DNA of 64,000 nucleotides from Rhodanobacteraceae bacterium (GTDB lineage: Bacteria; Pseudomonadota; Gammaproteobacteria; Xanthomonadales; Rhodanobacteraceae). Below, piece after piece: positions 1-64,000 of this stretch. Each line of letters begins with the position of its first letter. Position 1 is the stretch's first letter. The DNA is taken from the NCBI GenBank assembly GCA_009996615.1, contig JAACZU010000004.1:237529-301528 (forward strand), read 5' to 3'. The notes under the pieces were generated by a model. It made no database searches. It was not told the DNA's origin and saw only the letters and a program-made list of their open reading frames with translations. The position numbers and the translations under genes are program-made.

Positions 1-157
1 GTCGCGCCGGCCACGCCAACGGCGCGGCTGCGATCGTCCGGCCATGCACGCGCAGTTCGGCAATGAACGTCGCCGCACGTTGCGGATTGTCCTCGGCAAT
101 GTAATCGGCGATCTCTTCCAGATCGCGCTCGGCCAGCGCGGAAAAGACGATGCGCAT
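1..157 (-). CDS. parE: RelE/ParE-family toxin (partial, runs off the left edge)
   Basis: The first 52 residues of a RelE/ParE superfamily toxin are visible, starting MRIVFSALAERDLEEIADY, which is the typical first strand and helix of ParE. The ATG overlaps the TGA of the upstream antitoxin by one base (TGATG), so the two genes are translationally coupled. ParE-type toxins usually act on DNA gyrase and RelE-type ones on the ribosome; the part seen here cannot decide. The C-terminal half lies outside the window. Confidence 0.8.
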   Translation of the reverse strand, partial: MRIVFSALAERDLEEIADYIAEDNPQRAATFIAELRVHGRTIAAAPLAWPAR

Positions 158-417
158 CAGGTGCGCACCGACCTCGCCCGGTACTTCGCCTCCAGCCGGT
201 CGAACACGGCGTCGGCGTCATGCCCGACGCCGCTGTCGATGCCGGCCTTGAGTGCGGCGCGCAGCGCCTTGAGTTCGAGCGCCTTCTCGCGCTCGGCGTC
301 CTCGAGCAGGCGCAGCCCCGCGCGGACGACCTCGCTGGCGTTGTTGTAGCGGCCTTCCGCGAGCTGGCGCTTCACGAAAGCCTCGAAATGCTCGCCCAGA
401 GCGACACTGGTCGGCAT
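157..417 (-). CDS. parD: ParD-type antitoxin
   Basis: An 86-residue ParD-like antitoxin: an N-terminal ribbon-helix-helix region (residues about 1-45, with SVALGEHFEAFVKRQ and YNNASEVVRAGLRLLE) followed by a C-terminal tail expected to wrap the toxin. An in-frame TTG at 429 would lengthen it by four residues. I chose the ATG at 417 because GGAGG lies at the right distance and matches the family N-terminus. A perfect inverted repeat overlaps this ribosome binding site, fitting the autorepression by ParD or ParDE complex known for the family. The toxin gene follows with a one-base overlap. Confidence 0.88.
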   Translation of the reverse strand: MPTSVALGEHFEAFVKRQLAEGRYNNASEVVRAGLRLLEDAEREKALELKALRAALKAGIDSGVGHDADAVFDRLEAKYRARSVRT

Positions 418-422
418 GGCCG

Positions 423-447
423 CCTCCAACTAACTGTTAGTTGGAGG
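423..447. promoter_or_regulatory. Inverted repeat, probable ParD operator
   Basis: Two perfect 12-base arms (423-434 and 436-447) around a single central base, with core half-site CCAACTAAC. The left arm contains the Shine-Dalgarno GGAGG of parD on the minus strand. Position and symmetry fit an autoregulatory ribbon-helix-helix operator; the binding itself is inferred. Confidence 0.6.
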
Positions 448-473
448 GCATTGTGCGCCGACGGGACGCCCTG

Positions 474-1469
474 TCAAGGACGGCCCTCGTCACCGAGGAT
501 CGCCACATGCATCTTGCCGTCGCGGTCGATCCAGCCGCGGTACATGCCGTCGGTGTTGAACGGCGTGGCGAAGTTGCCGTCGCTGTCGAGCGCGATCACG
601 CCGCCGTCGCCGCCGAGCTTGGGCACCACGTCCATCACGACGTCCTTGGCCGCCTGCGCAATCGGCTTGTTGGCGTACTCGACGCGCGCGCAGATGTCGT
701 GTGCGGCGACCGCGCGGATGTAGTACTCGCCCCAGCCGGTCGCGGAGACCGCACAGCGCGTGTTCGCGTAGGTGCCGGCGCCGATCACCGGCGAGTCGCC
801 GACGCGGTTCCAGCGCTTGTTGGTCATGCCGCCGGTCGAGGTCGCCGCAGCGAGGTGGCCGGCCTGGTCGAGCGCGACCGCGCCGACCGTGCCGTAGTGG
901 ATCATGCGGCCGAGCGCGGAGGCCTGCTGCTTCCGCTCGGCCTTCAACGCCTCCTGCAACTGCTGCCAGCGCTGCTCGGTGCGGAAGTACTTCGGCTCCA
1001 CCAGCTCGATGCCGACGGTCTTGGCGAACGCCTCGGCGCCGTCACCGACCAGGAACACGTGCGGCGACTTCTCCATCACCGCGCGCGCGAGCAACACCGG
1101 GTTCTTCACGCGGTGCACGCCGGCGATCGCGCCGGCGCGCAGGGTCGCACCGTCCATGATCGCCGAGTCGAGCTCGTTCTTGCCCTCGTGCGTGAACACC
1201 GCGCCGCGGCCGGCGTTGAACTGCGGCGAATCCTCGAGCACGAGGATCGCCTTGGTCACCGCGTCGAGGCTGCTGCCGCCGCTCTTGAGCACGTCGTTGC
1301 CGGCCTTGAGCGCGGCCTCCAGGTCGGCGCGGACCTGCTTTTCCTTGTCCGGCGTCATCTCGGACTTGATCACGCCCGCGCCGCCATGGATCACGAGCAC
1401 GGGCACGGCGGCCTCCACGAACGTGGCGGACAGGCACAGCGAAGCGACAGCAAGACAGCGAAGCAGCAT
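474..1469 (-). CDS. Isoaspartyl peptidase/L-asparaginase, Ntn-hydrolase, exported
   Basis: A 331-residue protein of the plant-type asparaginase (IaaA) family, which hydrolyses isoaspartyl dipeptides and asparagine. The precursor cleaves itself just before a threonine that becomes the nucleophile: here HYGTVGAVALD with Thr194, followed by the GGMTNKRWNRVGDSP substrate-binding segment. The N-terminal motif VIHGGAG is present. Residues 1-21 form a signal peptide (cleavage around VEA/A), so this copy is exported, probably periplasmic, unlike the cytoplasmic E. coli enzyme. Length and key residues are normal. It appears monocistronic, with a palindromic repeat upstream. Confidence 0.92.
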   Translation of the reverse strand: MLLRCLAVASLCLSATFVEAAVPVLVIHGGAGVIKSEMTPDKEKQVRADLEAALKAGNDVLKSGGSSLDAVTKAILVLEDSPQFNAGRGAVFTHEGKNELDSAIMDGATLRAGAIAGVHRVKNPVLLARAVMEKSPHVFLVGDGAEAFAKTVGIELVEPKYFRTEQRWQQLQEALKAERKQQASALGRMIHYGTVGAVALDQAGHLAAATSTGGMTNKRWNRVGDSPVIGAGTYANTRCAVSATGWGEYYIRAVAAHDICARVEYANKPIAQAAKDVVMDVVPKLGGDGGVIALDSDGNFATPFNTDGMYRGWIDRDGKMHVAILGDEGRP

Positions 1470-1521
1470 CGGGAATTTCCTGCAGAGGACATGCGTCGAG
1501 TATAGACGCGGGGATCGCGTG

Positions 1522-1591
1522 AGTAGGAGCGGGCCATGCCCGCGACCCTGTGCGCGACCGAGGGACGCTCGCGCACAGGCTGCGCTCCTGC
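1522..1591. repeat. GTAG-type REP palindrome
   Basis: Begins GTAGGAGCGGGC, contains the internal palindrome GCGGGCCATGCCCGC, and closes with an inverted foot GCGCTCCTGC. It lies between the 3' end of the M3 peptidase gene and the 5' side of the asparaginase gene. Related copies are at 27432 and 29114. Confidence 0.7.
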
Positions 1592-1599
1592 GCGGGGCG

Positions 1600-3747
1600 C
1601 TATTTGTCGCCGGCCTCGGTCGTCAGGCCGCGCTGCTCGAGCAGCGGCTCGACGCGCGGGTCGCGGCCGCGGAAGTCGCGGTACATCGTCGCCATGTCCC
1701 TGGTGCTGCCGCGCGACAGCAGCATGTCGCGGAAGCGTTGGCCGTTCTCGCGCGTCATGCCGCCGTGCTCGCGGAACCAGTAGAACGCGTCATGGTCGAG
1801 CACCTCGCTCCACAGGTAGGCGTAGTAGCCGGCCGCGTAGCCGCCGCCCCAGATGTGCGCGAAGTACGGGCTGCGGTAGCGCGGCGGCACCAGCGCCACG
1901 TCGACGTTGAACTGCTGCAGCGCCTTGCGCTCGAACGCACCGGCCTCCTGCTTGGGCGCATCCGCCGGCAGCGTGTGCCAGGCCATGTCGAGCAGCGCGG
2001 CGGCGAGGTACTCGGTGGTCGCGAAGCCCTGGTTGAACGTGTGCGTCTTCTTGATCTTCTCGACCAGCTCGGCCGGCATCGGCGCGCCGGTCTGGTAGTG
2101 CCTGGCGAAATTCGCGAACACCTTCGGGTCGGACGCCCAGTGTTCGTTGAACTGCGACGGGAACTCGACGAAGTCGCGCGGCACGTTGGTGCCCGACAGC
2201 GTCGGGTACTGCACGTGCGAGAACATGCCGTGCAGCGCGTGGCCGAACTCGTGGAACATCGTGGTCGCGTCGTCCCAGCTGATCAGCGCCGGCTGGCCGG
2301 CGGACGGCTTGGTGAAGTTGCACACGTTGAACACGACCGGCCTGGTGCCGAAGAGGCCGGACTGGCCGACGAAGTTGTCCATCCAGGCGCCGCCGCGCTT
2401 GCTGTCGCGCTTCCAGTAGTCGGCGTAGAACAGCGCCAGCGAGCTGCCGTCCTTGTCGAACACCTCGAACACGCGCACGTCCGGGTGGTAGACCGGGATG
2501 TCCTTGCGCTCCTTGAAGGTCAGGCCGTACAGCTGGTTGGCGGCGTAGAACACGCCGTCGTGCAGCACGCGGTCGATCTCCAGGTACGGCTTGATCTGCG
2601 CCTCGTCGAGGTCGTACTCGGCCTTGCGCACCTGCTCGGCGTAGAACTGCCAGTCCCACGGCGCGAGCTTGAAGCCGCCCTGGCGCGCGTCGACCAGCGC
2701 CTGCATCTTGCCCGCCTCGCCGGCCGCCTTCGCGGTCGCCGCCGGCACCATGTCGGTCATCAGCTTGATCGCGGCGTCCGGCGTCTTGGCCATCTGGTCG
2801 GCCAGCGTGTAGGCGGCGAAGTTCTCGAAGCCGAGCAGCTTGGCGCGCTCGGCGCGCAGCGCGGCGAGGCGCTCGATCAGCGCGCGCGTGTCATTCGCAT
2901 CATTGTGCTCGGCGCGCTCGGTCGAGGCCTTGAACAGGCGCTCGCGCGTGGCGCGGTCCTGCAGCGATGCCTGGTCGGGCTGCTGCGTCGTGTTCTGCAG
3001 CGTGATCACATACTTGCCGGCGAGCTTGCGCTCCTTCGCCGCGTCCGCGGCGGCGGCGAGATCGGCGTCGGACAGCCCGGCCAGCGCGGCCTTGTCGTCG
3101 ACCACCAGCGCGCCGGCGTTGGTCGCCGCGAGCAGCTTCTCGTCGAACGCGGTGGTCAGCTGCGATTCTTCCTTGTTCAGCGCGCGCAGCTTCGCCTGCT
3201 CGGCCTTGCCGAGCTGCGCGCCGGCGCGCACGAAATCGCGGTAGTAGCGCTCGACCAGCTCGGTCTGCTCCGGATCGAGGCCGAGCGTGGCGCGCGCATC
3301 GTGGATCGTCTTGACGCGCTGGAACAGCTGCGGATCGAGGTAGATCGCGTCCTGGTGCTCGGCGAGCTTCGGCGCGACGGCCGTCTGCACCTTCTGCAGC
3401 GTCTTGTTCGTGTCGGCCGCGGTCAGCGCGAAGAACACCATCGCGACGCGGTTCAGCAGCCGGCCGGAGCGCTCCATCGCCTCGATCGTGTTGGCGAAGG
3501 TCGGCGCCTCCTTGTTCGAGGCGATGCGGCGCACCTCGGCCAGGTGCTCCTTCATGCCGGCCTCGAGCGCGGGCTGGTAGTCGCGGTCCTTGATCTTGTC
3601 GAACGGCGGCGCCTGGAACGGCAGCGTGCTCGCCGCCGCGAACGGATTGCTCGCCGGCAGCCCGGCCGCCTGTGCGGCCGACAGCGAGCCGAAGCCGCCG
3701 AGCAGGATCAGGTTCATCGTCGTCGCCAGTACTCGTGTTCGCAGCAT
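1600..3747 (-). CDS. M3-family zinc oligopeptidase (Dcp/oligopeptidase A-like), exported
   Basis: A roughly 715-residue M3A peptidase that degrades short peptides. The zinc motif is HEFGH (His499, Glu500, His503 from the chosen start), with the family segments TTMFHEFGHALHGMFSH and FVEFPSQFNEHW downstream. The reading frame is open to 3840, but I chose the ATG at 3747 because GAGG lies nine bases upstream; the ATG at 3756 directly abuts that GAGG. The product then starts MLRTRVLATTMNLILLGG, a signal peptide ending near AQAAG, so it should be periplasmic. A paralogue at 50975-53164 is instead a lipoprotein. A GTAG-type repeat follows its 3' end. Confidence 0.9.
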   Translation of the reverse strand: MLRTRVLATTMNLILLGGFGSLSAAQAAGLPASNPFAAASTLPFQAPPFDKIKDRDYQPALEAGMKEHLAEVRRIASNKEAPTFANTIEAMERSGRLLNRVAMVFFALTAADTNKTLQKVQTAVAPKLAEHQDAIYLDPQLFQRVKTIHDARATLGLDPEQTELVERYYRDFVRAGAQLGKAEQAKLRALNKEESQLTTAFDEKLLAATNAGALVVDDKAALAGLSDADLAAAADAAKERKLAGKYVITLQNTTQQPDQASLQDRATRERLFKASTERAEHNDANDTRALIERLAALRAERAKLLGFENFAAYTLADQMAKTPDAAIKLMTDMVPAATAKAAGEAGKMQALVDARQGGFKLAPWDWQFYAEQVRKAEYDLDEAQIKPYLEIDRVLHDGVFYAANQLYGLTFKERKDIPVYHPDVRVFEVFDKDGSSLALFYADYWKRDSKRGGAWMDNFVGQSGLFGTRPVVFNVCNFTKPSAGQPALISWDDATTMFHEFGHALHGMFSHVQYPTLSGTNVPRDFVEFPSQFNEHWASDPKVFANFARHYQTGAPMPAELVEKIKKTHTFNQGFATTEYLAAALLDMAWHTLPADAPKQEAGAFERKALQQFNVDVALVPPRYRSPYFAHIWGGGYAAGYYAYLWSEVLDHDAFYWFREHGGMTRENGQRFRDMLLSRGSTRDMATMYRDFRGRDPRVEPLLEQRGLTTEAGDK

Positions 3748-4285
3748 CCGGATCATCCTCGTGGAGGGAAAGCGCGCCAGGCCCGGCCCCGGGCGCGACG
3801 CATGGCCCGGCAGCGTAACCGCGGCACGGGGGGTTCGCATATGCCGGTTGGCCTGCCGGCGGCAGGGAGCGCGATACGCGCGCCTTCAAGCCCTCCCCTT
3901 CAAGGGGAGGGTTGGGTGGGGATGGTGTTGCTGGTCGCGTCACCGTATCCACGAAAACCGACCCGCGTCCCTGCGTTTTCCGCTCGCATCCCTGCGAACG
4001 GGTTACTTTCTCTTGCGTGCCCAAGAGAAAGTAACCAAAGAGAAGGGCACCCCAACAGCGGCGCCCTCCGGGCATCCTGCCCTGCGGATGCGTGGTCGCC
4101 GGCCGGGGTTCGCCGACGGCACCTCCATGTGCCGACGGCGAACTCGCGCGCATCGTGCGCGCGCCCCTACGGGCCTTGTCGTCCGGCGCCCACCGCCGCT
4201 GAACGGGGACCCGGAAGAGCAGCGCGCTCCTGCGCGCAGAAGCAGGAGCCAAAAGCAGAAAAAGCAGAGCCGCGAAGATTCCGAG
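3748..4285. other. Intergenic stretch occupied mainly by a composite repeat
   Basis: No credible gene. The 3889-4240 part is a mosaic repeat described separately; the remainder is the leader of the M3 peptidase gene and a short AG-rich tail before the tesA stop. Long ORFs predicted through it on both strands come from the repeat and high GC. Confidence 0.75.
3889..4240. repeat. Composite mosaic repeat, copy A
   Basis: Blocks in order: a palindrome CCCTCCCCTTCAAGGGGAGGG followed by TTGGGTGGGGATGGTG; an AAAACCGACCCGC block; GGGTTACTTTCTCTTG with its inverse AAGAGAAAGTAACC; a variable centre; GGCGCCCACCGCCGCT; and finally AGCAGCGCGCTCCTGCG. The same block order recurs in inverted orientation at 49913-50217 with an unrelated centre. 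Confidence 0.75.
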
Positions 4286-4930
4286 TCAATGCGCCGGCGC
4301 CGGCGCGCGCGCCGGCAACGCCTTCAGCGCCGGCGCGAGCACCGGCCAGACGTTGTCGAGCACCTTCGGCTGGCCGGCGGCGGTCGGGTGCAGGCCGTCG
4401 CCCTGCATCAACGCCGGATCCTGCGCAACACCGTCGAGCAGGAACGGCAACAACGGCGCATTGAATTCGGCGGCGAGGTCCCGATACATCGCACGCAGGC
4501 CGTCGCGGTACGGCGTGCCGTAGTTGGGCGGCATCTCGATGCCAAGCAGCACGGCGCGCGCGCCGGCGGCGCGGATCGCGGTCAGCGTCTGCGTGAGGTT
4601 GGCGCGGACCTGCGCCAGTGGCAGCCCGCGCAAGGCATCGTTGGCGCCGAGCTCGACGACCACCAGCGCCGGCTTGTGCTCGGCCAGCAGCGCCGGCAGG
4701 CGCGCCAGCCCGCCGGCGGTGGTCTCGCCGCTGATGCTGGCGTTCACGACCGGACGTTGCAGGTTATTGTCGGCCAGGCGCCGTTCGAGCAGGGCCACCC
4801 AGCCCTCGCTCGTCGGCAGGCGATAGGCGGCCGAGAGCGAATCGCCGAGCACGAGGATCGGCGCCGATGACGCGGCGGACGCCGCCGCGCACCAGGCCAA
4901 CAGCATTACGAGAAGGACACGACCAAGCAT
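4286..4930 (-). CDS. tesA: Arylesterase/lysophospholipase TesA (SGNH hydrolase)
   Basis: A 214-residue SGNH/GDSL hydrolase acting on acyl esters and thioesters in the periplasm. The blocks are intact: GDSLS (Ser31), ISGE with the oxyanion Gly68, GAND (Asn97) and DGLHP (Asp178, His181). Residues 1-20 (MLGRVLLVMLLAWCAAASAA) are a signal peptide. The frame stays open upstream, but the ATG at 4930 gives the proper signal peptide. Its start codon shares the tetramer CATG with the start of the divergent ybbA, an arrangement similar to E. coli, where tesA and ybbA are divergent and nearly overlapping. Confidence 0.93.
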   Translation of the reverse strand: MLGRVLLVMLLAWCAAASAASSAPILVLGDSLSAAYRLPTSEGWVALLERRLADNNLQRPVVNASISGETTAGGLARLPALLAEHKPALVVVELGANDALRGLPLAQVRANLTQTLTAIRAAGARAVLLGIEMPPNYGTPYRDGLRAMYRDLAAEFNAPLLPFLLDGVAQDPALMQGDGLHPTAAGQPKVLDNVWPVLAPALKALPARAPAPAH

Positions 4931-5618
4931 GAGCGAGCGCACCGAAACCGTCCTGACTGCGACGCAGGTTAGCAAAATCGTCGACGGGCCTGACGGCCGC
5001 CTGACCATACTCGACGACGTCACGCTCGCGGTCGCGCGCGGCGACAGCCTCGCCATCGTCGGCGCGTCCGGCTCCGGCAAGACCACCCTGCTCGGCCTGC
5101 TCGCCGGTCTGGACCGGCCGAGCAGCGGCTCGATCACGCTCGCCGGCGCCTGCCTCGATGCGCTCGACGAGGAGGCGCGCGCGCGCCTGCGCCGGCGCCT
5201 GGTCGGCTTCGTGTTCCAGAGCTTCCACCTGCTGCCGGCGCTCAGCGCCGAGGAAAACGTGATGCTGCCGCTCGAGCTCGACGGCCGCGCCGACGCGCGC
5301 GAACGCGCCGGCGAGGCACTGGCGCGCGTCGGCCTCGAGCGCCGCCGGCACCACTATCCGCACCAGCTCTCCGGCGGCGAGCAGCAGCGCGTTGCTCTCG
5401 CTCGCGCCTTTGTGCACGCGCCGCAGATCCTGTTCGCCGACGAACCGACCGGCAACCTCGACCAGCGCACCGGCGCCGGCATCGGCGACCTGCTGTTCGC
5501 GCTGAACCGCGAACATGCGACGACGCTGGTGCTGGTCACGCACGACGGCGCACTGGCCGCACGCTGCGCGCACCGGCTGACGCTGCGCGCGGGCCGCATC
5601 GACGGGAGCGGGGCATGA
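4929..5618 (+). CDS. ybbA: ABC transporter ATPase YbbA
   Basis: A 229-residue ABC ATPase of the LolD/MacB type, very close in layout to E. coli YbbA. Walker A GASGSGKT lies at 45-52, the signature is LSGGEQQRVALARAF, and Walker B leads into DEPTGNLD. It should power the permease encoded next, whose start overlaps its stop (ATGA). The pair is thought to act in lipid or envelope export; its substrate is not established. Because the start overlaps that of tesA, the promoter and ribosome binding site must lie inside the tesA coding sequence. Confidence 0.93.
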   Translation: MSERTETVLTATQVSKIVDGPDGRLTILDDVTLAVARGDSLAIVGASGSGKTTLLGLLAGLDRPSSGSITLAGACLDALDEEARARLRRRLVGFVFQSFHLLPALSAEENVMLPLELDGRADARERAGEALARVGLERRRHHYPHQLSGGEQQRVALARAFVHAPQILFADEPTGNLDQRTGAGIGDLLFALNREHATTLVLVTHDGALAARCAHRLTLRAGRIDGSGA

Positions 5619-8092
5619 GGCCGCTCGTGTTCGCCGCACGCAGCCTGCGGCGCGAGTTCCGCCATGCCGAACTGGCCACGCTGGCGGCGGCGCTGGTGCT
5701 CGCGGTCGCCGCGCTGGCGGCGGTCGCCACGCTCGCCAGCCGCGTCGAGCACGCGCTGCTTGCCTCGGCCGCCGAGCTGCTCGGCGGCGACCTCGCGCTC
5801 GGCGCGAGCCAGCCGCTGCCGCCGGAATTCGCCGCCGAAGCGCAGCGCCTGGGCCTGGCCAGCCATCGCCTGGTCGAGTTTCCGAGCGTGCTATTCGCCG
5901 GCGAGCACAGCAAGCTCGCCGACGTGCGCGCGACCGCCGCGCCGTTCCCGCTGCGCGGCCGCTTCAGCGTGCGCGACGCGCACGGCGTCGAGCACGCCGC
6001 GCAGACGCCGCCGTCCGGCACGCTCTACGCCGACCACGCCGTGCTGGTCGCGCTCGGCCTCGGCGTCGGCGGCTCGGTGCAGCTCGGCGACCGCGCGTTC
6101 GTGATCGGCGGCGAGATCGCGAGCGCGCCCGACAACGGCGATCCATTCCGCATCGCCCCGCGCGTCGTGATGAATCTCGCCGACGCCGAGGCCGCCGGCC
6201 TGCTCGGCCCCGGCAGCCGCACGCGCCAGCGCCTGCTGGTCGCCGGCGACGAGCGCGCGGTGGCCGCGTTCGCGGCCTGGGCGAAGCCGCGCCTGCCGGC
6301 CGGCGGACGCATCACCACGCTGGCCGACGCGCAGCAGAACCTGCAGGGCGCATTCGAGCGCGGCGAGAGCTTCCTGCGCCTGGCCGCGCTGCTCGCCGCG
6401 CTGCTGTCCGGTGTCGCGGTCGCGCTGGCCGCGCAGCGCTTCGCGCGGCGCAAGACCGACGAGGTCGCACTGCTGCGCTGCCTCGGCGCCGGCCGCGGCG
6501 AGATCCTCGCCGCGCTGCTGCTGGAACTGGCCCTGCTCGCGCTGCCAGCCTGCCTTGCGGGCCTCGCACTCGGCCTCGGCCTGCAGGAACTGGTGCTGCG
6601 CCTGGCCGGTGGCCTGCTGCCGGGCGCACCGCCGCCGCTGCCGTGGGCGCCGCCGCTGGCCGCGTTCGCGGTCGGCGTGGCGGTGCTGTTCGGCTTCGCG
6701 CTGCCGCCGCTGCTGCGCCTGCGCGACGTCGCGCCGCTGCGCGTGTTCCGCCGCGATACCGGCACGCGCGTGCGCCGCTTCGACGTGTTGTACCTGCTGC
6801 CCGTCGGCGTCGGCGCGCTGCTGGTCGCGCTCGGCGCCGGCAACGCGCGCCTGGCCCTGACGCTCGGCGCCGGTTTCGCCGGCATCGGTGTGGTCACGTT
6901 CGTGCTCGGCCTCGGCCTGCTGCGCCTGGTGCGCGTGATCGCGGCGCGCCTGCATGGCGCGCTGCGCTTTGGCCTGGCCAACCTCGCGCGGCGGCGCGCG
7001 CTGAGCCTGCTGCAAGCCGGCGCGCTGGCGCTGAGCCTGACCGCGCTGGCCGTGCTCGGCGTGGTCGGCCCGTCGCTGCTCGAACGCTGGCGCGCGGACC
7101 TGCCGCCCGACAGGCCGAACTGGTTCCTGATCAACCTGCAGCCCGAGCAACGCGCGCCGCTGCAGGCGCGCCTGCACGAGCTCGGCGCCGGCAACGTCAA
7201 GATGCTGCCGCTGGCGGTCGGCAAGCTCGTCGCGATCAACGGCCAGGCGCCGAAGCTGGCCGAAGCGGACGACCGGCGCGGTGAGAGCGCGGTCAACGGC
7301 GAGATCCGGCTGAGCTGGAGCGAGGCGCTGCCGCCGGCCAACCGCCTGCTCGAAGGCCACTGGCCGGCGCTGCAACCGGCGCAGCCGGAGCTGTCGGTCG
7401 AGCGCGGCTGGGCGCGCCTTTTCGGCCTCAAGCCCGGCGACCGCGTCAGCCTGAGCGTCGGCGAGCGCGAGATCGTCGCCACGGTGACGAGCCTGCGCGA
7501 AGTCGACTGGACCTCGTTCCATCCGAACTTCTTCCTGATGCTTGACCCGGCCAGCGGCGCCGGGCTGCCGCACAGCTACGTCGCGAGCTTCCACCTCGCC
7601 GCCGCCGGCGACGCGCTGGCCGCGCTGTCGCGCGACTTTCCGAACGTCTCGCTGATCGACCTCAACGCGGTGCTCGACCGCGTGCGCGACATCGTCGGCC
7701 GCGTCACCCAGGCGGTGACCTGGGTGCTCGGCTTCAGCCTGCTCGCCGGCGTGCTGGTGCTGCTGGCCGCGCTCGCGGCGACCGCCGACGAGCGCCGCAT
7801 CGAGGCGGCCCTGCTGCGCACGCTCGGCGCGCTGCGGCGCCAGCTGTCGGTCGCGGTGCTGGCCGAGTTCGCCGCGCTGGGCCTGGTCGCCGGCGCGATC
7901 GCGGTGGCCGGCGCGGCCACGCTCGGCAGCGTGCTGGCACGCCAGGTGTTCCGCCTCGACGGCTATGCGCCGCCGCTGCTGCCGCTGGCCGCGATCGTGC
8001 TCGGCGCCGCGCTGGTGGTCGCGCTGGCCGGCTGGATCGGCACGCTGCGCATCGCGCGCGCCGCGCCGCTGGCGGTGCTGCGGCGCGGCTGA
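5615..8092 (+). CDS. ybbP: FtsX-like ABC permease YbbP
   Basis: An 825-residue permease with two FtsX/MacB-type halves: a first membrane helix near residues 15-40, a large periplasmic region, three helices around 255-355, further helices near 390-480, a second periplasmic region, and a final set of helices around 690-815 ending LAVLRRG. This matches the YbbP family in length and layout. It is translationally coupled to ybbA by a four-base overlap. Together they should form one inner-membrane complex working beside the TesA esterase. Confidence 0.92.
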   Translation: MRPLVFAARSLRREFRHAELATLAAALVLAVAALAAVATLASRVEHALLASAAELLGGDLALGASQPLPPEFAAEAQRLGLASHRLVEFPSVLFAGEHSKLADVRATAAPFPLRGRFSVRDAHGVEHAAQTPPSGTLYADHAVLVALGLGVGGSVQLGDRAFVIGGEIASAPDNGDPFRIAPRVVMNLADAEAAGLLGPGSRTRQRLLVAGDERAVAAFAAWAKPRLPAGGRITTLADAQQNLQGAFERGESFLRLAALLAALLSGVAVALAAQRFARRKTDEVALLRCLGAGRGEILAALLLELALLALPACLAGLALGLGLQELVLRLAGGLLPGAPPPLPWAPPLAAFAVGVAVLFGFALPPLLRLRDVAPLRVFRRDTGTRVRRFDVLYLLPVGVGALLVALGAGNARLALTLGAGFAGIGVVTFVLGLGLLRLVRVIAARLHGALRFGLANLARRRALSLLQAGALALSLTALAVLGVVGPSLLERWRADLPPDRPNWFLINLQPEQRAPLQARLHELGAGNVKMLPLAVGKLVAINGQAPKLAEADDRRGESAVNGEIRLSWSEALPPANRLLEGHWPALQPAQPELSVERGWARLFGLKPGDRVSLSVGEREIVATVTSLREVDWTSFHPNFFLMLDPASGAGLPHSYVASFHLAAAGDALAALSRDFPNVSLIDLNAVLDRVRDIVGRVTQAVTWVLGFSLLAGVLVLLAALAATADERRIEAALLRTLGALRRQLSVAVLAEFAALGLVAGAIAVAGAATLGSVLARQVFRLDGYAPPLLPLAAIVLGAALVVALAGWIGTLRIARAAPLAVLRRG

Positions 8093-8129
8093 CCGTTACC
8101 ATGGGCGCTTCTCCCTGCGAGTCGCGCCC

Positions 8130-8468
8130 ATGTGGAACCATCTGCTGCCGATCCTGCTGCTGGTCGGCTCGAACGTGTTCATGACGTTCGCCTGGTACGG
8201 CCATCTGAAGTTCACCGACCGGCCGCTGTGGCTGGTGATCGTCGCGAGCTGGGGCATCGCGTTCTTCGAGTACTGCCTGCAGGTGCCAGCCAACCGCTAC
8301 GGCTACGCGGTCTACAACCCGGCCCAGCTGAAGGCGATCCAGGAGATCGTCACCTTGTGCGTGTTCGCCGCGTTCTCCGTGCTGTATCTCGGCGCGGCGA
8401 TCCGCTGGAACCACCTGGTCGGCTTCGCGCTGCTGGTCGCATCGGCGTTCTTCATCTTCCACGAGTAG
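8130..8468 (+). CDS. DUF486 (DMT-like) small membrane protein
   Basis: A 112-residue protein with four predicted membrane helices: MWNHLLPILLLVGSNVFMTF at the start, LWLVIVASWGIAFFEYCL, an ILV-rich third helix around residues 65-88 and a last helix ending FIFHE. The motif YCLQVPANRYGY is typical of DUF486, a family distantly related to drug/metabolite transporters; its substrate is unknown. It follows ybbP by 37 bases in the same direction and could be cotranscribed. Confidence 0.88.
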   Translation: MWNHLLPILLLVGSNVFMTFAWYGHLKFTDRPLWLVIVASWGIAFFEYCLQVPANRYGYAVYNPAQLKAIQEIVTLCVFAAFSVLYLGAAIRWNHLVGFALLVASAFFIFHE

Positions 8469-8599
8469 CGCACCGCCGCATGCGCGCGGACCGCGAATGG
8501 CGTAGCCTGCGGCACGTCACGCTCGCGTCCACTTCGCGCTGTCGGGACGAGCGGGATGCAGCGTGCGTTTGCGTTTTCCACCTTCGAGGAGAACAGACG

Positions 8600-9139
8600 A
8601 TGAAAGCGCTACTGATCGCCACCGGCCTGTTGTTCGGCCTCACCACCACTGCGGCTTGGGCGCAGGCACCGGCAGACGCGCCAGCCGGCACCACCGGCCT
8701 GTGCAAGGACGGCAGCTACACCTCGAACGCGACGAAGAAGGGCGCCTGCCGCGGCCACAAGGGCGTGAAGGAGTGGTACGCGGCCGCCCCCGCCGAGGGC
8801 GCCACCGCGCCGGCCGAGAAGAAGGGCAAGCACCCCGCGAAGGACGCCGCGCCGGCCGCGGCAGCGGCGCCGGCGGAAGCGCCGAAGCCCGCACCGGCTC
8901 CGGCCGCCATGCCGGCCCCCGCGGCCGCGCCGGCCGCCGCGGCGAGTCCGCACATGGCCACGCACGAGGCCGCCCCCGGCGGCGGCGCCGGCAAGGTCTG
9001 GGTCAATTCCGAGACCAAGGTCTACCACTGCCCGAACGACCGCTACTACGGCAAGACCAAGCACGGCGAGTACATGTCCGAAGCCGACGCAATCGCCAAG
9101 GGCAACCACGCCGCGCATGGCAAGCGCTGTACCGACTGA
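8600..9139 (+). CDS. DUF3761-like exported protein with Ala/Pro-rich linker
   Basis: A 179-residue protein with a signal peptide (residues 1-22, cleaved around AWAQ). An N-terminal module has CKDGSYTSNATKKGACRGH, typical of DUF3761. A long Ala/Pro/Lys linker spans roughly residues 55-120, and the C-terminal module reads KVYHCPNDRYYGKTKHG ending HAAHGKRC. Both modules carry paired cysteines, suggesting disulphides in the periplasm. GAGGAGA lies upstream of the ATG. The function is unknown. The linker looks like a tether between two small cell-envelope domains. Confidence 0.85.
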   Translation: MKALLIATGLLFGLTTTAAWAQAPADAPAGTTGLCKDGSYTSNATKKGACRGHKGVKEWYAAAPAEGATAPAEKKGKHPAKDAAPAAAAAPAEAPKPAPAPAAMPAPAAAPAAAASPHMATHEAAPGGGAGKVWVNSETKVYHCPNDRYYGKTKHGEYMSEADAIAKGNHAAHGKRCTD

Positions 9140-9163
9140 ACCACCGGAGCGGCAATTGACGCC

Positions 9164-9390
9164 GCGGGAGCGCCGGCAGCCGCGATGCCGTTTCTGCCGC
9201 CCGGCAGGAGCATCGCGGCTTCCGCCACTCCCACACCCGCATGGATAGGTAGCCCGCGCAAGGCCGAAGGCCGCACCCGAGGGATCGCGTCACAGCGGAA
9301 GCGAACGCCCCGGATGCGCTTCGCTTGTCCGGGCTACTCTCACGTGACGCGAGCATCGCGGCGTCCGCCACTCCCGCACCCGCGGCGCGG
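9164..9390. repeat. Cluster of palindromic repeats between the DUF3761 gene and mazG
   Basis: 9164-9240 has arms GCGGGAGCGCCGGCAG and CATCGCGGCTTCCGCCACT; the same family is found at 32611-32676. 9248-9342 holds a second inverted pair, GTAGCCCGCGCAAGG and GCTTGTCCGGGCTAC. 9350-9385 repeats the CATCGCGGC(T/G)TCCGCCACTCCC half. No gene is seen here. Confidence 0.65.
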
Positions 9391-10203
9391 TCACGCCAGC
9401 CCGCGTTCCTCCGCCTTGGCGCGCTCCCACAAGGCATCCTGCTCGGCCAGCGACTTGCCGTCCAGCGCCCCGCCCGCCTCCGCCGCGAGCGCCTCCATGC
9501 GGCGGAAGCGGCGCTCGAACTTCGCGTTGGCGTGGCGCAGCGCCTGCGACACGTCGACCTTGGCGTGGCGGGCCAGATTGACGCAGACGAACAGCAGGTC
9601 GCCGATCTCGTCGGTCAGGCGCTCGTCGTCGCCGCTGGCGAACTCGGCACGGACCTCGTCGAGTTCCTCGTGCAGCTTGGCGAACACCGGCTGCACGTCG
9701 GGCCAGTCGAAGCCAACGCGCGCGGCCTTCTGCTGCAGCTTCAGCGCGCGCTGCCATTCGGGCAGGCCGCGCGAGATGCCGGCCAGCGCGCTGGCGTCGG
9801 TGCCGCCCTGCGCCGCGCGCTCGGCCGCCTTCTGTTGCTCCCAGTTCGCGCTCTGCGCCTCGACCGAGTCGAATGCGGCGTCGCCGAACACGTGCGGGTG
9901 GCGGCGCACCATCTTGTCGCAGATCGCCGCGACCACGTCGGCGAACGAGAATTCGCCGAGCTCCTCGGCCATGCGCGCGTGGAACACTACCTGCAGGAGC
10001 AGGTCGCCGAGCTCGTCGCGCAGGTGCGCGAAGTCGCGGCGATCGATCGCGTCGGCGACCTCGTAGGCTTCCTCGATCGTGTACGGCGCGATCGTGTCGA
10101 AGGTCTGTTCGAGGTCCCACGGACAACCGCGCTCGCGGTCGCGCAGGCGGGCCATGATCGCGAGCAGGTCGGCGATGGAGGCGTGGTCGGGGCTGGGCGT
10201 CAT
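9391..10203 (-). CDS. mazG: Nucleoside triphosphate pyrophosphohydrolase MazG
   Basis: A 270-residue MazG, an all-alpha NTP pyrophosphohydrolase that converts (d)NTPs to (d)NMPs and PPi, cytoplasmic. Metal-binding motifs are clear: EEAYEVADAI and LGDLLLQVVFHARMAEELGE in the first MazG domain, with a second domain near residues 160-240 (DELDEVRAEF-type acidic residues and LTDEIGDLLF). The C-terminal end ERAKAEERGLA is usual. It appears monocistronic, flanked by repeats on both sides. Confidence 0.94.
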   Translation of the reverse strand: MTPSPDHASIADLLAIMARLRDRERGCPWDLEQTFDTIAPYTIEEAYEVADAIDRRDFAHLRDELGDLLLQVVFHARMAEELGEFSFADVVAAICDKMVRRHPHVFGDAAFDSVEAQSANWEQQKAAERAAQGGTDASALAGISRGLPEWQRALKLQQKAARVGFDWPDVQPVFAKLHEELDEVRAEFASGDDERLTDEIGDLLFVCVNLARHAKVDVSQALRHANAKFERRFRRMEALAAEAGGALDGKSLAEQDALWERAKAEERGLA

Positions 10204-10232
10204 GCGGCGTGGCTCATTCGGGAATGGAGCGG

Positions 10233-10332
10233 TGCAGGAGCGGCTTCAGCCGCGATGTGTTTCGGTACCCGGTCGAACACCATCCCCCCCTCCCCTTGAA
10301 GGTGAAGGCATTGCGGCTGAAACCGCTCCTGC
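10233..10332. repeat. REP palindrome with a second repeat nested inside
   Basis: Outer arms GCAGGAGCGGCTTCAGCCGC and GCGGCTGAAACCGCTCCTGC form one long inverted repeat. Between them lies a copy of the CCCTCCCCTTGAAGG family seen in the composite repeats at 3889 and 50180. This reads as an insertion of one repeat into another, in the mazG upstream region and cysQ 3' flank. Confidence 0.65.
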
Positions 10333-10341
10333 GGTCACGTC

Positions 10342-11141
<800 letters not shown>

Positions 11142-11145
<4 letters not shown>

Positions 11146-11702
11146 GGCTGCGGCCGGTAGCGCCCGGCGAGGTATTCGCGCGCGATGAACAGCGCCGCGA
11201 TCGAGCGGCCGTCGGTGACTTCCGGATGGCCGATCAGCGTGTGCAGCTCGGACAATTTCCACGGCACGACCTGCAGCGGTTCCGGCTCGTCGCCTTCCAG
11301 CCGCTCCGGATACAGCTCGCGCGCGAGCACGACGTGCGTCATCGCGGTCATGTACGCCGGCGACACCGACAGCGTGGCGATGATGTGCAGCTCGCGCGCG
11401 CCGAAGCCGATCTCCTCCTTCAGCTCGCGGTTGGCGCCCTGCTCGGCGGTTTCATCGCGATCCAGGCGCCCCTTCGGCAGGCCGATCTCGTAGCGCTCGA
11501 CGCCGACCGCGTACTCGCGCACAAGCAGCACGGTGTCCTCGTCCTGCATCGGCACGATCGCGACCGCGCCGAGGCCGGAGCCCTTCAGGCGTTCGAACGT
11601 GCGCCGTTCGCCGTTGGAAAACTCCAGATCGACCTGCTCGGCGCGCAGGAAACGGCTGGTCTCGATCGCGTGCGTCGCGTGGATGAGCGGCAGGGGGCGC
11701 AT
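11142..11702 (-). CDS. nudE: ADP compounds hydrolase NudE (Nudix)
   Basis: A 186-residue Nudix hydrolase with a complete Nudix box: Gly, five residues, Glu, seven residues, REL, Lys, EE, Ile, Gly (GRLDRDETAEQGANREL then KEEIG). NudE cleaves ADP-ribose, NADH and Ap-type compounds. The ATG at 11702 was chosen; an extended start at 11789 would translate the heptameric repeat upstream (APSPLAPSPSPLIPRPSP) and is unlikely. Coupling to cysQ suggests shared clearance of adenine nucleotide by-products. Confidence 0.92.
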
Positions 11703-11706
11703 GGGG

Positions 11707-11885
11707 GGATTGTACGGCGAGGGGCGAGGGATTAGGGGCGAGGGACTAGGGGCTAGGGGCGAGGGCGCGACAACCCACCACCGGTACAAGATTGAATCGG
11801 CGCGACATCGAAGCCGCCGCCGTACATGCGCGCCGATCGAAATACCGCTCGATTTTTGCGCCCTCGCCCCAAGTCCCTAGTCCCT
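11707..11885. repeat. Inverted pair of heptanucleotide arrays (GGGGCGA/GGGACTA type)
   Basis: A G-rich array of seven-base units (NNNNAGG; for example GGCGAGG, GACTAGG) at 11709-11767 faces a C-rich counterpart at 11858-11885, about 90 bases away. The right array runs into the last codons of the following minus-strand gene. The same design is found at 15240-15377. Confidence 0.75.
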
Positions 11886-12686
11886 GAGCGCTTCAAGCGC
11901 CAACGCATGCAACCGCGGCGGCCCGGCCAGCGCGCTCGCCGTGTCGAGGCCGATCGCGCGGCCGTCGAGGTCGGTGAACACGCCGCCGGCCTCGCGCACG
12001 ATCACGACCAGCGGCGCGATGTCGAGGATGTTGAGGTCGGACTCGATCACGAGGTCGATCGCGCCGCGCGCGAGCAGGTGGTAGTGCAGGAAGTCGCCGT
12101 AGCCGCGGATACGGCCGACGCGGCGCACGAGGCCGGCGAGCGCGGCCCAGCGCGCGGGCGACGCGGCCAGCGACTTCAGGTTGCCGGTCGAGATCGCCGC
12201 ATTCGCGTCGAACGCCGAGGTTGCGGCGACCTGCAGCCGCACCGCCTCGCCACCACCGCGCGCCAGCCACGCACCGCCGCCGCGCATGGCCCAGGCGCGC
12301 TCGCCGTACTCGCCGGCGGCCGACACGCCGAGCACAAGTTCGCCCGCGTACATCAGCGCGATCTGCGTCGAGAACATCGGATAGCCACGCACGAACGCCT
12401 TGGTGCCGTCGATCGGGTCGATCAGCCACAGGAAGTCGCCGTCGCCTTCACGCCCCTCTTCCTCGCCATAGAACGCGTGGTCGGGAAACGCCTCGCGCAG
12501 CACGCGCTTGATCGCGGCCTCGGCGGCGCGGTCGGCCAGCGTGACCGGCGTCGCGTCGGCCTTGGTTTCGACCGCGAAGTCGCGCGCGCGGTAGTGCGCG
12601 CCGATCACCGCCTCGGCGGCGTCGGCCGCGCGCTGCGCGACCGCGAGCGCGCGCTGGAGGAAATCGGCGGACGGCGGCGCGTTCAG
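11877..12686 (-). CDS. hisN: Histidinol-phosphatase/inositol-monophosphatase family (HisN-like)
   Basis: An IMPase-fold phosphatase with the metal motifs GEEEG, LIDPIDGTKAF and LDIAPLVVIVREAGG. The FVRGYPMFSTQIAL and YGDFLHYHLLARG segments resemble HisN-type histidinol phosphatases rather than CysQ; the substrate is inferred. The first standard start in frame is GTG at 12608, but that drops the conserved first helix (ADFLQRALAVAQRAADAAE). A CTG at 12686, with GAGG five bases upstream and overlapping the gspN stop (CTGA), restores the family N-terminus and gives 269 residues. I therefore annotate the CTG; the start is uncertain. Confidence 0.75.
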   Translation of the reverse strand: MNAPPSADFLQRALAVAQRAADAAEAVIGAHYRARDFAVETKADATPVTLADRAAEAAIKRVLREAFPDHAFYGEEEGREGDGDFLWLIDPIDGTKAFVRGYPMFSTQIALMYAGELVLGVSAAGEYGERAWAMRGGGAWLARGGGEAVRLQVAATSAFDANAAISTGNLKSLAASPARWAALAGLVRRVGRIRGYGDFLHYHLLARGAIDLVIESDLNILDIAPLVVIVREAGGVFTDLDGRAIGLDTASALAGPPRLHALALEALRD

Positions 12687-13447
12687 AACAGCCTCGGCGC
12701 GCGGCTGCGGATGTGCAGGATCGAAGAGCCGTCCGGCTGCGGCTCGCCGACGCGGCGCAGCAGCTCGGCGACCTGCGCATCGTCGTTGCGCGCGCGCAGG
12801 TGCACGAGTGCGTCGGCACCGCCGATGCGCAGCGTGAACGTGCCTTCGATCGCCAGGTTGCCGCTGCCGTCGTCATGCACGCGGCCGGCGACGCTGCCGT
12901 CCGGCTGCGAGGCGAACTCGGCCAGCACGTCCGGCAAGGACACCTCGGCCGCGCCGCTCACGCCGGCACCGCTCCAGCGCACGCTGCCGCGCGCATCGCG
13001 CAGCGCCACCTTGGCCAGCGTCGCGTGCTCGAGTTCGCCGCTGAGCGTGCCGCGCGGATGCGCCGCGCCGAGCTCGAGCGCCGGCGCCAGCGCGGCCGCC
13101 GGCAGGCTGAAGCGCACATGGTCGGCCGCGAGCCAGCCGCGGCCGCGCGTCAGCGTGCCGGCGAGCTCGCCGTCGCTGCCGCGCAGGCGCACGTCGGCGA
13201 CGAATTCGCCGCGCAGCAGCGGCCCCTTCGGCGCGGTCCAGTCGAGCGTGCCGAAATCGTGGCCGAGCATGCCGACGCCGTCGGCATGGCCGTTCCAGAC
13301 CGTGCCGCGCAGGCCGCTCAGCACCAGCGGCGCAAGCCGCGGCGCGGCGTAGCGGTAGCCGATCTCGGCCGGCAGCGTCCACGCGAACAGGCCGGCCGCG
13401 ACGAGCGCGAGCACGACGACGATCAGGATCGGTTTCAGCAGGCGCAT
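12683..13447 (-). CDS. gspN: Type II secretion protein GspN
   Basis: A 254-residue bitopic protein: a membrane helix at residues 5-25 (LKPILIVVVLALVAAGLFAW) and a periplasmic domain with the GspN hallmarks LSGLRGTVWNGHA and LDWT. GspN is an accessory inner-membrane component present in Xanthomonas-type systems. The ATG at 13447 begins directly at the membrane helix; upstream extension overlaps gspM. It is the last gsp gene of the cluster and overlaps the phosphatase gene downstream. Confidence 0.88.
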   Translation of the reverse strand: MRLLKPILIVVVLALVAAGLFAWTLPAEIGYRYAAPRLAPLVLSGLRGTVWNGHADGVGMLGHDFGTLDWTAPKGPLLRGEFVADVRLRGSDGELAGTLTRGRGWLAADHVRFSLPAAALAPALELGAAHPRGTLSGELEHATLAKVALRDARGSVRWSGAGVSGAAEVSLPDVLAEFASQPDGSVAGRVHDDGSGNLAIEGTFTLRIGGADALVHLRARNDDAQVAELLRRVGEPQPDGSSILHIRSRAPRLF

Positions 13448-13505
13448 GAACGCGGCGTCGGTTCCATGTCGAAGAGGTGAACGCGCACCGGCGCAAGCCT
13501 CAGGC

Positions 13506-13997
13506 TCACGGTGCGTCCTGCAGCGTGACGCGCGCGTGCACCAGGCCGATGCCGTCGGCGCGCTCGGCCGACAGGTCGCTGGCCTCGACGCCGTAGCCGT
13601 GCGCGAGTTCCTCCAGCCAGCCGGCCAGCGCGTCGAAGTCGGCATTCTCGAAGCTGACACGCACGCTGCGCGCCGAGACCGGCTCGACGCGCTTCAGCGC
13701 GCCTTCGAGGCCGGCGCCGCGCGCGGTCGCGTCGGCCAGCGCGAGCAGCGAGCGGCCTTCGCGCTCGCCGCGCGAGCGCGTGCCGGCCGCGCGCAGGCGT
13801 TCGACCTCGGCCGCACCGCGGCGCACGTAGGCCAGCTCGCGGCGCTGCGCCTCGATGCGCTGTTCGAGTTCGGCACGCTGGCGCGCCAGCGGATGCCACA
13901 GCAGTGCCCAGCCGAGCAGCAGCGCGGCCAGCGCGCCGCCGGCGGCGAGCAGGCGGCGCTCGCGGACAGCCAGGCCCTGCCACCACGCGGCGATCAC
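13506..13997 (-). CDS. gspM: Type II secretion protein GspM
   Basis: A 163-residue GspM: a short cytoplasmic segment (VIAAWWQGLAVRERR), a membrane helix at about 17-37, a coiled-coil-like stretch (RQRAELEQRIEAQRRELAYV) and a small ferredoxin-like periplasmic domain ending VTLQDAP. The start is a GTG at 13997 overlapping the gspL stop (GTGA), with GGAGG seven bases upstream. GspM forms the assembly platform with GspL and GspF. A gap of 58 bases separates it from gspN. Confidence 0.88.
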   Translation of the reverse strand: MIAAWWQGLAVRERRLLAAGGALAALLLGWALLWHPLARQRAELEQRIEAQRRELAYVRRGAAEVERLRAAGTRSRGEREGRSLLALADATARGAGLEGALKRVEPVSARSVRVSFENADFDALAGWLEELAHGYGVEASDLSAERADGIGLVHARVTLQDAP

Positions 13998-15205
13998 CGC
14001 GCACCTCCGCCGACGCGGATGCGGCCGTCGACGCCGTCCGCGCCGGGGTTGGCGGCGGTGACCTCGGCCGTGACACCGGGCACCGTGGCCAGGCGCTCGC
14101 GCACGCTGTCGAGCGCGGCGACGTCGGCCACGCGCAAGCTCAGTTCGAGCGTGCCGTTGCGGTACTCGAGGCCGCGCGTCTGCATGCGCGTGGTGCTTGC
14201 GAGCACTGGCCCGACCTGGCCGAGCACGCGCAGCAGGCCGGCCGATTCGCTGCCGCCACGCAGGCGGTCGAGGCGGCCCTGCATCAGCTGTTCCGGCGTC
14301 AGCCGCGCGAACTGCGCCGGATCGAGGTCCGGGAATGCGCCGCGCACGGCGTCCTGCGCGAGCGCATCGAGCCGCGCCGAGGTGCGCGTCAGGCGCAGCA
14401 CGTCGGCGCCGAGGCCGGCAACGGCGAGCACGACCACCGCGGCGGCCAGCGCCGCGGCGAGACGCCCACTGCGCAGGCCGCGCGCGCGCCGATGGCGCGG
14501 CGCGAACTCGCCGTCGAGCAGGTTGAGGGATTCTTTGCCCGGCGCGCCGTCGAGCGACGCGGCGAAAAAAGCGAGCGCATCCGGCGCGTGCCGGCGCTGG
14601 CTCGCGACCGGCGGCGGCAACGCCAGCGTCGACGCGGCGGCGCGCACGTCGTGCACGGCCAGCGGCGCCAGCGCGCCGGCTGCCTGCGCGAGCCAGTTCG
14701 GCAGCTCGGCCAGGCTGCAGGCGAACGCCGACCACGGCGCCAGCCGCACCAGCGCGCGCGCGTCCTCGAGCAGCACCGGCGTGGTCGCGGCATCGGCGGC
14801 GAGCGCGAGCGATTCGGGGATCACTACATCCGGCCGGATGCCAGCCGCGGCGAGGCGCTCGAGCCAGCCGCGCAGCGTGGCCTTGGCCACCACCGCCACG
14901 CCGACCTCGTCGCCGGCCGTGCGCGCGGCGGCGAAATGCAGCTCCTCGAGCGGACTCAGCAATCGGTCCTCGACCGCGTACGGCAACGCCTGCAGCAACT
15001 GCGCGCGCGAACGCGCCTTCAGCGTGGCGGCGGTCAGCAGCACGTCCTCGGCCGGCACCAGCACGACGACCTCGGCCGCGCAGGCCAGCACCGCCGCGGG
15101 CGGCGCGCCGGCCTGCGTGGCGGCCGACGCGCGGCCGTCGCCGGCCCGGCGCAACCAGGTCAGGCCGCCATCAGGCGCAAGGCGCAGCAGCAGGCGATCG
15201 GGCAT
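13994..15205 (-). CDS. gspL: Type II secretion protein GspL
   Basis: A 403-residue GspL: a cytoplasmic actin-like domain (residues about 1-240, with LKARSRAQLLQALPYAVEDRL), a membrane helix around 255-275 (LAAALAAAVVVLAVAGLGA) and a periplasmic ferredoxin-like domain. It binds the secretion ATPase GspE in the cytoplasm and GspM in the membrane. The upstream side (15206-15368) is a repeat-filled gap breaking the otherwise overlapping chain of gsp genes. Confidence 0.9.
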   Translation of the reverse strand: MPDRLLLRLAPDGGLTWLRRAGDGRASAATQAGAPPAAVLACAAEVVVLVPAEDVLLTAATLKARSRAQLLQALPYAVEDRLLSPLEELHFAAARTAGDEVGVAVVAKATLRGWLERLAAAGIRPDVVIPESLALAADAATTPVLLEDARALVRLAPWSAFACSLAELPNWLAQAAGALAPLAVHDVRAAASTLALPPPVASQRRHAPDALAFFAASLDGAPGKESLNLLDGEFAPRHRRARGLRSGRLAAALAAAVVVLAVAGLGADVLRLTRTSARLDALAQDAVRGAFPDLDPAQFARLTPEQLMQGRLDRLRGGSESAGLLRVLGQVGPVLASTTRMQTRGLEYRNGTLELSLRVADVAALDSVRERLATVPGVTAEVTAANPGADGVDGRIRVGGGAR

Positions 15206-15239
15206 CGGCGAGGGAATCGGAAGGGGCGAGCGGGCGATT

Positions 15240-15377
15240 GTACAGAGGCCAGGGGGGAGGGATCAGGGGCGAGGGGTCGACAAACGTGACGTCGGCCCGA
15301 GTTTGTGGCGCTGTGCAGGCGAGTCACTGGAGGCGGCGCACGGATTTTTGCGCCCTCGCCCCTCGCCCCTAATCCGT
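15240..15377. repeat. Inverted pair of heptanucleotide arrays between gspK and gspL
   Basis: A G-rich array (GGGGGGAGGGATCAGGGGCG, 15250-15277) faces CGCCCTCGCCCCTCGCCCCT (15351-15370), about 75 bases apart, both with seven-base periodicity. The right arm enters the last codons of gspK. This is the only place in the cluster where consecutive gsp genes are separated by more than 60 bases. Confidence 0.75.
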
Positions 15378-16292
15378 CGCCCCTTCGTCCGCGCCACGAC
15401 TGCGCTCGATCACGCGCAGCGGCCGCCCCGGCACCTTCTCGATCAGGCTGTGGAACGTGAACGGCACGCCGTCGAGCACGATGTCACCGCGGGCGAGGAA
15501 GTAGTGGCTGTAGACGTCGAGCAGCGCCAGCGGCACGGTCAGGCCGGCGCCGGCGGCTTGCGCGAACGCGGCGGTGTCGGCGTAGCGCGCCTGGCCGTCG
15601 TTCCACAGCGCCTGCGCCTGCGCCTGCGTGAACGTGCCCAGGCTCTGCAACAGCGGTACGCTGGCGGTGTTGACGTTCAGGCGCGTGCCGGCCGGCAGCG
15701 CGCACACGTGCGGCGCCAGCCGCGCATACGTCGCGCCGGTCATGCCACGCACGAGGCGCAGTTCGGACACGTGCGCGAACGCGCCGCGACGCGGCCGGTA
15801 CGGCACCGGCTGCGCGAGGTACCAGTTCGCCTCGGCGCCGTTCGCGTCGGCGCCGAGCCAGCCCTGCACCGCCGTGGCGAGGCTGGGATCGAGGCCGAGG
15901 TGGCCGAGCAGGCGCTCGAACACGCCCCGCCATTCCGCGCTGGCCGCCTCGCCCGGCTGCAGGTTGTTGAGGTTGAAGCAACCGTTGCGCTCGCGCAGCG
16001 CGCCGCTGATCAGCCCGCCCGGCACCGGCTGCGGCGGCAGCGGCAGCGCCCACGGGCTGGCGTTCGTGTCCGGGCCGTCGCGCAGCGTGGTCGTCAGCAG
16101 CGCCTGCGCGGCGTAGAGCTCCAGGCCCTGCGCATAGGCCTGCGCCTGTTCGGCACGCAGCGTGTTGCGCGTGCGCGCGAGCGCCAGTTCGCCGCGGTCG
16201 AGCAGCGCCGCGACCAGGATCACCGCCAGCGCGACGACCAGCAGCGCGACCAGCAGCGCGACGCCGCGCTGGCGATGCGGCAGCGCGGTCAT
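15369..16292 (-). CDS. gspK: Type II secretion minor pseudopilin GspK
   Basis: A 307-residue minor pseudopilin that caps the pseudopilus tip. It has a short prepilin leader (MTALPHRQRG, cleavage before VALLVALLVVALAVILVAAL), the Glu-bearing hydrophobic helix, then the large GspK-specific alpha domain with NGCFNLNNLQPG and LNVNTASVPLLQSL. Unlike gspG-J, its leader is short and free of repeat sequence. The ATG overlaps the gspJ stop (ATGA). Confidence 0.93.
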   Translation of the reverse strand: MTALPHRQRGVALLVALLVVALAVILVAALLDRGELALARTRNTLRAEQAQAYAQGLELYAAQALLTTTLRDGPDTNASPWALPLPPQPVPGGLISGALRERNGCFNLNNLQPGEAASAEWRGVFERLLGHLGLDPSLATAVQGWLGADANGAEANWYLAQPVPYRPRRGAFAHVSELRLVRGMTGATYARLAPHVCALPAGTRLNVNTASVPLLQSLGTFTQAQAQALWNDGQARYADTAAFAQAAGAGLTVPLALLDVYSHYFLARGDIVLDGVPFTFHSLIEKVPGRPLRVIERSRGADEGATD

Positions 16293-17164
16293 GGCGGCCC
16301 TCCGCGCTCGCTTGCGCGCGGTGGCAGCGCGGCCGGCAGCTCGACCACGCGGCGGATCTCGCCGAGCCCGGCCGGCGCGAGGCGAAACTCGACCGCGCGC
16401 GGCAACGCGCCGGCCGGTTCGACGCCGCCGAGCTCGCACGGCAGCGCCTGCGCCGGCGGCCAGGCGTCGCGCCAGCTGCCGTCGCAGCCGAGGTAGCGCA
16501 GGCGCAGCTCGCCGGCGTCTTCGAGCAGCACCGTCGTCGCCGGCAGCGAGCCCGGCGCGCGGTCGAGTACCGCGTAGCGCGCGCGGCGCAGGTCGCGCCG
16601 GTCGAGCGCATAGCCGAGGCGTTCGAGATGGCTGCGCGGCTCGGCGCGCGGGTTGGCGAAGCCGAGCCGGGTCAGCTCGAGCGCATCGCCGCGCCCGCTC
16701 AGCGCCGGCAGCGTCTCGCCGGCGTTGCCGAGCACCGGCCGCGCGACCGCCTGGCGCAGGTCGCGTTCGAGCGCCGCGACCGCGCGCGTGACCGCGGCGA
16801 AGCGGTCCTGCTGCGCCGCCAGCGCCGCACGTGTCTGCGCGAGCCGGTCGAGCCCGCCCCACGCCGCCGCGGCAAGCGCGGCGAACACCGCCACGGCGAC
16901 GAGCAGTTCGACTAGGGTGAAGCCGGTTTGAAGCCGGGAATGGGGAATCGGGAATCGGGAATCGGCAAAGCGGGCACGCGCAATTTCGAGCGGCACAGCG
17001 AAGATCGGGCGCTGCACCTTGGGCGCGGCTCCCGCGCGGCAGGCTGTTCGCTCTTCCACGATTCCCGATTCCCGAATGACTCGCCGCTTCTGCGGCTCGC
17101 CCTTCGGGCCGGCTTCGCCGTTCGCTCCGGCATCCTGCCTTCGCAGTCCGATTCCCGGCTTCAC
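16289..17164 (-). CDS. gspJ: Type II secretion minor pseudopilin GspJ, with an unusually long leader
   Basis: A minor pseudopilin with the class III cleavage motif QTG/FTLVELLVAVAVF and the GspJ-type body. The first start is GTG at 17164, overlapping the gspI stop (GTGA), which gives an 81-residue leader instead of the usual 6-25. The leader region is made largely of the heptamer-armed repeat (encoding FADSRFPIPHSR just before QTG). A GTG at 16996 would give a 25-residue leader but lacks a clear ribosome binding site. The mature part looks intact. Confidence 0.85.
   Translation of the reverse strand: MKPGIGLRRQDAGANGEAGPKGEPQKRRVIRESGIVEERTACRAGAAPKVQRPIFAVPLEIARARFADSRFPIPHSRLQTGFTLVELLVAVAVFAALAAAAWGGLDRLAQTRAALAAQQDRFAAVTRAVAALERDLRQAVARPVLGNAGETLPALSGRGDALELTRLGFANPRAEPRSHLERLGYALDRRDLRRARYAVLDRAPGSLPATTVLLEDAGELRLRYLGCDGSWRDAWPPAQALPCELGGVEPAGALPRAVEFRLAPAGLGEIRRVVELPAALPPRASERGGPP
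16934..17160. repeat. Heptamer-armed repeat inside the gspJ leader region
   Basis: Array GGGAATCGGGAATCGGGAAT (from 16938) faces ATTCCCGATTCCCGAA (17060-17076), with a further CGATTCCCGG at 17149-17158. The spacer resembles the cores of the copies at 17517 and 18105. It lies between the gspI stop and the gspJ cleavage site and stays in frame. Confidence 0.8.
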
Positions 17165-17634
17165 AGCGCCGTCCCCGCGAACCCGGTCAGGCTCGCCGAT
17201 GGCTCGCGCGCGGCGCCGGCGAACACGCGGATGTCGATGCGGCGGATCTCCGCGTTCGGCGTCGCCTGCACCTCGCGGCTCCAGCGCCAGTCGCGGCCGG
17301 CCAGGCGCATCTGTCCGTCGCTGCGGCCGGTCGGCGGAAATGGCGTCGCCAGGCGCGTCTCGGTCAGCACGTTGGCGGCGACCCAGCCGGCCAGCGTGCG
17401 CTCGCGCAGGCCGTCGAACGCCTGCACCTGCACGCTCGCCGCGCGCGTCAGCGCGAGCAGCGCCAGCGCGACCACGGCGAGCGCTATCAGCACTTCGATC
17501 AGGCTGAAGCCGCTGGAGAGCCGGGAATCGGGAATGGGGAATGGGGAATCGGAAGAGCGATGCCGCGTCCCATGGGGCGCGCGCCGCTTTTCCACCATTC
17601 CCGATTCCCGATTCCCAATTCCCAGCCTTCTCAT
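17161..17634 (-). CDS. gspI: Type II secretion minor pseudopilin GspI, with a 42-residue leader
   Basis: A 157-residue precursor. The cleavage motif is SSG/FSLIEVLIALAVVALALLAL at residues 42/43, followed by a short GspI body. The ATG at 17634 overlaps the gspH stop (ATGA), and MRR at the start is a normal prepilin beginning. Between it and SSG lie about 35 residues encoded by a heptamer-armed repeat (LGIGNRESG on one arm, SPFPIPDSR on the other). The leader therefore looks lengthened by an in-frame insertion; the mature protein has normal length. Confidence 0.88.
   Translation of the reverse strand: MRRLGIGNRESGMVEKRRAPHGTRHRSSDSPFPIPDSRLSSGFSLIEVLIALAVVALALLALTRAASVQVQAFDGLRERTLAGWVAANVLTETRLATPFPPTGRSDGQMRLAGRDWRWSREVQATPNAEIRRIDIRVFAGAAREPSASLTGFAGTAL
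17517..17627. repeat. Heptamer-armed repeat inside the gspI leader
   Basis: Arm GGGAATCGGGAATGGGGAAT (17522-17541) and inverse arm ATTCCCGATTCCCGATTCCC (17598-17617) flank a core of about 45 bases (17549-17595, AGAGCGATGCCGCG ... GCCGCTTTTCCACC). The core is homologous to that at 18130-18175 in the opposite orientation. Confidence 0.8.
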
Positions 17635-18167
17635 AACTTGTCCATCTTCAGGCTGCCGTCCTCGCCGCCGCTGATGCGGTAGCGCGCCGGCGCGTCGCCG
17701 AGTGCGAGCACCAGCGCGAACGGGGTCAGTTCGCCCGACGAGAAGCAGACCAGTTGCGGCTGCGCCTGCTCGGGCGTGGCGAGCTCCAGCGGGCGGCCGC
17801 CGCGCGTGAACTCGAGGCGCAGCCCGGCCGGCCAGCGCCGCGCACGCAGCTCGTCGTCCTTGCCGAACGCGCGCCAGGCGTCGCCGTCGAGGCGGCTGAA
17901 CGCATAGCCGTCCGTGCCGACCGCGACGCCGATCTCGCGCCCGCTCAGCTCGGCCTCGCTGCAGGCATGGCCGAGCAGCGCCTGGAAGCGCTCGGCCGTG
18001 TTCGCCAGCTCACGCTCGCTGCTGCCGCCGAGCGACAACGCCAGCGCGGCGGCGAGGATGCCGACGATGACGACGACGACCAGCAGTTCGATGAGGGTGA
18101 AACCCCGGGAATCGAGAATCGGGAATCGGGAATGGTGGAAAAGCGGCACGCGCGCGGGTCGCGCCAT
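17631..18167 (-). CDS. gspH: Type II secretion minor pseudopilin GspH
   Basis: A 178-residue precursor with cleavage motif DSRG/FTLIELLVVVVIVGILAAAL and a GspH body ending SLKMDKL. I used the ATG at 18167, preceded by the purine-rich GGAAGAAAG; an ATG at 18200 would add eleven residues. From 18167 the leader is MARPARVPLFHHSRFPILDS plus RG, encoded by a repeat core and one heptamer arm. The mature region is normal. Its stop overlaps the gspI start. Confidence 0.88.
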   Translation of the reverse strand: MARPARVPLFHHSRFPILDSRGFTLIELLVVVVIVGILAAALALSLGGSSERELANTAERFQALLGHACSEAELSGREIGVAVGTDGYAFSRLDGDAWRAFGKDDELRARRWPAGLRLEFTRGGRPLELATPEQAQPQLVCFSSGELTPFALVLALGDAPARYRISGGEDGSLKMDKL

Positions 18168-18229
18168 CTTTCTTCCGATTCCCGATTCCCGATTCCCCAT
18201 TCCCGGCTCTACTCCCAATTCCCGACGTC
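18105..18229. repeat. Heptamer-armed repeat across the gspG end and gspH leader
   Basis: Arm GAATCGGGAATCGGGAAT (18116-18133), a core of about 42 bases homologous to the one in gspI but inverted, then ATTCCCGATTCCCGATTCCC (18178-18197) and a few degenerate units to 18225. It also encodes the last residues of GspG (VGNWE). Confidence 0.8.
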
Positions 18230-18664
18230 CGCCGCCTCGCCCTCGCCGCCGGGCTTGCCGTCGGCGCCGAAGCTGTAGACGTCGATCTCGCCGTGCTGGC
18301 CGGGGCGCTGGTACTGGTACGGGCGGCCCCATGGGTCCTTCGGCACGCGGTCGAGGTACGGACCCTTCCAGGCCGGCGCGTCGGGCTGGCCGGACGGTTT
18401 GGCGACCAGCGCGTCGAGGCCCTGCTCGCTGCTCGGATAGCTGAAGTTGTCGAGCTTGTAGAGGTTCAGCGCGGTGACGATGCCGGCGATGTCCTGCTTC
18501 GCGCGCACCGCGCGCGCCTCGCCCGGGCGCTCCATCACGCGCGGCACCACGATCGCGGCGAGGATGCCGAGGATCACGACGACGACGAGGATCTCGATCA
18601 GCGTGAAGCCGCTTGAGAGCCGGGATGGGAGATTGGAGATTGGGGATCGGAAGGAGCGGCGCAT
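18209..18664 (-). CDS. gspG: Type II secretion major pseudopilin GspG
   Basis: A 151-residue major pseudopilin. The leader is MRRSFRSPISNLPSRLSSG with cleavage before FTLIEILVVVVILGILAAIV. The body carries the family features GEARAVRAKQDIAGI, YPSSEQGLDALV and the C-terminal calcium-loop region (PYQYQRPGQHGEIDVYSFG). It polymerises into the periplasmic pseudopilus. The ATG at 18664 leaves 47 bases to the divergent bioA start. The part SPISNLPSR is encoded by seven-base repeats (AATCTCC units). Confidence 0.94.
   Translation of the reverse strand: MRRSFRSPISNLPSRLSSGFTLIEILVVVVILGILAAIVVPRVMERPGEARAVRAKQDIAGIVTALNLYKLDNFSYPSSEQGLDALVAKPSGQPDAPAWKGPYLDRVPKDPWGRPYQYQRPGQHGEIDVYSFGADGKPGGEGEAADVGNWE
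18616..18655. repeat. Heptamer array in the gspG leader
   Basis: Units GGAGATT, GGAGATT, GGGGATC with a degenerate GGGATG start, on the plus strand. They code, on the minus strand, for the middle of the GspG leader. Only one arm is present here. Confidence 0.6.
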
Positions 18665-18711
18665 GGCAAGACTTGTGCGGAGGCGAGGGCGGGCCGGATC
18701 ATATCAGGGCC

Positions 18712-20145
18712 ATGGAACCCACTTTTGCTGCCCAGCTCGCGGCGCGCGACCTTGCCGTCGTGTGGCATCCGTGCACGCAGATGCACGACCACACCTTCCT
18801 GCCGATGCTGCCGATCGCGCGCGCCGACGGCGCGTGGCTGACCGGCCACGACGGCAAGCGCTACCTCGACGCGGTGAGCTCGTGGTGGACCTGCCTGCTC
18901 GGCCACCGCCACCCGCGCATCGTCGAAGCGCTGAAGGACCAGCTCGACCGCCTCGACCACCTGATGCTGGCCGGCTTCACGCACGAACCGGCGATCGAGC
19001 TGGCCGAGGAGCTGGTGCGGATAAGCCCAAGAAAAACCATCTCTCCCCCCGCGCAGCGGGGGGAGATGCCCGGAGGGCAGAGGGGGGACGCTTTCCATGA
19101 TGGCGGCCCGACCCTCACCCGAGTCTTCTACGCCGACAACGGCTCGTCCGCGATCGAGGTCGCGCTGAAGCTGTCGTTCCACTATTGGCGCAACCTCGGC
19201 CGCGGCGCACGCACGCGCTTCATCGCGCTGACCGGCGGCTACCACGGCGAAACGCTCGGCGCGCTGTCGGTCACCGACGTCGCGCTGTACCGCGAGACCT
19301 ACGCGCCGCTGCTGCTGCAACCGATCTTCGCGCCCTCGCCCGATGCCTACGAGGCCGCGCCGGGCGAGAGCGCGGCCGAGTGCGCGCGACGCCGCCTCGG
19401 CGAGATGCGCGTGCTGCTCGAACGCCATGCGCACGAGGTCTGCGCGGTGATCCTGGAACCGCTGGTGCAATGCGCCGGCGGCATGCGCATGCACGATCCT
19501 TCGTACCTGACCGGCCTGCGCGCACTGTGCGACGAGTTCGACGTGCACCTGATCGCCGACGAGATCGCGGTCGGCTTCGGCCGCACCGGCACCTTGTTCG
19601 CCTGCGAACAGGGCGGCATCGCGCCGGATTTCCTGTGCCTGTCCAAGGGCCTGACTGGCGGCACGCTGGCGCTGTCGGCCGTACTGACGACGCAAGCCGT
19701 CTATGCCGCGTTCTACGCCGACTACGCGGCCGGCAAGGCGTTCCTGCACTCGCACAGCTACACCGGCAACCCGATCGCCTGCCGCGCCGCGCTGGCGACG
19801 CTGTCGGTGCTGCGTGAGGAACCCGTGCTCGAGCGCAACCGCGCGCTCGCCGCGCACCTCGCATCGCGGCTCGCGCCGCTCGCCGACCATCCGCACGTCG
19901 CCGACGTGCGCCAGACCGGCATGATCGCGGCGATCGAGCTGGTCAAGGACAAGGCCACGCGCACGCCGTTCCCGCCCGCCGAACGGCGCGGCCTGCGCGT
20001 CTACCGCCACGGCCTCGAACGCGGCGCGGTGCTGCGCCCGCTCGGCAACATCGTCTACTTCATGCCGCCCTACTGCATCACGCCGGACGAGATCGATTTC
20101 ATGGTCGAGGTCGCGCGCGAAGGCATCGAGCACGCGGTTGCGTAG
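18712..20145 (+). CDS. bioA: Adenosylmethionine-8-amino-7-oxononanoate transaminase BioA, with in-frame repeat insertion
   Basis: A PLP-dependent fold-I aminotransferase of biotin synthesis that converts KAPA to DAPA using S-adenosylmethionine. Landmarks: WHPCTQM near residue 18, SSWWTCLLGHRHP, GGYHGETLGALS, LIADEIAVGFGRTG and the PLP lysine LSKG (Lys312). The 477 residues exceed the usual 430-460: residues about 104-132 (from ISPRKTISPPAQRGE to GDAFHDG) match nothing expected between EELVR and TLTRVFYADNG and are encoded by a palindromic repeat. The frame is kept. The stop TAG is the foot of another repeat. Confidence 0.92.
   Translation: MEPTFAAQLAARDLAVVWHPCTQMHDHTFLPMLPIARADGAWLTGHDGKRYLDAVSSWWTCLLGHRHPRIVEALKDQLDRLDHLMLAGFTHEPAIELAEELVRISPRKTISPPAQRGEMPGGQRGDAFHDGGPTLTRVFYADNGSSAIEVALKLSFHYWRNLGRGARTRFIALTGGYHGETLGALSVTDVALYRETYAPLLLQPIFAPSPDAYEAAPGESAAECARRRLGEMRVLLERHAHEVCAVILEPLVQCAGGMRMHDPSYLTGLRALCDEFDVHLIADEIAVGFGRTGTLFACEQGGIAPDFLCLSKGLTGGTLALSAVLTTQAVYAAFYADYAAGKAFLHSHSYTGNPIACRAALATLSVLREEPVLERNRALAAHLASRLAPLADHPHVADVRQTGMIAAIELVKDKATRTPFPPAERRGLRVYRHGLERGAVLRPLGNIVYFMPPYCITPDEIDFMVEVAREGIEHAVA
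19024..19107. repeat. Palindromic repeat inserted in frame within bioA
   Basis: Palindrome CTCTCCCCCCGCGCAG / CGGGGGGAGAT followed by GCCCGGAGGGCAGAGGGGGG, a type usually found between genes. It codes for about 28 extra residues in BioA with no stop and no frameshift. Boundaries are approximate, judged from where BioA family sequence resumes. Confidence 0.75.
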
Positions 20146-20200
20146 GCTGGACGGCCGCAGGCCGGCCGGCGTCACCCCACCGGCAAAGCCGCCGGCCGCG
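20142..20200. repeat. GTAGGCTGGAC-family repeat supplying the bioA stop
   Basis: Begins CGTAGGCTGGACGGCCGCAG followed by GCCGGCCGGC. The TAG at 20143-20145 is both the repeat foot and the bioA stop codon. The right half is degenerate. Confidence 0.7.
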
Positions 20201-20264
20201 CCTGCCTTGGCACGCGCAGCGCCCCTGCGCACAATGGCGGGCCCACCGCGCCACGGAGACGCCC

Positions 20265-20999
20265 ATGCGCATTCCCCGCATCTACGTGCCGCAGCCGCTG
20301 CAGCCGGGTAGCGAGATCGAGCTGCCGGTGCAGGCCGGCGAACATCTTGCGCGCGTGCTGCGGCTCGAGCGCGGCCATCCGCTGCGCCTGTTCAATGGCG
20401 ACGGCGGCGAGTACGCCGGCGAGATCGCCACGCTGGCCAAGCGCTCGGTCAGCGCGCGCGTGCTCGAAGCCATGCGCGAGACCGACCGCGAGAGCCCGCT
20501 GCGCATCACGCTTGGCCAGGGCGTCGCGCGCGGCGAGAAGATGGACTGGATCCTGCAGAAGGCGACCGAGCTCGGCGTCGCGCGCATCGTGCCGCTGATC
20601 ACCGACCGCACCGAGGTCAAGCTCGACGCCGAGCGCTCCGGGCGCCGCCTCGCGCACTGGGAAGCGGTCGTCGCCTCGGCCTGCGAGCAGTGCGGCCGCA
20701 ACCGCCTGCCCGAGATCCTCGCGCCAGTCCGTCTGGCCGACTGGGCCGCCGCGCTCGGCGACGACGCTGGCGTGCGTCTCGCGCTCGATCCGAAGGGCGA
20801 CGCCGGCGTGCGCGATCTGGCGCCCGGCGCGCACGCAACTCTGGTGGTCGGCCCCGAGGGCGGCCTGTCCGAACACGACCTCGCCACGCTCGCCCAAGCC
20901 GGCTTCCGTGGCCTGCGCCTCGGCCCGCGCATCCTGCGCACCGAAACGGCCGGCCTCGCCGCGCTCGCCGCGCTGCAGGCGATTCACGGCGACCTGTGA
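20265..20999 (+). CDS. rsmE: 16S rRNA (uracil-1498-N3)-methyltransferase RsmE
   Basis: A 244-residue SPOUT methyltransferase that methylates U1498 of 16S rRNA. It has an N-terminal PUA-like domain (HLARVLRLERGHPLRLFNGDG) and a C-terminal knotted domain with QKATELGVARIVPL, CEQCGRNRLPEI, VVGPEGGLSEHDL and LGPRILRTETAGLAAL, all family signatures. It follows bioA as in other xanthomonads. The ATG at 20265 begins MRIPRIYV, the normal N-terminus. Confidence 0.95.
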   Translation: MRIPRIYVPQPLQPGSEIELPVQAGEHLARVLRLERGHPLRLFNGDGGEYAGEIATLAKRSVSARVLEAMRETDRESPLRITLGQGVARGEKMDWILQKATELGVARIVPLITDRTEVKLDAERSGRRLAHWEAVVASACEQCGRNRLPEILAPVRLADWAAALGDDAGVRLALDPKGDAGVRDLAPGAHATLVVGPEGGLSEHDLATLAQAGFRGLRLGPRILRTETAGLAALAALQAIHGDL

Positions 21000-21025
21000 C
21001 ACGGCCGAGCGCCTGGCCCGCTTGA

Positions 21026-21064
21026 AGCCCCTCTCCCATCGGGAGAGGGGCTGGGGAGAGGGTT
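21026..21064. repeat. Palindromic repeat downstream of rsmE
   Basis: GCCCCTCTCCCATCGGGAGA continuing GGGGC forms a perfect hairpin, followed by TGGGGAGAGGGTTCGGGCG. It is similar in style to the element inside bioA. It may also act as a transcription-ending hairpin, although no T-run follows. Confidence 0.6.
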
Positions 21065-21178
21065 CGGGCGAAGCGTGGCGCGCAAGTTCCGAAGTCACAC
21101 CGCGCAACCGCGCGCCTCGATTTCCCTTCGCGCGCCAAACCGGGCACTCTCCGGGTTTGTCTTGTTGAGTCCGTATCG

Positions 21179-21712
21179 ATGAAGCGATCGAGAACCGCCG
21201 CGCTGGTGATGATGAGTACCGCGCCGCTGCTGCTGACCGCCTGCAACAACGAGTCGACGCGCGAAGGGCTGTACACGTCGGTCGAGGCCTGCGTCGCGCA
21301 GACCAACGACCGCTACACCTGCCAGCAGGCGTTCGACGAGGCGCGCAAGCAGGCGGAGACCAGCAGCCCGCGCTACGCCTCGCGCGAGGAATGCATCGCT
21401 GCGCACGGCGCCGAGCAGTGCGAGCAGCGCAGCGACGGCAACGGCCATTCGTTCTTCATGCCGTTCATGACCGGCTTCCTGATGTCGCAGATGCTGCGCG
21501 GCGGCCAGCCGGCCGGCCTGGCCGGTGCGCCGGCCTACCGCGACCGCGCCGGCAACTGGCAGCGCCCGGCCGGTGCCGCCACCGGCGGCGTGTACCGCAA
21601 CGGCATGGGCTCGACCGCGATGGCGCCGGTCAACGCGCAGCCGAACGCCGCGCCGACCGTCACGCGCGGCGGCTTCGGCGCGTCGAGCTCCTCGCGCAGC
21701 AGCGGCGGCTGA
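21179..21712 (+). CDS. ygiB: DUF1190 family lipoprotein (YgiB-like)
   Basis: A 177-residue DUF1190 protein. The N-terminus has a lipobox-like LLLTAC (Cys22), so it is probably a lipoprotein. The body has YTSVEACVAQTNDRYTCQQA and YASREECIAAHGAEQC, both YgiB-like, then SFFMPFMTGFLMSQML and a Ser/Gly-rich tail. Its stop overlaps the start of the ATP-grasp gene by one base (TGATG). The ygiB-ygiC pairing is conserved in E. coli; the role is unknown. Confidence 0.88.
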   Translation: MKRSRTAALVMMSTAPLLLTACNNESTREGLYTSVEACVAQTNDRYTCQQAFDEARKQAETSSPRYASREECIAAHGAEQCEQRSDGNGHSFFMPFMTGFLMSQMLRGGQPAGLAGAPAYRDRAGNWQRPAGAATGGVYRNGMGSTAMAPVNAQPNAAPTVTRGGFGASSSSRSSGG

Positions 21713-22890
21713 TGAAGCGCATTGCCACGCCCGCGCGCGCGAACTGGCGCGAGCGCGCGCAGGAAGCCGGCTTCGCGTTCCACACGATCGACGGCAGCGC
21801 GTACTGGGACGAGACCGCGTACTACACGTTCACGCTGCGCCAGATCGAGGACGACATCGAGGCGCCGACCGAGGAACTGCACGCGATGGCGCTCGACCTC
21901 GTCGACGACATCGTCGGCAACGAGGAACGCCTGCGCCAGCTCGCGATCCCGCAGGCGTTCTGGGACCTGATCGCGCGCAGCTGGCGCGAGCGCGAGCCGC
22001 ACCTGTACGGACGCATGGACCTCGCCTACGACGGCAGTGGCCCGGCCAAGCTGTACGAGCTGAACTACGACACGCCGACCTCGCTGTACGAGGCCGCGTT
22101 CTTCCAGTGGCAATGGCTGGACGACCAGCAGCGCGCCGGCGTCTTGCCGCGCACGGCCGACCAGTACAACTCGATCCACGAAGCGCTGGTCGAGGCGTTC
22201 GCGACGATCGCGCGGCGCCTGCCGCGGCCGTTCCATTTCGCCGCGGTGCGCGACTCGGTCGAGGACCAGGGCACGATCGACTACCTGCGCGACTGCGCGC
22301 TGCAAGCCGGCATCGACTGCGGCAAGCTCGCGATCGAGGACATCGGCGTGAGCGCCGACGGCCGCTACACCGATCTCGACGACCGCGTGATCGGCACGCT
22401 GTTCAAGCTGTACCCGCTCGAGGACCTGTTCGCCGAGGAATTCGGCCGCTACCTGCCCGACTCCGGCCTGCTGCTGATCGAACCGCCGTGGAAGGCCGTG
22501 CTCAGTAACAAGGGCATCCTGCCGATGCTGTGGCAGAAGCACGAAGGCCACCCGAACCTGCTGCCGGCGTTCTTCGACGACGGCAGCGAGCTGCCGCCGG
22601 GCTGGGTCTCCAAGCCGCTGCATTCGCGCGAGGGCGCCAACATCGACCTGCGCCTGCCCGACGGCGCGCGCGTGCAATCGGACGGTCCGTATCGCGGCCC
22701 CTGCATCCGCCAGGCCTTCCATCCCCTCGCCCGCTTCGACGGCCGCAGCGCGCTGCTCGGCAGCTGGGTCATCGGCGACCGCGCCTGCGGCCTCGGCATC
22801 CGCGAGGATGATTCGCTGATTACCCGCGACAGCGCGCGGTTCGTGCCGCATGTGATCGTCGAGGAGCAGCAGGGCGTGCTGCTGGCTTGA
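21712..22890 (+). CDS. ygiC: Glutathionylspermidine synthase-like ATP-grasp protein (YgiC-like)
   Basis: A 392-residue protein of the GSP_synth family: ATP-grasp ligases resembling the synthetase half of glutathionylspermidine synthase. Typical segments: LYELNYDTPTSLYEAAFFQW, FHFAAVRDSVEDQGTIDYL, LLIEPPWKAVLSNKGILPML and HPNLLPAF. The amidase half of bifunctional Gsp is absent, as in YgiC. The true product is not established for this branch. The start overlaps the ygiB stop, so the two are one transcription unit. Confidence 0.92.
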   Translation: MKRIATPARANWRERAQEAGFAFHTIDGSAYWDETAYYTFTLRQIEDDIEAPTEELHAMALDLVDDIVGNEERLRQLAIPQAFWDLIARSWREREPHLYGRMDLAYDGSGPAKLYELNYDTPTSLYEAAFFQWQWLDDQQRAGVLPRTADQYNSIHEALVEAFATIARRLPRPFHFAAVRDSVEDQGTIDYLRDCALQAGIDCGKLAIEDIGVSADGRYTDLDDRVIGTLFKLYPLEDLFAEEFGRYLPDSGLLLIEPPWKAVLSNKGILPMLWQKHEGHPNLLPAFFDDGSELPPGWVSKPLHSREGANIDLRLPDGARVQSDGPYRGPCIRQAFHPLARFDGRSALLGSWVIGDRACGLGIREDDSLITRDSARFVPHVIVEEQQGVLLA

Positions 22891-22916
22891 GCAGGCCATC
22901 CAGGCAGGGGGCGAAT

Positions 22917-25358
22917 TCAACCTGAGCGCAACACCTGATTTGGGTTCACGATGGCCGCCCGGCTGGCAGGCACGACGTTCGCCAATACGCCAACGATGAT
23001 GAGCAGGGTGCACACCACTATCAGGGTGATGGGATCCCACGGCGCGACCTCGTAGAGCATGGGCTTCAAAATGGCCGCGCCGAGCATCGCAGATGGAAGA
23101 CCTGATACGACCCCAATGAGAACGAGCAACAGCCCACTTCCGAGCGTGGCGTTGAGTAGATGTCGTGACGTCGCGCCGAGCGCCTTGCGCACCGCCATCT
23201 CCCGCGCTCGGCTGATTACGACGTGGGACAGCAGCGCGTAGAGTCCGGCTGATCCAAGAATCAGTGCGGCCAGGCTGAGGACCTGCAACAAGCCGTTTAG
23301 TCGGATCCTTTCCGCCACCGTATTGCTGATTCGCTTTTCCATCGTCACTATATCGGTGATGCGTATGGACGGCGAGTTGCTCTCTGTGTGGTCTGCGATC
23401 AGCGCCACAAGGCCGCCCGGATTGCGACCGCGGATGACGAACTCAACCGAGTTCACACCCATTCCAGGCAACGCGTATGGCACCGCGGCTGGGAGGTAGA
23501 TCGAGGGGTACTCGTCCGGAGCGGCCAGATCTCGCTGACGGACTGTACCGACCACCCCGACAATTGTGACTTGCTGTGATCCGCCTTCACCGCCAGATAC
23601 AGTAAGGACTTCACCGACGGGATCCGTGCCTGCGAAATGCCTGGCCGCCAGGCTCTGGTCCACCAAGGCTACGGGCGCCTGTGCCTCGGCATCGTGCTGA
23701 GTCAGGTACCGGCCTGAGTGCAGCTTGAGCCCCAGTGCTTGTGCGTAGCCGCCGCTTACGTAGGACAGATAGGCTCGGTCTTCAGCACCCGCGACCTGAG
23801 ACGTGCCTGTCAGCGTCCGGTAGGACTCAAGGCTGATGTTCTCGCCATAGGGTGCAGAGCTGCTGAAGCCAACATGCGTCACGCCCGGAAGATGCTCCAC
23901 CTGCCCTATCCATTCGGCGAGCCGGGCCCGCATCAACTCCGGAGTAGTCTGAGGTCCGCTTACTGCAGGCCGGAGCGCTCCGACGACGCTGCCGTGGCGG
24001 TCAAACCCAACGTCCTCCGACAGCAGTCGCTGAGAACTCTTCATCAGCAGCAACGTTATGAAGAGTAGTACGAAGACGACGGCTATTTGGCCGACGACGA
24101 GCGCCTTCTTCAGCAGCATCACGCGACCGGGCATGCTTTGCCCATTTCCGGTCTGTCGCAAAACCTCATGAACTTTCTGCCGACGGAAGATCCAGGCAGA
24201 CGACCCGAGGACGGCAGCTGCAATCGTTCCAGTGAGCAGCAAGGCAAGCAGAGTCGCAGCGTCCAATCGCACAGCCTGTGGAACAGCTTCGGGCAGGACG
24301 CCCAAGCGCGCCAGCCCTTCTAGCCCGGCCGGTACGAGCAAAGCTGCAATGGCGAGCGCAAGTGCGACCATCAGTGCCGCCTCGAGCGTCACGCGACGGG
24401 TGCGCCGGCTTGCGGTCTCGCCAACTGCCTCCAGCACCGCAAACTCCTGCCTCCGCCGGAGCTGGCGAACGAGGAAGAGGCTGTAAGCGTTTACAAGTGT
24501 CACACCGAGCAGAAGCGTCACGGCGACTAGAAGCGCCAAAAGCGACGCTCGTCGATCCTCGACCCAGATGCTACGGATCGGCTTGGCTTCGAACTGCAGG
24601 CCAATCTGATCGGCAATCGGCAGAAGCCACTGCTCAGCTCGCACCAGGTTCGACATCTCCATCGTTGCAGCTGATGTCCCGGCGCCGACCGACAGCTGGC
24701 CTATGGCTCGCAAGTTCCCGAAAGAACCAGCTCGACTCATGTGGACGTCTGATGGTGTGAACTCGAAGGGAAGCCAGATATCTACATCAGGAGCCGGGAA
24801 CATGAACTCCTGGGGGAGGACACCGACCACTCGGTAAGCCTGCCCATCCAGGACGAGACGTTCCCGTGCCACGTCGTCGACTGAGTTGAGGCGACGATGC
24901 CAATAGCGCTCACTGACTAATGCGACGCGCTCCGCCCCTGTCTCGGCATCGAGATCGACGACGAGTCTCCCATGGAGCGGTCGCGCACCAAGCAATTCGA
25001 ACAGGCTGGGCTGTGCCAGGACGGTCTTCGCAGTTCCGAGCGAGCGTCCTTCCTCATCAGCCGAGAGCATCTCGCGGCTCCGGTACGCAGCCACCGTTCT
25101 GAGGCTCTGGCTGTTACGAACTATGTGATCCAGATAAGGCGCGGACCAACCTAGGTCCATGCCCATCTTGCTGGACCGCAATGTCAGATTGACCAGCCGA
25201 TCCGACTCGGGGTACGGGAGAGGTTTCCACAGTACGCTCCAAGCGACGGCGAATACCGACATGCCGATGCCGATGCTCAATGCGAGCAACGCAATCAGAC
25301 CGGCAGACGAGGCCTTACTGCGCCAGACGCGCCGAACCGCCTCCCGAAGCTCGTCCAT
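22917..25358 (-). CDS. FtsX/MacB-type ABC permease of atypical composition
   Basis: An 813-residue permease with duplicated MacB-periplasmic plus FtsX modules: a helix at about 15-40, a periplasmic domain to about 260, three helices (265-385), a second start helix near 420, a second periplasmic domain, and three C-terminal helices (675-800) with AREMAVRKALGATSRHL. No ATPase gene adjoins, so it is an orphan of the ADOP kind. GGAGG sets the ATG at 25358. G+C and codon use are clearly lower than in all flanking genes, suggesting later acquisition. Such permeases often export peptides or antibiotics; the substrate is unknown. Confidence 0.85.
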   Translation of the reverse strand: MDELREAVRRVWRSKASSAGLIALLALSIGIGMSVFAVAWSVLWKPLPYPESDRLVNLTLRSSKMGMDLGWSAPYLDHIVRNSQSLRTVAAYRSREMLSADEEGRSLGTAKTVLAQPSLFELLGARPLHGRLVVDLDAETGAERVALVSERYWHRRLNSVDDVARERLVLDGQAYRVVGVLPQEFMFPAPDVDIWLPFEFTPSDVHMSRAGSFGNLRAIGQLSVGAGTSAATMEMSNLVRAEQWLLPIADQIGLQFEAKPIRSIWVEDRRASLLALLVAVTLLLGVTLVNAYSLFLVRQLRRRQEFAVLEAVGETASRRTRRVTLEAALMVALALAIAALLVPAGLEGLARLGVLPEAVPQAVRLDAATLLALLLTGTIAAAVLGSSAWIFRRQKVHEVLRQTGNGQSMPGRVMLLKKALVVGQIAVVFVLLFITLLLMKSSQRLLSEDVGFDRHGSVVGALRPAVSGPQTTPELMRARLAEWIGQVEHLPGVTHVGFSSSAPYGENISLESYRTLTGTSQVAGAEDRAYLSYVSGGYAQALGLKLHSGRYLTQHDAEAQAPVALVDQSLAARHFAGTDPVGEVLTVSGGEGGSQQVTIVGVVGTVRQRDLAAPDEYPSIYLPAAVPYALPGMGVNSVEFVIRGRNPGGLVALIADHTESNSPSIRITDIVTMEKRISNTVAERIRLNGLLQVLSLAALILGSAGLYALLSHVVISRAREMAVRKALGATSRHLLNATLGSGLLLVLIGVVSGLPSAMLGAAILKPMLYEVAPWDPITLIVVCTLLIIVGVLANVVPASRAAIVNPNQVLRSG

Positions 25359-25507
25359 GCTCCTCCCCTTTTTCAACGCTTGGCATCTACCACCACGTGG
25401 CGCTGATGACCTACGTCCAAGGCGGCTTCCCCCACCGCTCGGCTAGTTGAACATGAGGCTTCGCGATATTCCCAGCAATCAGAAAGGGGGCAGGTCCAGC
25501 ATTGCAG

Positions 25508-25612
25508 CATGATCTGTGATTCCCACTTTCGCGGGAATCACGGCAAAAGCACGTATTGCTCCAACGCATGAATCGGCGCGCGCGCACGAGCCAAGCATCG
25601 CGCGCATGGCGC
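25508..25612. repeat. Small palindromes upstream of the foreign permease
   Basis: GTGATTCCCACTTTCGCGGG then AATCAC forms a hairpin (25517-25542), and CATCGCGCGCATGGCGCGCT (25596-25615) is a second. They sit between the pilT 3' end and the permease gene. No gene is visible in 25359-25616. Confidence 0.5.
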
Positions 25613-25616
25613 GCTC

Positions 25617-26654
25617 CTACTTGAAGATTTCCTTGGCCTTCGCGTAGGTGAGCGCCTGCTGGCGCGAGACCAGGCCGCGCTTGACCAGGTCCTGCAGGCA
25701 CTGGTCGAGGGTCTGCATGCCGTGCTGGCTGCCGGTCTGGATCGCCGAGTACATCTGCGCGACCTTGTCCTCGCGGATCAGGTTGCGGATGGCCGGGATG
25801 CCGACCATGATCTCGTGCGCGGCGATGCGGCCGCCGCCGACCTTCTTGAGCAGGCTCTGCGAGATCACCGCGCGCAGCGATTCGGACAGCATCGAGCGCA
25901 CCATCGGCTTCTCGCCCGCCGGGAACACGTCGATGATGCGGTCGATCGTCTTCGCGGCGGAGCTGGTGTGCAGCGTCGCGAAGACGAGGTGGCCGGTTTC
26001 GGCGGCGGTCAGCGCGAGGCGGATCGTCTCGAGGTCGCGCAACTCGCCGACCAGGATGTAGTCGGGGTCCTCGCGCAGCGCCGAGCGCAGCGCCTCGTTG
26101 AAGCCGTGCGTGTCGCGGTGCACCTCGCGCTGGTTGATCAGGCACTTCTGCGAGGTGTGCACGAACTCGATCGGATCCTCGACCGAGAGGATGTGGCCGT
26201 ACTCGTTCTTGTTGATGTGGTCGATCATCGCCGCGAGCGTGGTCGACTTGCCCGAGCCGGTCGGGCCGGTGACGAGGATCAGGCCCTGCGGCTGCTCGAT
26301 CAGTTCCTTGAAGATGCGCGGGCAGCCGAGGTCCTCGAGCGTGAGTACCTCGGACGGAATCGTGCGGAACACCGCGCCGGCGCCGCGGTTCTGGTTGAAC
26401 GCGTTGACGCGGAAGCGCGCGAGCGACGGGATCTCGAACGAGAAGTCGACCTCGAGGAATTCCTCGTAGTCGCGGCGCTGCTTGTCCGACATGATGTCGT
26501 AGATCAGCGAGTGGATCTGCTTGTGGTCGAGCGCCGGGATGTTGATGCGGCGCACGTCGCCGTCGACGCGGATCATCGGCGGCAGGCCGGCCGACAGGTG
26601 CAGGTCCGACGCCTTGTTCTTGACCGAAAACGCCAGCAGCTCGGCGATATCCAT
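25617..26654 (-). CDS. pilT: Type IV pilus retraction ATPase PilT
   Basis: A 345-residue hexameric secretion-superfamily ATPase that powers pilus retraction. It starts MDIAELLAFSVKNKASDLHLSAG, the PilT N-terminus. Walker A is GPTGSGKST, the Asp box is EDPIEFVH, Walker B is DYILVGELRD and the His box TLHTSSAAKTIDRI. The C-terminal AIRNLIREDKVAQMYSAIQTG is PilT-specific, separating it from PilB and PilU. pilU is not next to it here. The ATG at 26654 is the family start; the frame is open further up without support. Confidence 0.95.
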   Translation of the reverse strand: MDIAELLAFSVKNKASDLHLSAGLPPMIRVDGDVRRINIPALDHKQIHSLIYDIMSDKQRRDYEEFLEVDFSFEIPSLARFRVNAFNQNRGAGAVFRTIPSEVLTLEDLGCPRIFKELIEQPQGLILVTGPTGSGKSTTLAAMIDHINKNEYGHILSVEDPIEFVHTSQKCLINQREVHRDTHGFNEALRSALREDPDYILVGELRDLETIRLALTAAETGHLVFATLHTSSAAKTIDRIIDVFPAGEKPMVRSMLSESLRAVISQSLLKKVGGGRIAAHEIMVGIPAIRNLIREDKVAQMYSAIQTGSQHGMQTLDQCLQDLVKRGLVSRQQALTYAKAKEIFK

Positions 26655-26740
26655 GCTCACTCCCCTGAACGCGCACCGCCGCGCGGCGGCCGATTGCGGC
26701 AGTATAGCCGCGCCGCACCCGACCACACGCGACACACGCC

Positions 26741-27427
26741 ATGAATTTCCGCGAAACCGCCTACCGTTCCGTGCTCGACCGCATCGCCGCCGCCCGTGCG
26801 GCCGCCGGCGGCGCCGACCCGGTGCACCTGCTGGCGGTGTCCAAGACCCAGCCGGCCGAAGCGGTCGCCGCATTGGCCGCGCTCGGCCAGCGCGCGTTCG
26901 GCGAGAACTACGTGCAGGAGGCGCTGGCCAAGCAGCGCGAACTCGGCGCGCTCGCGGCGACGCTGGAGTGGCACCTGATCGGGCCGCTGCAGTCGAACAA
27001 GTGCCGCGAAGTCGCGCGCCATTTCGATTGGCTGCAGAGCCTGGACCGCGCCAAGCTGATCGCGCCGCTGTCGCGCGAGCGGCCGGCCGGCCACCCGCCG
27101 CTGAACGTGCTCGTGCAGGTCAACATCGACGACGAGGCGAGCAAGTCCGGCTGCGCGCCAGACGAGGTCGACGCGCTCGCGGCCGCGGTCGCCGCGGCAC
27201 CGGGCCTGCGCCTGCGCGGACTGATGGCGATCCCGGCGCCGGCGCCCGACCTTGGGCAACGGCGTGACGCGTTCCGGCGCATGCGCGCGCTGTACGAGGC
27301 GCTGCGCACCGCGCACGCGGACGTCGACACGCTGTCGATGGGCATGTCCGACGACCTCGAGCTCGCGGTCGCCGAGGGCGCGACGATGGTGCGCGTGGGG
27401 ACCGCCCTGTTCGGGGCGCGCAGGTGA
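26741..27427 (+). CDS. yggS: PLP homeostasis protein YggS
   Basis: A 228-residue fold-III PLP-binding protein (YggS/PROSC) that regulates free pyridoxal phosphate rather than catalysing a reaction. Landmarks: LLAVSKTQPAEAV (PLP lysine), FGENYVQEA, WHLIGPLQSNK and LSMGMSDDLELAVAEGATMVRVG. It is divergent from pilT with an 86-base gap and precedes proC and yggT, as in many proteobacteria. Confidence 0.95.
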   Translation: MNFRETAYRSVLDRIAAARAAAGGADPVHLLAVSKTQPAEAVAALAALGQRAFGENYVQEALAKQRELGALAATLEWHLIGPLQSNKCREVARHFDWLQSLDRAKLIAPLSRERPAGHPPLNVLVQVNIDDEASKSGCAPDEVDALAAAVAAAPGLRLRGLMAIPAPAPDLGQRRDAFRRMRALYEALRTAHADVDTLSMGMSDDLELAVAEGATMVRVGTALFGARR

Positions 27428-27431
27428 GTCT

Positions 27432-27500
27432 GCAGGAGCCCACCCTGTGGGCGACCGCATTTGCGCCCGAAGTCCGGTCGCGCACAGGGTGCGCTCCTAC
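27432..27500. repeat. GTAG-type REP palindrome
   Basis: Arms GCAGGAGCCCACCCTGTGGG and GCGCACAGGGTGCGCTCCTA. Nearly the same element is at 29114-29190. It sits between yggS and proC. Confidence 0.7.
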
Positions 27501-27560
27501 CAAGCCATTGGTGCGCTCTACCCGCTCCCGGCCCGCGTCGTCTGCTGCTATCGTCGCGCC

Positions 27561-28397
27561 ATGACCCCATCCGAACCACGAGCTTCACACATCGCCTTCA
27601 TCGGCGGCGGCAACATGGCGCGCTGCCTGATCGGCGCACTGGTCCATGGCGGCACGCCGCCCGCCGCGATTGCGGTGGCCGAGCCGCATCCGGAGCTGCG
27701 CGCCGCGCTGGCGCGTGATTTCGGCGTCGCCGTGCACGACGGCCCGGCCGCCGCAGCGGCGGGCGCCGACGTGCTGGTGCTCGCGGTCAAGCCGCAGATC
27801 ATGAAAACGGTCTGCGCCGAACTCGCCGCCGGCCTCGCCAGCCGCCGGCCGCTGGTGATCTCGATCGCCGCCGGCATCCGCATCGCGCAACTGCGCGACT
27901 GGCTCGGCGCGGACCTGCCGATCGTGCGTTCGATGCCGAACACGCCGGCGCTGGTCGGCGCCGGCGCGACCGGCCTGATCGCGAACGACACGACCAGCCC
28001 CGAGCAGCGCGCGCAGGCCGAGGCGATCCTCGGCGCGGCGGGCATGACCGCCTGGCTCGAGCGCGAGGACCTGATGGACACGGTGACGGCACTGTCCGGT
28101 TCCGGGCCGGCGTATTTCTTCCTGCTGGTCGAGGCGCTCGAGGACGCCGCGGTCGCGCAGGGCCTGCCACGCGAGACCGCGCGCGCGCTGGCGACGCAGA
28201 CCTGCCTCGGCGCGGGGCGCATGCTGGTCGAGAACGGCGAGCCGCCGACCGTGCTGCGCGAGCGCGTGACCTCGCCCGGCGGCACCACTGCGGCGGCGCT
28301 GCAGACGTTCATCGACGGCCACCTGCGCGATCTCGTCGCGAGCGCGGTCGAGGCGGCGACGCGGCGCGGGCGCGAGCTGTCCGAGCAGTATTCCTGA
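27561..28397 (+). CDS. proC: Pyrroline-5-carboxylate reductase ProC
   Basis: A 278-residue NAD(P)H-dependent reductase for the last step of proline synthesis. The Rossmann motif is IAFIGGGNMARCLIGAL; the substrate region has MPNTPALVGAGATGL and VTALSGSGPAYFFLLVEAL, and the C-terminal signature is TSPGGTTAAALQTF. The ATG at 27561 was chosen because a REP palindrome fills the upstream part of the open frame. Confidence 0.95.
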   Translation: MTPSEPRASHIAFIGGGNMARCLIGALVHGGTPPAAIAVAEPHPELRAALARDFGVAVHDGPAAAAAGADVLVLAVKPQIMKTVCAELAAGLASRRPLVISIAAGIRIAQLRDWLGADLPIVRSMPNTPALVGAGATGLIANDTTSPEQRAQAEAILGAAGMTAWLEREDLMDTVTALSGSGPAYFFLLVEALEDAAVAQGLPRETARALATQTCLGAGRMLVENGEPPTVLRERVTSPGGTTAAALQTFIDGHLRDLVASAVEAATRRGRELSEQYS

Positions 28398-28445
28398 CAC
28401 CGAAAGATGTCGCCATTGCCGAGTCGGGGCGACGCCACGGCAACA

Positions 28446-28488
28446 CCATCCCCACCCAGCCCTCCCTTTGAAGGGGAGGGCTCAAGAC
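28446..28488. repeat. Isolated end block of the composite repeat
   Basis: CACCATCCCCACCCAGCCCT followed by CCCTTTGAAGGGGAGGGCT. This is the same block that ends the composite elements at 3889 and 50180, present alone between proC and yggT. Confidence 0.65.
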
Positions 28489-28503
28489 GAAGACACCGAA
28501 CCG

Positions 28504-29082
28504 ATGGGCTACCTCGCCGACGCCGGCCAGATCCTGATCAACTTCGCCTTCGGCGCGCTGATCGCACTGGTCATGCTGCGCGTACTGCTGCAGTGGGTGC
28601 GCGCGAACTTCTACAACCCGGTCTGCCAGTTCCTGTACAAGGCGACCAATCCGGTACTGATGCCGCTGCGCCGCGTGATCCCGGCCTGGCGCAATATCGA
28701 CGTCGCCGCGCTGCTGCTCGCCTGGCTGCTCAGCGCGATCAAGCTGGCGCTGCTGTATGCGCTGGCCGGCCGCGGGCTCGGGCTGCTCGGCCTGGCCGTG
28801 ATGGCAGTGGCCGACCTGCTCGACTTCGTGCTGATGCTCTACCTCGGCCTGATCCTCGTGCGCGTGCTGCTGTCGTTCATCAGCGTGGAGCGCTCGAACC
28901 CGATCGTGCCGCTGGTGTACCAGCTGACCGAGCCGGTGCTGCTGCCGATCCGGCGCGTGCTGCCGGCGCTCGGCGGCCTCGACCTGTCGCCGATGGCGGC
29001 TTGGCTGGCGGTCATGCTGCTGCACACGCTGGTGATCCGGCCGGTGCTCGACCTCGGCCTGCACCTCGCGCTCGGCGCGTAG
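28504..29082 (+). CDS. yggT: YggT family membrane protein
   Basis: A 192-residue integral membrane protein with two YggT repeats, each a long hydrophobic helix followed by NP..QFLYKATNPVLMPLRRV or NPIVPLVYQLTEPVLLPIRRV. Such proteins are linked to osmotic and potassium balance in some bacteria; the mechanism is not settled. The frame is open to 28468, but that stretch is a repeat, so the ATG at 28504 is preferred. Confidence 0.92.
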   Translation: MGYLADAGQILINFAFGALIALVMLRVLLQWVRANFYNPVCQFLYKATNPVLMPLRRVIPAWRNIDVAALLLAWLLSAIKLALLYALAGRGLGLLGLAVMAVADLLDFVLMLYLGLILVRVLLSFISVERSNPIVPLVYQLTEPVLLPIRRVLPALGGLDLSPMAAWLAVMLLHTLVIRPVLDLGLHLALGA

Positions 29083-29113
29083 TCACGCAACACGACGACG
29101 CACGAGGTTTCTT

Positions 29114-29190
29114 GCAGGAGCCCACCCTGTGGGCGACCCCAAGGCCAGGACAGTGCGATGTCGCCGGTCGCGCACAGGGTGCGCTCCTGC
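29114..29190. repeat. GTAG-type REP palindrome
   Basis: Arms GCAGGAGCCCACCCTGTGGG and GCGCACAGGGTGCGCTCCTG, the sister copy of 27432-27500, immediately followed by a repeat of a different family. Confidence 0.7.
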
Positions 29191-29195
29191 AACAT

Positions 29196-29261
29196 ATAGG
29201 CTGGACGCGCGCAGCGCGGCCGGCTCGATGGTGCCGGCCGGCCTGCGGCCGTCCAGCCTAC
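29196..29261. repeat. GTAGGCTGGAC-family inverted repeat supplying a stop codon
   Basis: Arms TAGGCTGGACGCGCGCAGCG and GCCTGCGGCCGTCCAGCCTA around GGCTCGATGGTGCC. On the minus strand the TAG of the right foot (29258-29260) is the stop of the substrate-binding protein gene. Confidence 0.75.
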
Positions 29262-30052
29262 GAATGCTTCGAGGCCCAGCGCTGGATGATCGCGGCGATC
29301 GCGGCGACGCCGTCGGTCAGCGCGGCAGGCCCCGGTTGCAGGATCAGCGGCGACTTGATCTCGTGTAGCTCGCCCTCGCGCACGGCCCGGATCGCGTGCC
29401 AGCCCGGGCGCGCGGCGACCTTGTCGGGGCGGAACTTCTTGCCGCACCACGAGCCGAGGATCAGGTCCGGCGCGCGCCGCACGACCTCCTGCGGATCGGC
29501 GAGGATGCGGTCGCGCGCCAGCGACGCCGCGGCGCGCTCGGGAAACACGTCGTCGCCGCCGGCGAGGCGGATCAGCTCGGCAACCCAGCGGATGCCAGTG
29601 ATCGGCGGTTCGTCCCACTCCTCGAAATAGACCTTCGGCCGCCGCGGCAGCGCCGCGGCCTGTTGCGCGATCGCGTCGAGGCCGCGCTGCAACTCGTCCG
29701 CATACGCCTGCGCGCGTTCGGCCACGCCGACCAGCGCGCCGAGCCGGCCGACGTAGTCGAGGATGCCGTCGACGCTGCGGTGGTTGCTGATCCACACCTC
29801 CACGCCGGCGCGGATCAGCGCGGCGGCGATGTCGGCCTGGATGTCGGAGAAGCCGACCACGAAGTCCGGCCGCAGCGCGAGGATCTCGTCGATCTTCGCG
29901 CTGGTGAACGCGGAGACCTTCGGCTTCTCCTTGCGCGCACGCGGCGGCCGCACCGTGAAGCCGGAGATGCCGACGATGCGGTGGTCCTCGCCGAGCGCGT
30001 ACAGCACCTCGGTCGGTTCCTCGGTCAGGCAGACGATGCGTTGCGGACCCAT
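29258..30052 (-). CDS. TroA/BtuF-like substrate-binding protein without a signal peptide
   Basis: A 264-residue periplasmic-binding-protein fold (Peripla_BP_2 type, as in BtuF and siderophore-binding proteins). Typical features: RIVCLTEEPTEVLYALGEDH, VSAFTSAKIDEILALRPDFVVG, a long backbone helix and PDLILGSWCGKKF. It begins MGPQRIVCL with no signal sequence and no lipobox, and no permease or ATPase gene adjoins. Related proteins are often called cobalamin-binding; the ligand here is unproven. A longer start would read through the upstream repeat and is not favoured. Confidence 0.82.
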   Translation of the reverse strand: MGPQRIVCLTEEPTEVLYALGEDHRIVGISGFTVRPPRARKEKPKVSAFTSAKIDEILALRPDFVVGFSDIQADIAAALIRAGVEVWISNHRSVDGILDYVGRLGALVGVAERAQAYADELQRGLDAIAQQAAALPRRPKVYFEEWDEPPITGIRWVAELIRLAGGDDVFPERAAASLARDRILADPQEVVRRAPDLILGSWCGKKFRPDKVAARPGWHAIRAVREGELHEIKSPLILQPGPAALTDGVAAIAAIIQRWASKHS

Positions 30053-30061
30053 CGGGCGAGT

Positions 30062-30134
30062 GGAGAGAAATGAGAAGTGAGAAATGAGACGTGGACTGGA
30101 CGCGCGCCGGCGCCCTGCGACCGTCCGGCCTGCA
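30062..30134. repeat. Heptamer array next to a degenerate GTAGGCTGGAC element
   Basis: Units GAGAAAT, GAGAAGT, GAGAAAT, GAGAC (30064-30090), followed by a decayed copy ACTGGACGCGCGCCGG ... CGACCGTCCGGCCTGC (30094-30133). It sits between the substrate-binding protein start and the pdxH stop. Confidence 0.55.
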
Positions 30135-30167
30135 AGAGCGGGCGCTCCCGCCCGCGCGCGCCTCACG

Positions 30168-30788
30168 TCACGGGTACAGCATTTCCCTGCGCCACACGCC
30201 GCCCTCGCGCACATACACATGCCGCTCGTGCAGGCGGTACGTCGCGCCGTACCAGAACTCGATGCAGCGCGGCGCGACCACGAAGCCGCCCCAGTGCGGC
30301 GGGCGCGGTACCGGCACGCCGTCGAAGCGGCGTTCGATCTCGGCGATGCGCGCCTCGAACTCGGCGCGGTCGGCCAGCGGCTGCGACTGCCGCGAGGCCC
30401 ACGCGCCGATCTGGCTGCCGCGCGGGCGCGTGGCGAAATAGGCATCGGACTCGGCCGCCGAGAGCTTTTCGACCACGCCCTCGACGCGCACCTGCACGCC
30501 TTCGCGCAGGGTCTTCCAGTGGAAGCACAGCGCCGCCTGCGCATGCGCGGCGAGCTGCGCGCCCTTGCGGCTTTCGTAGTTCGTGAAGAAGCGGAAGCCG
30601 GCCTCGTCGACGCCCTTGAGCAGGACGATGCGCGCCGAGACGCGGCCGTCCTCGCCGAGCGTCGCCAGCGTCATCGCGGTCGGTTCCGGGTCGGCGGCCG
30701 CGCGGGCCGCATCGAGCAGCTCGCGGAAGGTCGCCAGCGCCTCCTGATAGAGTGCGTCGGATTCGTTGGCAGCGGATGGGTTCTTCAT
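30168..30788 (-). CDS. pdxH: Pyridoxamine 5'-phosphate oxidase PdxH
   Basis: A 206-residue FMN enzyme oxidising pyridoxine and pyridoxamine phosphate to PLP. Landmarks: AMTLATLGEDGRVSARIVLL, FFTNYESRKGAQLAAH, RPRGSQIGAWASRQS and the C-terminal WRREMLYP. The ATG at 30788 (MKNPSAANES) is preferred to upstream in-frame codons that lie in the divergent promoter region. Together with yggS nearby, two PLP-related genes sit within 4 kb. Confidence 0.95.
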   Translation of the reverse strand: MKNPSAANESDALYQEALATFRELLDAARAAADPEPTAMTLATLGEDGRVSARIVLLKGVDEAGFRFFTNYESRKGAQLAAHAQAALCFHWKTLREGVQVRVEGVVEKLSAAESDAYFATRPRGSQIGAWASRQSQPLADRAEFEARIAEIERRFDGVPVPRPPHWGGFVVAPRCIEFWYGATYRLHERHVYVREGGVWRREMLYP

Positions 30789-30844
30789 GGCGCGCGATGG
30801 TAGCCCAGTGGTCCGCTGCGCGTCGCGCTGCGGCGCGGATTGAG

Positions 30845-31702
30845 ATGCCGTCCAAGGCGCAGGCCGGCTTTGCCGCGGACGTCGTCGACGCGCTGCTCGA
30901 CGACGTGTTGGACCGGCTGCGCCGGCGCCACGCGCCATGGCTGGTCGGCCTGTCCGGCCTGCAGGGCAGCGGCAAGAGCACGCTCGCGCGACAGTTCGCC
31001 GCAGCCGCGAATGCGCACGGCGTGGCGACGGTGGTGCTGTCGCTCGACGATTTCTATCTCGGCCGGCGCGAACGCGCGCGCCTCGCGCGCACGGTGCACC
31101 CGCTGCTGGCGACGCGCGGCGTGCCCGGTACGCACGACATCCCGCTGCTCACGCATACGCTGGCCGCGCTCGCCACGGCCAGCAGACGGCAACCCGCGTG
31201 GCTGCCGCGCTTCGACAAGGGCCGCGACACGCGCCTGCCGCCGTCGCGCTGGCGACGCGTGACGGCGCCGCCGCGGCTGGTCCTGCTCGAAGGCTGGTGC
31301 GTCGGCGTGCCAGCGCAAGCCGCCGCGGCGCTCGTGCGGCCGCTGAACGCGCTCGAGCGCAACGAGGACCGCGACCGGCGCTGGCGCGGCTGGGTCAATG
31401 CGCAGCTCGCCGGCGCCTATGCGCGGCTATGGCGGCGCCTGAACCTGCTCGTCGTGCTGCAGGCGCCCGACTTCGCGGTCGTGCAACGCTGGCGCGACGA
31501 GCAGGAACGCACGCTGCGTGCGCGCCACGCGCCGCGTGCGATGGACGCGGCCGCGCTCGCGCGCTTCCTGCAGCACTACGAGCGGCTCAGCCGCCACGCG
31601 CTGCGCGCATTGCCGCGGCACGCGGACGTGCTGCTGCGCCTGCGCGGGGATCGCTCGGTGGCGCGGCCGACAAGGCCGCGCACGCCGGAGCATCGCGCCT
31701 AA
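30845..31702 (+). CDS. D-glycerate 3-kinase-like P-loop kinase
   Basis: A 285-residue kinase of the GlxK/Tda10-like P-loop type. Walker A is GLQGSGKST, followed by VVLSLDDFYLGRRERARLA, RGVPGTHDIPLL, PRFDKGRDTRLP and LLEGWCVGVP, all matching plant and fungal glycerate kinase-like proteins. It would phosphorylate glycerate; this is inferred from family resemblance. Its start faces that of pdxH across 56 bases, so the two share a divergent promoter region. Confidence 0.85.
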   Translation: MPSKAQAGFAADVVDALLDDVLDRLRRRHAPWLVGLSGLQGSGKSTLARQFAAAANAHGVATVVLSLDDFYLGRRERARLARTVHPLLATRGVPGTHDIPLLTHTLAALATASRRQPAWLPRFDKGRDTRLPPSRWRRVTAPPRLVLLEGWCVGVPAQAAAALVRPLNALERNEDRDRRWRGWVNAQLAGAYARLWRRLNLLVVLQAPDFAVVQRWRDEQERTLRARHAPRAMDAAALARFLQHYERLSRHALRALPRHADVLLRLRGDRSVARPTRPRTPEHRA

Positions 31703-31730
31703 GCCGCTCCGTCGGAGCAGCCAGCGGCGG

Positions 31731-31934
31731 CTACTCGACGACGAAGTCGATGCGCATGTTGACGCGCCATTCGGTGACCGTGCCGTCGTCGCGCGTCACG
31801 ACCTTGATGTCGCTGACCCACGCGCCCTTGATGTTCTTGACGGTCTGGGCGACCTTCTTCAGCCCCTGCTGCACCGCATCCTCGATGCCCTTCGGCGACG
31901 AGCTGCTGACTTCGATGACCTTGGCGACGGACAT
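31731..31934 (-). CDS. Dodecin flavin-binding protein
   Basis: A 67-residue dodecin: MSVAKVIEVSSSSPKGIEDA, VKNIKGAWVSDIKV and EWRVNMRIDFVVE, with the tryptophan that stacks on flavin (in GAWV) present. Dodecins form dodecamers that bind flavins and limit photodamage. The ATG at 31934 is the family start. The nearby Fe-S photolyase at 43.9 kb is another flavin protein but not a neighbour. Confidence 0.93.
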   Translation of the reverse strand: MSVAKVIEVSSSSPKGIEDAVQQGLKKVAQTVKNIKGAWVSDIKVVTRDDGTVTEWRVNMRIDFVVE

Positions 31935-31990
31935 GGCCTGGCTCCGGGTTGGGGGAAGCCAAGGCACTATAGCGCGGAAGGCCCGCCGGA

Positions 31991-32494
31991 TCAGGCCACG
32001 GCCGACGAGGCCGGCGCGCGGCGCGGCAGCCAGCGCAGCCAGAGCAGGAACACGACCAGCGCATCGAGCACGATCAGCGCCTGCCACAGGTACAGGTGGA
32101 ACCAGTCGAACCACAGGCGGTTCCACTGGCCGAGGTAGAACAGGCTGATGATGCGCACGAGGTTCACCGCCTGGATCGCGACGAAACCGACCGCGATGCC
32201 GGACAGCTTGTGCTTCCACGGCGCCGGAAACGCCAGCATCGCCGAAACGAGGATGATGACCGCCTCGATGCCGTTGCAGCCACGCTCGATCGAGATCGCG
32301 AAATCGTTGCGCGTGCTCTGCAGGATCTTGCCGTGAGCAATCGCGTTCGCATCGAACAGGTCGACGATGAACACGCACACCTGCGCGATCGCGCTGGTGA
32401 ACGGCACGATCACGTGCTGCTCGACCGGCTGCCACAACTCGGCCAGGAACAGCGCGGTAAGCAGGAACAGGAACAGCAGCAGGAAGCGCAGCAT
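31991..32494 (-). CDS. xrtH: Exosortase H (XrtH-type) sorting peptidase
   Basis: A 167-residue multipass membrane protein of the exosortase/archaeosortase family. The catalytic set is visible: Cys73 in SIERGCNGIEA, Arg114 in AVNLVRIISLFYLG and His133 in WFDWFHLYLWQ. The short single-domain length fits XrtH, the enzyme linked to IPTL-type C-terminal sorting signals (from memory of the family). Exosortases cut substrates at the sorting signal in the inner membrane. Candidate substrates with a related signal lie at 34411-37347 and 37487-38011, separated only by aroKB. Confidence 0.85.
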   Translation of the reverse strand: MLRFLLLFLFLLTALFLAELWQPVEQHVIVPFTSAIAQVCVFIVDLFDANAIAHGKILQSTRNDFAISIERGCNGIEAVIILVSAMLAFPAPWKHKLSGIAVGFVAIQAVNLVRIISLFYLGQWNRLWFDWFHLYLWQALIVLDALVVFLLWLRWLPRRAPASSAVA

Positions 32495-32610
32495 GGGCAG
32501 GAGGCTGAGGGCTTGGGGGGCGGGCCGATTCTCGCATACCGACGCCGCGCCTCGCCCGCGGCAAGGGCATCGCGGCTGAAGCCGCCGACATCGTCGTCAC
32601 GGGCCGCTCT

Positions 32611-32732
32611 TGTGGGAGCGCCGGCAGGCGCGATGCTCTCGTGCCGCGAGGCATCGCGGCTTCCGCCGATCCCACCATGCGCCGCGCTCGCTCCTCACTC
32701 CTGTTTCCTCGTTCCTCGTTCCTCGTTCCTCG
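32611..32732. repeat. Palindromic repeat followed by a TTCCTCG heptamer array
   Basis: 32611-32676 is an inverted repeat (TGTGGGAGCGCCGGCAGGCG ... CGGCTTCCGCCGATCCCACC) of the family also at 9164. 32705-32732 is four perfect copies of TTCCTCG, ending 20 bases before aroK. The rest of 32495-32752 shows no gene. Confidence 0.75.
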
Positions 32733-32752
32733 GCCTTTGCTAGCATCCGGCC

Positions 32753-33295
32753 ATGAATCCCGCGCCCAACCTGTTCCTGGTCGGCCCGATGGGCGCCGGC
32801 AAGACGACCATCGGGCGCCAGATCGCCGAGCTGTTCCGCATGCCGTTCCTCGACCTCGACCACGAGATCGAGGCGCATACCGGCGCGCAGGTCAGCCTGA
32901 TCTTCGAGCTCGAAGGCGAGCCCGGTTTCCGCCGACGCGAGAGCCAGATGCTGGCCGAACTCGTCGCGCGCAACGGCCTGGTGCTCGCCACCGGCGGCGG
33001 CGCGGTGCTGAGTGCCGACAACCGCCGCCTGCTGCGCGAACGCGGTTTCGTGATCTGGCTCGACACGCCGGTCGAGGCGCAGCTCGCGCGGCTCGGCCGC
33101 GACCGCCAGCGCCCTCTGCTGCAAACGCCCGACCGCCGCGAGCGGCTCGACCGGCTCGCCGCCGAGCGCAATCCGCTGTATGCCGAGATCGCCGACCTCA
33201 CGCTGCATTCGAACGGCGTCGGCAACTGCACGCGCGTCACCCACGACCTGCTCGACCTGCTCGAGGCGCGCTGGCAGCGCGGCATCGCCGCATGA
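32753..33295 (+). CDS. aroK: Shikimate kinase AroK
   Basis: A 180-residue shikimate kinase of the aromatic amino-acid pathway. Walker A is [11 protein letters not shown]; shikimate-binding [19 protein letters not shown] and ATGGGAVL are all present, as is the LID arginine region RDRQRPLL. Its TGA overlaps the aroB ATG (ATGA), so the two are translationally coupled. The TTCCTCG array just upstream may affect promoter spacing. Confidence 0.95.
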
Positions 33296-34371
33296 GCGCG
33301 CCGGTCACGGTCGAGGTCGCGCTCGGCGCGCGCAGCTACCCGGTGTGGATCGGCCACGGCCTGCTCGACGACGCCGCGCGTTGGCGCGGCGCGATCGGCG
33401 GCCGCCACGTGCTGGTCGTGACCAACGAGACGGTCGCGCCGCTGTACCTGGCGCGCGTCCAGGCCGGCCTCGACGGCCTGCGCCACGCCACGCTGGTGCT
33501 GCCGGACGGCGAGGCGCACAAGACGCTGGAACAGGCCGCGCGCGTGTTCGACGCGCTGGCCGCGCTCGGCGCGACGCGCGACGCGACGATCGTCGCGCTC
33601 GGCGGCGGCGTGATCGGCGACCTCGCCGGCTTCGCCGCGGCGTGCTGGATGCGCGGCATCGACTTCGTGCAGATGCCGACCACGCTGCTGGCGATGGTCG
33701 ACTCCTCGGTCGGCGGCAAGACCGGCGTGAACCTGCCGGCCGGCAAGAACCTGGTCGGCGCGTTCCACCAGCCGCGCGCGGTCGTCGCCGACACCGCGAC
33801 GCTGGCGACGCTGCCGGCGCGCGAGTACCGCGCGGGCCTGGCCGAAGTGGTCAAGTACGGCGCGATCGGCGACGCGGCGCTGTTCGCCTGGCTGGAGGCG
33901 CACGCCGACGCGCTGAACGCGCGCGATCCGTCCGCGCTGGCCGCGGCGATCGCGGCGAGCTGCCGGCACAAGGCCGGCGTGGTCGCACGCGACGAGCACG
34001 AGCAGAGCGAGCGCGCGCTGCTGAACTTCGGCCACACCTTCGGCCACGCGCTGGAGGCAGGCACCGGCTACGGCACGCTGCTGCACGGCGAGGCGGTCGC
34101 GATCGGCATGGTGCTGGCCGCCAAGCTGTCGGCCGAGCTCGGCCGCGCGCCGCACGCCGACGCCGAGCGCCTCGCCGCGCTGCTCGCCGCACTCGGCCTG
34201 CCGGTCACGCTGCCGCCCTGCGATCCGGCGCAACTGCTCGCGCTGATGCGGCTGGACAAGAAGAACCTCGCCGGCCGCCTGCGCCTGATCCTGTGGCGTG
34301 GCCTCGGCCGCGCCGAGATCGTGCCCGACGTCGACGAGGGCGCGATCCGGGCCGTGCTGACAGTGATCTGA
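33292..34371 (+). CDS. aroB: 3-dehydroquinate synthase AroB
   Basis: A 359-residue NAD- and Zn-dependent cyclase converting DAHP to 3-dehydroquinate. Motifs: [50 protein letters not shown], the zinc ligands near [11 protein letters not shown] and [10 protein letters not shown]. The end [20 protein letters not shown] is repeated with changes at 38249-38400, where it stands alone as a remnant. The gene is complete and ends 39 bases from the convergent protease gene. Confidence 0.95.
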
Positions 34372-34410
34372 CGCTATCTCCCCAATCGGCGGAGCAGTCC
34401 TGACGGAGTG

Positions 34411-37347
34411 CTACGGCTGGTCGAACCCGTTTCTGAAAATGACGTTGGCCCCACAATAAAACGCCCCGTACGCCCCTCCCGCACACGGGTCGCTGACCGG
34501 CACGCCCACCATCGGAAACCTTTCCGAATCGGTCTTTGACATGTCACCGTTGGACCATCTGGAGTTCGGGTTGGTGCCAACGACGTACTCGAAGCCGTCC
34601 GGCAAGCCATCGCCATCCGTATCAGTGGCCGCGTAGGCATAACCGAGCAAGGTCCTCGCGCCCCCAATCGGCGGGTAGGTCGAGGTATGGCCGGGAAAGT
34701 CGCCGATCTCGCTTTCAAGGAACGTCGCGCAGTCGTTGTCGGCAACCTTGCACGCGCGGTAGAACTTCTGCGCGCCGGGCGGAATGCAGCCGGGCTCCGG
34801 CGTACAGGGCTGGTAGACATACCCCTGTATCGTGCGCAGGTTGTAGCCATCATTGTGCGCGTACTGGATGTCGGCCGCGGTCGTTACAAGCATGAAATCC
34901 CTGCCGGACGCGTAGGTCTTGTCCATCTGATAGAGCGGCACCAGGCCGGGCCATTCATTGCGCGGCCGGACCTCGGTCGTCAGCACATAGACCGGCGCGC
35001 GCGGCATCGCTACCCCCTGATCAGTGGGATCGTGCGGAAACGTCGGATAACCCGGCACCTCATTGCCCTTGGGCTGCCACGAATCCGCCTCATTGATCAT
35101 GAGCGCCACCGCCGTCTGCGGCGACGTGGTGTCCGCGTAGTCGCGCGATGTGGCGCTGTAGAGGCGAAACAGCGGCGTCGCTCGATTCCGCACCGTGACC
35201 CCGGCCACCGTACCTAGCATCTTGCGCACCGCGGCGGCAGCATCGGGGCGGCCGTAGCCGGTGTACGGGCTCCAGGCATGGCCCAACCGCGCCTCGGCGG
35301 TCGTCGAAGCCAGTACGTGGCGCACGCTGGAGGCCGGCGTGGTCGGCTGGGCGCCAGTCGGTACCAGTGGATTGATCGAGCGCAGAATGCCGACAACACC
35401 CGCGATCTGTGGCGCCGACATCGAGGTGCCGGTGCACAGACCCACGCCATTGCCGAATCCCGGTCCGGGCATCTGGTCGCCGCACTTCAGGTTGGCATTC
35501 CAGTTGTAGCCCGGATAGGTCGTCGACCATATCGATTGCGCCGCGCCGATCAATTCCTGCTTTGGGCCGTATGCCACATCCTGCGTGAAGTTGGATCCGC
35601 ATTCGGAGCCGCCATAGCCGGTCGGACAGCTCGCATAGCCACCCGGCGACAGGTCCCACAACGCCAGGTTCTCCTGGAAGCCGCCGGCCGCAATGACACG
35701 CGAATCCTTCGCCGGAAAGTCGAGTTGCTTTCTGTCGTTGCCCGATGCCGCGACCATCGCGACGTCGCGCAGGGACGCGTGCTCGATCGCCAGGCAGAGC
35801 GGCTCTGTCGAGAAGCTGGCGCAGACATCGCGGTAGCTATCGATCGAGACGCCGAAGCTCATGCTGGCGACCTGAGCGCCAACGTCGCCCGCCAACGTCA
35901 GGGCGCTGGCCTGCGCGATATTGTTGGTCGAAAGTGTGATTTTTCCGGACTGAGGGACGCAGGCCGCGAAAGCGGTCTTCCACATCGAAACGCCGCAATG
36001 CTTGCAGGTCCCTTGCACGCCGAGGCCGGCATCGCCATTCGCGGCGACCAGGCCGGCCGCATGGGTGCCGTGTCCCGCGATCGCCGGCGGCAGGTCAGGG
36101 TGGTTCGCCGGATCGGGATTGCACGCGGCGTCCGGCACCGGCATCGGCCGACGCTCGTCGACGTTGGGGCTGTGCTGCGGCGGATCGACCAATCCGGCCA
36201 GGCTGACGTCCAGCGAGGCGACCGGGATGAAATTGCCGCCCACATACTGGCCGGTGCTGGAAAACTGCCGCAGGGCGGGATGGTCGACATGCAGCCCGGT
36301 ATCGATGACCGAGACCAGCGCATGGCCGCCAGCGAGTTGCCAGGCGGCGTCGATGTTGAGGCCGTTCCTTCCGTACTGGTCGATGGTCGACGACGGCCCG
36401 CTGCCGATGACGTCGAAGCTCGTCAGCGACACCGAGGAGAAGCGCATCGGCAACGGCTCATAGGCCGCCGCAACGTACGGATCGGCTTGCAACGCGGCCA
36501 GCGCGGGCTTGAGATCGGTGCCCTCTGGATAAAGCACGACGACGTAGCGTTCCAGCATCGCGCGCGTGGAGTCCGGATTCGCCTGCAGGTGCGCAAGGAA
36601 ATCCCCGCTCGCGCGCACCGGCAGCAGCCAGGCGGCCTGCTGCGGATCGCCGACGGTCAGCGCCTGCAGCGGTGGCGGCCCCGCCCGGCGCGGAATCGCG
36701 CGGTAATAGTTCACCAGTTCGTCCGGCGTCGGCGCACCGGCCGCGGTGCTCAGAAGCACCTGGATGACGCGGTTGGGTGGCGCATCCTGCGCCCGCGCGC
36801 CGAGCGGCAGCGAAGCAAGTGCGACCAGCCACAACGCCGATCGTCGAGCGCGCAGGACCCACGCGGCAAGCGCGGCCAGCGCGAAAGCCAGCAAGTACAA
36901 GCCCAGCCCACCAAGCGCCGGCGCCGGCACGGGCGGTGTGACGGCCGGCGAGACAGTGAACGGAATCGTCCCCAGCGTGTCGACGACGAATGATCCGAGT
37001 GGGCCGGGATACCGCAGCGCCACCCGCAAAGTGTATGAGCCGGGGGGAAAGGACCCAACGGGGAAACTCGCCGTGCCCACGTCGATGTTGCAAAGGATCG
37101 GGTTCGTGTAGCGAACGCCATTGAACAGGATCGTGATCGCATTCCCTTCCTGGGTGATCTTCGGGTAACCCGGGAACGAAACGATGGCGTCGCATTCCCC
37201 GCCGCGAATAACGATCGATACGGTCTGCCCAGCGACCGGCTGCGCCGGCGCCAAGTACGGCGTATCGAAGAACGCCTGCGCGGCCTGTGCAAAGAACAAG
37301 CACACCAGCGCCATCATGAGCGCAACACGATGCTTGAGCATGTCCAT
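34411..37347 (-). CDS. S8 serine protease precursor with a mid-protein sorting-signal-like segment
   Basis: A 978-residue exported precursor. Residues 1-25 are a signal peptide (MDMLKHRVALMMALVCLFFA...QA). Residues about 26-135 form a small domain shared with the next gene. Residues about 138-169 are Pro-rich PPVPAPALGG, a hydrophobic helix, then RARR, an exosortase-type sorting signal in mid-protein. Residues 170-187 (ALWLVALASLPLGARAQ) resemble a second signal peptide. A subtilisin-type protease follows, with Asp349 (VIDTG), His426 (GHGTH) and Ser642 (GTSMSAP). The C-terminus is FRNGFDQP. AGGAGG five bases upstream sets the ATG at 37347. Cutting by XrtH and release of the protease are inferred. 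Confidence 0.85.
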   Translation of the reverse strand: MDMLKHRVALMMALVCLFFAQAAQAFFDTPYLAPAQPVAGQTVSIVIRGGECDAIVSFPGYPKITQEGNAITILFNGVRYTNPILCNIDVGTASFPVGSFPPGSYTLRVALRYPGPLGSFVVDTLGTIPFTVSPAVTPPVPAPALGGLGLYLLAFALAALAAWVLRARRSALWLVALASLPLGARAQDAPPNRVIQVLLSTAAGAPTPDELVNYYRAIPRRAGPPPLQALTVGDPQQAAWLLPVRASGDFLAHLQANPDSTRAMLERYVVVLYPEGTDLKPALAALQADPYVAAAYEPLPMRFSSVSLTSFDVIGSGPSSTIDQYGRNGLNIDAAWQLAGGHALVSVIDTGLHVDHPALRQFSSTGQYVGGNFIPVASLDVSLAGLVDPPQHSPNVDERRPMPVPDAACNPDPANHPDLPPAIAGHGTHAAGLVAANGDAGLGVQGTCKHCGVSMWKTAFAACVPQSGKITLSTNNIAQASALTLAGDVGAQVASMSFGVSIDSYRDVCASFSTEPLCLAIEHASLRDVAMVAASGNDRKQLDFPAKDSRVIAAGGFQENLALWDLSPGGYASCPTGYGGSECGSNFTQDVAYGPKQELIGAAQSIWSTTYPGYNWNANLKCGDQMPGPGFGNGVGLCTGTSMSAPQIAGVVGILRSINPLVPTGAQPTTPASSVRHVLASTTAEARLGHAWSPYTGYGRPDAAAAVRKMLGTVAGVTVRNRATPLFRLYSATSRDYADTTSPQTAVALMINEADSWQPKGNEVPGYPTFPHDPTDQGVAMPRAPVYVLTTEVRPRNEWPGLVPLYQMDKTYASGRDFMLVTTAADIQYAHNDGYNLRTIQGYVYQPCTPEPGCIPPGAQKFYRACKVADNDCATFLESEIGDFPGHTSTYPPIGGARTLLGYAYAATDTDGDGLPDGFEYVVGTNPNSRWSNGDMSKTDSERFPMVGVPVSDPCAGGAYGAFYCGANVIFRNGFDQP

Positions 37348-37371
37348 TCCTACCTCCTGTGAGCACCACAC

Positions 37372-37410
37372 TGCCGGAGTATACAAAGTCATGTCGGCAT
37401 GACCTGTCGC
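37372..37410 (-). promoter_or_regulatory. Candidate promoter block of the S8 protease gene
   Basis: On the minus strand TATACT (37383 to 37378) lies about 30 bases before the ATG, within a block nearly identical to that upstream of the paralogue (38045-38084). No good -35 hexamer is seen. Conservation may simply reflect the duplication. Confidence 0.4.
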
Positions 37411-37486
37411 TGCGGCAGGCGATTGCCGCCGAGTGCTCGTGCAACCAGGGAGGGTGCTCCCGGAAGCGGGCGTGCGGGAGCGCTGG

Positions 37487-38011
37487 TCAACGCCGCGGGC
37501 AGCGGACTGGCCGGCGCGTGCGCACGGCCCACGCGGCGAGTGCGGCCAGCGCGAGGGCCAGCAGGTACAGGCCTGGCTTGCCAAGCGCCGGTGCCGCTAT
37601 CGGTGGCCCAGCGACCGGCGCGACGGTGAACGGGATCGTGCCCAGCGTGTCGACCACGAATGATCCGAGTGGCCCGGGATACCTCAGTGCCACCTTCAAG
37701 GTGTACGAACCCGGAGGATAGGCACCGACAGTAAACGTCGCCGTGCCCACGTCGATGTTGCAGAGTATTGGATTCGTATAACGAACACCAAAGAAAAGAA
37801 TCGTGATCGCGTTTCCTTGCTGAGTAATCTGCGGATAGCCTGGGAAACCAAGGATGGAGTCACACTCCCCGCCATAGATGCTGACCGATACGGTCTGCCC
37901 GGCCAGCGGCTGCGCCGGCGTCAGGTACGGTGGATCAAAGAACGCCTGCGCGACCTGCGCAAACAGCAGGCACACCAGCGCCACCATGAGCGCAACACGA
38001 TGCTTGAGCAT
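37487..38011 (-). CDS. Short paralogue: exported N-domain with C-terminal sorting signal
   Basis: A 174-residue protein very similar to the first 170 residues of the adjacent protease precursor: signal peptide MLKHRVALMVALVCLLFAQV, a domain with the same two cysteines (GGECD, ILCNID) and the motif LRYPGPLGSFVVDTLGTIPF, then Pro/Ala-rich PPIAAPALGKPGLYLLALAL, a hydrophobic helix and RTRRPVRCPRR at the C-terminus. This is the ordinary layout of an exosortase substrate: signal peptide, mature domain, C-terminal anchor with basic tail. AAGGGA precedes the ATG. Function unknown; it likely derives from tandem duplication. Confidence 0.8.
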   Translation of the reverse strand: MLKHRVALMVALVCLLFAQVAQAFFDPPYLTPAQPLAGQTVSVSIYGGECDSILGFPGYPQITQQGNAITILFFGVRYTNPILCNIDVGTATFTVGAYPPGSYTLKVALRYPGPLGSFVVDTLGTIPFTVAPVAGPPIAAPALGKPGLYLLALALAALAAWAVRTRRPVRCPRR

Positions 38012-38044
38012 GTCCCTTCCCTTCTTCTTGCGAAGCCCGCATAG

Positions 38045-38084
38045 CACCGGAGTATACAAAGACAAGTCGGAATGACCTGCCGCT
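38045..38084 (-). promoter_or_regulatory. Candidate promoter block of the short paralogue
   Basis: TATACT on the minus strand (38056 to 38051), 40 bases before the ATG, in a block (CCGGAGTATACAAAG on the plus strand) shared with the upstream region of the protease gene. Confidence 0.4.
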
Positions 38085-38159
38085 CCGGCGGCGATCATCG
38101 CCAAGTATTCGTGCGATTGCGGTCGGTGCGCCCGCAGGCGGGCGTCGGGGAACGGCCAG

Positions 38160-38255
38160 TCAACGCTGCGAGCAGCGGACTGGCGGCGGCGTGCGCACGG
38201 CCCACACGGCGAGCGCGGCCAGCACGAGGGCCAACAGGGCCAGGCCCGGCCTGCC
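38160..38255 (-). pseudogene. Remnant third copy of the sorting-signal segment
   Basis: On the minus strand this reads [20 protein letters not shown] followed by [11 protein letters not shown] and a stop, nearly the same as the C-terminus of the paralogue at 37487 (GKPGLYLLALALAALAAWAV). The N-terminal domain is missing: homology stops where the aroB-derived fragment begins. DNA to its left (38085-38160) also matches the region left of the other copies. A decayed tandem copy. Confidence 0.75.
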
Positions 38256-38405
38256 GGTCACGCCGCCGCCCTGCTCGCACAGATGCGGCTGGACAGGAAG
38301 GCCCTCGCCGGCCGCCTGCGCCTGATCCTGCGACGCGGCGTCGGCCGGGCCGAGATCGTGCCGGACGTCGAGGAAGCCGCGATCCGCGCCGTGCTCGGCG
38401 CGGGC
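38247..38405 (+). pseudogene. Duplicated 3' fragment of aroB
   Basis: Encodes [20 protein letters not shown] then [18 protein letters not shown], matching the AroB C-terminus with a handful of substitutions. Nucleotide similarity begins at GGCCTGCCGGTCACG (38249) and has an 18-base deletion relative to aroB. No start codon or upstream aroB sequence is present. It lies almost 4 kb downstream of intact aroB, on the far side of the two sorting-signal genes. Confidence 0.8.
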
Positions 38406-38573
38406 GCGCGGCCGACCGGTCGGGGCCTGCCTGATTCTCCGTTCGCCCTGATCGCCCGCCACGCGGCGAGCCCGCGTCGAGGGCATGGCGGCGCCCGTAG
38501 CCGCGCGGGGTCTTGTCAATCTTGCCGCCCCCGCCCCCAGCCACTACGCTGGGCCGCCACGCACCACCCCGCC

Positions 38574-42065
<3,492 letters not shown>

Positions 42066-42098
42066 TACTCGGCGGCTACCGTCCGCTCCCGATCGATC

Positions 42099-43892
42099 AT
42101 GCGCCTGATTCCTCCCCGGCTGCACGGCCTCGTGACCGCTGCGCTGCTCCTGTCTGCGTTCTTCGGCAACGTCGCGGCCTGGGCGGCGCCCACGCAGCCG
42201 CCACAGCACACCCTCGAAGCGGCGGATTTTGCCGGCCTGCGCGGCGACTACCGCCTGCCGAGCGGCGAACTGGCGCTGCTCGGCGGCTGGCCCGCGCATG
42301 GCCGCTGGACGCAGCGGCTGTTCCTCGAAGTCGATGGCGTGCGGCGGCCGCTGCGCGCGGTCGCTTCGGACCGCTTCGTCACCGCCGACGGCGACACGTT
42401 GCGCGTGGTGCGGGACGCCGACGGCGTGCGCGGCCTGGAGCTGACCGGCGCGGATGGCGCGGCGAACGGCTTGGCCGAACGGCTGGCGCTCTACAGCGAG
42501 CAGGACGTCGCGTTCACGAGCCACGGCATCACGCTCGCTGGAACCCTGTTGTTGCCGCCCGGAGCGGGGCCGCACCCGGCCGTGGTGCTCGTGCACGGCG
42601 CCGGCGCGGATGGCCGCGAGCCGTACCGCAGCCTTGCCGACTTCTTCGCCCGCCACGGCATCGCGGCACTGATCTACGACAAGCGCGGCGTCGCTGACTC
42701 CGCCGGCGACTGGCAGCTGGCCAGCTTCGAGGACCTCGCCGACGATGCGATCGCGGCGGCACAGCTGCTGCGCACTCAACCGAAGATCGATCCGGCCAGG
42801 GTCGGGCTGTGGGGCATCAGCCAGGGCGGATGGATCACGCCGATCGCGGCCGCGCGCTCGGCCGACATCGCGTTCATCATCCCGGTCTCCGGCTCCGGCG
42901 TCAGCCCGGCCCGGCAGGAGTTGTGGCGCATCGGCAACAACCTGCGCTACCGCGAGCTGTCGCCGGCTGCGATCGCAATCGGGCTGAAGGGCAACCAGAT
43001 GCTCTACAGCCTCAAGCCGCTGGCGCAGCGCGGCTGGATCAGCCTGCCGCCGACGTTGTGGTTCCGCGCGCTCGACCTGTGGCTGGATCCGTCGGCGATC
43101 TGGCAGCGCGTGCGGCAGCCGGTGCTCGCGATCTGGGGCGAGACCGACGGGCTGGTGCCGACGCCGGAGAGCGTCGAGGTCGTCAAGACGGCGCTCGACC
43201 GCGGCGGCAACGCGCATTACACGCTGCGCGTGTTCGGCGCGGCCGACCATGGGCTGCTGCAGGCCGTGGAAGGTTTCCAGAACGAGCAGCGGCCGCGCGT
43301 CGCCTACGTGGACGGCTACCGCGAGGCGATGGCGCAGTGGATAAGCGGCCTGCCGCACGGCGCCGACGGCCGGCAGGTGATCCTCCCCGCGACCGCCACG
43401 CCGACGCGCCTGGCCTGGCACGGCAGCGCGCGCGAGCCGACGCCATGGTTCGGCCAGGCGATCGTGCAGCTGCCGCTGCTGCTCGGCTTCGTGCTGCTGT
43501 TCGTGTGGCTCGCGGTCGGCGTACCGATCGCCCGATTGATCCGCCGCTGGCGCAGCCGCCCGCACGCCCCGTCGCCGTCGCTGTGCCGCGCGCGCCTGCT
43601 CGCCGGCAGCGCTGCCGCGCTGGGCCTGGTCGCACTGGCCGGCTGGGGCGCCACGCTGGTGCCGACGCTGCTCGAAGGCGGCGATCCGTTTCTCGCCGGC
43701 CATCCGCTTAGCCTGGTCGTGGCCCGCGTCGCCGCGGTCGGCGCGGCGCTCGCGTTCGCCGGCCTCGGCGTGGTCGTCGCCGGCTTGCGGCGCGCGCAGG
43801 CGTTCACGCGCCTCGGCTACGCGGCCGCCGTGTTCGCCGGCCTCGTCTTCATCCGCTGGGCTTGGTACTGGCAGCTGTTCCCGGGCCTGTGA
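42099..43892 (+). CDS. Alpha/beta hydrolase with C-terminal membrane helices
   Basis: A 597-residue protein: signal peptide or anchor (residues 8-30), a beta-rich region to about 135, an alpha/beta-hydrolase domain with oxyanion VLVHGAGADGREPY, nucleophile elbow GISQGG, and acid/His segments IWGETDGLVPTPE and FGAADHGLL. After residue about 455 come four hydrophobic helices (LPLLLGFVLLFVWLAVGVPI onward to the end). It is most like S9/dienelactone-hydrolase proteins of unknown substrate; the membrane tail is unusual for that fold. It lies just downstream of dnaE. Confidence 0.8.
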   Translation: MRLIPPRLHGLVTAALLLSAFFGNVAAWAAPTQPPQHTLEAADFAGLRGDYRLPSGELALLGGWPAHGRWTQRLFLEVDGVRRPLRAVASDRFVTADGDTLRVVRDADGVRGLELTGADGAANGLAERLALYSEQDVAFTSHGITLAGTLLLPPGAGPHPAVVLVHGAGADGREPYRSLADFFARHGIAALIYDKRGVADSAGDWQLASFEDLADDAIAAAQLLRTQPKIDPARVGLWGISQGGWITPIAAARSADIAFIIPVSGSGVSPARQELWRIGNNLRYRELSPAAIAIGLKGNQMLYSLKPLAQRGWISLPPTLWFRALDLWLDPSAIWQRVRQPVLAIWGETDGLVPTPESVEVVKTALDRGGNAHYTLRVFGAADHGLLQAVEGFQNEQRPRVAYVDGYREAMAQWISGLPHGADGRQVILPATATPTRLAWHGSAREPTPWFGQAIVQLPLLLGFVLLFVWLAVGVPIARLIRRWRSRPHAPSPSLCRARLLAGSAAALGLVALAGWGATLVPTLLEGGDPFLAGHPLSLVVARVAAVGAALAFAGLGVVVAGLRRAQAFTRLGYAAAVFAGLVFIRWAWYWQLFPGL

Positions 43893-43901
43893 GCGGCGGC
43901 G

Positions 43902-45428
43902 CTACAGCGTCTCGAGCGTGTCCAGCGATGCCTGCGCCTGCGCGACCAGCGCGGCGCGGGTCGCCGCGTCCATCCGCTCGAGCTGGCGGTAGGGCATCGC
44001 CAGCCGCGGGTTGCCGCCGAGCCGCTCGCGGTGGCGCAGCAGGAACTGCCAGTACAGCGCGTTGAACGGGCACGCGCGCGGACCGGTGCGCCGCGCCGGG
44101 TCGTACGGGCAGCCGCGGCAGTAGTCGCTCATGCGCTGCAGGTAGGCGCCGCTGGACACGTACGGCTTGGTCGCGAGCAGGCCGCCGTCGGCGAACTGGC
44201 TCATGCCGAGCGTGTTGGGCAGTTCCACCCACTCGAACGCGTCGACATACACGCCGAGATACCAGCGGTGCACCTCGGCCGGATCCAGCCCGGCCAGCAG
44301 CGCGAAGTTGCCGATCACCATCAGGCGCTGGATGTGGTGCGCATGGGCCTGCCCAAGCGACTGGCCGAGCGCGAGCGCGAGGCAGCGCATGCGCACGCGG
44401 CCGTGCCAGAACCAGCCGGGCAGCGGGCGCCGGTGGCCGAGCGCGTTGTGCCCGGCGTAGGCGGGCATCCGGGCCCAGTACACGCCGCGCACGTACTCGC
44501 GCCAGCCGAGGATCTGGCGGATGAAGCCTTCCGCCGCGGCCAGCGGCACGCGCCCGTCGCGCCAGGCCGCCTCGGCGCGCGCGATCACCTCGCGCGGCGC
44601 GAGCATCTTGGTGTTCAGCGCGAACGACAGCAGCGAGTGGAACAGCCGCGACGCGCCGCTGTGCATGGCGTCCTGGTAGGCGCCGAAGTGCGGCAGGCCA
44701 TACGCCACGAAGTGGTCGAGCTGGGCCAGCGCCTCGGCGCGGTTGAGCGGCCAGCGCAGGCGTGCGGCCGCCGGCTCGCCGAAGCTGCGCACGCCGGCGG
44801 CGACGATCTCGTCCCACAGCGCGCGGTGGTCGTGCACCGGACGCGTGTCGGCCGGCTCGGCCGGCGTGCCGCGCCACGGCTTGCGGTTGTCGTGGTCGTA
44901 GTTCCAGCGACCACCGGTCGGTCGCGCACCGTCCATCAGCACGCGATGGCGCACGCGCATGTGGCGATAGAAGGTTTCCATCAGCCAGTGCGCGCGCGTG
45001 CCGAACAGGCGCCCGGCCTCGTCGCGCGTGGTCAGGAAATGCGCGCTGTCGACCATCTCCACCGGTATCGGCGCCTGGCGCGCGTAGGCGGCCAGTTGCG
45101 CGTCCAGCCGCCACTCGTCCGGTGCCTGGTACTGCAGCCGCGTGGCGCGATGCTGCGCCAGCAGGCGGTCGAGGTTGGCGGTCAGCGAGGGCGTGTTGCG
45201 TGCCTCGCCGATGCACAGGTAGTCGACCCGGTGGCCGCCCGCGCGCAACTGCGCGGCGAAGTCGCGCATCGCCGCGAACACAGCGAGGATCTTCTGCGCG
45301 TGGTGCAGCACGTAGTCGGTTTCCTGGCGCACCTCCATCATCACGTAGAACACGGCCGGGTCGACCCGCTCGAACCACGGATGGCGCGGATCGAGCTGGT
45401 CGCCGAGGATCAGCCGCAGCACGCTCAC
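43902..45428 (-). CDS. Fe-S bacterial photolyase/cryptochrome (PhrB/FeS-BCP type)
   Basis: A 508-residue member of the FeS-BCP family, which repairs (6-4) photoproducts or acts as a photoreceptor using FAD and a 4Fe-4S cluster. The four cluster cysteines are in place: Cys349 (RMRCLAL), Cys437 and Cys440 (YCRGCPYD), Cys453 (RACPFN). The [20 protein letters not shown] segment is highly typical. The GTG at 45428 overlaps the DUF2256 stop (GTGA); another GTG lies two codons on. N-terminal [17 protein letters not shown] matches the family. Confidence 0.92.
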
Positions 45429-45586
45429 GGCTGCCGCCCCGCCGCGCCGCGGCAGCGCGCCGAGCAGTACTTCACCGCCTCCCAGCAGTGCGCCCACTTG
45501 CGCCGCCACGCGAACGGACGGCCGCAGCAGGCGCACGGCTTTTGCGGCAACTGGCTCTTGCGGTAGCGCGGCGACGGGGCGGACAT
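45425..45586 (-). CDS. DUF2256 small cysteine-rich protein
   Basis: A 53-residue DUF2256 protein: [20 protein letters not shown] then [17 protein letters not shown]. Four or five cysteines suggest a zinc-binding fold. DUF2256 genes are commonly found beside cryptochrome/photolyase genes; here the stop overlaps the photolyase start, so they form one unit. A role in light-related function is inferred from this linkage only. Confidence 0.88.
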
Positions 45587-45770
45587 GGTGGACGGAGCGG
45601 CAATGGTTCGACACTTACGGATCCGCGCGCCATCTGGAGCCGAACGAACATGCCACGAGCGCTCACGCGCCCTCGCGGGCGATGGCCGATCCGGACCCTG
45701 CCGGTTCTTCGCGCGCCGGGCGGCCGCGTGGCAAAGTGCCGTCCCGCGCACGTCCGCCGTTCCCGCTCCG

Positions 45771-46232
45771 ATGCCCGCCCCGCGCCTCGTCCTCGACACC
45801 AACGTCTGCCTCGACCTGCTCGTGTTCGCCGATCCGCGCGTCGCCGCGCTCGATGCGGCGCTGCGCGCGGGCGAGGCGGTCGCGGTCACGCGCGCGGACT
45901 GCCGCGCGGAATGGCTGCGCGTGCTGCGCTATCCGCAGTTCGGCTTCGACGCGGCCGCCTGCGCGCGCCACGCCGCCGCGTTCGACGCGCGCATCGCGTG
46001 CCTGCCGCCGCAGGAACTCGTCGCCGCACCCGACGCGCGCCTGCCGCGCTGCGCCGATGCGGACGACCAGAAGTTCCTCGAACTGGCGCTGCAGGCGCGC
46101 GCGGCCGCACTGCTCACGCGCGACGCCGCGCTGCTGGCGCTGGCGCGGCGCGTGCAGCGCGCGGGGCTGTTCGCGATCCTCGCGCCGCAATGCTGGGCAG
46201 ACGTGCTGCCCGATGCCGGCAGCGCCCTGTAG
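45771..46232 (+). CDS. PIN-domain protein (putative toxin component, COG1569-like)
   Basis: A 153-residue PIN domain with acidic residues for metal-dependent RNase activity: [11 protein letters not shown] (Asp and Asn), [11 protein letters not shown] (Glu) and [13 protein letters not shown] (Asp), then [12 protein letters not shown]. It resembles PIN proteins labelled toxins of type II systems, but no antitoxin gene adjoins. The TAG stop coincides with the foot of a GTAGGCTGGAC repeat, so the C-terminus may have been reset by its insertion. Confidence 0.82.
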
Positions 46233-46262
46233 GCTGGACGCGCGCAGCGCGGCCGGCGCGTT
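46228..46262. repeat. Half of a GTAGGCTGGAC-family repeat
   Basis: TGTAGGCTGGACGCGCGCAG followed by CGCGGCCGGCGCG. Its TAG (46230-46232) ends the PIN gene. The opposite arm is missing or decayed. Confidence 0.65.
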
Positions 46263-46309
46263 TCCGCCTGACCCACACGTGGAGCCAGCCGGCGCGGCTG
46301 ACGGCACCC

Positions 46310-47068
46310 TCAGTGCACGCGCCGCGCGGCCCGCTGCGGCAGCACGGCGACGCAGGCCACGATGAACGCGAGCAGCACCAGCGAGGCGGCGTAGCGGCTG
46401 AGCGCCAGTCCGCCCTCGGCGAGCGGCTTGTCGAGAAAGTCGCCGACGACCGCGCCGAGCGGCCGCGTCAGCACGAAGGCAGCCCAGAACAGCAGCGTGC
46501 GCGAGATCGACGTCCAGCGGTACAGCAGCGCCACCAGCAGCAACAGCGCGCCGAACACGAGCGCCGCACCGCCGTAGCCGATCCCGGCCGAATCGGCGAC
46601 CCAGTCGCCGAGTGCGGTGCCGAGCGTCTGCGAGAACAGGATCGTCAGCCAGTAGAACACCTCCGAACGCGTATCGGCGACGGTCTCGACCGCAATCGAG
46701 CCGAGCACGCGGCGCCAGGCGAGCAGCGAGGCCAGCAGCAGGCCCAACAGGATCGACGAGCCGCCGGCGTAGCCGACGCCGAGCGAGCGGTCGACGAAAT
46801 CCGCCAGCGTCGTGCCGACCGTGGTCGTGGCGATGATCGTGGCCCAGTACAGCGGCGGATTGAAGCGCCGCGCGGCGATCTGCGCGCCGACCGCGGCGGC
46901 GAACACGAGCGCGAACAGCGCGCTGCCGACCAGGTAGCCCAGTTCCATCGACATCGACACCGCGTCGCCGGCGGTCTCGCCGAGCGTGGTCGCGGCGATC
47001 TTGATCAGCCAGAACCCCAGCGTGACCTGGGGCACCTTGGCGAGTGCCGCGCGTTCGGCCGTGTCCAT
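46310..47068 (-). CDS. DUF347-repeat membrane protein
   Basis: A 252-residue membrane protein with about eight helices arranged as four repeats, each with a Thr-Gly-rich motif: [54 protein letters not shown] and [18 protein letters not shown]. This is the DUF347/COG4705 pattern. The repeated Asp-containing motifs suggest a transport path; the substrate is unknown. It is divergent from accA. Confidence 0.87.
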
Positions 47069-47215
47069 CGGTTCCTCGTCGAATCGGGTCTGGAGGCGAA
47101 GGATACGGCCTGGGCGGCGCGCCGGCGCCGATCCGGCATCCACCCGCGTGGCCGCACTCGTCGCCCGCGCCGCGACGATCACGCACGCACGAGGCCTCGC
47201 GGCCCATGCCAGCCC

Positions 47216-47244
47216 CTGACCATACCGGGCCGAGCCGCTATACT
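47216..47244 (+). promoter_or_regulatory. Candidate sigma-70 promoter of accA
   Basis: CTGACC (47216-47221) and TATACT (47239-47244) are separated by 17 bases; the -10 matches the consensus at five of six positions and the -35 at four. The predicted start would leave a leader of about 34 bases before the accA ATG. Confidence 0.5.
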
Positions 47245-47284
47245 CCCTGTCTTTGCCCTCCTCCGGGGGCTCGAACAGCCGCGA

Positions 47285-48238
47285 ATGAACCCGAACTTCC
47301 TCGATTTCGAACAACCGATCGCCGAGCTGGACGCCAAGATCCAGGAGCTGCGCCATGCCAGCCGTGGCCAGGCGTTCAACATCGAGGACGAGATCGCGAC
47401 GCTGCAGGACAAGCTGAAGGCCAAGACCGCGGAAATCTTCCGCAACCTGTCCTCGTGGCAGGTCGCACAGCTGTCGCGCCATCCGGCGCGGCCGTACACG
47501 CTCGACTACCTCGGCGTGATCTGCGAGGAGTTCCACGAGCTCGCCGGCGACCGCGCCTATGCGGACGACGCGGCGATCGTCGGCGGCCTGGCGCGCATCA
47601 ACGGCCGCAGCGTGATGGTGATCGGCCACCAGAAGGGCCGCGACACCAAGAGCAAGATCCGCCGCAACTTCGGCATGCCGCGCCCGGAGGGCTACCGCAA
47701 GGCGCTGCGCCTGATGCAGATGGCCGAGCGCTTCAAGCTGCCGATCCTGACCTTCATCGACACGCCCGGCGCATACCCGGGCGTCGGCGCCGAGGAGCGC
47801 GGCCAGAGCGAGGCGATCGCGCGCAACCTGCTGGAGATGGCGCACCTGCGCGTGCCGATCGTGTGCACGGTGATCGGCGAGGGCGGCTCCGGCGGCGCGC
47901 TCGCGATCGGTGTCGGCGACGTGACCAACATGCTCGAATACAGCACCTACTCGGTCATCACGCCGGAAGGCTGCGCGTCGATCCTGTGGAAGACCGCCGA
48001 GCGCGCCAGGGACGCGGCCGAGGCACTCGGCATGACCGCGCCGCGCCTCAAGGAACTCGGCCTGGTCGACAAGGTCGTGCGCGAGCCGCTCGGCGGCGCG
48101 CACCGCAACCCGCGCTCGATGGCGGTGCGCCTGAAGGCGGTGCTGCTGAACCAGCTCGACGAGCTCGAACGCTACGACGCGAAGGCGCTGCTCGAACGCC
48201 GCTACCAGCGCTTGCGCCGCTACGGCGCGTTCGCCTGA
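47285..48238 (+). CDS. accA: Acetyl-CoA carboxylase carboxyltransferase subunit alpha AccA
   Basis: A 317-residue AccA, which with AccD transfers the carboxyl group from biotin to acetyl-CoA at the start of fatty-acid synthesis. Landmarks: [36 protein letters not shown]-like [40 protein letters not shown] and [15 protein letters not shown]. It lies in the same direction as dnaE, with several insertions between them compared with the close dnaE-accA pairing of many relatives. Confidence 0.96.
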
Positions 48239-48242
48239 ACGT

Positions 48243-48384
48243 GCGCCGGCCGGGTGGCCGGCGCGCGGGAACGCCAGCGCCGGAACGGCGTCCAACGAAG
48301 CCTGTCTCATCGCCGTGACCTCAGGGTCGCGCCCGCGGCGCTCCTGCAATTTGCAGGAACGCCGTAGCCGCGACCGCTCGCGCC
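48243..48384. repeat. Hairpin and REP palindrome after accA
   Basis: GCGCCGGCC/GGCCGGCGC with a four-base loop (48243-48264) could end accA transcription, although no T-run follows. 48330-48380 is a palindrome, GGTCGCGCCCGCGGCGCTCC ... GGAACGCCGTAGCCGCGACC, with centre CTGCAATTTGCAG. Confidence 0.55.
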
Positions 48385-48410
48385 CGGAGCCCATCCTGTC
48401 CATCGACCGC

Positions 48411-49802
48411 ATGTGCCACCTCCCGTTCGCCCTGCTCGCCGCCCTCGCGCTGACGACCCGCGTCGGCGCGGTCGAGCTCGAGCTCGAGGACGAGCCGGTC
48501 GTCGACGCCACCTCGCTGGTGCAGCCGGCGTTGCTGTCCGGCCCCGGCTTCAGCGTCGATACGCGCGTCGAGCTGCGCGGCTACATGGCCCGCTTCACGC
48601 TCGACACGCCGGTCGGACCGCTGGTCGCCGAGAGCGTGGAGATCCTCGCCGAACGCGAGGCCGAGCTGCCGGCGGTCGAGGCACTCGAGCGCGTGACCCG
48701 CTCCGAAGCGTTCCTGCGCGCGGCCGGCGACAAGTTCGCCGCGACCGGCAAGGCGCTGGCGCAGGTCGCGCTGCACCCGGTCGACACGCTGCTCGGCATC
48801 CCGAGCGGCGTGGCGCGCTATTTCGCCGCGCGCGTGGCGAAGATCGGCAACCAGGCGCAAAGCCTGTCCGACCGCACCGCGCGCACGCTCGGCACCAGCG
48901 GCAACCCGTATCCGGTCGATGCCGGCCCGATGACCGACGCGCGGCCCGATCCGTCCGACGCGCCGCCCAAGCCGGAAAAGCATTGGTACACCAGCATCGG
49001 CAAGGAGGCCGGGCGCGAGGTCAAGCGCCAGCTCAAGTACAACCAGGTCAAGCGCGACCTCGCCAAACGGCTCGGCATCGACCCGTACACGTCCAACCCG
49101 TACGTGCAGGAGCGCCTGTCCTCGCTGGCCTGGATCGGCAGCGGCGGCAATTTCAGCGCCGGCACCGCGCTCGGCACGATCGGCGGCGTCGGCGCGACGG
49201 TGCTGGCCAACGGCACGCAGGTCAGCGACATCGTCTGGTCGATGGCGCCCGACGACCTGCGCGAGCGCAACCGCGAGCGCCTCGGCGCGTACTGCCGCGA
49301 CGAGCTGCTGATGCGCCAGTTCCTGCGCCGCGGCGCGTTCTCGCCGACGCGGCAGACCGAGCTGGCCGACGTGCTCGATGCGCTCAAGCCGGCCGGCGGC
49401 GGCGACGCGCTGCTCGAGCTCGGCATGACCGCGAACTCCGAGCTGGAGGCGCGCTTCATCGTCAACGGCCTGCGCCTGGTCGCCGCGCACCTGGGCGCGC
49501 GCGCGCACGGCGGCGAACTGAAGCCGGTCGGCGCCGGCCTGGCCTACGTCACGCGCGACGGCGAACTGGTGCTGCCGCTGCCGGTCGATCGCCTGAGCTG
49601 GACCGGCGAGGTGCGCCAGTTCCTCGACCGCGCCGAATTCCGCGTCACGCACAAGACCGTGCTGGTCGGCGGCGAGGCGAGCCTCAACGCGCGCCGCGGC
49701 CTGACCGAGCGCGGCTGGAGCATCCACGTGCGCGCACCGTGGCCGGGCGCGCCGCCGTACGCGCTCGGCGGCGAACCGGCCGCGGTCGACGTGGAGAGCT
49801 GA
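48411..49802 (+). CDS. Exported protein of unknown function
   Basis: A 463-residue protein with a signal peptide (MCHLPFALLAALALTTRVGA). I do not recognise a family. Residues about 60-130 contain VELRGYMARFTLDTPVGPLV; residues 165-265 include LGTSGNPYPVDAGPM and a basic Lys/Arg-rich stretch (EAGREVKRQLKYNQVKRDLA) before LGIDPYTSNPYVQERL; later SNSELEARFIVNGL-type helices precede a beta-rich end (TGEVRQFLDRAEFRVTHKTV). Start chosen for the signal peptide. It looks like a periplasmic or outer-membrane-associated protein; no catalytic motif is evident. Confidence 0.75.
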   Translation: MCHLPFALLAALALTTRVGAVELELEDEPVVDATSLVQPALLSGPGFSVDTRVELRGYMARFTLDTPVGPLVAESVEILAEREAELPAVEALERVTRSEAFLRAAGDKFAATGKALAQVALHPVDTLLGIPSGVARYFAARVAKIGNQAQSLSDRTARTLGTSGNPYPVDAGPMTDARPDPSDAPPKPEKHWYTSIGKEAGREVKRQLKYNQVKRDLAKRLGIDPYTSNPYVQERLSSLAWIGSGGNFSAGTALGTIGGVGATVLANGTQVSDIVWSMAPDDLRERNRERLGAYCRDELLMRQFLRRGAFSPTRQTELADVLDALKPAGGGDALLELGMTANSELEARFIVNGLRLVAAHLGARAHGGELKPVGAGLAYVTRDGELVLPLPVDRLSWTGEVRQFLDRAEFRVTHKTVLVGGEASLNARRGLTERGWSIHVRAPWPGAPPYALGGEPAAVDVES

Positions 49803-50407
49803 GGGGCTGAATCCATCTCGACCCGTAATCCATCGTGCCTCGTAGGGTGGGCCGCAGCCGCGCAGCGGCGAGTCCCACCGCCCGCAGCTTTGGCTTCGCC
49901 TTGAGCTCTTGCACGCAGGAGCGCGCTGCTTTTCCGGGGGCCTCATACAGCGGCGGTGGGCGCCCGACGGATCAGCCCACAGGGGCGCGCGCGGCGCCGC
50001 AGTTGGGGCCGAAGCCGCCCTCAGGCGGCTGAGGGCGAGACAGCGATGTCGAGCGCAGGCGCCCCAAGGATGGATGGCTGTGCCGACCAATCGGCCGTGC
50101 GTTGGACGAGCAAGAGAAAGTAACCCGCTCGCAGGGATGCGGGTCGGTTTTTGCGGAAACGGTAACGCGAAAACCGAACACCATCCCCACCCAACCCTCC
50201 CCTTGAAGGGGAGGGCTAAAAAGCGCCACTGCCGGCGAATCCATTTCGTAGACATCCTCTGGTGCCAGCACGCAGCAGCGGGAGTAAGCTGGCCCCCATG
50301 CCACCGCCGCACGCGGTGGCGCCGGTCGCGGTCGAGGAGTGCGCCGCGCCTGCCATCCGGAGCGGCCCGCCCCTGTGGAACCGGACGCGGCTGCGGAGGA
50401 TCCGGCC
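49803..50407. other. Repeat-filled intergenic region
   Basis: No gene. 49842-49885 is a GTAGGGTGGGC-type palindrome (also seen at 56692-56735). 49913-50217 is the second composite mosaic repeat. 50218-50407 is the leader of the YbaK-type gene. Confidence 0.7.
49913..50217. repeat. Composite mosaic repeat, copy B (inverted relative to copy A)
   Basis: Read on the minus strand it repeats the block order of 3889-4240: CCCTCCCCTTCAAGGGGAGG, GTTGGGTGGGGATGGTGTT, AAAAACCGACCCGC, CGGGTTACTTTCTCTTG, a centre unlike copy A, GGCGCCCACCGCCGCT and AGCAGCGCGCTCCTGCG. Ends are well conserved while the middle differs. Confidence 0.75.
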
Positions 50408-50899
50408 ATGCCCGAACCTCGCCTTCAGCACTACCTTCACCAGAACCACATCGCGTTCGAGACGATCCAGCATGCGCGCACGCTGACCGCGCAGGAAACC
50501 GCCGCGAGCGCGCACATCCGCGGCCATGAACTGGCCAAGACCGTGATGGTCAAGCTCGACGGTAGGCTCGCGATGGTCGTGCTGCCCGCCTCGATGCGGC
50601 TGCACTTCGGCCGCCTGCGCAAGGCCACCGGCGCGAGCAGCGCCGGCCTCGCCGAGGAGCTCGAGTTCCGCGACCTGTTCCCGGATTGCGAACCCGGCGC
50701 GATGCCGCCGTTCGGCAACCTGTACGGCCTGGACGTCTACATCGACGACAGCCTCGCCGACGACCGCCTGATCGCGTTCAACGCCGGCACGCACACCGAA
50801 CTGGTGCGCATGCCGTTCGCCGAGTTCGAGCGGCTGGTGCATCCGCAGCGGCTGCACCGCGTGCACCGGCTCGGCGTTTCGGACGAGTGGGGTGGCTGA
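50408..50899 (+). CDS. YbaK/EbsC-type aminoacyl-tRNA deacylase domain protein
   Basis: A 163-residue single-domain protein of the YbaK/ProX/ProRS-editing superfamily, which hydrolyses mischarged tRNAs. Segments HIRGHELAKTVMVKLDGRLA (conserved Lys), MRLHFGRLRKATG and GAMPPFGNLYGLDVYIDDSL fit the family, as does FNAGTHTELVRM. Which aminoacyl-tRNA it edits cannot be told. It is separated from the convergent M3 peptidase gene by a terminator. Confidence 0.88.
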   Translation: MPEPRLQHYLHQNHIAFETIQHARTLTAQETAASAHIRGHELAKTVMVKLDGRLAMVVLPASMRLHFGRLRKATGASSAGLAEELEFRDLFPDCEPGAMPPFGNLYGLDVYIDDSLADDRLIAFNAGTHTELVRMPFAEFERLVHPQRLHRVHRLGVSDEWGG

Positions 50900-50920
50900 G
50901 CGCGCCGGCGTGCGGACAAC

Positions 50921-50950
50921 AAAAAACCGCCCGGATCGTTCCGGGCGGTT
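50921..50950 (-). terminator. Rho-independent terminator of the M3 lipoprotein peptidase gene
   Basis: An 11-bp stem, AACCGCCCGGA / TCCGGGCGGTT, with a four-base loop (50925-50950). The run of A at 50921-50926 is a U-run on the minus-strand transcript, right after the stem. On the plus strand it may also stop the deacylase transcript, but less efficiently. Confidence 0.85.
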
Positions 50951-50974
50951 CTCTGGGTGACGCCGGCGGCAGTG

Positions 50975-53164
50975 TTACTTCGCCGTCAGGCCGCGGCGCT
51001 CGAGCAGCGGCTCGATCTTCGGATCGTGGCCGGTGAAGTCGCGGAACAGCTGCGAGGCGTCCTTGCTGCCGCCGCGCGACAGCAGCGTGTCACGGAAGCG
51101 GTCGCCGTTCACACGCGTCAGGCCGCCGTTCTGCTTGATCCACTCGACCGTGTTCGCGTCGAGCACTTCCGACCAGATGTAGGCGTAGTAGCCGGCCGCG
51201 TAGCCGCTCATGATGTGGCTGAAGTACGGCGTGCGGTAGCGCGGCGGCACCGGCGTGTAGTCGATGCCGTCCTTCTTCAGCGCGGCCGCCTCGAACGCCA
51301 TCACGCCGTCGGCGCCCGGCACCGCCTCGGCGCTGCCGAGCTGGTGCCAGTTCTGGTCGAGCATCGCCGCACCGAGGTATTCCGTGGTGCGGAAGCCCTC
51401 GTTGAACTGCGCCGCCGCCATGACCTTGTCGAGCAGTTCCTTCGGCATCGCCTCGCCGGTCTGGTAGTGCTTGGCGTAGTTGGCCAGCACGCTCGGCCAG
51501 TCGGCCCACATCTCGTTGACCTGCGAGGGGAACTCGACGAAGTCGCGCGGCACGCTGGTGCCGGCGAAGTACGGGTAGGTCACGTTCGAGAACATGCCGT
51601 GCAGCGCATGGCCGAACTCGTGGAACATCGTGCGCGTCTCGTCCCACGTCATCAGCGTCGGCTTGCCTTCCGGCGGCTTGGGGATGTTCAGGTGGTTGGC
51701 GACCACCGGCAGCGTGCCGAACAGCTTGTTCTGCTGCACGTAGGCGTTCATCCACGCGCCGCCGCGCTTGGACGGGCGCGCGTACATGTCGGCGATGAAG
51801 ATCGCCAGCTGCGAGCCGTCTTCGTTGAACACGTCGTAGACCAGCACGTCCGGCTGGTACACCGGCAGGTCGGTGCGCTGCTTGAACTTCAGGCCGTACA
51901 GCTGGCCGGCCGCGTAGAACACGCCGTTCTCGAGCACGTTCTTCATCTCGAGGTACGGCTTGATCTGCGACTCGTCGAACGCGTACTTGGCCTGACGCAC
52001 CTTCTCCGAATAGAACGCCCAGTCCCACGGCTCGAGCTTGAAGCTCGGCTGGCCCTTGGCCTTCTGCTCCTTGTCGATCACCGCCTGCAGCTCGGCCGCC
52101 TCGCGCTTGGCGTTGGCGACCGCAGCCGGCGCGAGCTGGCCGAGCATCGCGTTGACCGCCTCGGGCGTCTTCGCGGTCTGGTTGCCGAGGCTGTAGGCGG
52201 CGTAGTTCGGGTAGCCGAGCATCTGCGCGCGCTCGACGCGCAGCTTCATGATCTTCGACACCAGCGCGGTGTTGTCGTACTGGTTGCCGCGGCTGCCGCG
52301 CGCGACCGACGCCTCGTGCAGGCGCTGGCGCAGCGCGCGGTTGGTCAGGAACGTCTCCGGCGGCTGGCCGGTCGTGTTCTGCAGCGCAAGCACGTACTTG
52401 CCTTCGAGGCCGCGCGTCTTGGCCGCCTCGGCCGCCGCCGCGATCGCCTCGTCGGACAGGCCGTCGAGCTCCTCCTTCGTGTCGACCACGATCGCCGAGT
52501 CGTTCACCTCGGCCAGCACGTTCTGGCTGAAGCTGGTGCCGAGCGTGGCGAGTTCGCCGTTGATTTCCTTCAGGCGCGCCTTGTCGGCCTCCGACAGCTT
52601 GGCGCCAGCGCGGACGAAGTCGTCGTAGTAGCGCTCGACCAGGCGCACGCCCTCGGCGTCGAGGCCAAGGTCCGCGCGCTTGTCATACAGCGCCTGCACG
52701 CGCTCGAACAGCTTCGGATTGAGGTAGATCGCGTCGCGGTGCGCGGCGAACCTGGCCGAGTAGTCGGCCTGGATCTTCTTGCGCGCGTCGTTGGTGTCGG
52801 CGCCGACCAGGCTGAAGAAGATCGTGGTCGCGCGCTCGAGGATCTGGCCGCCCTTCTCCATCGCGACGATCGTGTTGTCGAACGTCGCCGGCTCGGCATT
52901 GTTCGCGATCGTGTCGACTTCCTTGAGCTGCTCGGCCATGCCGCGGTCGAACGCGGGACCGAAGTCGCTGTCCTTGATCTTGTCGAACGGCGGGTACTGC
53001 AGCGGCAGCGTGCTGGCCGTGAACAGCGGATTGGCGGCCTCGCTGCTGGCGGCCTCGGCCGGCGCCTTCGCCATGCCGGCATCGCTCGGCGCCGGCGCGT
53101 TGCAGGCGCTAAGCGCCAGGGTGGACAGCGCCGCGGTCAGCGCCAGCGCGAGGGGATGCTTCAT
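50975..53164 (-). CDS. M3-family zinc peptidase (Dcp-like), lipoprotein
   Basis: A 729-residue paralogue of the gene at 1600-3747, with the same M3A layout and zinc motif HEFGH (His515, Glu516, His519). Its N-terminus, MKHPLALALTAALSTLALSAC, ends in a lipobox (LSAC, Cys21), followed by an Ala/Pro/Glu-rich linker, so it should be a membrane-anchored lipoprotein. The C-terminal EPLLERRGLTAK matches the paralogue EPLLEQRGLTTEAGDK. It ends at a strong terminator. Confidence 0.92.
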   Translation of the reverse strand: MKHPLALALTAALSTLALSACNAPAPSDAGMAKAPAEAASSEAANPLFTASTLPLQYPPFDKIKDSDFGPAFDRGMAEQLKEVDTIANNAEPATFDNTIVAMEKGGQILERATTIFFSLVGADTNDARKKIQADYSARFAAHRDAIYLNPKLFERVQALYDKRADLGLDAEGVRLVERYYDDFVRAGAKLSEADKARLKEINGELATLGTSFSQNVLAEVNDSAIVVDTKEELDGLSDEAIAAAAEAAKTRGLEGKYVLALQNTTGQPPETFLTNRALRQRLHEASVARGSRGNQYDNTALVSKIMKLRVERAQMLGYPNYAAYSLGNQTAKTPEAVNAMLGQLAPAAVANAKREAAELQAVIDKEQKAKGQPSFKLEPWDWAFYSEKVRQAKYAFDESQIKPYLEMKNVLENGVFYAAGQLYGLKFKQRTDLPVYQPDVLVYDVFNEDGSQLAIFIADMYARPSKRGGAWMNAYVQQNKLFGTLPVVANHLNIPKPPEGKPTLMTWDETRTMFHEFGHALHGMFSNVTYPYFAGTSVPRDFVEFPSQVNEMWADWPSVLANYAKHYQTGEAMPKELLDKVMAAAQFNEGFRTTEYLGAAMLDQNWHQLGSAEAVPGADGVMAFEAAALKKDGIDYTPVPPRYRTPYFSHIMSGYAAGYYAYIWSEVLDANTVEWIKQNGGLTRVNGDRFRDTLLSRGGSKDASQLFRDFTGHDPKIEPLLERRGLTAK

Positions 53165-53717
53165 CGGTCGGTACCCGGGTGGTAAGGAACTCCCGAGACT
53201 ACCAAAACGCGCCCGATGGGACCCATGACGAAAGGCATGGGCGGTGCCCCAGGCCGCCGCCCTGACCAGTCAGACTGGAAAAACAGGAGCGAATAGCTAA
53301 GTCCTCCCCTTGCGTGACTCCAGACCCTTGGGCTCAAACGAATAAATGTGAACCACATCACGTTTACAGACCCGATTTTCGACAAGTCCGCCAATCTTGG
53401 CCCTCTTTCTCACCACTCTTGGACGTACGAGGAGTGGCTGAATAACTGCCCTCCTCGTCGACTAGCCCACCTCAATTTTTGAGTGAAGCTCGAAGAGAGG
53501 GAAATTCGACAAGAGTGGTTGACAACAATCCACTAACCTGATATTTGTCTCCAACACTCGACGCGTGACCGTAACGGGTCGCTGCACTATCACCGAGATT
53601 GGCGCTTTGGCGTTCACAAGGAGGCAATATGAATCAGGGACTTGACTCAACGTAAGCAGAAGAAACTGATCGAAGCATCAGCTACTTACGTGACACATCC
53701 GCCATCACTTGCGCGCC
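53165..53717. other. AT-richer intergenic region upstream of the unknown gene pair
   Basis: G+C falls sharply from about 53280. Apart from a mini-ORF with a strong ribosome binding site at 53629, I see no gene. A 62-codon TTG-started ORF on the minus strand (53462-53650) has no ribosome binding site and is not accepted. The start of the downstream gene has no evident Shine-Dalgarno. Confidence 0.6.
53629..53655 (+). CDS. Possible leader mini-ORF (8 residues)
   Basis: ATG preceded by AAGGAGG four bases upstream, coding MNQGLDST and a TAA stop. It has the best ribosome binding site in this region, better than that of the gene starting at 53718. It could be a regulatory leader peptide or the scar of a truncated gene; no attenuator fold was worked out. 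Confidence 0.3.
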   Translation: MNQGLDST

Positions 53718-54659
53718 ATGTCATTTAAAAAAAATCTCTCGAACCTCCTGCGACGGCATAAAAGAAGCATTCTTTTATCGGCGGTTGTTATTTCATCAGC
53801 CGCATGCTTTTTATATTTCAGGCCGACAAGTTATTCGCACGCCGCAGCAAAGCCCTCCCCCATCCCAATATCGATTGATAAACGGGAAGGAGCCGCGCCC
53901 GCCCCCTCCCCAGAAGAAAAACCGTCAGTGAGGCCGCAGCAGCCCACAATCATAAGGGATCGCGGATACGTCGTTGACAATTTAAGTAAAGATTTCAATC
54001 GCTTTCTTGCAATGAGCAAGGCTGGAGATATCCAAGCCTCCAGAGCACTCCTTGACGCCTTGGTCAAATGTAAAAACGCCGACATATCTCAACGCAGCTT
54101 AACCATTGCAAGAGATCGGCTAGAGAAGGAAACAAATACTCAAGAAAGAGGCGCCCTGGCGGACCAGATCAGATTTCACCAGAATATTCTATCCTATTGT
54201 GGAGAGGGATCTGGAGGAACTGATCGAAAGAGCGCCCTCCGATTCGTAACCAAGCAATTAGCCGAATCTGGGGATTCGGATGCTCGACTAAAATACCCTA
54301 TGCTCGGACAACCTGAGAATGACGGCTCACCAGATTTTGATGAGAGAAGATCCGAATTTATCAGCGACGCGAAGAAATACCTTGCCAATGAGATATCAGC
54401 TGGAAATAGCGCAGCGCTGAACGTAATGGCTCAGGCTTACATGCCCCCCCCAGTCGAAGGGATGATCACTCCGTTTACAGTCGACTCAGGGAAGGCGTAT
54501 ACGTACTACTACGCATTTGGACTAGCATCGCCCGAAAAAAATATACCTCGGCACATCGAATCAATTCTCGCTGGACTAGAAAATAAATTGTCGCCCGAAG
54601 AAATTGAGGAGCACAGGAGGGAAGCGGCACGGATTGCCAGCTGCTGTGGTGGGGGTTAG
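53718..54659 (+). CDS. Membrane-anchored protein of unknown function (low-G+C island)
   Basis: A 313-residue protein. Basic N-terminus (MSFKKNLSNLLRRHKRS), a single membrane helix (ILLSAVVISSAACFLYF), a Pro-rich linker (about 40-80), then a helical periplasmic domain with SKAGDIQASRALLDALVKCK and ISAGNSAALNVMAQAYMPPP, which look like two short Sel1/TPR-like helices. It ends IASCCGGG. Base composition is much poorer in G+C than the flanks. I do not recognise the family. It lies 27 bases before a secreted small protein and is probably its partner. Confidence 0.7.
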   Translation: MSFKKNLSNLLRRHKRSILLSAVVISSAACFLYFRPTSYSHAAAKPSPIPISIDKREGAAPAPSPEEKPSVRPQQPTIIRDRGYVVDNLSKDFNRFLAMSKAGDIQASRALLDALVKCKNADISQRSLTIARDRLEKETNTQERGALADQIRFHQNILSYCGEGSGGTDRKSALRFVTKQLAESGDSDARLKYPMLGQPENDGSPDFDERRSEFISDAKKYLANEISAGNSAALNVMAQAYMPPPVEGMITPFTVDSGKAYTYYYAFGLASPEKNIPRHIESILAGLENKLSPEEIEEHRREAARIASCCGGG

Positions 54660-54686
54660 TTCTTTCACACTTAGGGAGGAAGGCTT

Positions 54687-55004
54687 GTGAATAAGAAGGC
54701 ATTTCTTAAAGTATCTGTTGCTGCCGTCGCGTTTGCCCTCGTGAGCGCAATTGCGATTGCCAGACAACTTGGTGAAGGATATGTTTATGGCAGTCACGAT
54801 CCGGCCGACCCCGGCGACCCGGCAACATTTGACGTGATTTCAGGATTTAGTCCTGGCACGGGGGGTGCGCAGCCAGGTGATACGTACGTAGTTTATAACC
54901 CGAATACCGGAGCATTCGCGGAGTACACCTGGACCGGTGTCTCCTTGGCGCTGGCGAGCTATGGCTGCGCCAAGGTAATTCATACGGCCTGCGTTGCAGC
55001 TTAA
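54687..55004 (+). CDS. Small exported protein of unknown function (low-G+C island)
   Basis: A 105-residue protein starting at a GTG with AGGGAGGA six bases upstream. Signal peptide about residues 1-26 (NKKAFLKVSVAAVAFALVSA...). The mature part (about 79 residues) has GYVYGSHDPADPGDPATFDV, FSPGTGGAQPGDTYVVYNPN and a C-terminal CysxxxxxxxCys pair (GCAKVIHTACVAA). A strong terminator follows. Possibly a secreted peptide handled by the membrane protein upstream; that link is inference. No family recognised. Confidence 0.72.
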   Translation: MNKKAFLKVSVAAVAFALVSAIAIARQLGEGYVYGSHDPADPGDPATFDVISGFSPGTGGAQPGDTYVVYNPNTGAFAEYTWTGVSLALASYGCAKVIHTACVAA

Positions 55005-55391
55005 CGGCACTTGACGGTCATTTTGTGGCCGGCGATTTCGCCGGCCACTTTTCGTTCTTTGCCTCAAGCAACTTTGCCGAAAGTCGAGACTCCCCGTGAG
55101 CTCTACTGGGCATTGGCGGCGGCGGCTCAATGCCCATCGCGACTCCACGAACCTTAAGCCGCCCTTTGGCTAGGCGAGTGTGCACAGCTCACACTCCGGC
55201 GCCCCAACGCGCGATCACCGCTACCCAGTATGCACGTGGTCAACGCCATACGGTACGGGAACGTGCGAGCGACATCACATTCAATGCGCGCAAGATCGTG
55301 GCGGCACTAGCCAGCACGCCCCGCCCCTGTTTCGAACCGCCGCTATCACCGACAATTGCGCCCCCTAAGTCTTCCAGCAGCCGCCCCCCCC
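55005..55391. other. Intergenic region between the island and kbl
   Basis: It starts with a terminator (55025-55056). After about 55130 the sequence contains no convincing gene; two short plus-strand ORFs overlap the kbl leader and lack ribosome binding sites. G+C rises back to the genome level at the kbl start. Confidence 0.6.
55025..55056 (+). terminator. Rho-independent terminator after the small exported protein
   Basis: A perfect 10-bp stem GTGGCCGGCG / CGCCGGCCAC with loop ATTT (55025-55048), followed by TTTTCGTTCTTT. It lies 21 bases after the stop codon. Confidence 0.88.
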
Positions 55392-56582
55392 ATGGACTAC
55401 CCCGCCCGCCCCCGCTTCGAACACGAGCTCGACTCGATCCGCGAGCAGGGCCTGTACAAGACCGAGCGCATCATCACCACGCCGCAGTCGGCCGCGATCC
55501 GCACCAACGGGCACGAAGTGCTGAACTTCTGCGCCAACAACTACCTTGGCCTGGCCGACCATCCGGACATCATCGCCGCGGCCAAGCATGCGCTCGACAC
55601 GCACGGCTTCGGCCTCGCCTCGGTGCGCTTCATCTGCGGCACGCAGGACCTGCACAAGCAGCTGGAGAAGGCGATCGCGACCTACTTCGGCACCGACGAC
55701 GCGATCCTCTACACCAGCTGCTTCGACGCCAACGGCGGCCTGTTCGAGACGATCCTGTCCGACGAGGACGTGGTGATCTCCGATGCACTCAACCACGCCT
55801 CGATCATCGACGGCATCCGCCTGTGCAAGGCCGAGCGCCGCCGCTACGCCAACGGCGACATGGCCGAGCTGGAGAAGCACCTGGCCGAGACGCAGCACAA
55901 GCGCACGCGCCTGATCGCGACCGACGGCGTGTTCTCGATGGACGGCTACATCGCCAAGCTCGACGAGATCGTCGCGCTGAAGAAGAAGTACAACGCGCTG
56001 CTGATGGTCGATGATTCGCACGCGACCGGCTTCGTCGGCCCGACCGGGCGCGGCTCGGCCGAGCTGCACGGCGTGATGGACGAGGTAGACGTCTTTACGT
56101 CCACGCTCGGCAAGGCGCTCGGCGGCGGCTCGGGCGGCTTCACGACCGGACGCCAGGCGATCGTCGACCTGCTGCGCCAGCGCTCGCGTCCGTACCTGTT
56201 CTCCAACACGCTGCCGCCGCCGCTGGTCGCCGCCTCGATCAAGGTGTTCGAGATGCTGTCCGACGGCGCCGAACTGCGCGAGCGCGTCAACGCCAACGCG
56301 CGCCATTTCCGCGAGCGCATGGGCGCGGCCGGCTTCGAGCTCAAGCCCGGCACGCATCCGATCGTGCCGGTCATGCTGCACGACGCCAAGCTGGCGCAAG
56401 CGTTCGCCAAGGAACTGCTCGACGAGGGCATCTACGTGATCGGCTTCTTCTACCCGGTCGTGCCGCAGGGCCAGGCGCGCATCCGCACGCAGATGAGCGC
56501 AGCGCACACGCGCGAGCAGATCGACCGCGCGGTCGATGCGTTCATCAAGGTCGGGCGCAAGCTCGGCGTGATCGGCGGGTAA
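55392..56582 (+). CDS. kbl: Glycine C-acetyltransferase (2-amino-3-ketobutyrate CoA ligase) Kbl
   Basis: A 396-residue PLP enzyme of the alpha-oxoamine synthase family, which splits 2-amino-3-ketobutyrate with CoA into glycine and acetyl-CoA during threonine breakdown. Features: [55 protein letters not shown] and the PLP lysine in [16 protein letters not shown]. The partner threonine dehydrogenase gene is not in the window. The ATG at 55392 gives the family N-terminus [13 protein letters not shown]. Confidence 0.95.
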
Positions 56583-56593
56583 ATCCGCTTTTC

Positions 56594-56735
56594 GTAGGCT
56601 GGACGGCCGCAGGCCGGCCGGCGCCTCGTGCCGGCCGCGCTACGCGCGTCCAGCCTGCGCAAGGCAGCGAGGGTCGAGGCACGAATGCCTGGCGGGACTC
56701 GCGCCTTCGGCGCTGCGGCCCACCCTACGGGCTGC
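56594..56735. repeat. Two adjacent inverted repeats after kbl
   Basis: 56594-56658: GTAGGCTGGACGGCCGCAGG ... CTACGCGCGTCCAGCCTGC, here not supplying a stop codon. 56692-56735: GGCGGGACTCGCGCC ... GGCGCTGCGGCCCACCCTAC, the same family as 49842-49885. Confidence 0.7.
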
Positions 56736-56750
56736 GCGACGAACCGCGCA

Positions 56751-57542
56751 TCACGACGCGCGGCTGCGCCGCCCGAGCCGTGCCACCTCGTCGGGCGAGA
56801 GCCGGCGCCACGCGCCCTTGGCCAGCGGGCCGAGCTCGAGCTCGCCGATCGCCACGCGCACGAGCCGCAGCACGCCTATGCCGAACGCGGCGAGCACGCG
56901 GCGGATCTGGCGGTTGCGGCCCTCGTCGAGCACGATCTCCAGCCACGCGGTCTTGTCGCCGCGGCGCAGCTCGCGCACGGCCTTGAGCGCGAGGTGCTCG
57001 CCGTCCGCGACGACGCCGGCGCGCAGCGCCTCGAGCAGGGCCGCGCCAGGCAGGCGGTCGATCTGCACGTGGTAGGTCTTGTCCACGTGCGACTCCGGCG
57101 CGGTGATCGCCGCCGCCCAGGCGCTGTCGTTGCTGAACAGCAGCAGGCCTTCGCTGGCCTGGTCGAGCCGGCCGACCGGCGCGACCCACGGCAGCCCGCT
57201 GCCGCCGAGCAGCACATACACGGTGTCGCGGCCGCGCTCGTCGGCCGCCGTGGTCACGTAGCCGCGCGGCTTGTTCAGCATCAGGTAGACGCGCTCGGCC
57301 GCGCCGACCGGCGCGCCGTCGAGCGTGACGCGGTCGCGCGCGAGGTCGACCGGCGTTTCCGGATCGCGCGCGATGCGGCCGTTCAGCGCGACGCGGCCGG
57401 CGGCGATCCACGCCGCCGCCTGCGTGCGCGAGGCGAGGCCGAGCTTGGAGAGCACGCGGGCGAGGCCGTGGCGCGGAGCACGCCGGGCGGGTGCGCTGCG
57501 CGACGGTCCTGGGGGTGGAAACGGTCGTCGCGGCGCACGCAT
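56751..57542 (-). CDS. RsuA-family rRNA pseudouridine synthase
   Basis: A 263-residue enzyme with a basic N-terminal extension, an S4 RNA-binding domain (LARVLSKLGLASRTQAAAWI, residues 28-70) and a catalytic domain with VGRLDQASEGLLLFSND (catalytic Asp in GRLD) and DEGRNRQIRRVLAAFG. These are signatures of the RsuA/RluB/E/F family. Which rRNA uridine it modifies cannot be told from sequence alone; RluB- or RluE-like roles are possible. Confidence 0.9.
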   Translation of the reverse strand: MRAPRRPFPPPGPSRSAPARRAPRHGLARVLSKLGLASRTQAAAWIAAGRVALNGRIARDPETPVDLARDRVTLDGAPVGAAERVYLMLNKPRGYVTTAADERGRDTVYVLLGGSGLPWVAPVGRLDQASEGLLLFSNDSAWAAAITAPESHVDKTYHVQIDRLPGAALLEALRAGVVADGEHLALKAVRELRRGDKTAWLEIVLDEGRNRQIRRVLAAFGIGVLRLVRVAIGELELGPLAKGAWRRLSPDEVARLGRRSRAS

Positions 57543-57554
57543 GGAAGCGGTGGC

Positions 57555-57821
57555 TCAGCGCTTGCTGAAACCGACGTGGGACTGCTCGTCGAGCTCCTCG
57601 CGCCCGACCGCCTCGACGCGCGCGGCCGGCGGACCTTCGTGCAGCCAGGCCTCGAGCACGGCCAGCGCGTCGGGCGTGCCGCAGGCGACGACCTCGACGC
57701 GGCCATCGGCGAGGTTCCGCGCGTAGCCGCTCAGGCCGAGTTCGCGCGCGCGCACGGTGGTCGAGGCGCGGAAGAACACGCCCTGCACGAGGCCGGAGAC
57801 GAGGAAGCGCGCGCTGGCCAT
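57555..57821 (-). CDS. acyP: Acylphosphatase
   Basis: An 88-residue acylphosphatase hydrolysing acyl phosphates such as 1,3-bisphosphoglycerate. Active-site segments are clear: [20 protein letters not shown] (phosphate loop and catalytic Arg) and [19 protein letters not shown] (catalytic Asn). Normal length. It lies 12 bases upstream of the pseudouridine synthase and 9 bases after the thioredoxin-like gene, in one minus-strand run. Confidence 0.94.
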
Positions 57822-57830
57822 GGCGCTCGC

Positions 57831-60675
<2,845 letters not shown>

Positions 60676-60702
60676 GGCCGACGACCGGATAGCGACCAGG
60701 AC

Positions 60703-60812
60703 GCAGGCTGCACGCACGCGGCGCGGCCGGCTCCATGGCGCCGGCCGGCCTGCGGCCGTCCAGCCTACGAAGCCCCTCCCGCCTCCCCTCGCCCCTCGCC
60801 CCTCTCCCGTCG
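60703..60812. repeat. GTAGGCTGGAC-family repeat plus heptamer array at the lysR 3' end
   Basis: 60703-60768 is the inverted repeat (GCAGGCTGCACGCACGCGGC ... GCGGCCGTCCAGCCTACGAA); the TAG at 60765-60767 on the minus strand is the stop of the LysR gene. 60776-60812 is a seven-base array (CCCCTCG, CCCCTCG, CCCCTCT, CCCGTCG) encoding the last residues of the regulator. Confidence 0.72.
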
Positions 60813-61754
60813 CTCGCACTGCTCATGCGTCAGGCGCGTCGCCTCCGGCAGGCGTTCGGCGAGGAAGTCGACGAACGCGCGCACGCCGGGCAGCAGGCCG
60901 CGCCGGCTCGCGTAGACGAAGTGCGCGATGCCCTGCGGGATGCTCCACTGCGGCAGCACGACCTCCAGCTCGCCGCGCGCGATCGCCGGCGCGCAGACGA
61001 ACTCGGGTAGCGCCGCGACGCCCATGCCGCGCTTGGCTGCCTCGAACAGCACGCCGAACTCGCCACAGATCAGGCGCGCGCGCATCTCGACGTTGACGCT
61101 GGCGCCGTCGGCGCCGATCAGCTCGAGCATCTGCGCGCCCTCGTGCTCGTACCACGACAGCAGCGGCAGGCGCTCGAGGTCGGCCGGCACCTGCGGCCGG
61201 CCATGCGCCGCGAGGAAGGCTGGCTGGGCCGCGAGCAGCACGCGCGACTGGCCGAAGCTGCGCAGGATCAGGCTGGCATCCGCATCGAGCTTGTTGCGTA
61301 CGCGGATCGCCACGTCGATGCCTTCGTTGATCAGGTCGACGCGGCGGTTGGTGGCAAGCACGCGCACCTGCATCTTCGGGTGGTGCTCGAGGAAGTCCGG
61401 CAGCACATGCGCGATCACGGTCTGCGCCAGCGACACCGGGCAACTGACGCGCACGACGCCGCGCGGCTCGGCGCGCAGCTCGTCGACCGCGTCCTGCGCC
61501 GCCTGCGCCTCCTCCAGCGCGGCGCGGCAGTGCGCGTAAAAGCGTTCGCCGATCTCGGTGACGGCGAAACGTCGCGTGGTCCGCTGCAGCAGGCGCACGC
61601 CGAGGCGCTCCTCCAGCTGTGCGACGCGCTTGCTCAGGCGCGACTTCGGCACGCCGAGCGCACGCCCGGCGGCGGAGAATCCGTGGTGTTCGACCACGGC
61701 CGCGAAGAAGCGCAGGTCGTTGAGGTCCTGCAACGCGCCGTAACCTCCCATCAT
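60765..61754 (-). CDS. LysR-family transcriptional regulator
   Basis: A 329-residue LTTR. The DNA-binding helix-turn-helix is in residues 10-70 (FFAAVVEHHGFSAAGRALGV, PKSRLSKRVAQLEERLGVRL); the rest is a substrate-binding-like domain (VRVSCPVSLAQTVIAHVLPD). It resembles regulators found beside quinone or azo reductases and is divergent from the azoreductase gene, 111 bases apart, which it likely controls in response to a quinone-like ligand (inference). The C-terminal RREREGRGEAGGAS-like tail is encoded by repeats and looks non-native. Confidence 0.92.
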   Translation of the reverse strand: MMGGYGALQDLNDLRFFAAVVEHHGFSAAGRALGVPKSRLSKRVAQLEERLGVRLLQRTTRRFAVTEIGERFYAHCRAALEEAQAAQDAVDELRAEPRGVVRVSCPVSLAQTVIAHVLPDFLEHHPKMQVRVLATNRRVDLINEGIDVAIRVRNKLDADASLILRSFGQSRVLLAAQPAFLAAHGRPQVPADLERLPLLSWYEHEGAQMLELIGADGASVNVEMRARLICGEFGVLFEAAKRGMGVAALPEFVCAPAIARGELEVVLPQWSIPQGIAHFVYASRRGLLPGVRAFVDFLAERLPEATRLTHEQCERRERGEGRGEAGGAS

Positions 61755-61865
61755 TGTTTCCCCTGATGAACTAATTGATGCGATTTTGCGGACTTATCGC
61801 CGCATTGTCCACGCCATATCTTCACTGCCGTTCCCGAATCCGGCATCTCGCCGATGGAGACCGCC

Positions 61866-62453
61866 ATGAAGATCCTGCACCTCGACTCCAGCGCGCTCGG
61901 CGCGCGCTCCGTCAGCCGCGAACTGAGCCAGGCGATCGTCGCCGCGTGGCGCCGCCTGCGGCCTGACGCGACCGTCAGCTACCGCGACCTCGCGGCCAAT
62001 CCGCTGCCGCACTGGACGCCCGTCGCCGATGCGGCCGACCCCGCCGCGCGTCTCGCGTCCGAGGTGCTCGACGAATTCCTCGCCGCCGACGTGGTCGTGA
62101 TCGGCGCACCAATGTACAACTTCTCTATCCCGAGCACGCTGAAGGCCTGGATCGACCGGATCGCGGTCGCCGGCAAGACGTTCCGCTACACCGCCACCGG
62201 CCCCGAGGGCCTGGCCGGCGACAAGCGCGTGATCGTGGCGTCCGCGCGCGGCGGCTACTACGGCGCTGGCACGCCCGGCGCCGCCGCGGATTACCAGGAG
62301 GCCTACCTGCGCCAGGTGTTCGGCTTCCTCGGCATCGACCAGGTCACGTTCGTCCGCGCCGAAGGCGTCAACATCGGCCCCGAGCAACGCGAGCAGGCGC
62401 TCGCCGCGGCACACGCGACGATCGCCGAGCGCGAGGCGCGCCTGGCCGCCTGA
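61866..62453 (+). CDS. azoR: FMN-dependent NADH-azoreductase AzoR
   Basis: A 195-residue flavodoxin-like reductase of azo dyes and quinones. It starts MKILHLDSSALGARSVSREL; FMN-binding APMYNFSIPSTLKAWIDRIA and RGGYYGAGT are typical of AzoR. The ATG at 61866 follows a GGAGACC-like region. Divergent from the LysR gene; together they form a plausible inducible detoxification pair. Confidence 0.94.
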   Translation: MKILHLDSSALGARSVSRELSQAIVAAWRRLRPDATVSYRDLAANPLPHWTPVADAADPAARLASEVLDEFLAADVVVIGAPMYNFSIPSTLKAWIDRIAVAGKTFRYTATGPEGLAGDKRVIVASARGGYYGAGTPGAAADYQEAYLRQVFGFLGIDQVTFVRAEGVNIGPEQREQALAAAHATIAEREARLAA

Positions 62454-62560
62454 GCGGCACCATTCCCCGCGGCGGCCGCTGGCGCCGCGGGGGTTCACCG
62501 CGTGTTCAATCGCGCGGGCTAGATTGGACGAACCGCCACTGGCTGCCACGAGGCGTGCCG

Positions 62561-62758
62561 ATGAACACGTCCGGTGAGCAAGACAAGAAGTGCGCCAACA
62601 CGCCCTGCCAGTGCGCGCCCAGGTCGTGGGATGCCTACTGCAGCGACTACTGCAAGCACACGGCGACCAGCGGCGTGCCGCGCGTGGAAACGACCTGTCG
62701 CTGCGAGCACGATGGCTGCGCGGCGGCAGCGGCCGCTTCGCCCCAGCGCGCGGGCTGA
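62561..62758 (+). CDS. Small Cys-rich metallothionein-like protein
   Basis: A 65-residue protein with eight cysteines and two histidines in the first 53 residues: C11, C16, C18, C27, C31, H33, C46, C48, H50, C53 (KKCANTPCQC, YCSDYCKH, CRCEHDGC). The spacing recalls bacterial metallothioneins (CxC, YCSxxC, CxCxHxxC). GAGG lies seven bases before the ATG. It probably binds Zn or other soft metals; the family assignment is by pattern only. Confidence 0.7.
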   Translation: MNTSGEQDKKCANTPCQCAPRSWDAYCSDYCKHTATSGVPRVETTCRCEHDGCAAAAAASPQRAG

Positions 62759-62854
62759 TCGAGCCGGGAGCCACGGCGCGGCGCATTTGCCCGCGCCACG
62801 CTGCGTCGCAGCACGGGCAATGTTAGGCTGCGTGCCCCTGCCCGGATCCCGCAC

Positions 62855-64000
62855 GTGCCCAAACGCCCCGCCATCCAGCGCCACGAATGGTTTGCCGTCG
62901 TGGTCGCGTTCGCCTACTTCTTCTGCGTGCTGGCCGCGTACTACGTGATCCGGCCGGTGCGCGACCAGTTGTCCGCCGCGGTCGGCTCGACCCAGCTGCC
63001 GATCTTCTACGCGGCGACCTTCGTCGCCACGCTGGCCTTGACGCCGCTGTTCGGCGCCCTGGTCGCGCGCTTCCCGCGGCGCACGTTCGTGCCGGTCGTG
63101 TACCTGTTCTTCATCGCCGGCATGCTCGCGTTCATCCCGCTGTTCCAGCTGCAGGATGCGATCGGCGCGCGCCTGCTCGGCTCGGCGTTCTTCGTCTGGG
63201 TCAGCGTGTTCAACCTGTTCGTGGTCGCGGTGTTCTGGAGCTTCATGGCCGACCTGTTCGATGCCGAACAGGCGCACCGGCTGTTCCCGGTGATCGCGCT
63301 TGGCGGCACGCTCGGTGCGATCGCCGGTCCGGCGATCACGCGCGGCTTCAATGCCTTGGTCGGCGTGTCCGGCCTGCTGGTCGTGTCCTCGCTGCTGCTC
63401 GGCGCCGCGATCGCCTGCATCGTCGGGCTGTCGCGCTGGTCGCGCCGGCATCCGGTGCGCGGCGACGAGCGGCGCGACGAGCGCATCATCGGCGGCGGCT
63501 TCCTCGCCGGCGCGATCGAGACGCTGAAGTCGCCGCTGATGCGGCGCCTGGCGCTGCTGATGCTGCTCGGCGACGCGGTCGGCACGGTGATCTATGCGCT
63601 GCTGGCCGACTACAGCGGCGCGACCTATGCCACGCGCACCGAGCGCATCAACTTCGCGGCCGGCATCGACCTCGGCGCGAATCTGCTGCAGGTGTTCCTG
63701 CAGATCTTCGTCACGCGCACGCTGCTGGTGCGCTTCGGCCCGGCGCCGGCGCTGGCGCTGGACGGCGCACTGAAGGCGCTGATGCTGGCCGGGCTGGCGG
63801 TGTTCGCCGGACCGTGGATCGCCGCGGTCGCGGTGGTTACGCGCGCGAGCGCGTACGGCGTGTTCAAGCCGGCCGCCGACAGCCTCTACACGCGCGTCGA
63901 TGCCGAGACGCGCTACAAGACCAAGAACTTCATCGACACCTCGGTCTGGCGCTTCGGCGACCTCGTCGTGACCAGCAGCTTCAACCTGCTGCGCGGCCTC
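62855..64000 (+). CDS. MFS-type transporter (partial, runs off the right edge)
   Basis: 382 residues visible, with ten or so hydrophobic helices. The start VPKRPAIQRHEWFAVVVAFA is a GTG at 62855. Segments AYYVIRPVRDQLSAAVGSTQ, FWSFMADLFDAEQAHRLFPV and VFKPAADSLYTRVDAETRYK resemble a branch of MFS proteins related to NTP/NDP translocases found in proteobacteria; the substrate is unknown. No frameshift in the visible part; the C-terminus lies outside the window. Confidence 0.85.
   Translation, partial: MPKRPAIQRHEWFAVVVAFAYFFCVLAAYYVIRPVRDQLSAAVGSTQLPIFYAATFVATLALTPLFGALVARFPRRTFVPVVYLFFIAGMLAFIPLFQLQDAIGARLLGSAFFVWVSVFNLFVVAVFWSFMADLFDAEQAHRLFPVIALGGTLGAIAGPAITRGFNALVGVSGLLVVSSLLLGAAIACIVGLSRWSRRHPVRGDERRDERIIGGGFLAGAIETLKSPLMRRLALLMLLGDAVGTVIYALLADYSGATYATRTERINFAAGIDLGANLLQVFLQIFVTRTLLVRFGPAPALALDGALKALMLAGLAVFAGPWIAAVAVVTRASAYGVFKPAADSLYTRVDAETRYKTKNFIDTSVWRFGDLVVTSSFNLLRGL

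Follow-up and report, generated by a model that had tools for sequence, protein, structure and literature searches.

A probable two-part protease precursor with a mid-protein XrtH-type sorting signal and a putative second export signal in a Rhodanobacteraceae bacterium

The DNA analysed here, referred to as the window, is a stretch of 64,000 nucleotides from the 3.9 Mb genome of a Rhodanobacteraceae bacterium. An earlier note on this DNA described three genes: xrtH, encoding an exosortase, and the genes for a 978-residue and a 174-residue protein. All three open reading frames were recovered where that note had placed them, each on the minus strand. The features of the locus are as follows.

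31991..32494, minus strand: xrtH, exosortase H, 167 aa (TIGR04177; Cys73/Arg114/His133)
34411..37347, minus strand: 978-aa two-part precursor, whole gene including the stop codon (AGGAGG ahead of the ATG)
37273..37347, minus strand: first signal peptide, residues 1-25 (hydropathy; predicted helix 2-18; cleavage place set by eye)
36928..37272, minus strand: N-terminal module, residues 26-140, a beta-sandwich (AlphaFold2 model, strands between 31 and 133)
36856..36927, minus strand: mid-protein XrtH-type signal and first transmembrane helix, residues 141-164 (predicted helix 147-169; sub-threshold matches to XrtH-type models)
36841..36852, minus strand: Arg cluster RARR, residues 166-169, in a predicted cytoplasmic loop
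36790..36840, minus strand: second signal-peptide-like stretch, residues 170-186, ending in GARA ahead of Q (hydropathy, residues at -3 and -1)
36358..36789, minus strand: propeptide-like region, residues 187 to about 330 (conserved among relatives)
35251..36321, minus strand: S8 peptidase domain, residues 343-699, with Asp349/His426/Ser642 (PF00082, E 9e-25)
34414..35250, minus strand: C-terminal region, residues 700-978, with a TSP3 repeat at 909-928 (PF18884, 25.5 bits, cut-off 25; conserved among relatives)
37487..38011, minus strand: stand-alone module protein, 174 aa, comprising a signal peptide, a beta-sandwich and a C-terminal XrtH-type signal with an Arg tail
38163..38260, minus strand: remnant of a third module tail
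38271..38395, plus strand: duplicate of the 3' end of aroB, a trace of past duplication (88% identity to 34234-34358)

The earlier note placed xrtH beside the other two genes. All three are indeed near one another, but the word is loose, since aroK and aroB separate xrtH from the protease gene. The locus is flanked by a dodecin gene downstream of xrtH and by dnaE on the far side of the gene for the 174-residue protein. Nor is the closeness conserved. In all 12 other module-bearing genomes that have xrtH, it is found on a different contig from the modules, a comparison in which many contigs are short, yet those of G086 exceed 1 Mb. A conserved xrtH-module gene cluster was rejected on this ground. 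The window itself records a past duplication of the 3' end of aroB and of the module gene, which is present twice (36850-37582 against 37520-38255, 79.7% identity over 740 bases), along with a third module tail that has decayed. The upstream regions of both module genes have a TATACT-containing stretch in common, and a promoter scan returned no sigma-70-type site.

XrtH scores 183.9 bits against the exosortase H model, well over the cut-off of 86, and its Cys/Arg/His set is complete, as the earlier note had it. The gene is the sole place in the genome above the exosortase/archaeosortase signature cut-off; one further match reaches 16.9 bits, below 23.

The 174- and 978-residue proteins have a common module, as first noticed from the letters, and are 80% identical at the protein level. 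AlphaFold2 modelled residues 1-170 of the longer protein with a mean pLDDT of 88.5. A fold search with the module model gave no match at E 0.001 or better; its 324 matches at E up to 10 are led, weakly, by TRAP complex subunits. In the 174-residue protein, and likewise in its relatives, the helix and Arg tail of the module form the true C-terminus. In the 978-residue protein, a Pro-rich linker with an XrtH-type motif precedes helix 147-169, and the signal, with its Arg cluster, occupies residues 141-169. A mid-protein XrtH-type signal, as claimed in the earlier note, is supported, with model scores that are sub-threshold.

The second signal-peptide-like stretch that was reported behind this signal is also present, at residues 170-186 (ALWLVALASLPLGARAQ corresponds to residues 171-187). 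Judged by eye and by hydropathy, it ends in a signal peptidase I-type site between residues 186 and 187, with Ala at both -3 and -1. Pro143, Arg166 and Ala186-Gln187 are invariant in all six aligned fused proteins. A fold model of the full-length protein is unusable (mean pLDDT 39.7), and within it residues 191-300 form alpha/beta elements with a local pLDDT of 51-87. The protease part belongs to peptidase family S8, scoring 88 bits against PF00082 (gathering cut-off 21.8). Its Asp/His/Ser triad, which the note had called complete, is invariant in a seven-protein alignment. The protease relatives end alike, in IFxxG(F/Y) (here 34411-34440), which is perhaps a further terminal signal.

The sorting-signal models that match these signals are solely the two XrtH-linked ones, and all of their scores fall below the curated cut-offs, in the comparison that the earlier note proposed. 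Against IPTL-CTERM (TIGR04174, cut-off 20.5), the 174-residue protein scores 15.3 bits and the 978-residue protein 8.6; in a whole-genome search the values are 18.8 and 14.6 bits, still below the cut-off. The C-terminal position of IPTL-CTERM is seen in the 174-residue protein and not in the 978-residue protein, where the signal is internal. Against NF033207 (cut-off 45), the two score 14.5 and 12.9 bits, respectively. This family is named 'midcut-by-XrtH', which bears out the note's statement that mid-protein XrtH signals figure in family annotation. Its layout, a mid-protein XrtH-type signal and then a second hydrophobic stretch, is that of the 978-residue protein, the layout being taken from one member, L043, and the family being known by its name, length and scores. 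When the N-terminal parts of ten module and giant proteins were scanned, seven matched at least one of the two models below threshold and three matched neither.

To train a signal model on the lineage, 31 C-terminal signals were taken from relatives, with module proteins excluded. The resulting model ranks the 174-residue protein first among the 510 open reading frames of the window (E 0.0006), followed by the remnant (0.9), an unrelated frame (1.4) and the 978-residue frame taken whole (1.7). Scored as a short segment against a notional set of 4000 proteins, the 978-residue protein's signal reaches E 0.008; nine of 16 joints treated as short segments fall below E 0.1 and seven do not. At loose cut-offs, signal-model matches occur at 13 places in the genome; read by hand, these comprise eight C-terminal signals (the 174-residue protein included), one internal, one remnant and three apparently unrelated matches. 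With scores that are only sub-threshold, the case for an XrtH signal rests on recurrence and co-distribution.

Recurrence was examined in a family sample of 197 genomes. Relatives of the 978-residue protein occur in 19 of these, with the module in 14 and protease matches alone in five (some at contig ends). By name, relatives of the protein are known from Tahibacter aquaticus DSM 21667 (L078), Pseudofulvimonas gallinarii and a Dokdonella MAG, as well as further MAGs called Lysobacteraceae, Rhodanobacteraceae or Xanthomonadales. In the other 273 genomes of a class sample, no module was found (alignment A1). Across the family genomes and the named loci, ten proteins in which the module continues through the joint were read (G000, G086 of Dokdonella, G036 of Tahibacter, G140, G110, G130:C47, G141, G121, G072 and that of Pseudofulvimonas), with G130:C28 and G057:C8 excluded for a stop inside the module or joint. 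With sites placed by eye, the aligned -1 residue is Ala in all ten; at -3 there is A in six, V in two, L in one and G in one, and at +1 Gln in eight.

The fused protease gene is intact in three of the ten (G000, G086 and G036), the intact relatives being 47-48% identical to the 978-residue protein. That of G140 (L019, about 2547-3536) breaks off ahead of another open reading frame, presumably a transposase. In Pseudofulvimonas gallinarii there is an in-frame TGA at L079:2276-2278. Selenocysteine was rejected here, and the TGA is probably a nonsense codon or a sequencing error, because the genome has no selB above the cut-off. The other five are truncated or frame-shifted, for which assembly error is possible in MAGs. 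On contig C116 of G110 (L022, L040), two adjacent module copies lie in opposite orientation, one of them fused and truncated.

There is also a natural split-gene version. In G014 (L077), the module and an intact protease that carries a signal peptide of its own are encoded by two adjacent genes, which share one frame and are set apart by a stop codon. G037 likewise has them as separate open reading frames, and there the protease frame ends early near a contig end. At L083:3605-6691, the same type of S8 protease carries another N-terminal domain and has no mid-protein helix, and no module was found within the 12.4 kb locus; the open reading frame of L082, whose contig measures 3.1 kb, is without the module. 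With nine sequences, a propeptide-region tree gives support of 22-38 inside the module-bearing group and favours neither fusion nor fission.

The same joint recurs in a second, unrelated class of proteins, which came to light by reading sub-threshold matches to NF033207. These large, mostly giant proteins (L094-L116 and, for example, L090:1260-8600), called giants below, consist of a signal peptide, an N-terminal domain (YSVYIDSDN...) unrelated to the module, an XrtH-type motif, a helix and an ARRARR-like cluster, past which lie a second hydrophobic stretch and then repeats. In L090, the one giant scanned for repeat families, these are tandem-95, bacterial Ig and cadherin-like repeats. Six giants among the NF033207 matches that were read score 20.8-33.8 bits. 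The joint was aligned in 23 proteins, from 22 family loci in 21 genomes and one from G395, and by eye the -1 residue is Ala in 22 and Gly in one. Their open frames exceed 2,400 aa in 14 and span 360-1,995 aa in nine, several of them cut by contig ends. Three matches were left uncounted: L117, which covers 44 positions only, and two marginal phylum-level matches outside the class (G540 and G617), limited to a short internal domain.

Both classes go together with XrtH, which is present in 49 of the 197 family genomes, 48 of them above the cut-off. All 21 genomes with giants have XrtH (hypergeometric 4e-15, ignoring relatedness), as do 13 of the 14 with modules (4e-8, likewise ignoring relatedness) and 18 of the 19 that match the 978-residue protein. 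The earlier note suggested checking whether the two-part proteins occur only with xrtH; for the module, the one exception among the 14 genomes is G176, a 77% complete genome with a module and no XrtH match. The distribution is clumped, in five of 26 genera, and giants are found in four of the five genera with XrtH (3e-4). A further 20 XrtH genomes have neither class. In the class sample (274 genomes, including this one), nine genomes are over the XrtH cut-off and 16 match at E 1e-10; the single giant of that sample, in G395, falls in one of the nine. Nine named loci were also considered, L081, which is G176 again, and L085 being left out of the XrtH test. XrtH was found in seven of the seven genomes tested, of which L077, L078 and L080 correspond to G014, G036 and G086, so that four are new. 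Among these four are the two genomes whose protease is without the module, that of L083 included. As such proteases also occur in XrtH genomes, shared descent explains part of the link.

Taken together, the 978-residue protein is probably a secreted polyprotein with two processing enzymes, XrtH and signal peptidase I. The first signal peptide would export the N-terminal module, and the mid-protein helix would then halt transfer, with the Arg cluster staying in the cytoplasm. A cytoplasmic Arg loop, flanked by two parts that lie outside, is what the positive-inside rule would predict, as applied to PEP-CTERM signals in the available text of PMC1569441. The next hydrophobic stretch would restart export, so that the joint would form a hairpin of two helices and leave each large part on the outside. 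XrtH may cut at the outer face ahead of the first helix and thereby release or attach the module, in the way expected for its 174-residue sister, and signal peptidase I would cut after GARA at the end of the second helix, freeing the protease; the two cuts would leave the hairpin stub behind. The freed protease may take off its own propeptide. In this way, a single gene would supply a sorted surface domain and, in matching quantity, a free protease. What the sequences show is the anatomy, the recurrence of the joint with two unrelated kinds of cargo, the natural split-gene version and the co-distribution with XrtH; the topology, the two cuts, the removal of the propeptide and the fate of the parts are inferred.

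Several findings count against the polyprotein reading, namely the sub-threshold signals, the small share of intact fused protease genes, the exception of G176 and the clumping by genera. The sub-threshold scores would suit a situation in which XrtH leaves the internal signal alone, so that signal peptidase I alone cuts, the protease being freed and the module tethered in the inner membrane, or the protein stays uncut as a membrane-anchored two-domain protein. This is unlikely, given that the sister proteins have this helix as their true C-terminal end, that two unrelated classes with a mid-protein signal co-occur with XrtH, and that the name of another NCBIfam family, if only the name, points to an internal XrtH cut. 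The broken genes point elsewhere: with seven of ten fused genes interrupted, truncated or frame-shifted, module and protease adjacent in one frame in L077 with just a stop codon between, and duplicated, decayed module copies in the window, the fusion might be a relic of neighbouring genes joined by stop-codon loss, its joined form functionless and its locus decaying. A relic would hardly account for the invariance, across six fused proteins, of Pro143, Arg166 and Ala186-Gln187 at the joint, nor for three fused proteins that are intact, and long open frames with this joint also occur in the second, unrelated class. We regard this explanation as rather improbable.

The earlier note had proposed that sorting is a switch, XrtH cutting being what releases or activates the protease. 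The signal does stand upstream of the protease, and XrtH accompanies nearly all relatives in the family. Against such a switch, the protease has an apparent release site of its own, signal peptidase I-like, after the second helix; in G014 it is encoded separately, by an intact gene, and carries a signal peptide of its own; and in L083 its N-terminal domain is a different one, with no module within the 12.4 kb locus. The idea is not supported, and we consider it very improbable. Judging from these sequences, protease release should not need XrtH, because the -1 Ala is found in ten of ten fused proteins and because G014 has an intact separate protease gene. Ordinary autoactivation would be the simpler idea, given the propeptide-like region.

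Exosortase signals are usually regarded as C-terminal tails. Here, two unrelated classes of large proteins have the signal in mid-protein, each followed by a second export signal, and the architecture is real and recurring. The importance of the protease version to the cell is uncertain, because most fused relatives are not intact, though the copy in the window is. The giants make the stronger case for a general route. It is tempting to extend the polyprotein reading to XrtH bacteria at large, a step that we put forward tentatively and hold less firmly than the reading of the single protein: exosortase and signal peptidase I might split one precursor at a compact two-helix hairpin into a sorted surface domain and, in a one-to-one ratio, an unrelated cargo, either a protease or a giant repeat protein, with the sorted part possibly serving as docking site or partner of the cargo. 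Relatives with the same joint ahead of very different cargo suggest that, in some bacteria, surface proteins arise from a precursor that is split. If this is true, bacteria would have a polyprotein route of secretion, and searches for sorting signals would need broader rules. Cutting by XrtH is directly testable by size on immunoblots, because both products are large and distinct. Among the matches listed by a literature search that left most subscription journals outside its reach, no paper dealt with cutting by XrtH, with the midcut family or with exosortase signals at internal positions.

Among known systems, midcut-by-XrtH comes closest in layout, its member L043 (100.1 bits) having an XrtH-type signal in mid-protein and a second hydrophobic stretch. 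The family exceeds its cut-off in one of the 197 family genomes (G132) and is short (175 positions), whereas the 978-residue protein has another module and a protease as its second part. The IPTL-CTERM/exosortase H system has the motif, the helix, the Arg cluster and an XrtH over the cut-off in common with the present case. Its signal is C-terminal by name and in the case described in PMC8671808, where an IPTL-CTERM domain is reported at the C-terminus of an S-layer protein; that of the 978-residue protein is internal and sub-threshold. PEP-CTERM and its exosortase (EpsH) are similar in the tripartite layout of the signal and the Cys/Arg/His set of the enzyme, as described in the available text of PMC1569441, but the motif differs and the signal lies near the C-terminus 'virtually without exception', in the words of that source. 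GlyGly-CTERM/rhombosortase is alike in that its cargo includes subtilisin-type proteases, according to the available text of PMC3237569. There, the signal is at the extreme C-terminus behind the protease and the enzyme belongs to a different family, while in the 978-residue protein the signal stands ahead of the protease.
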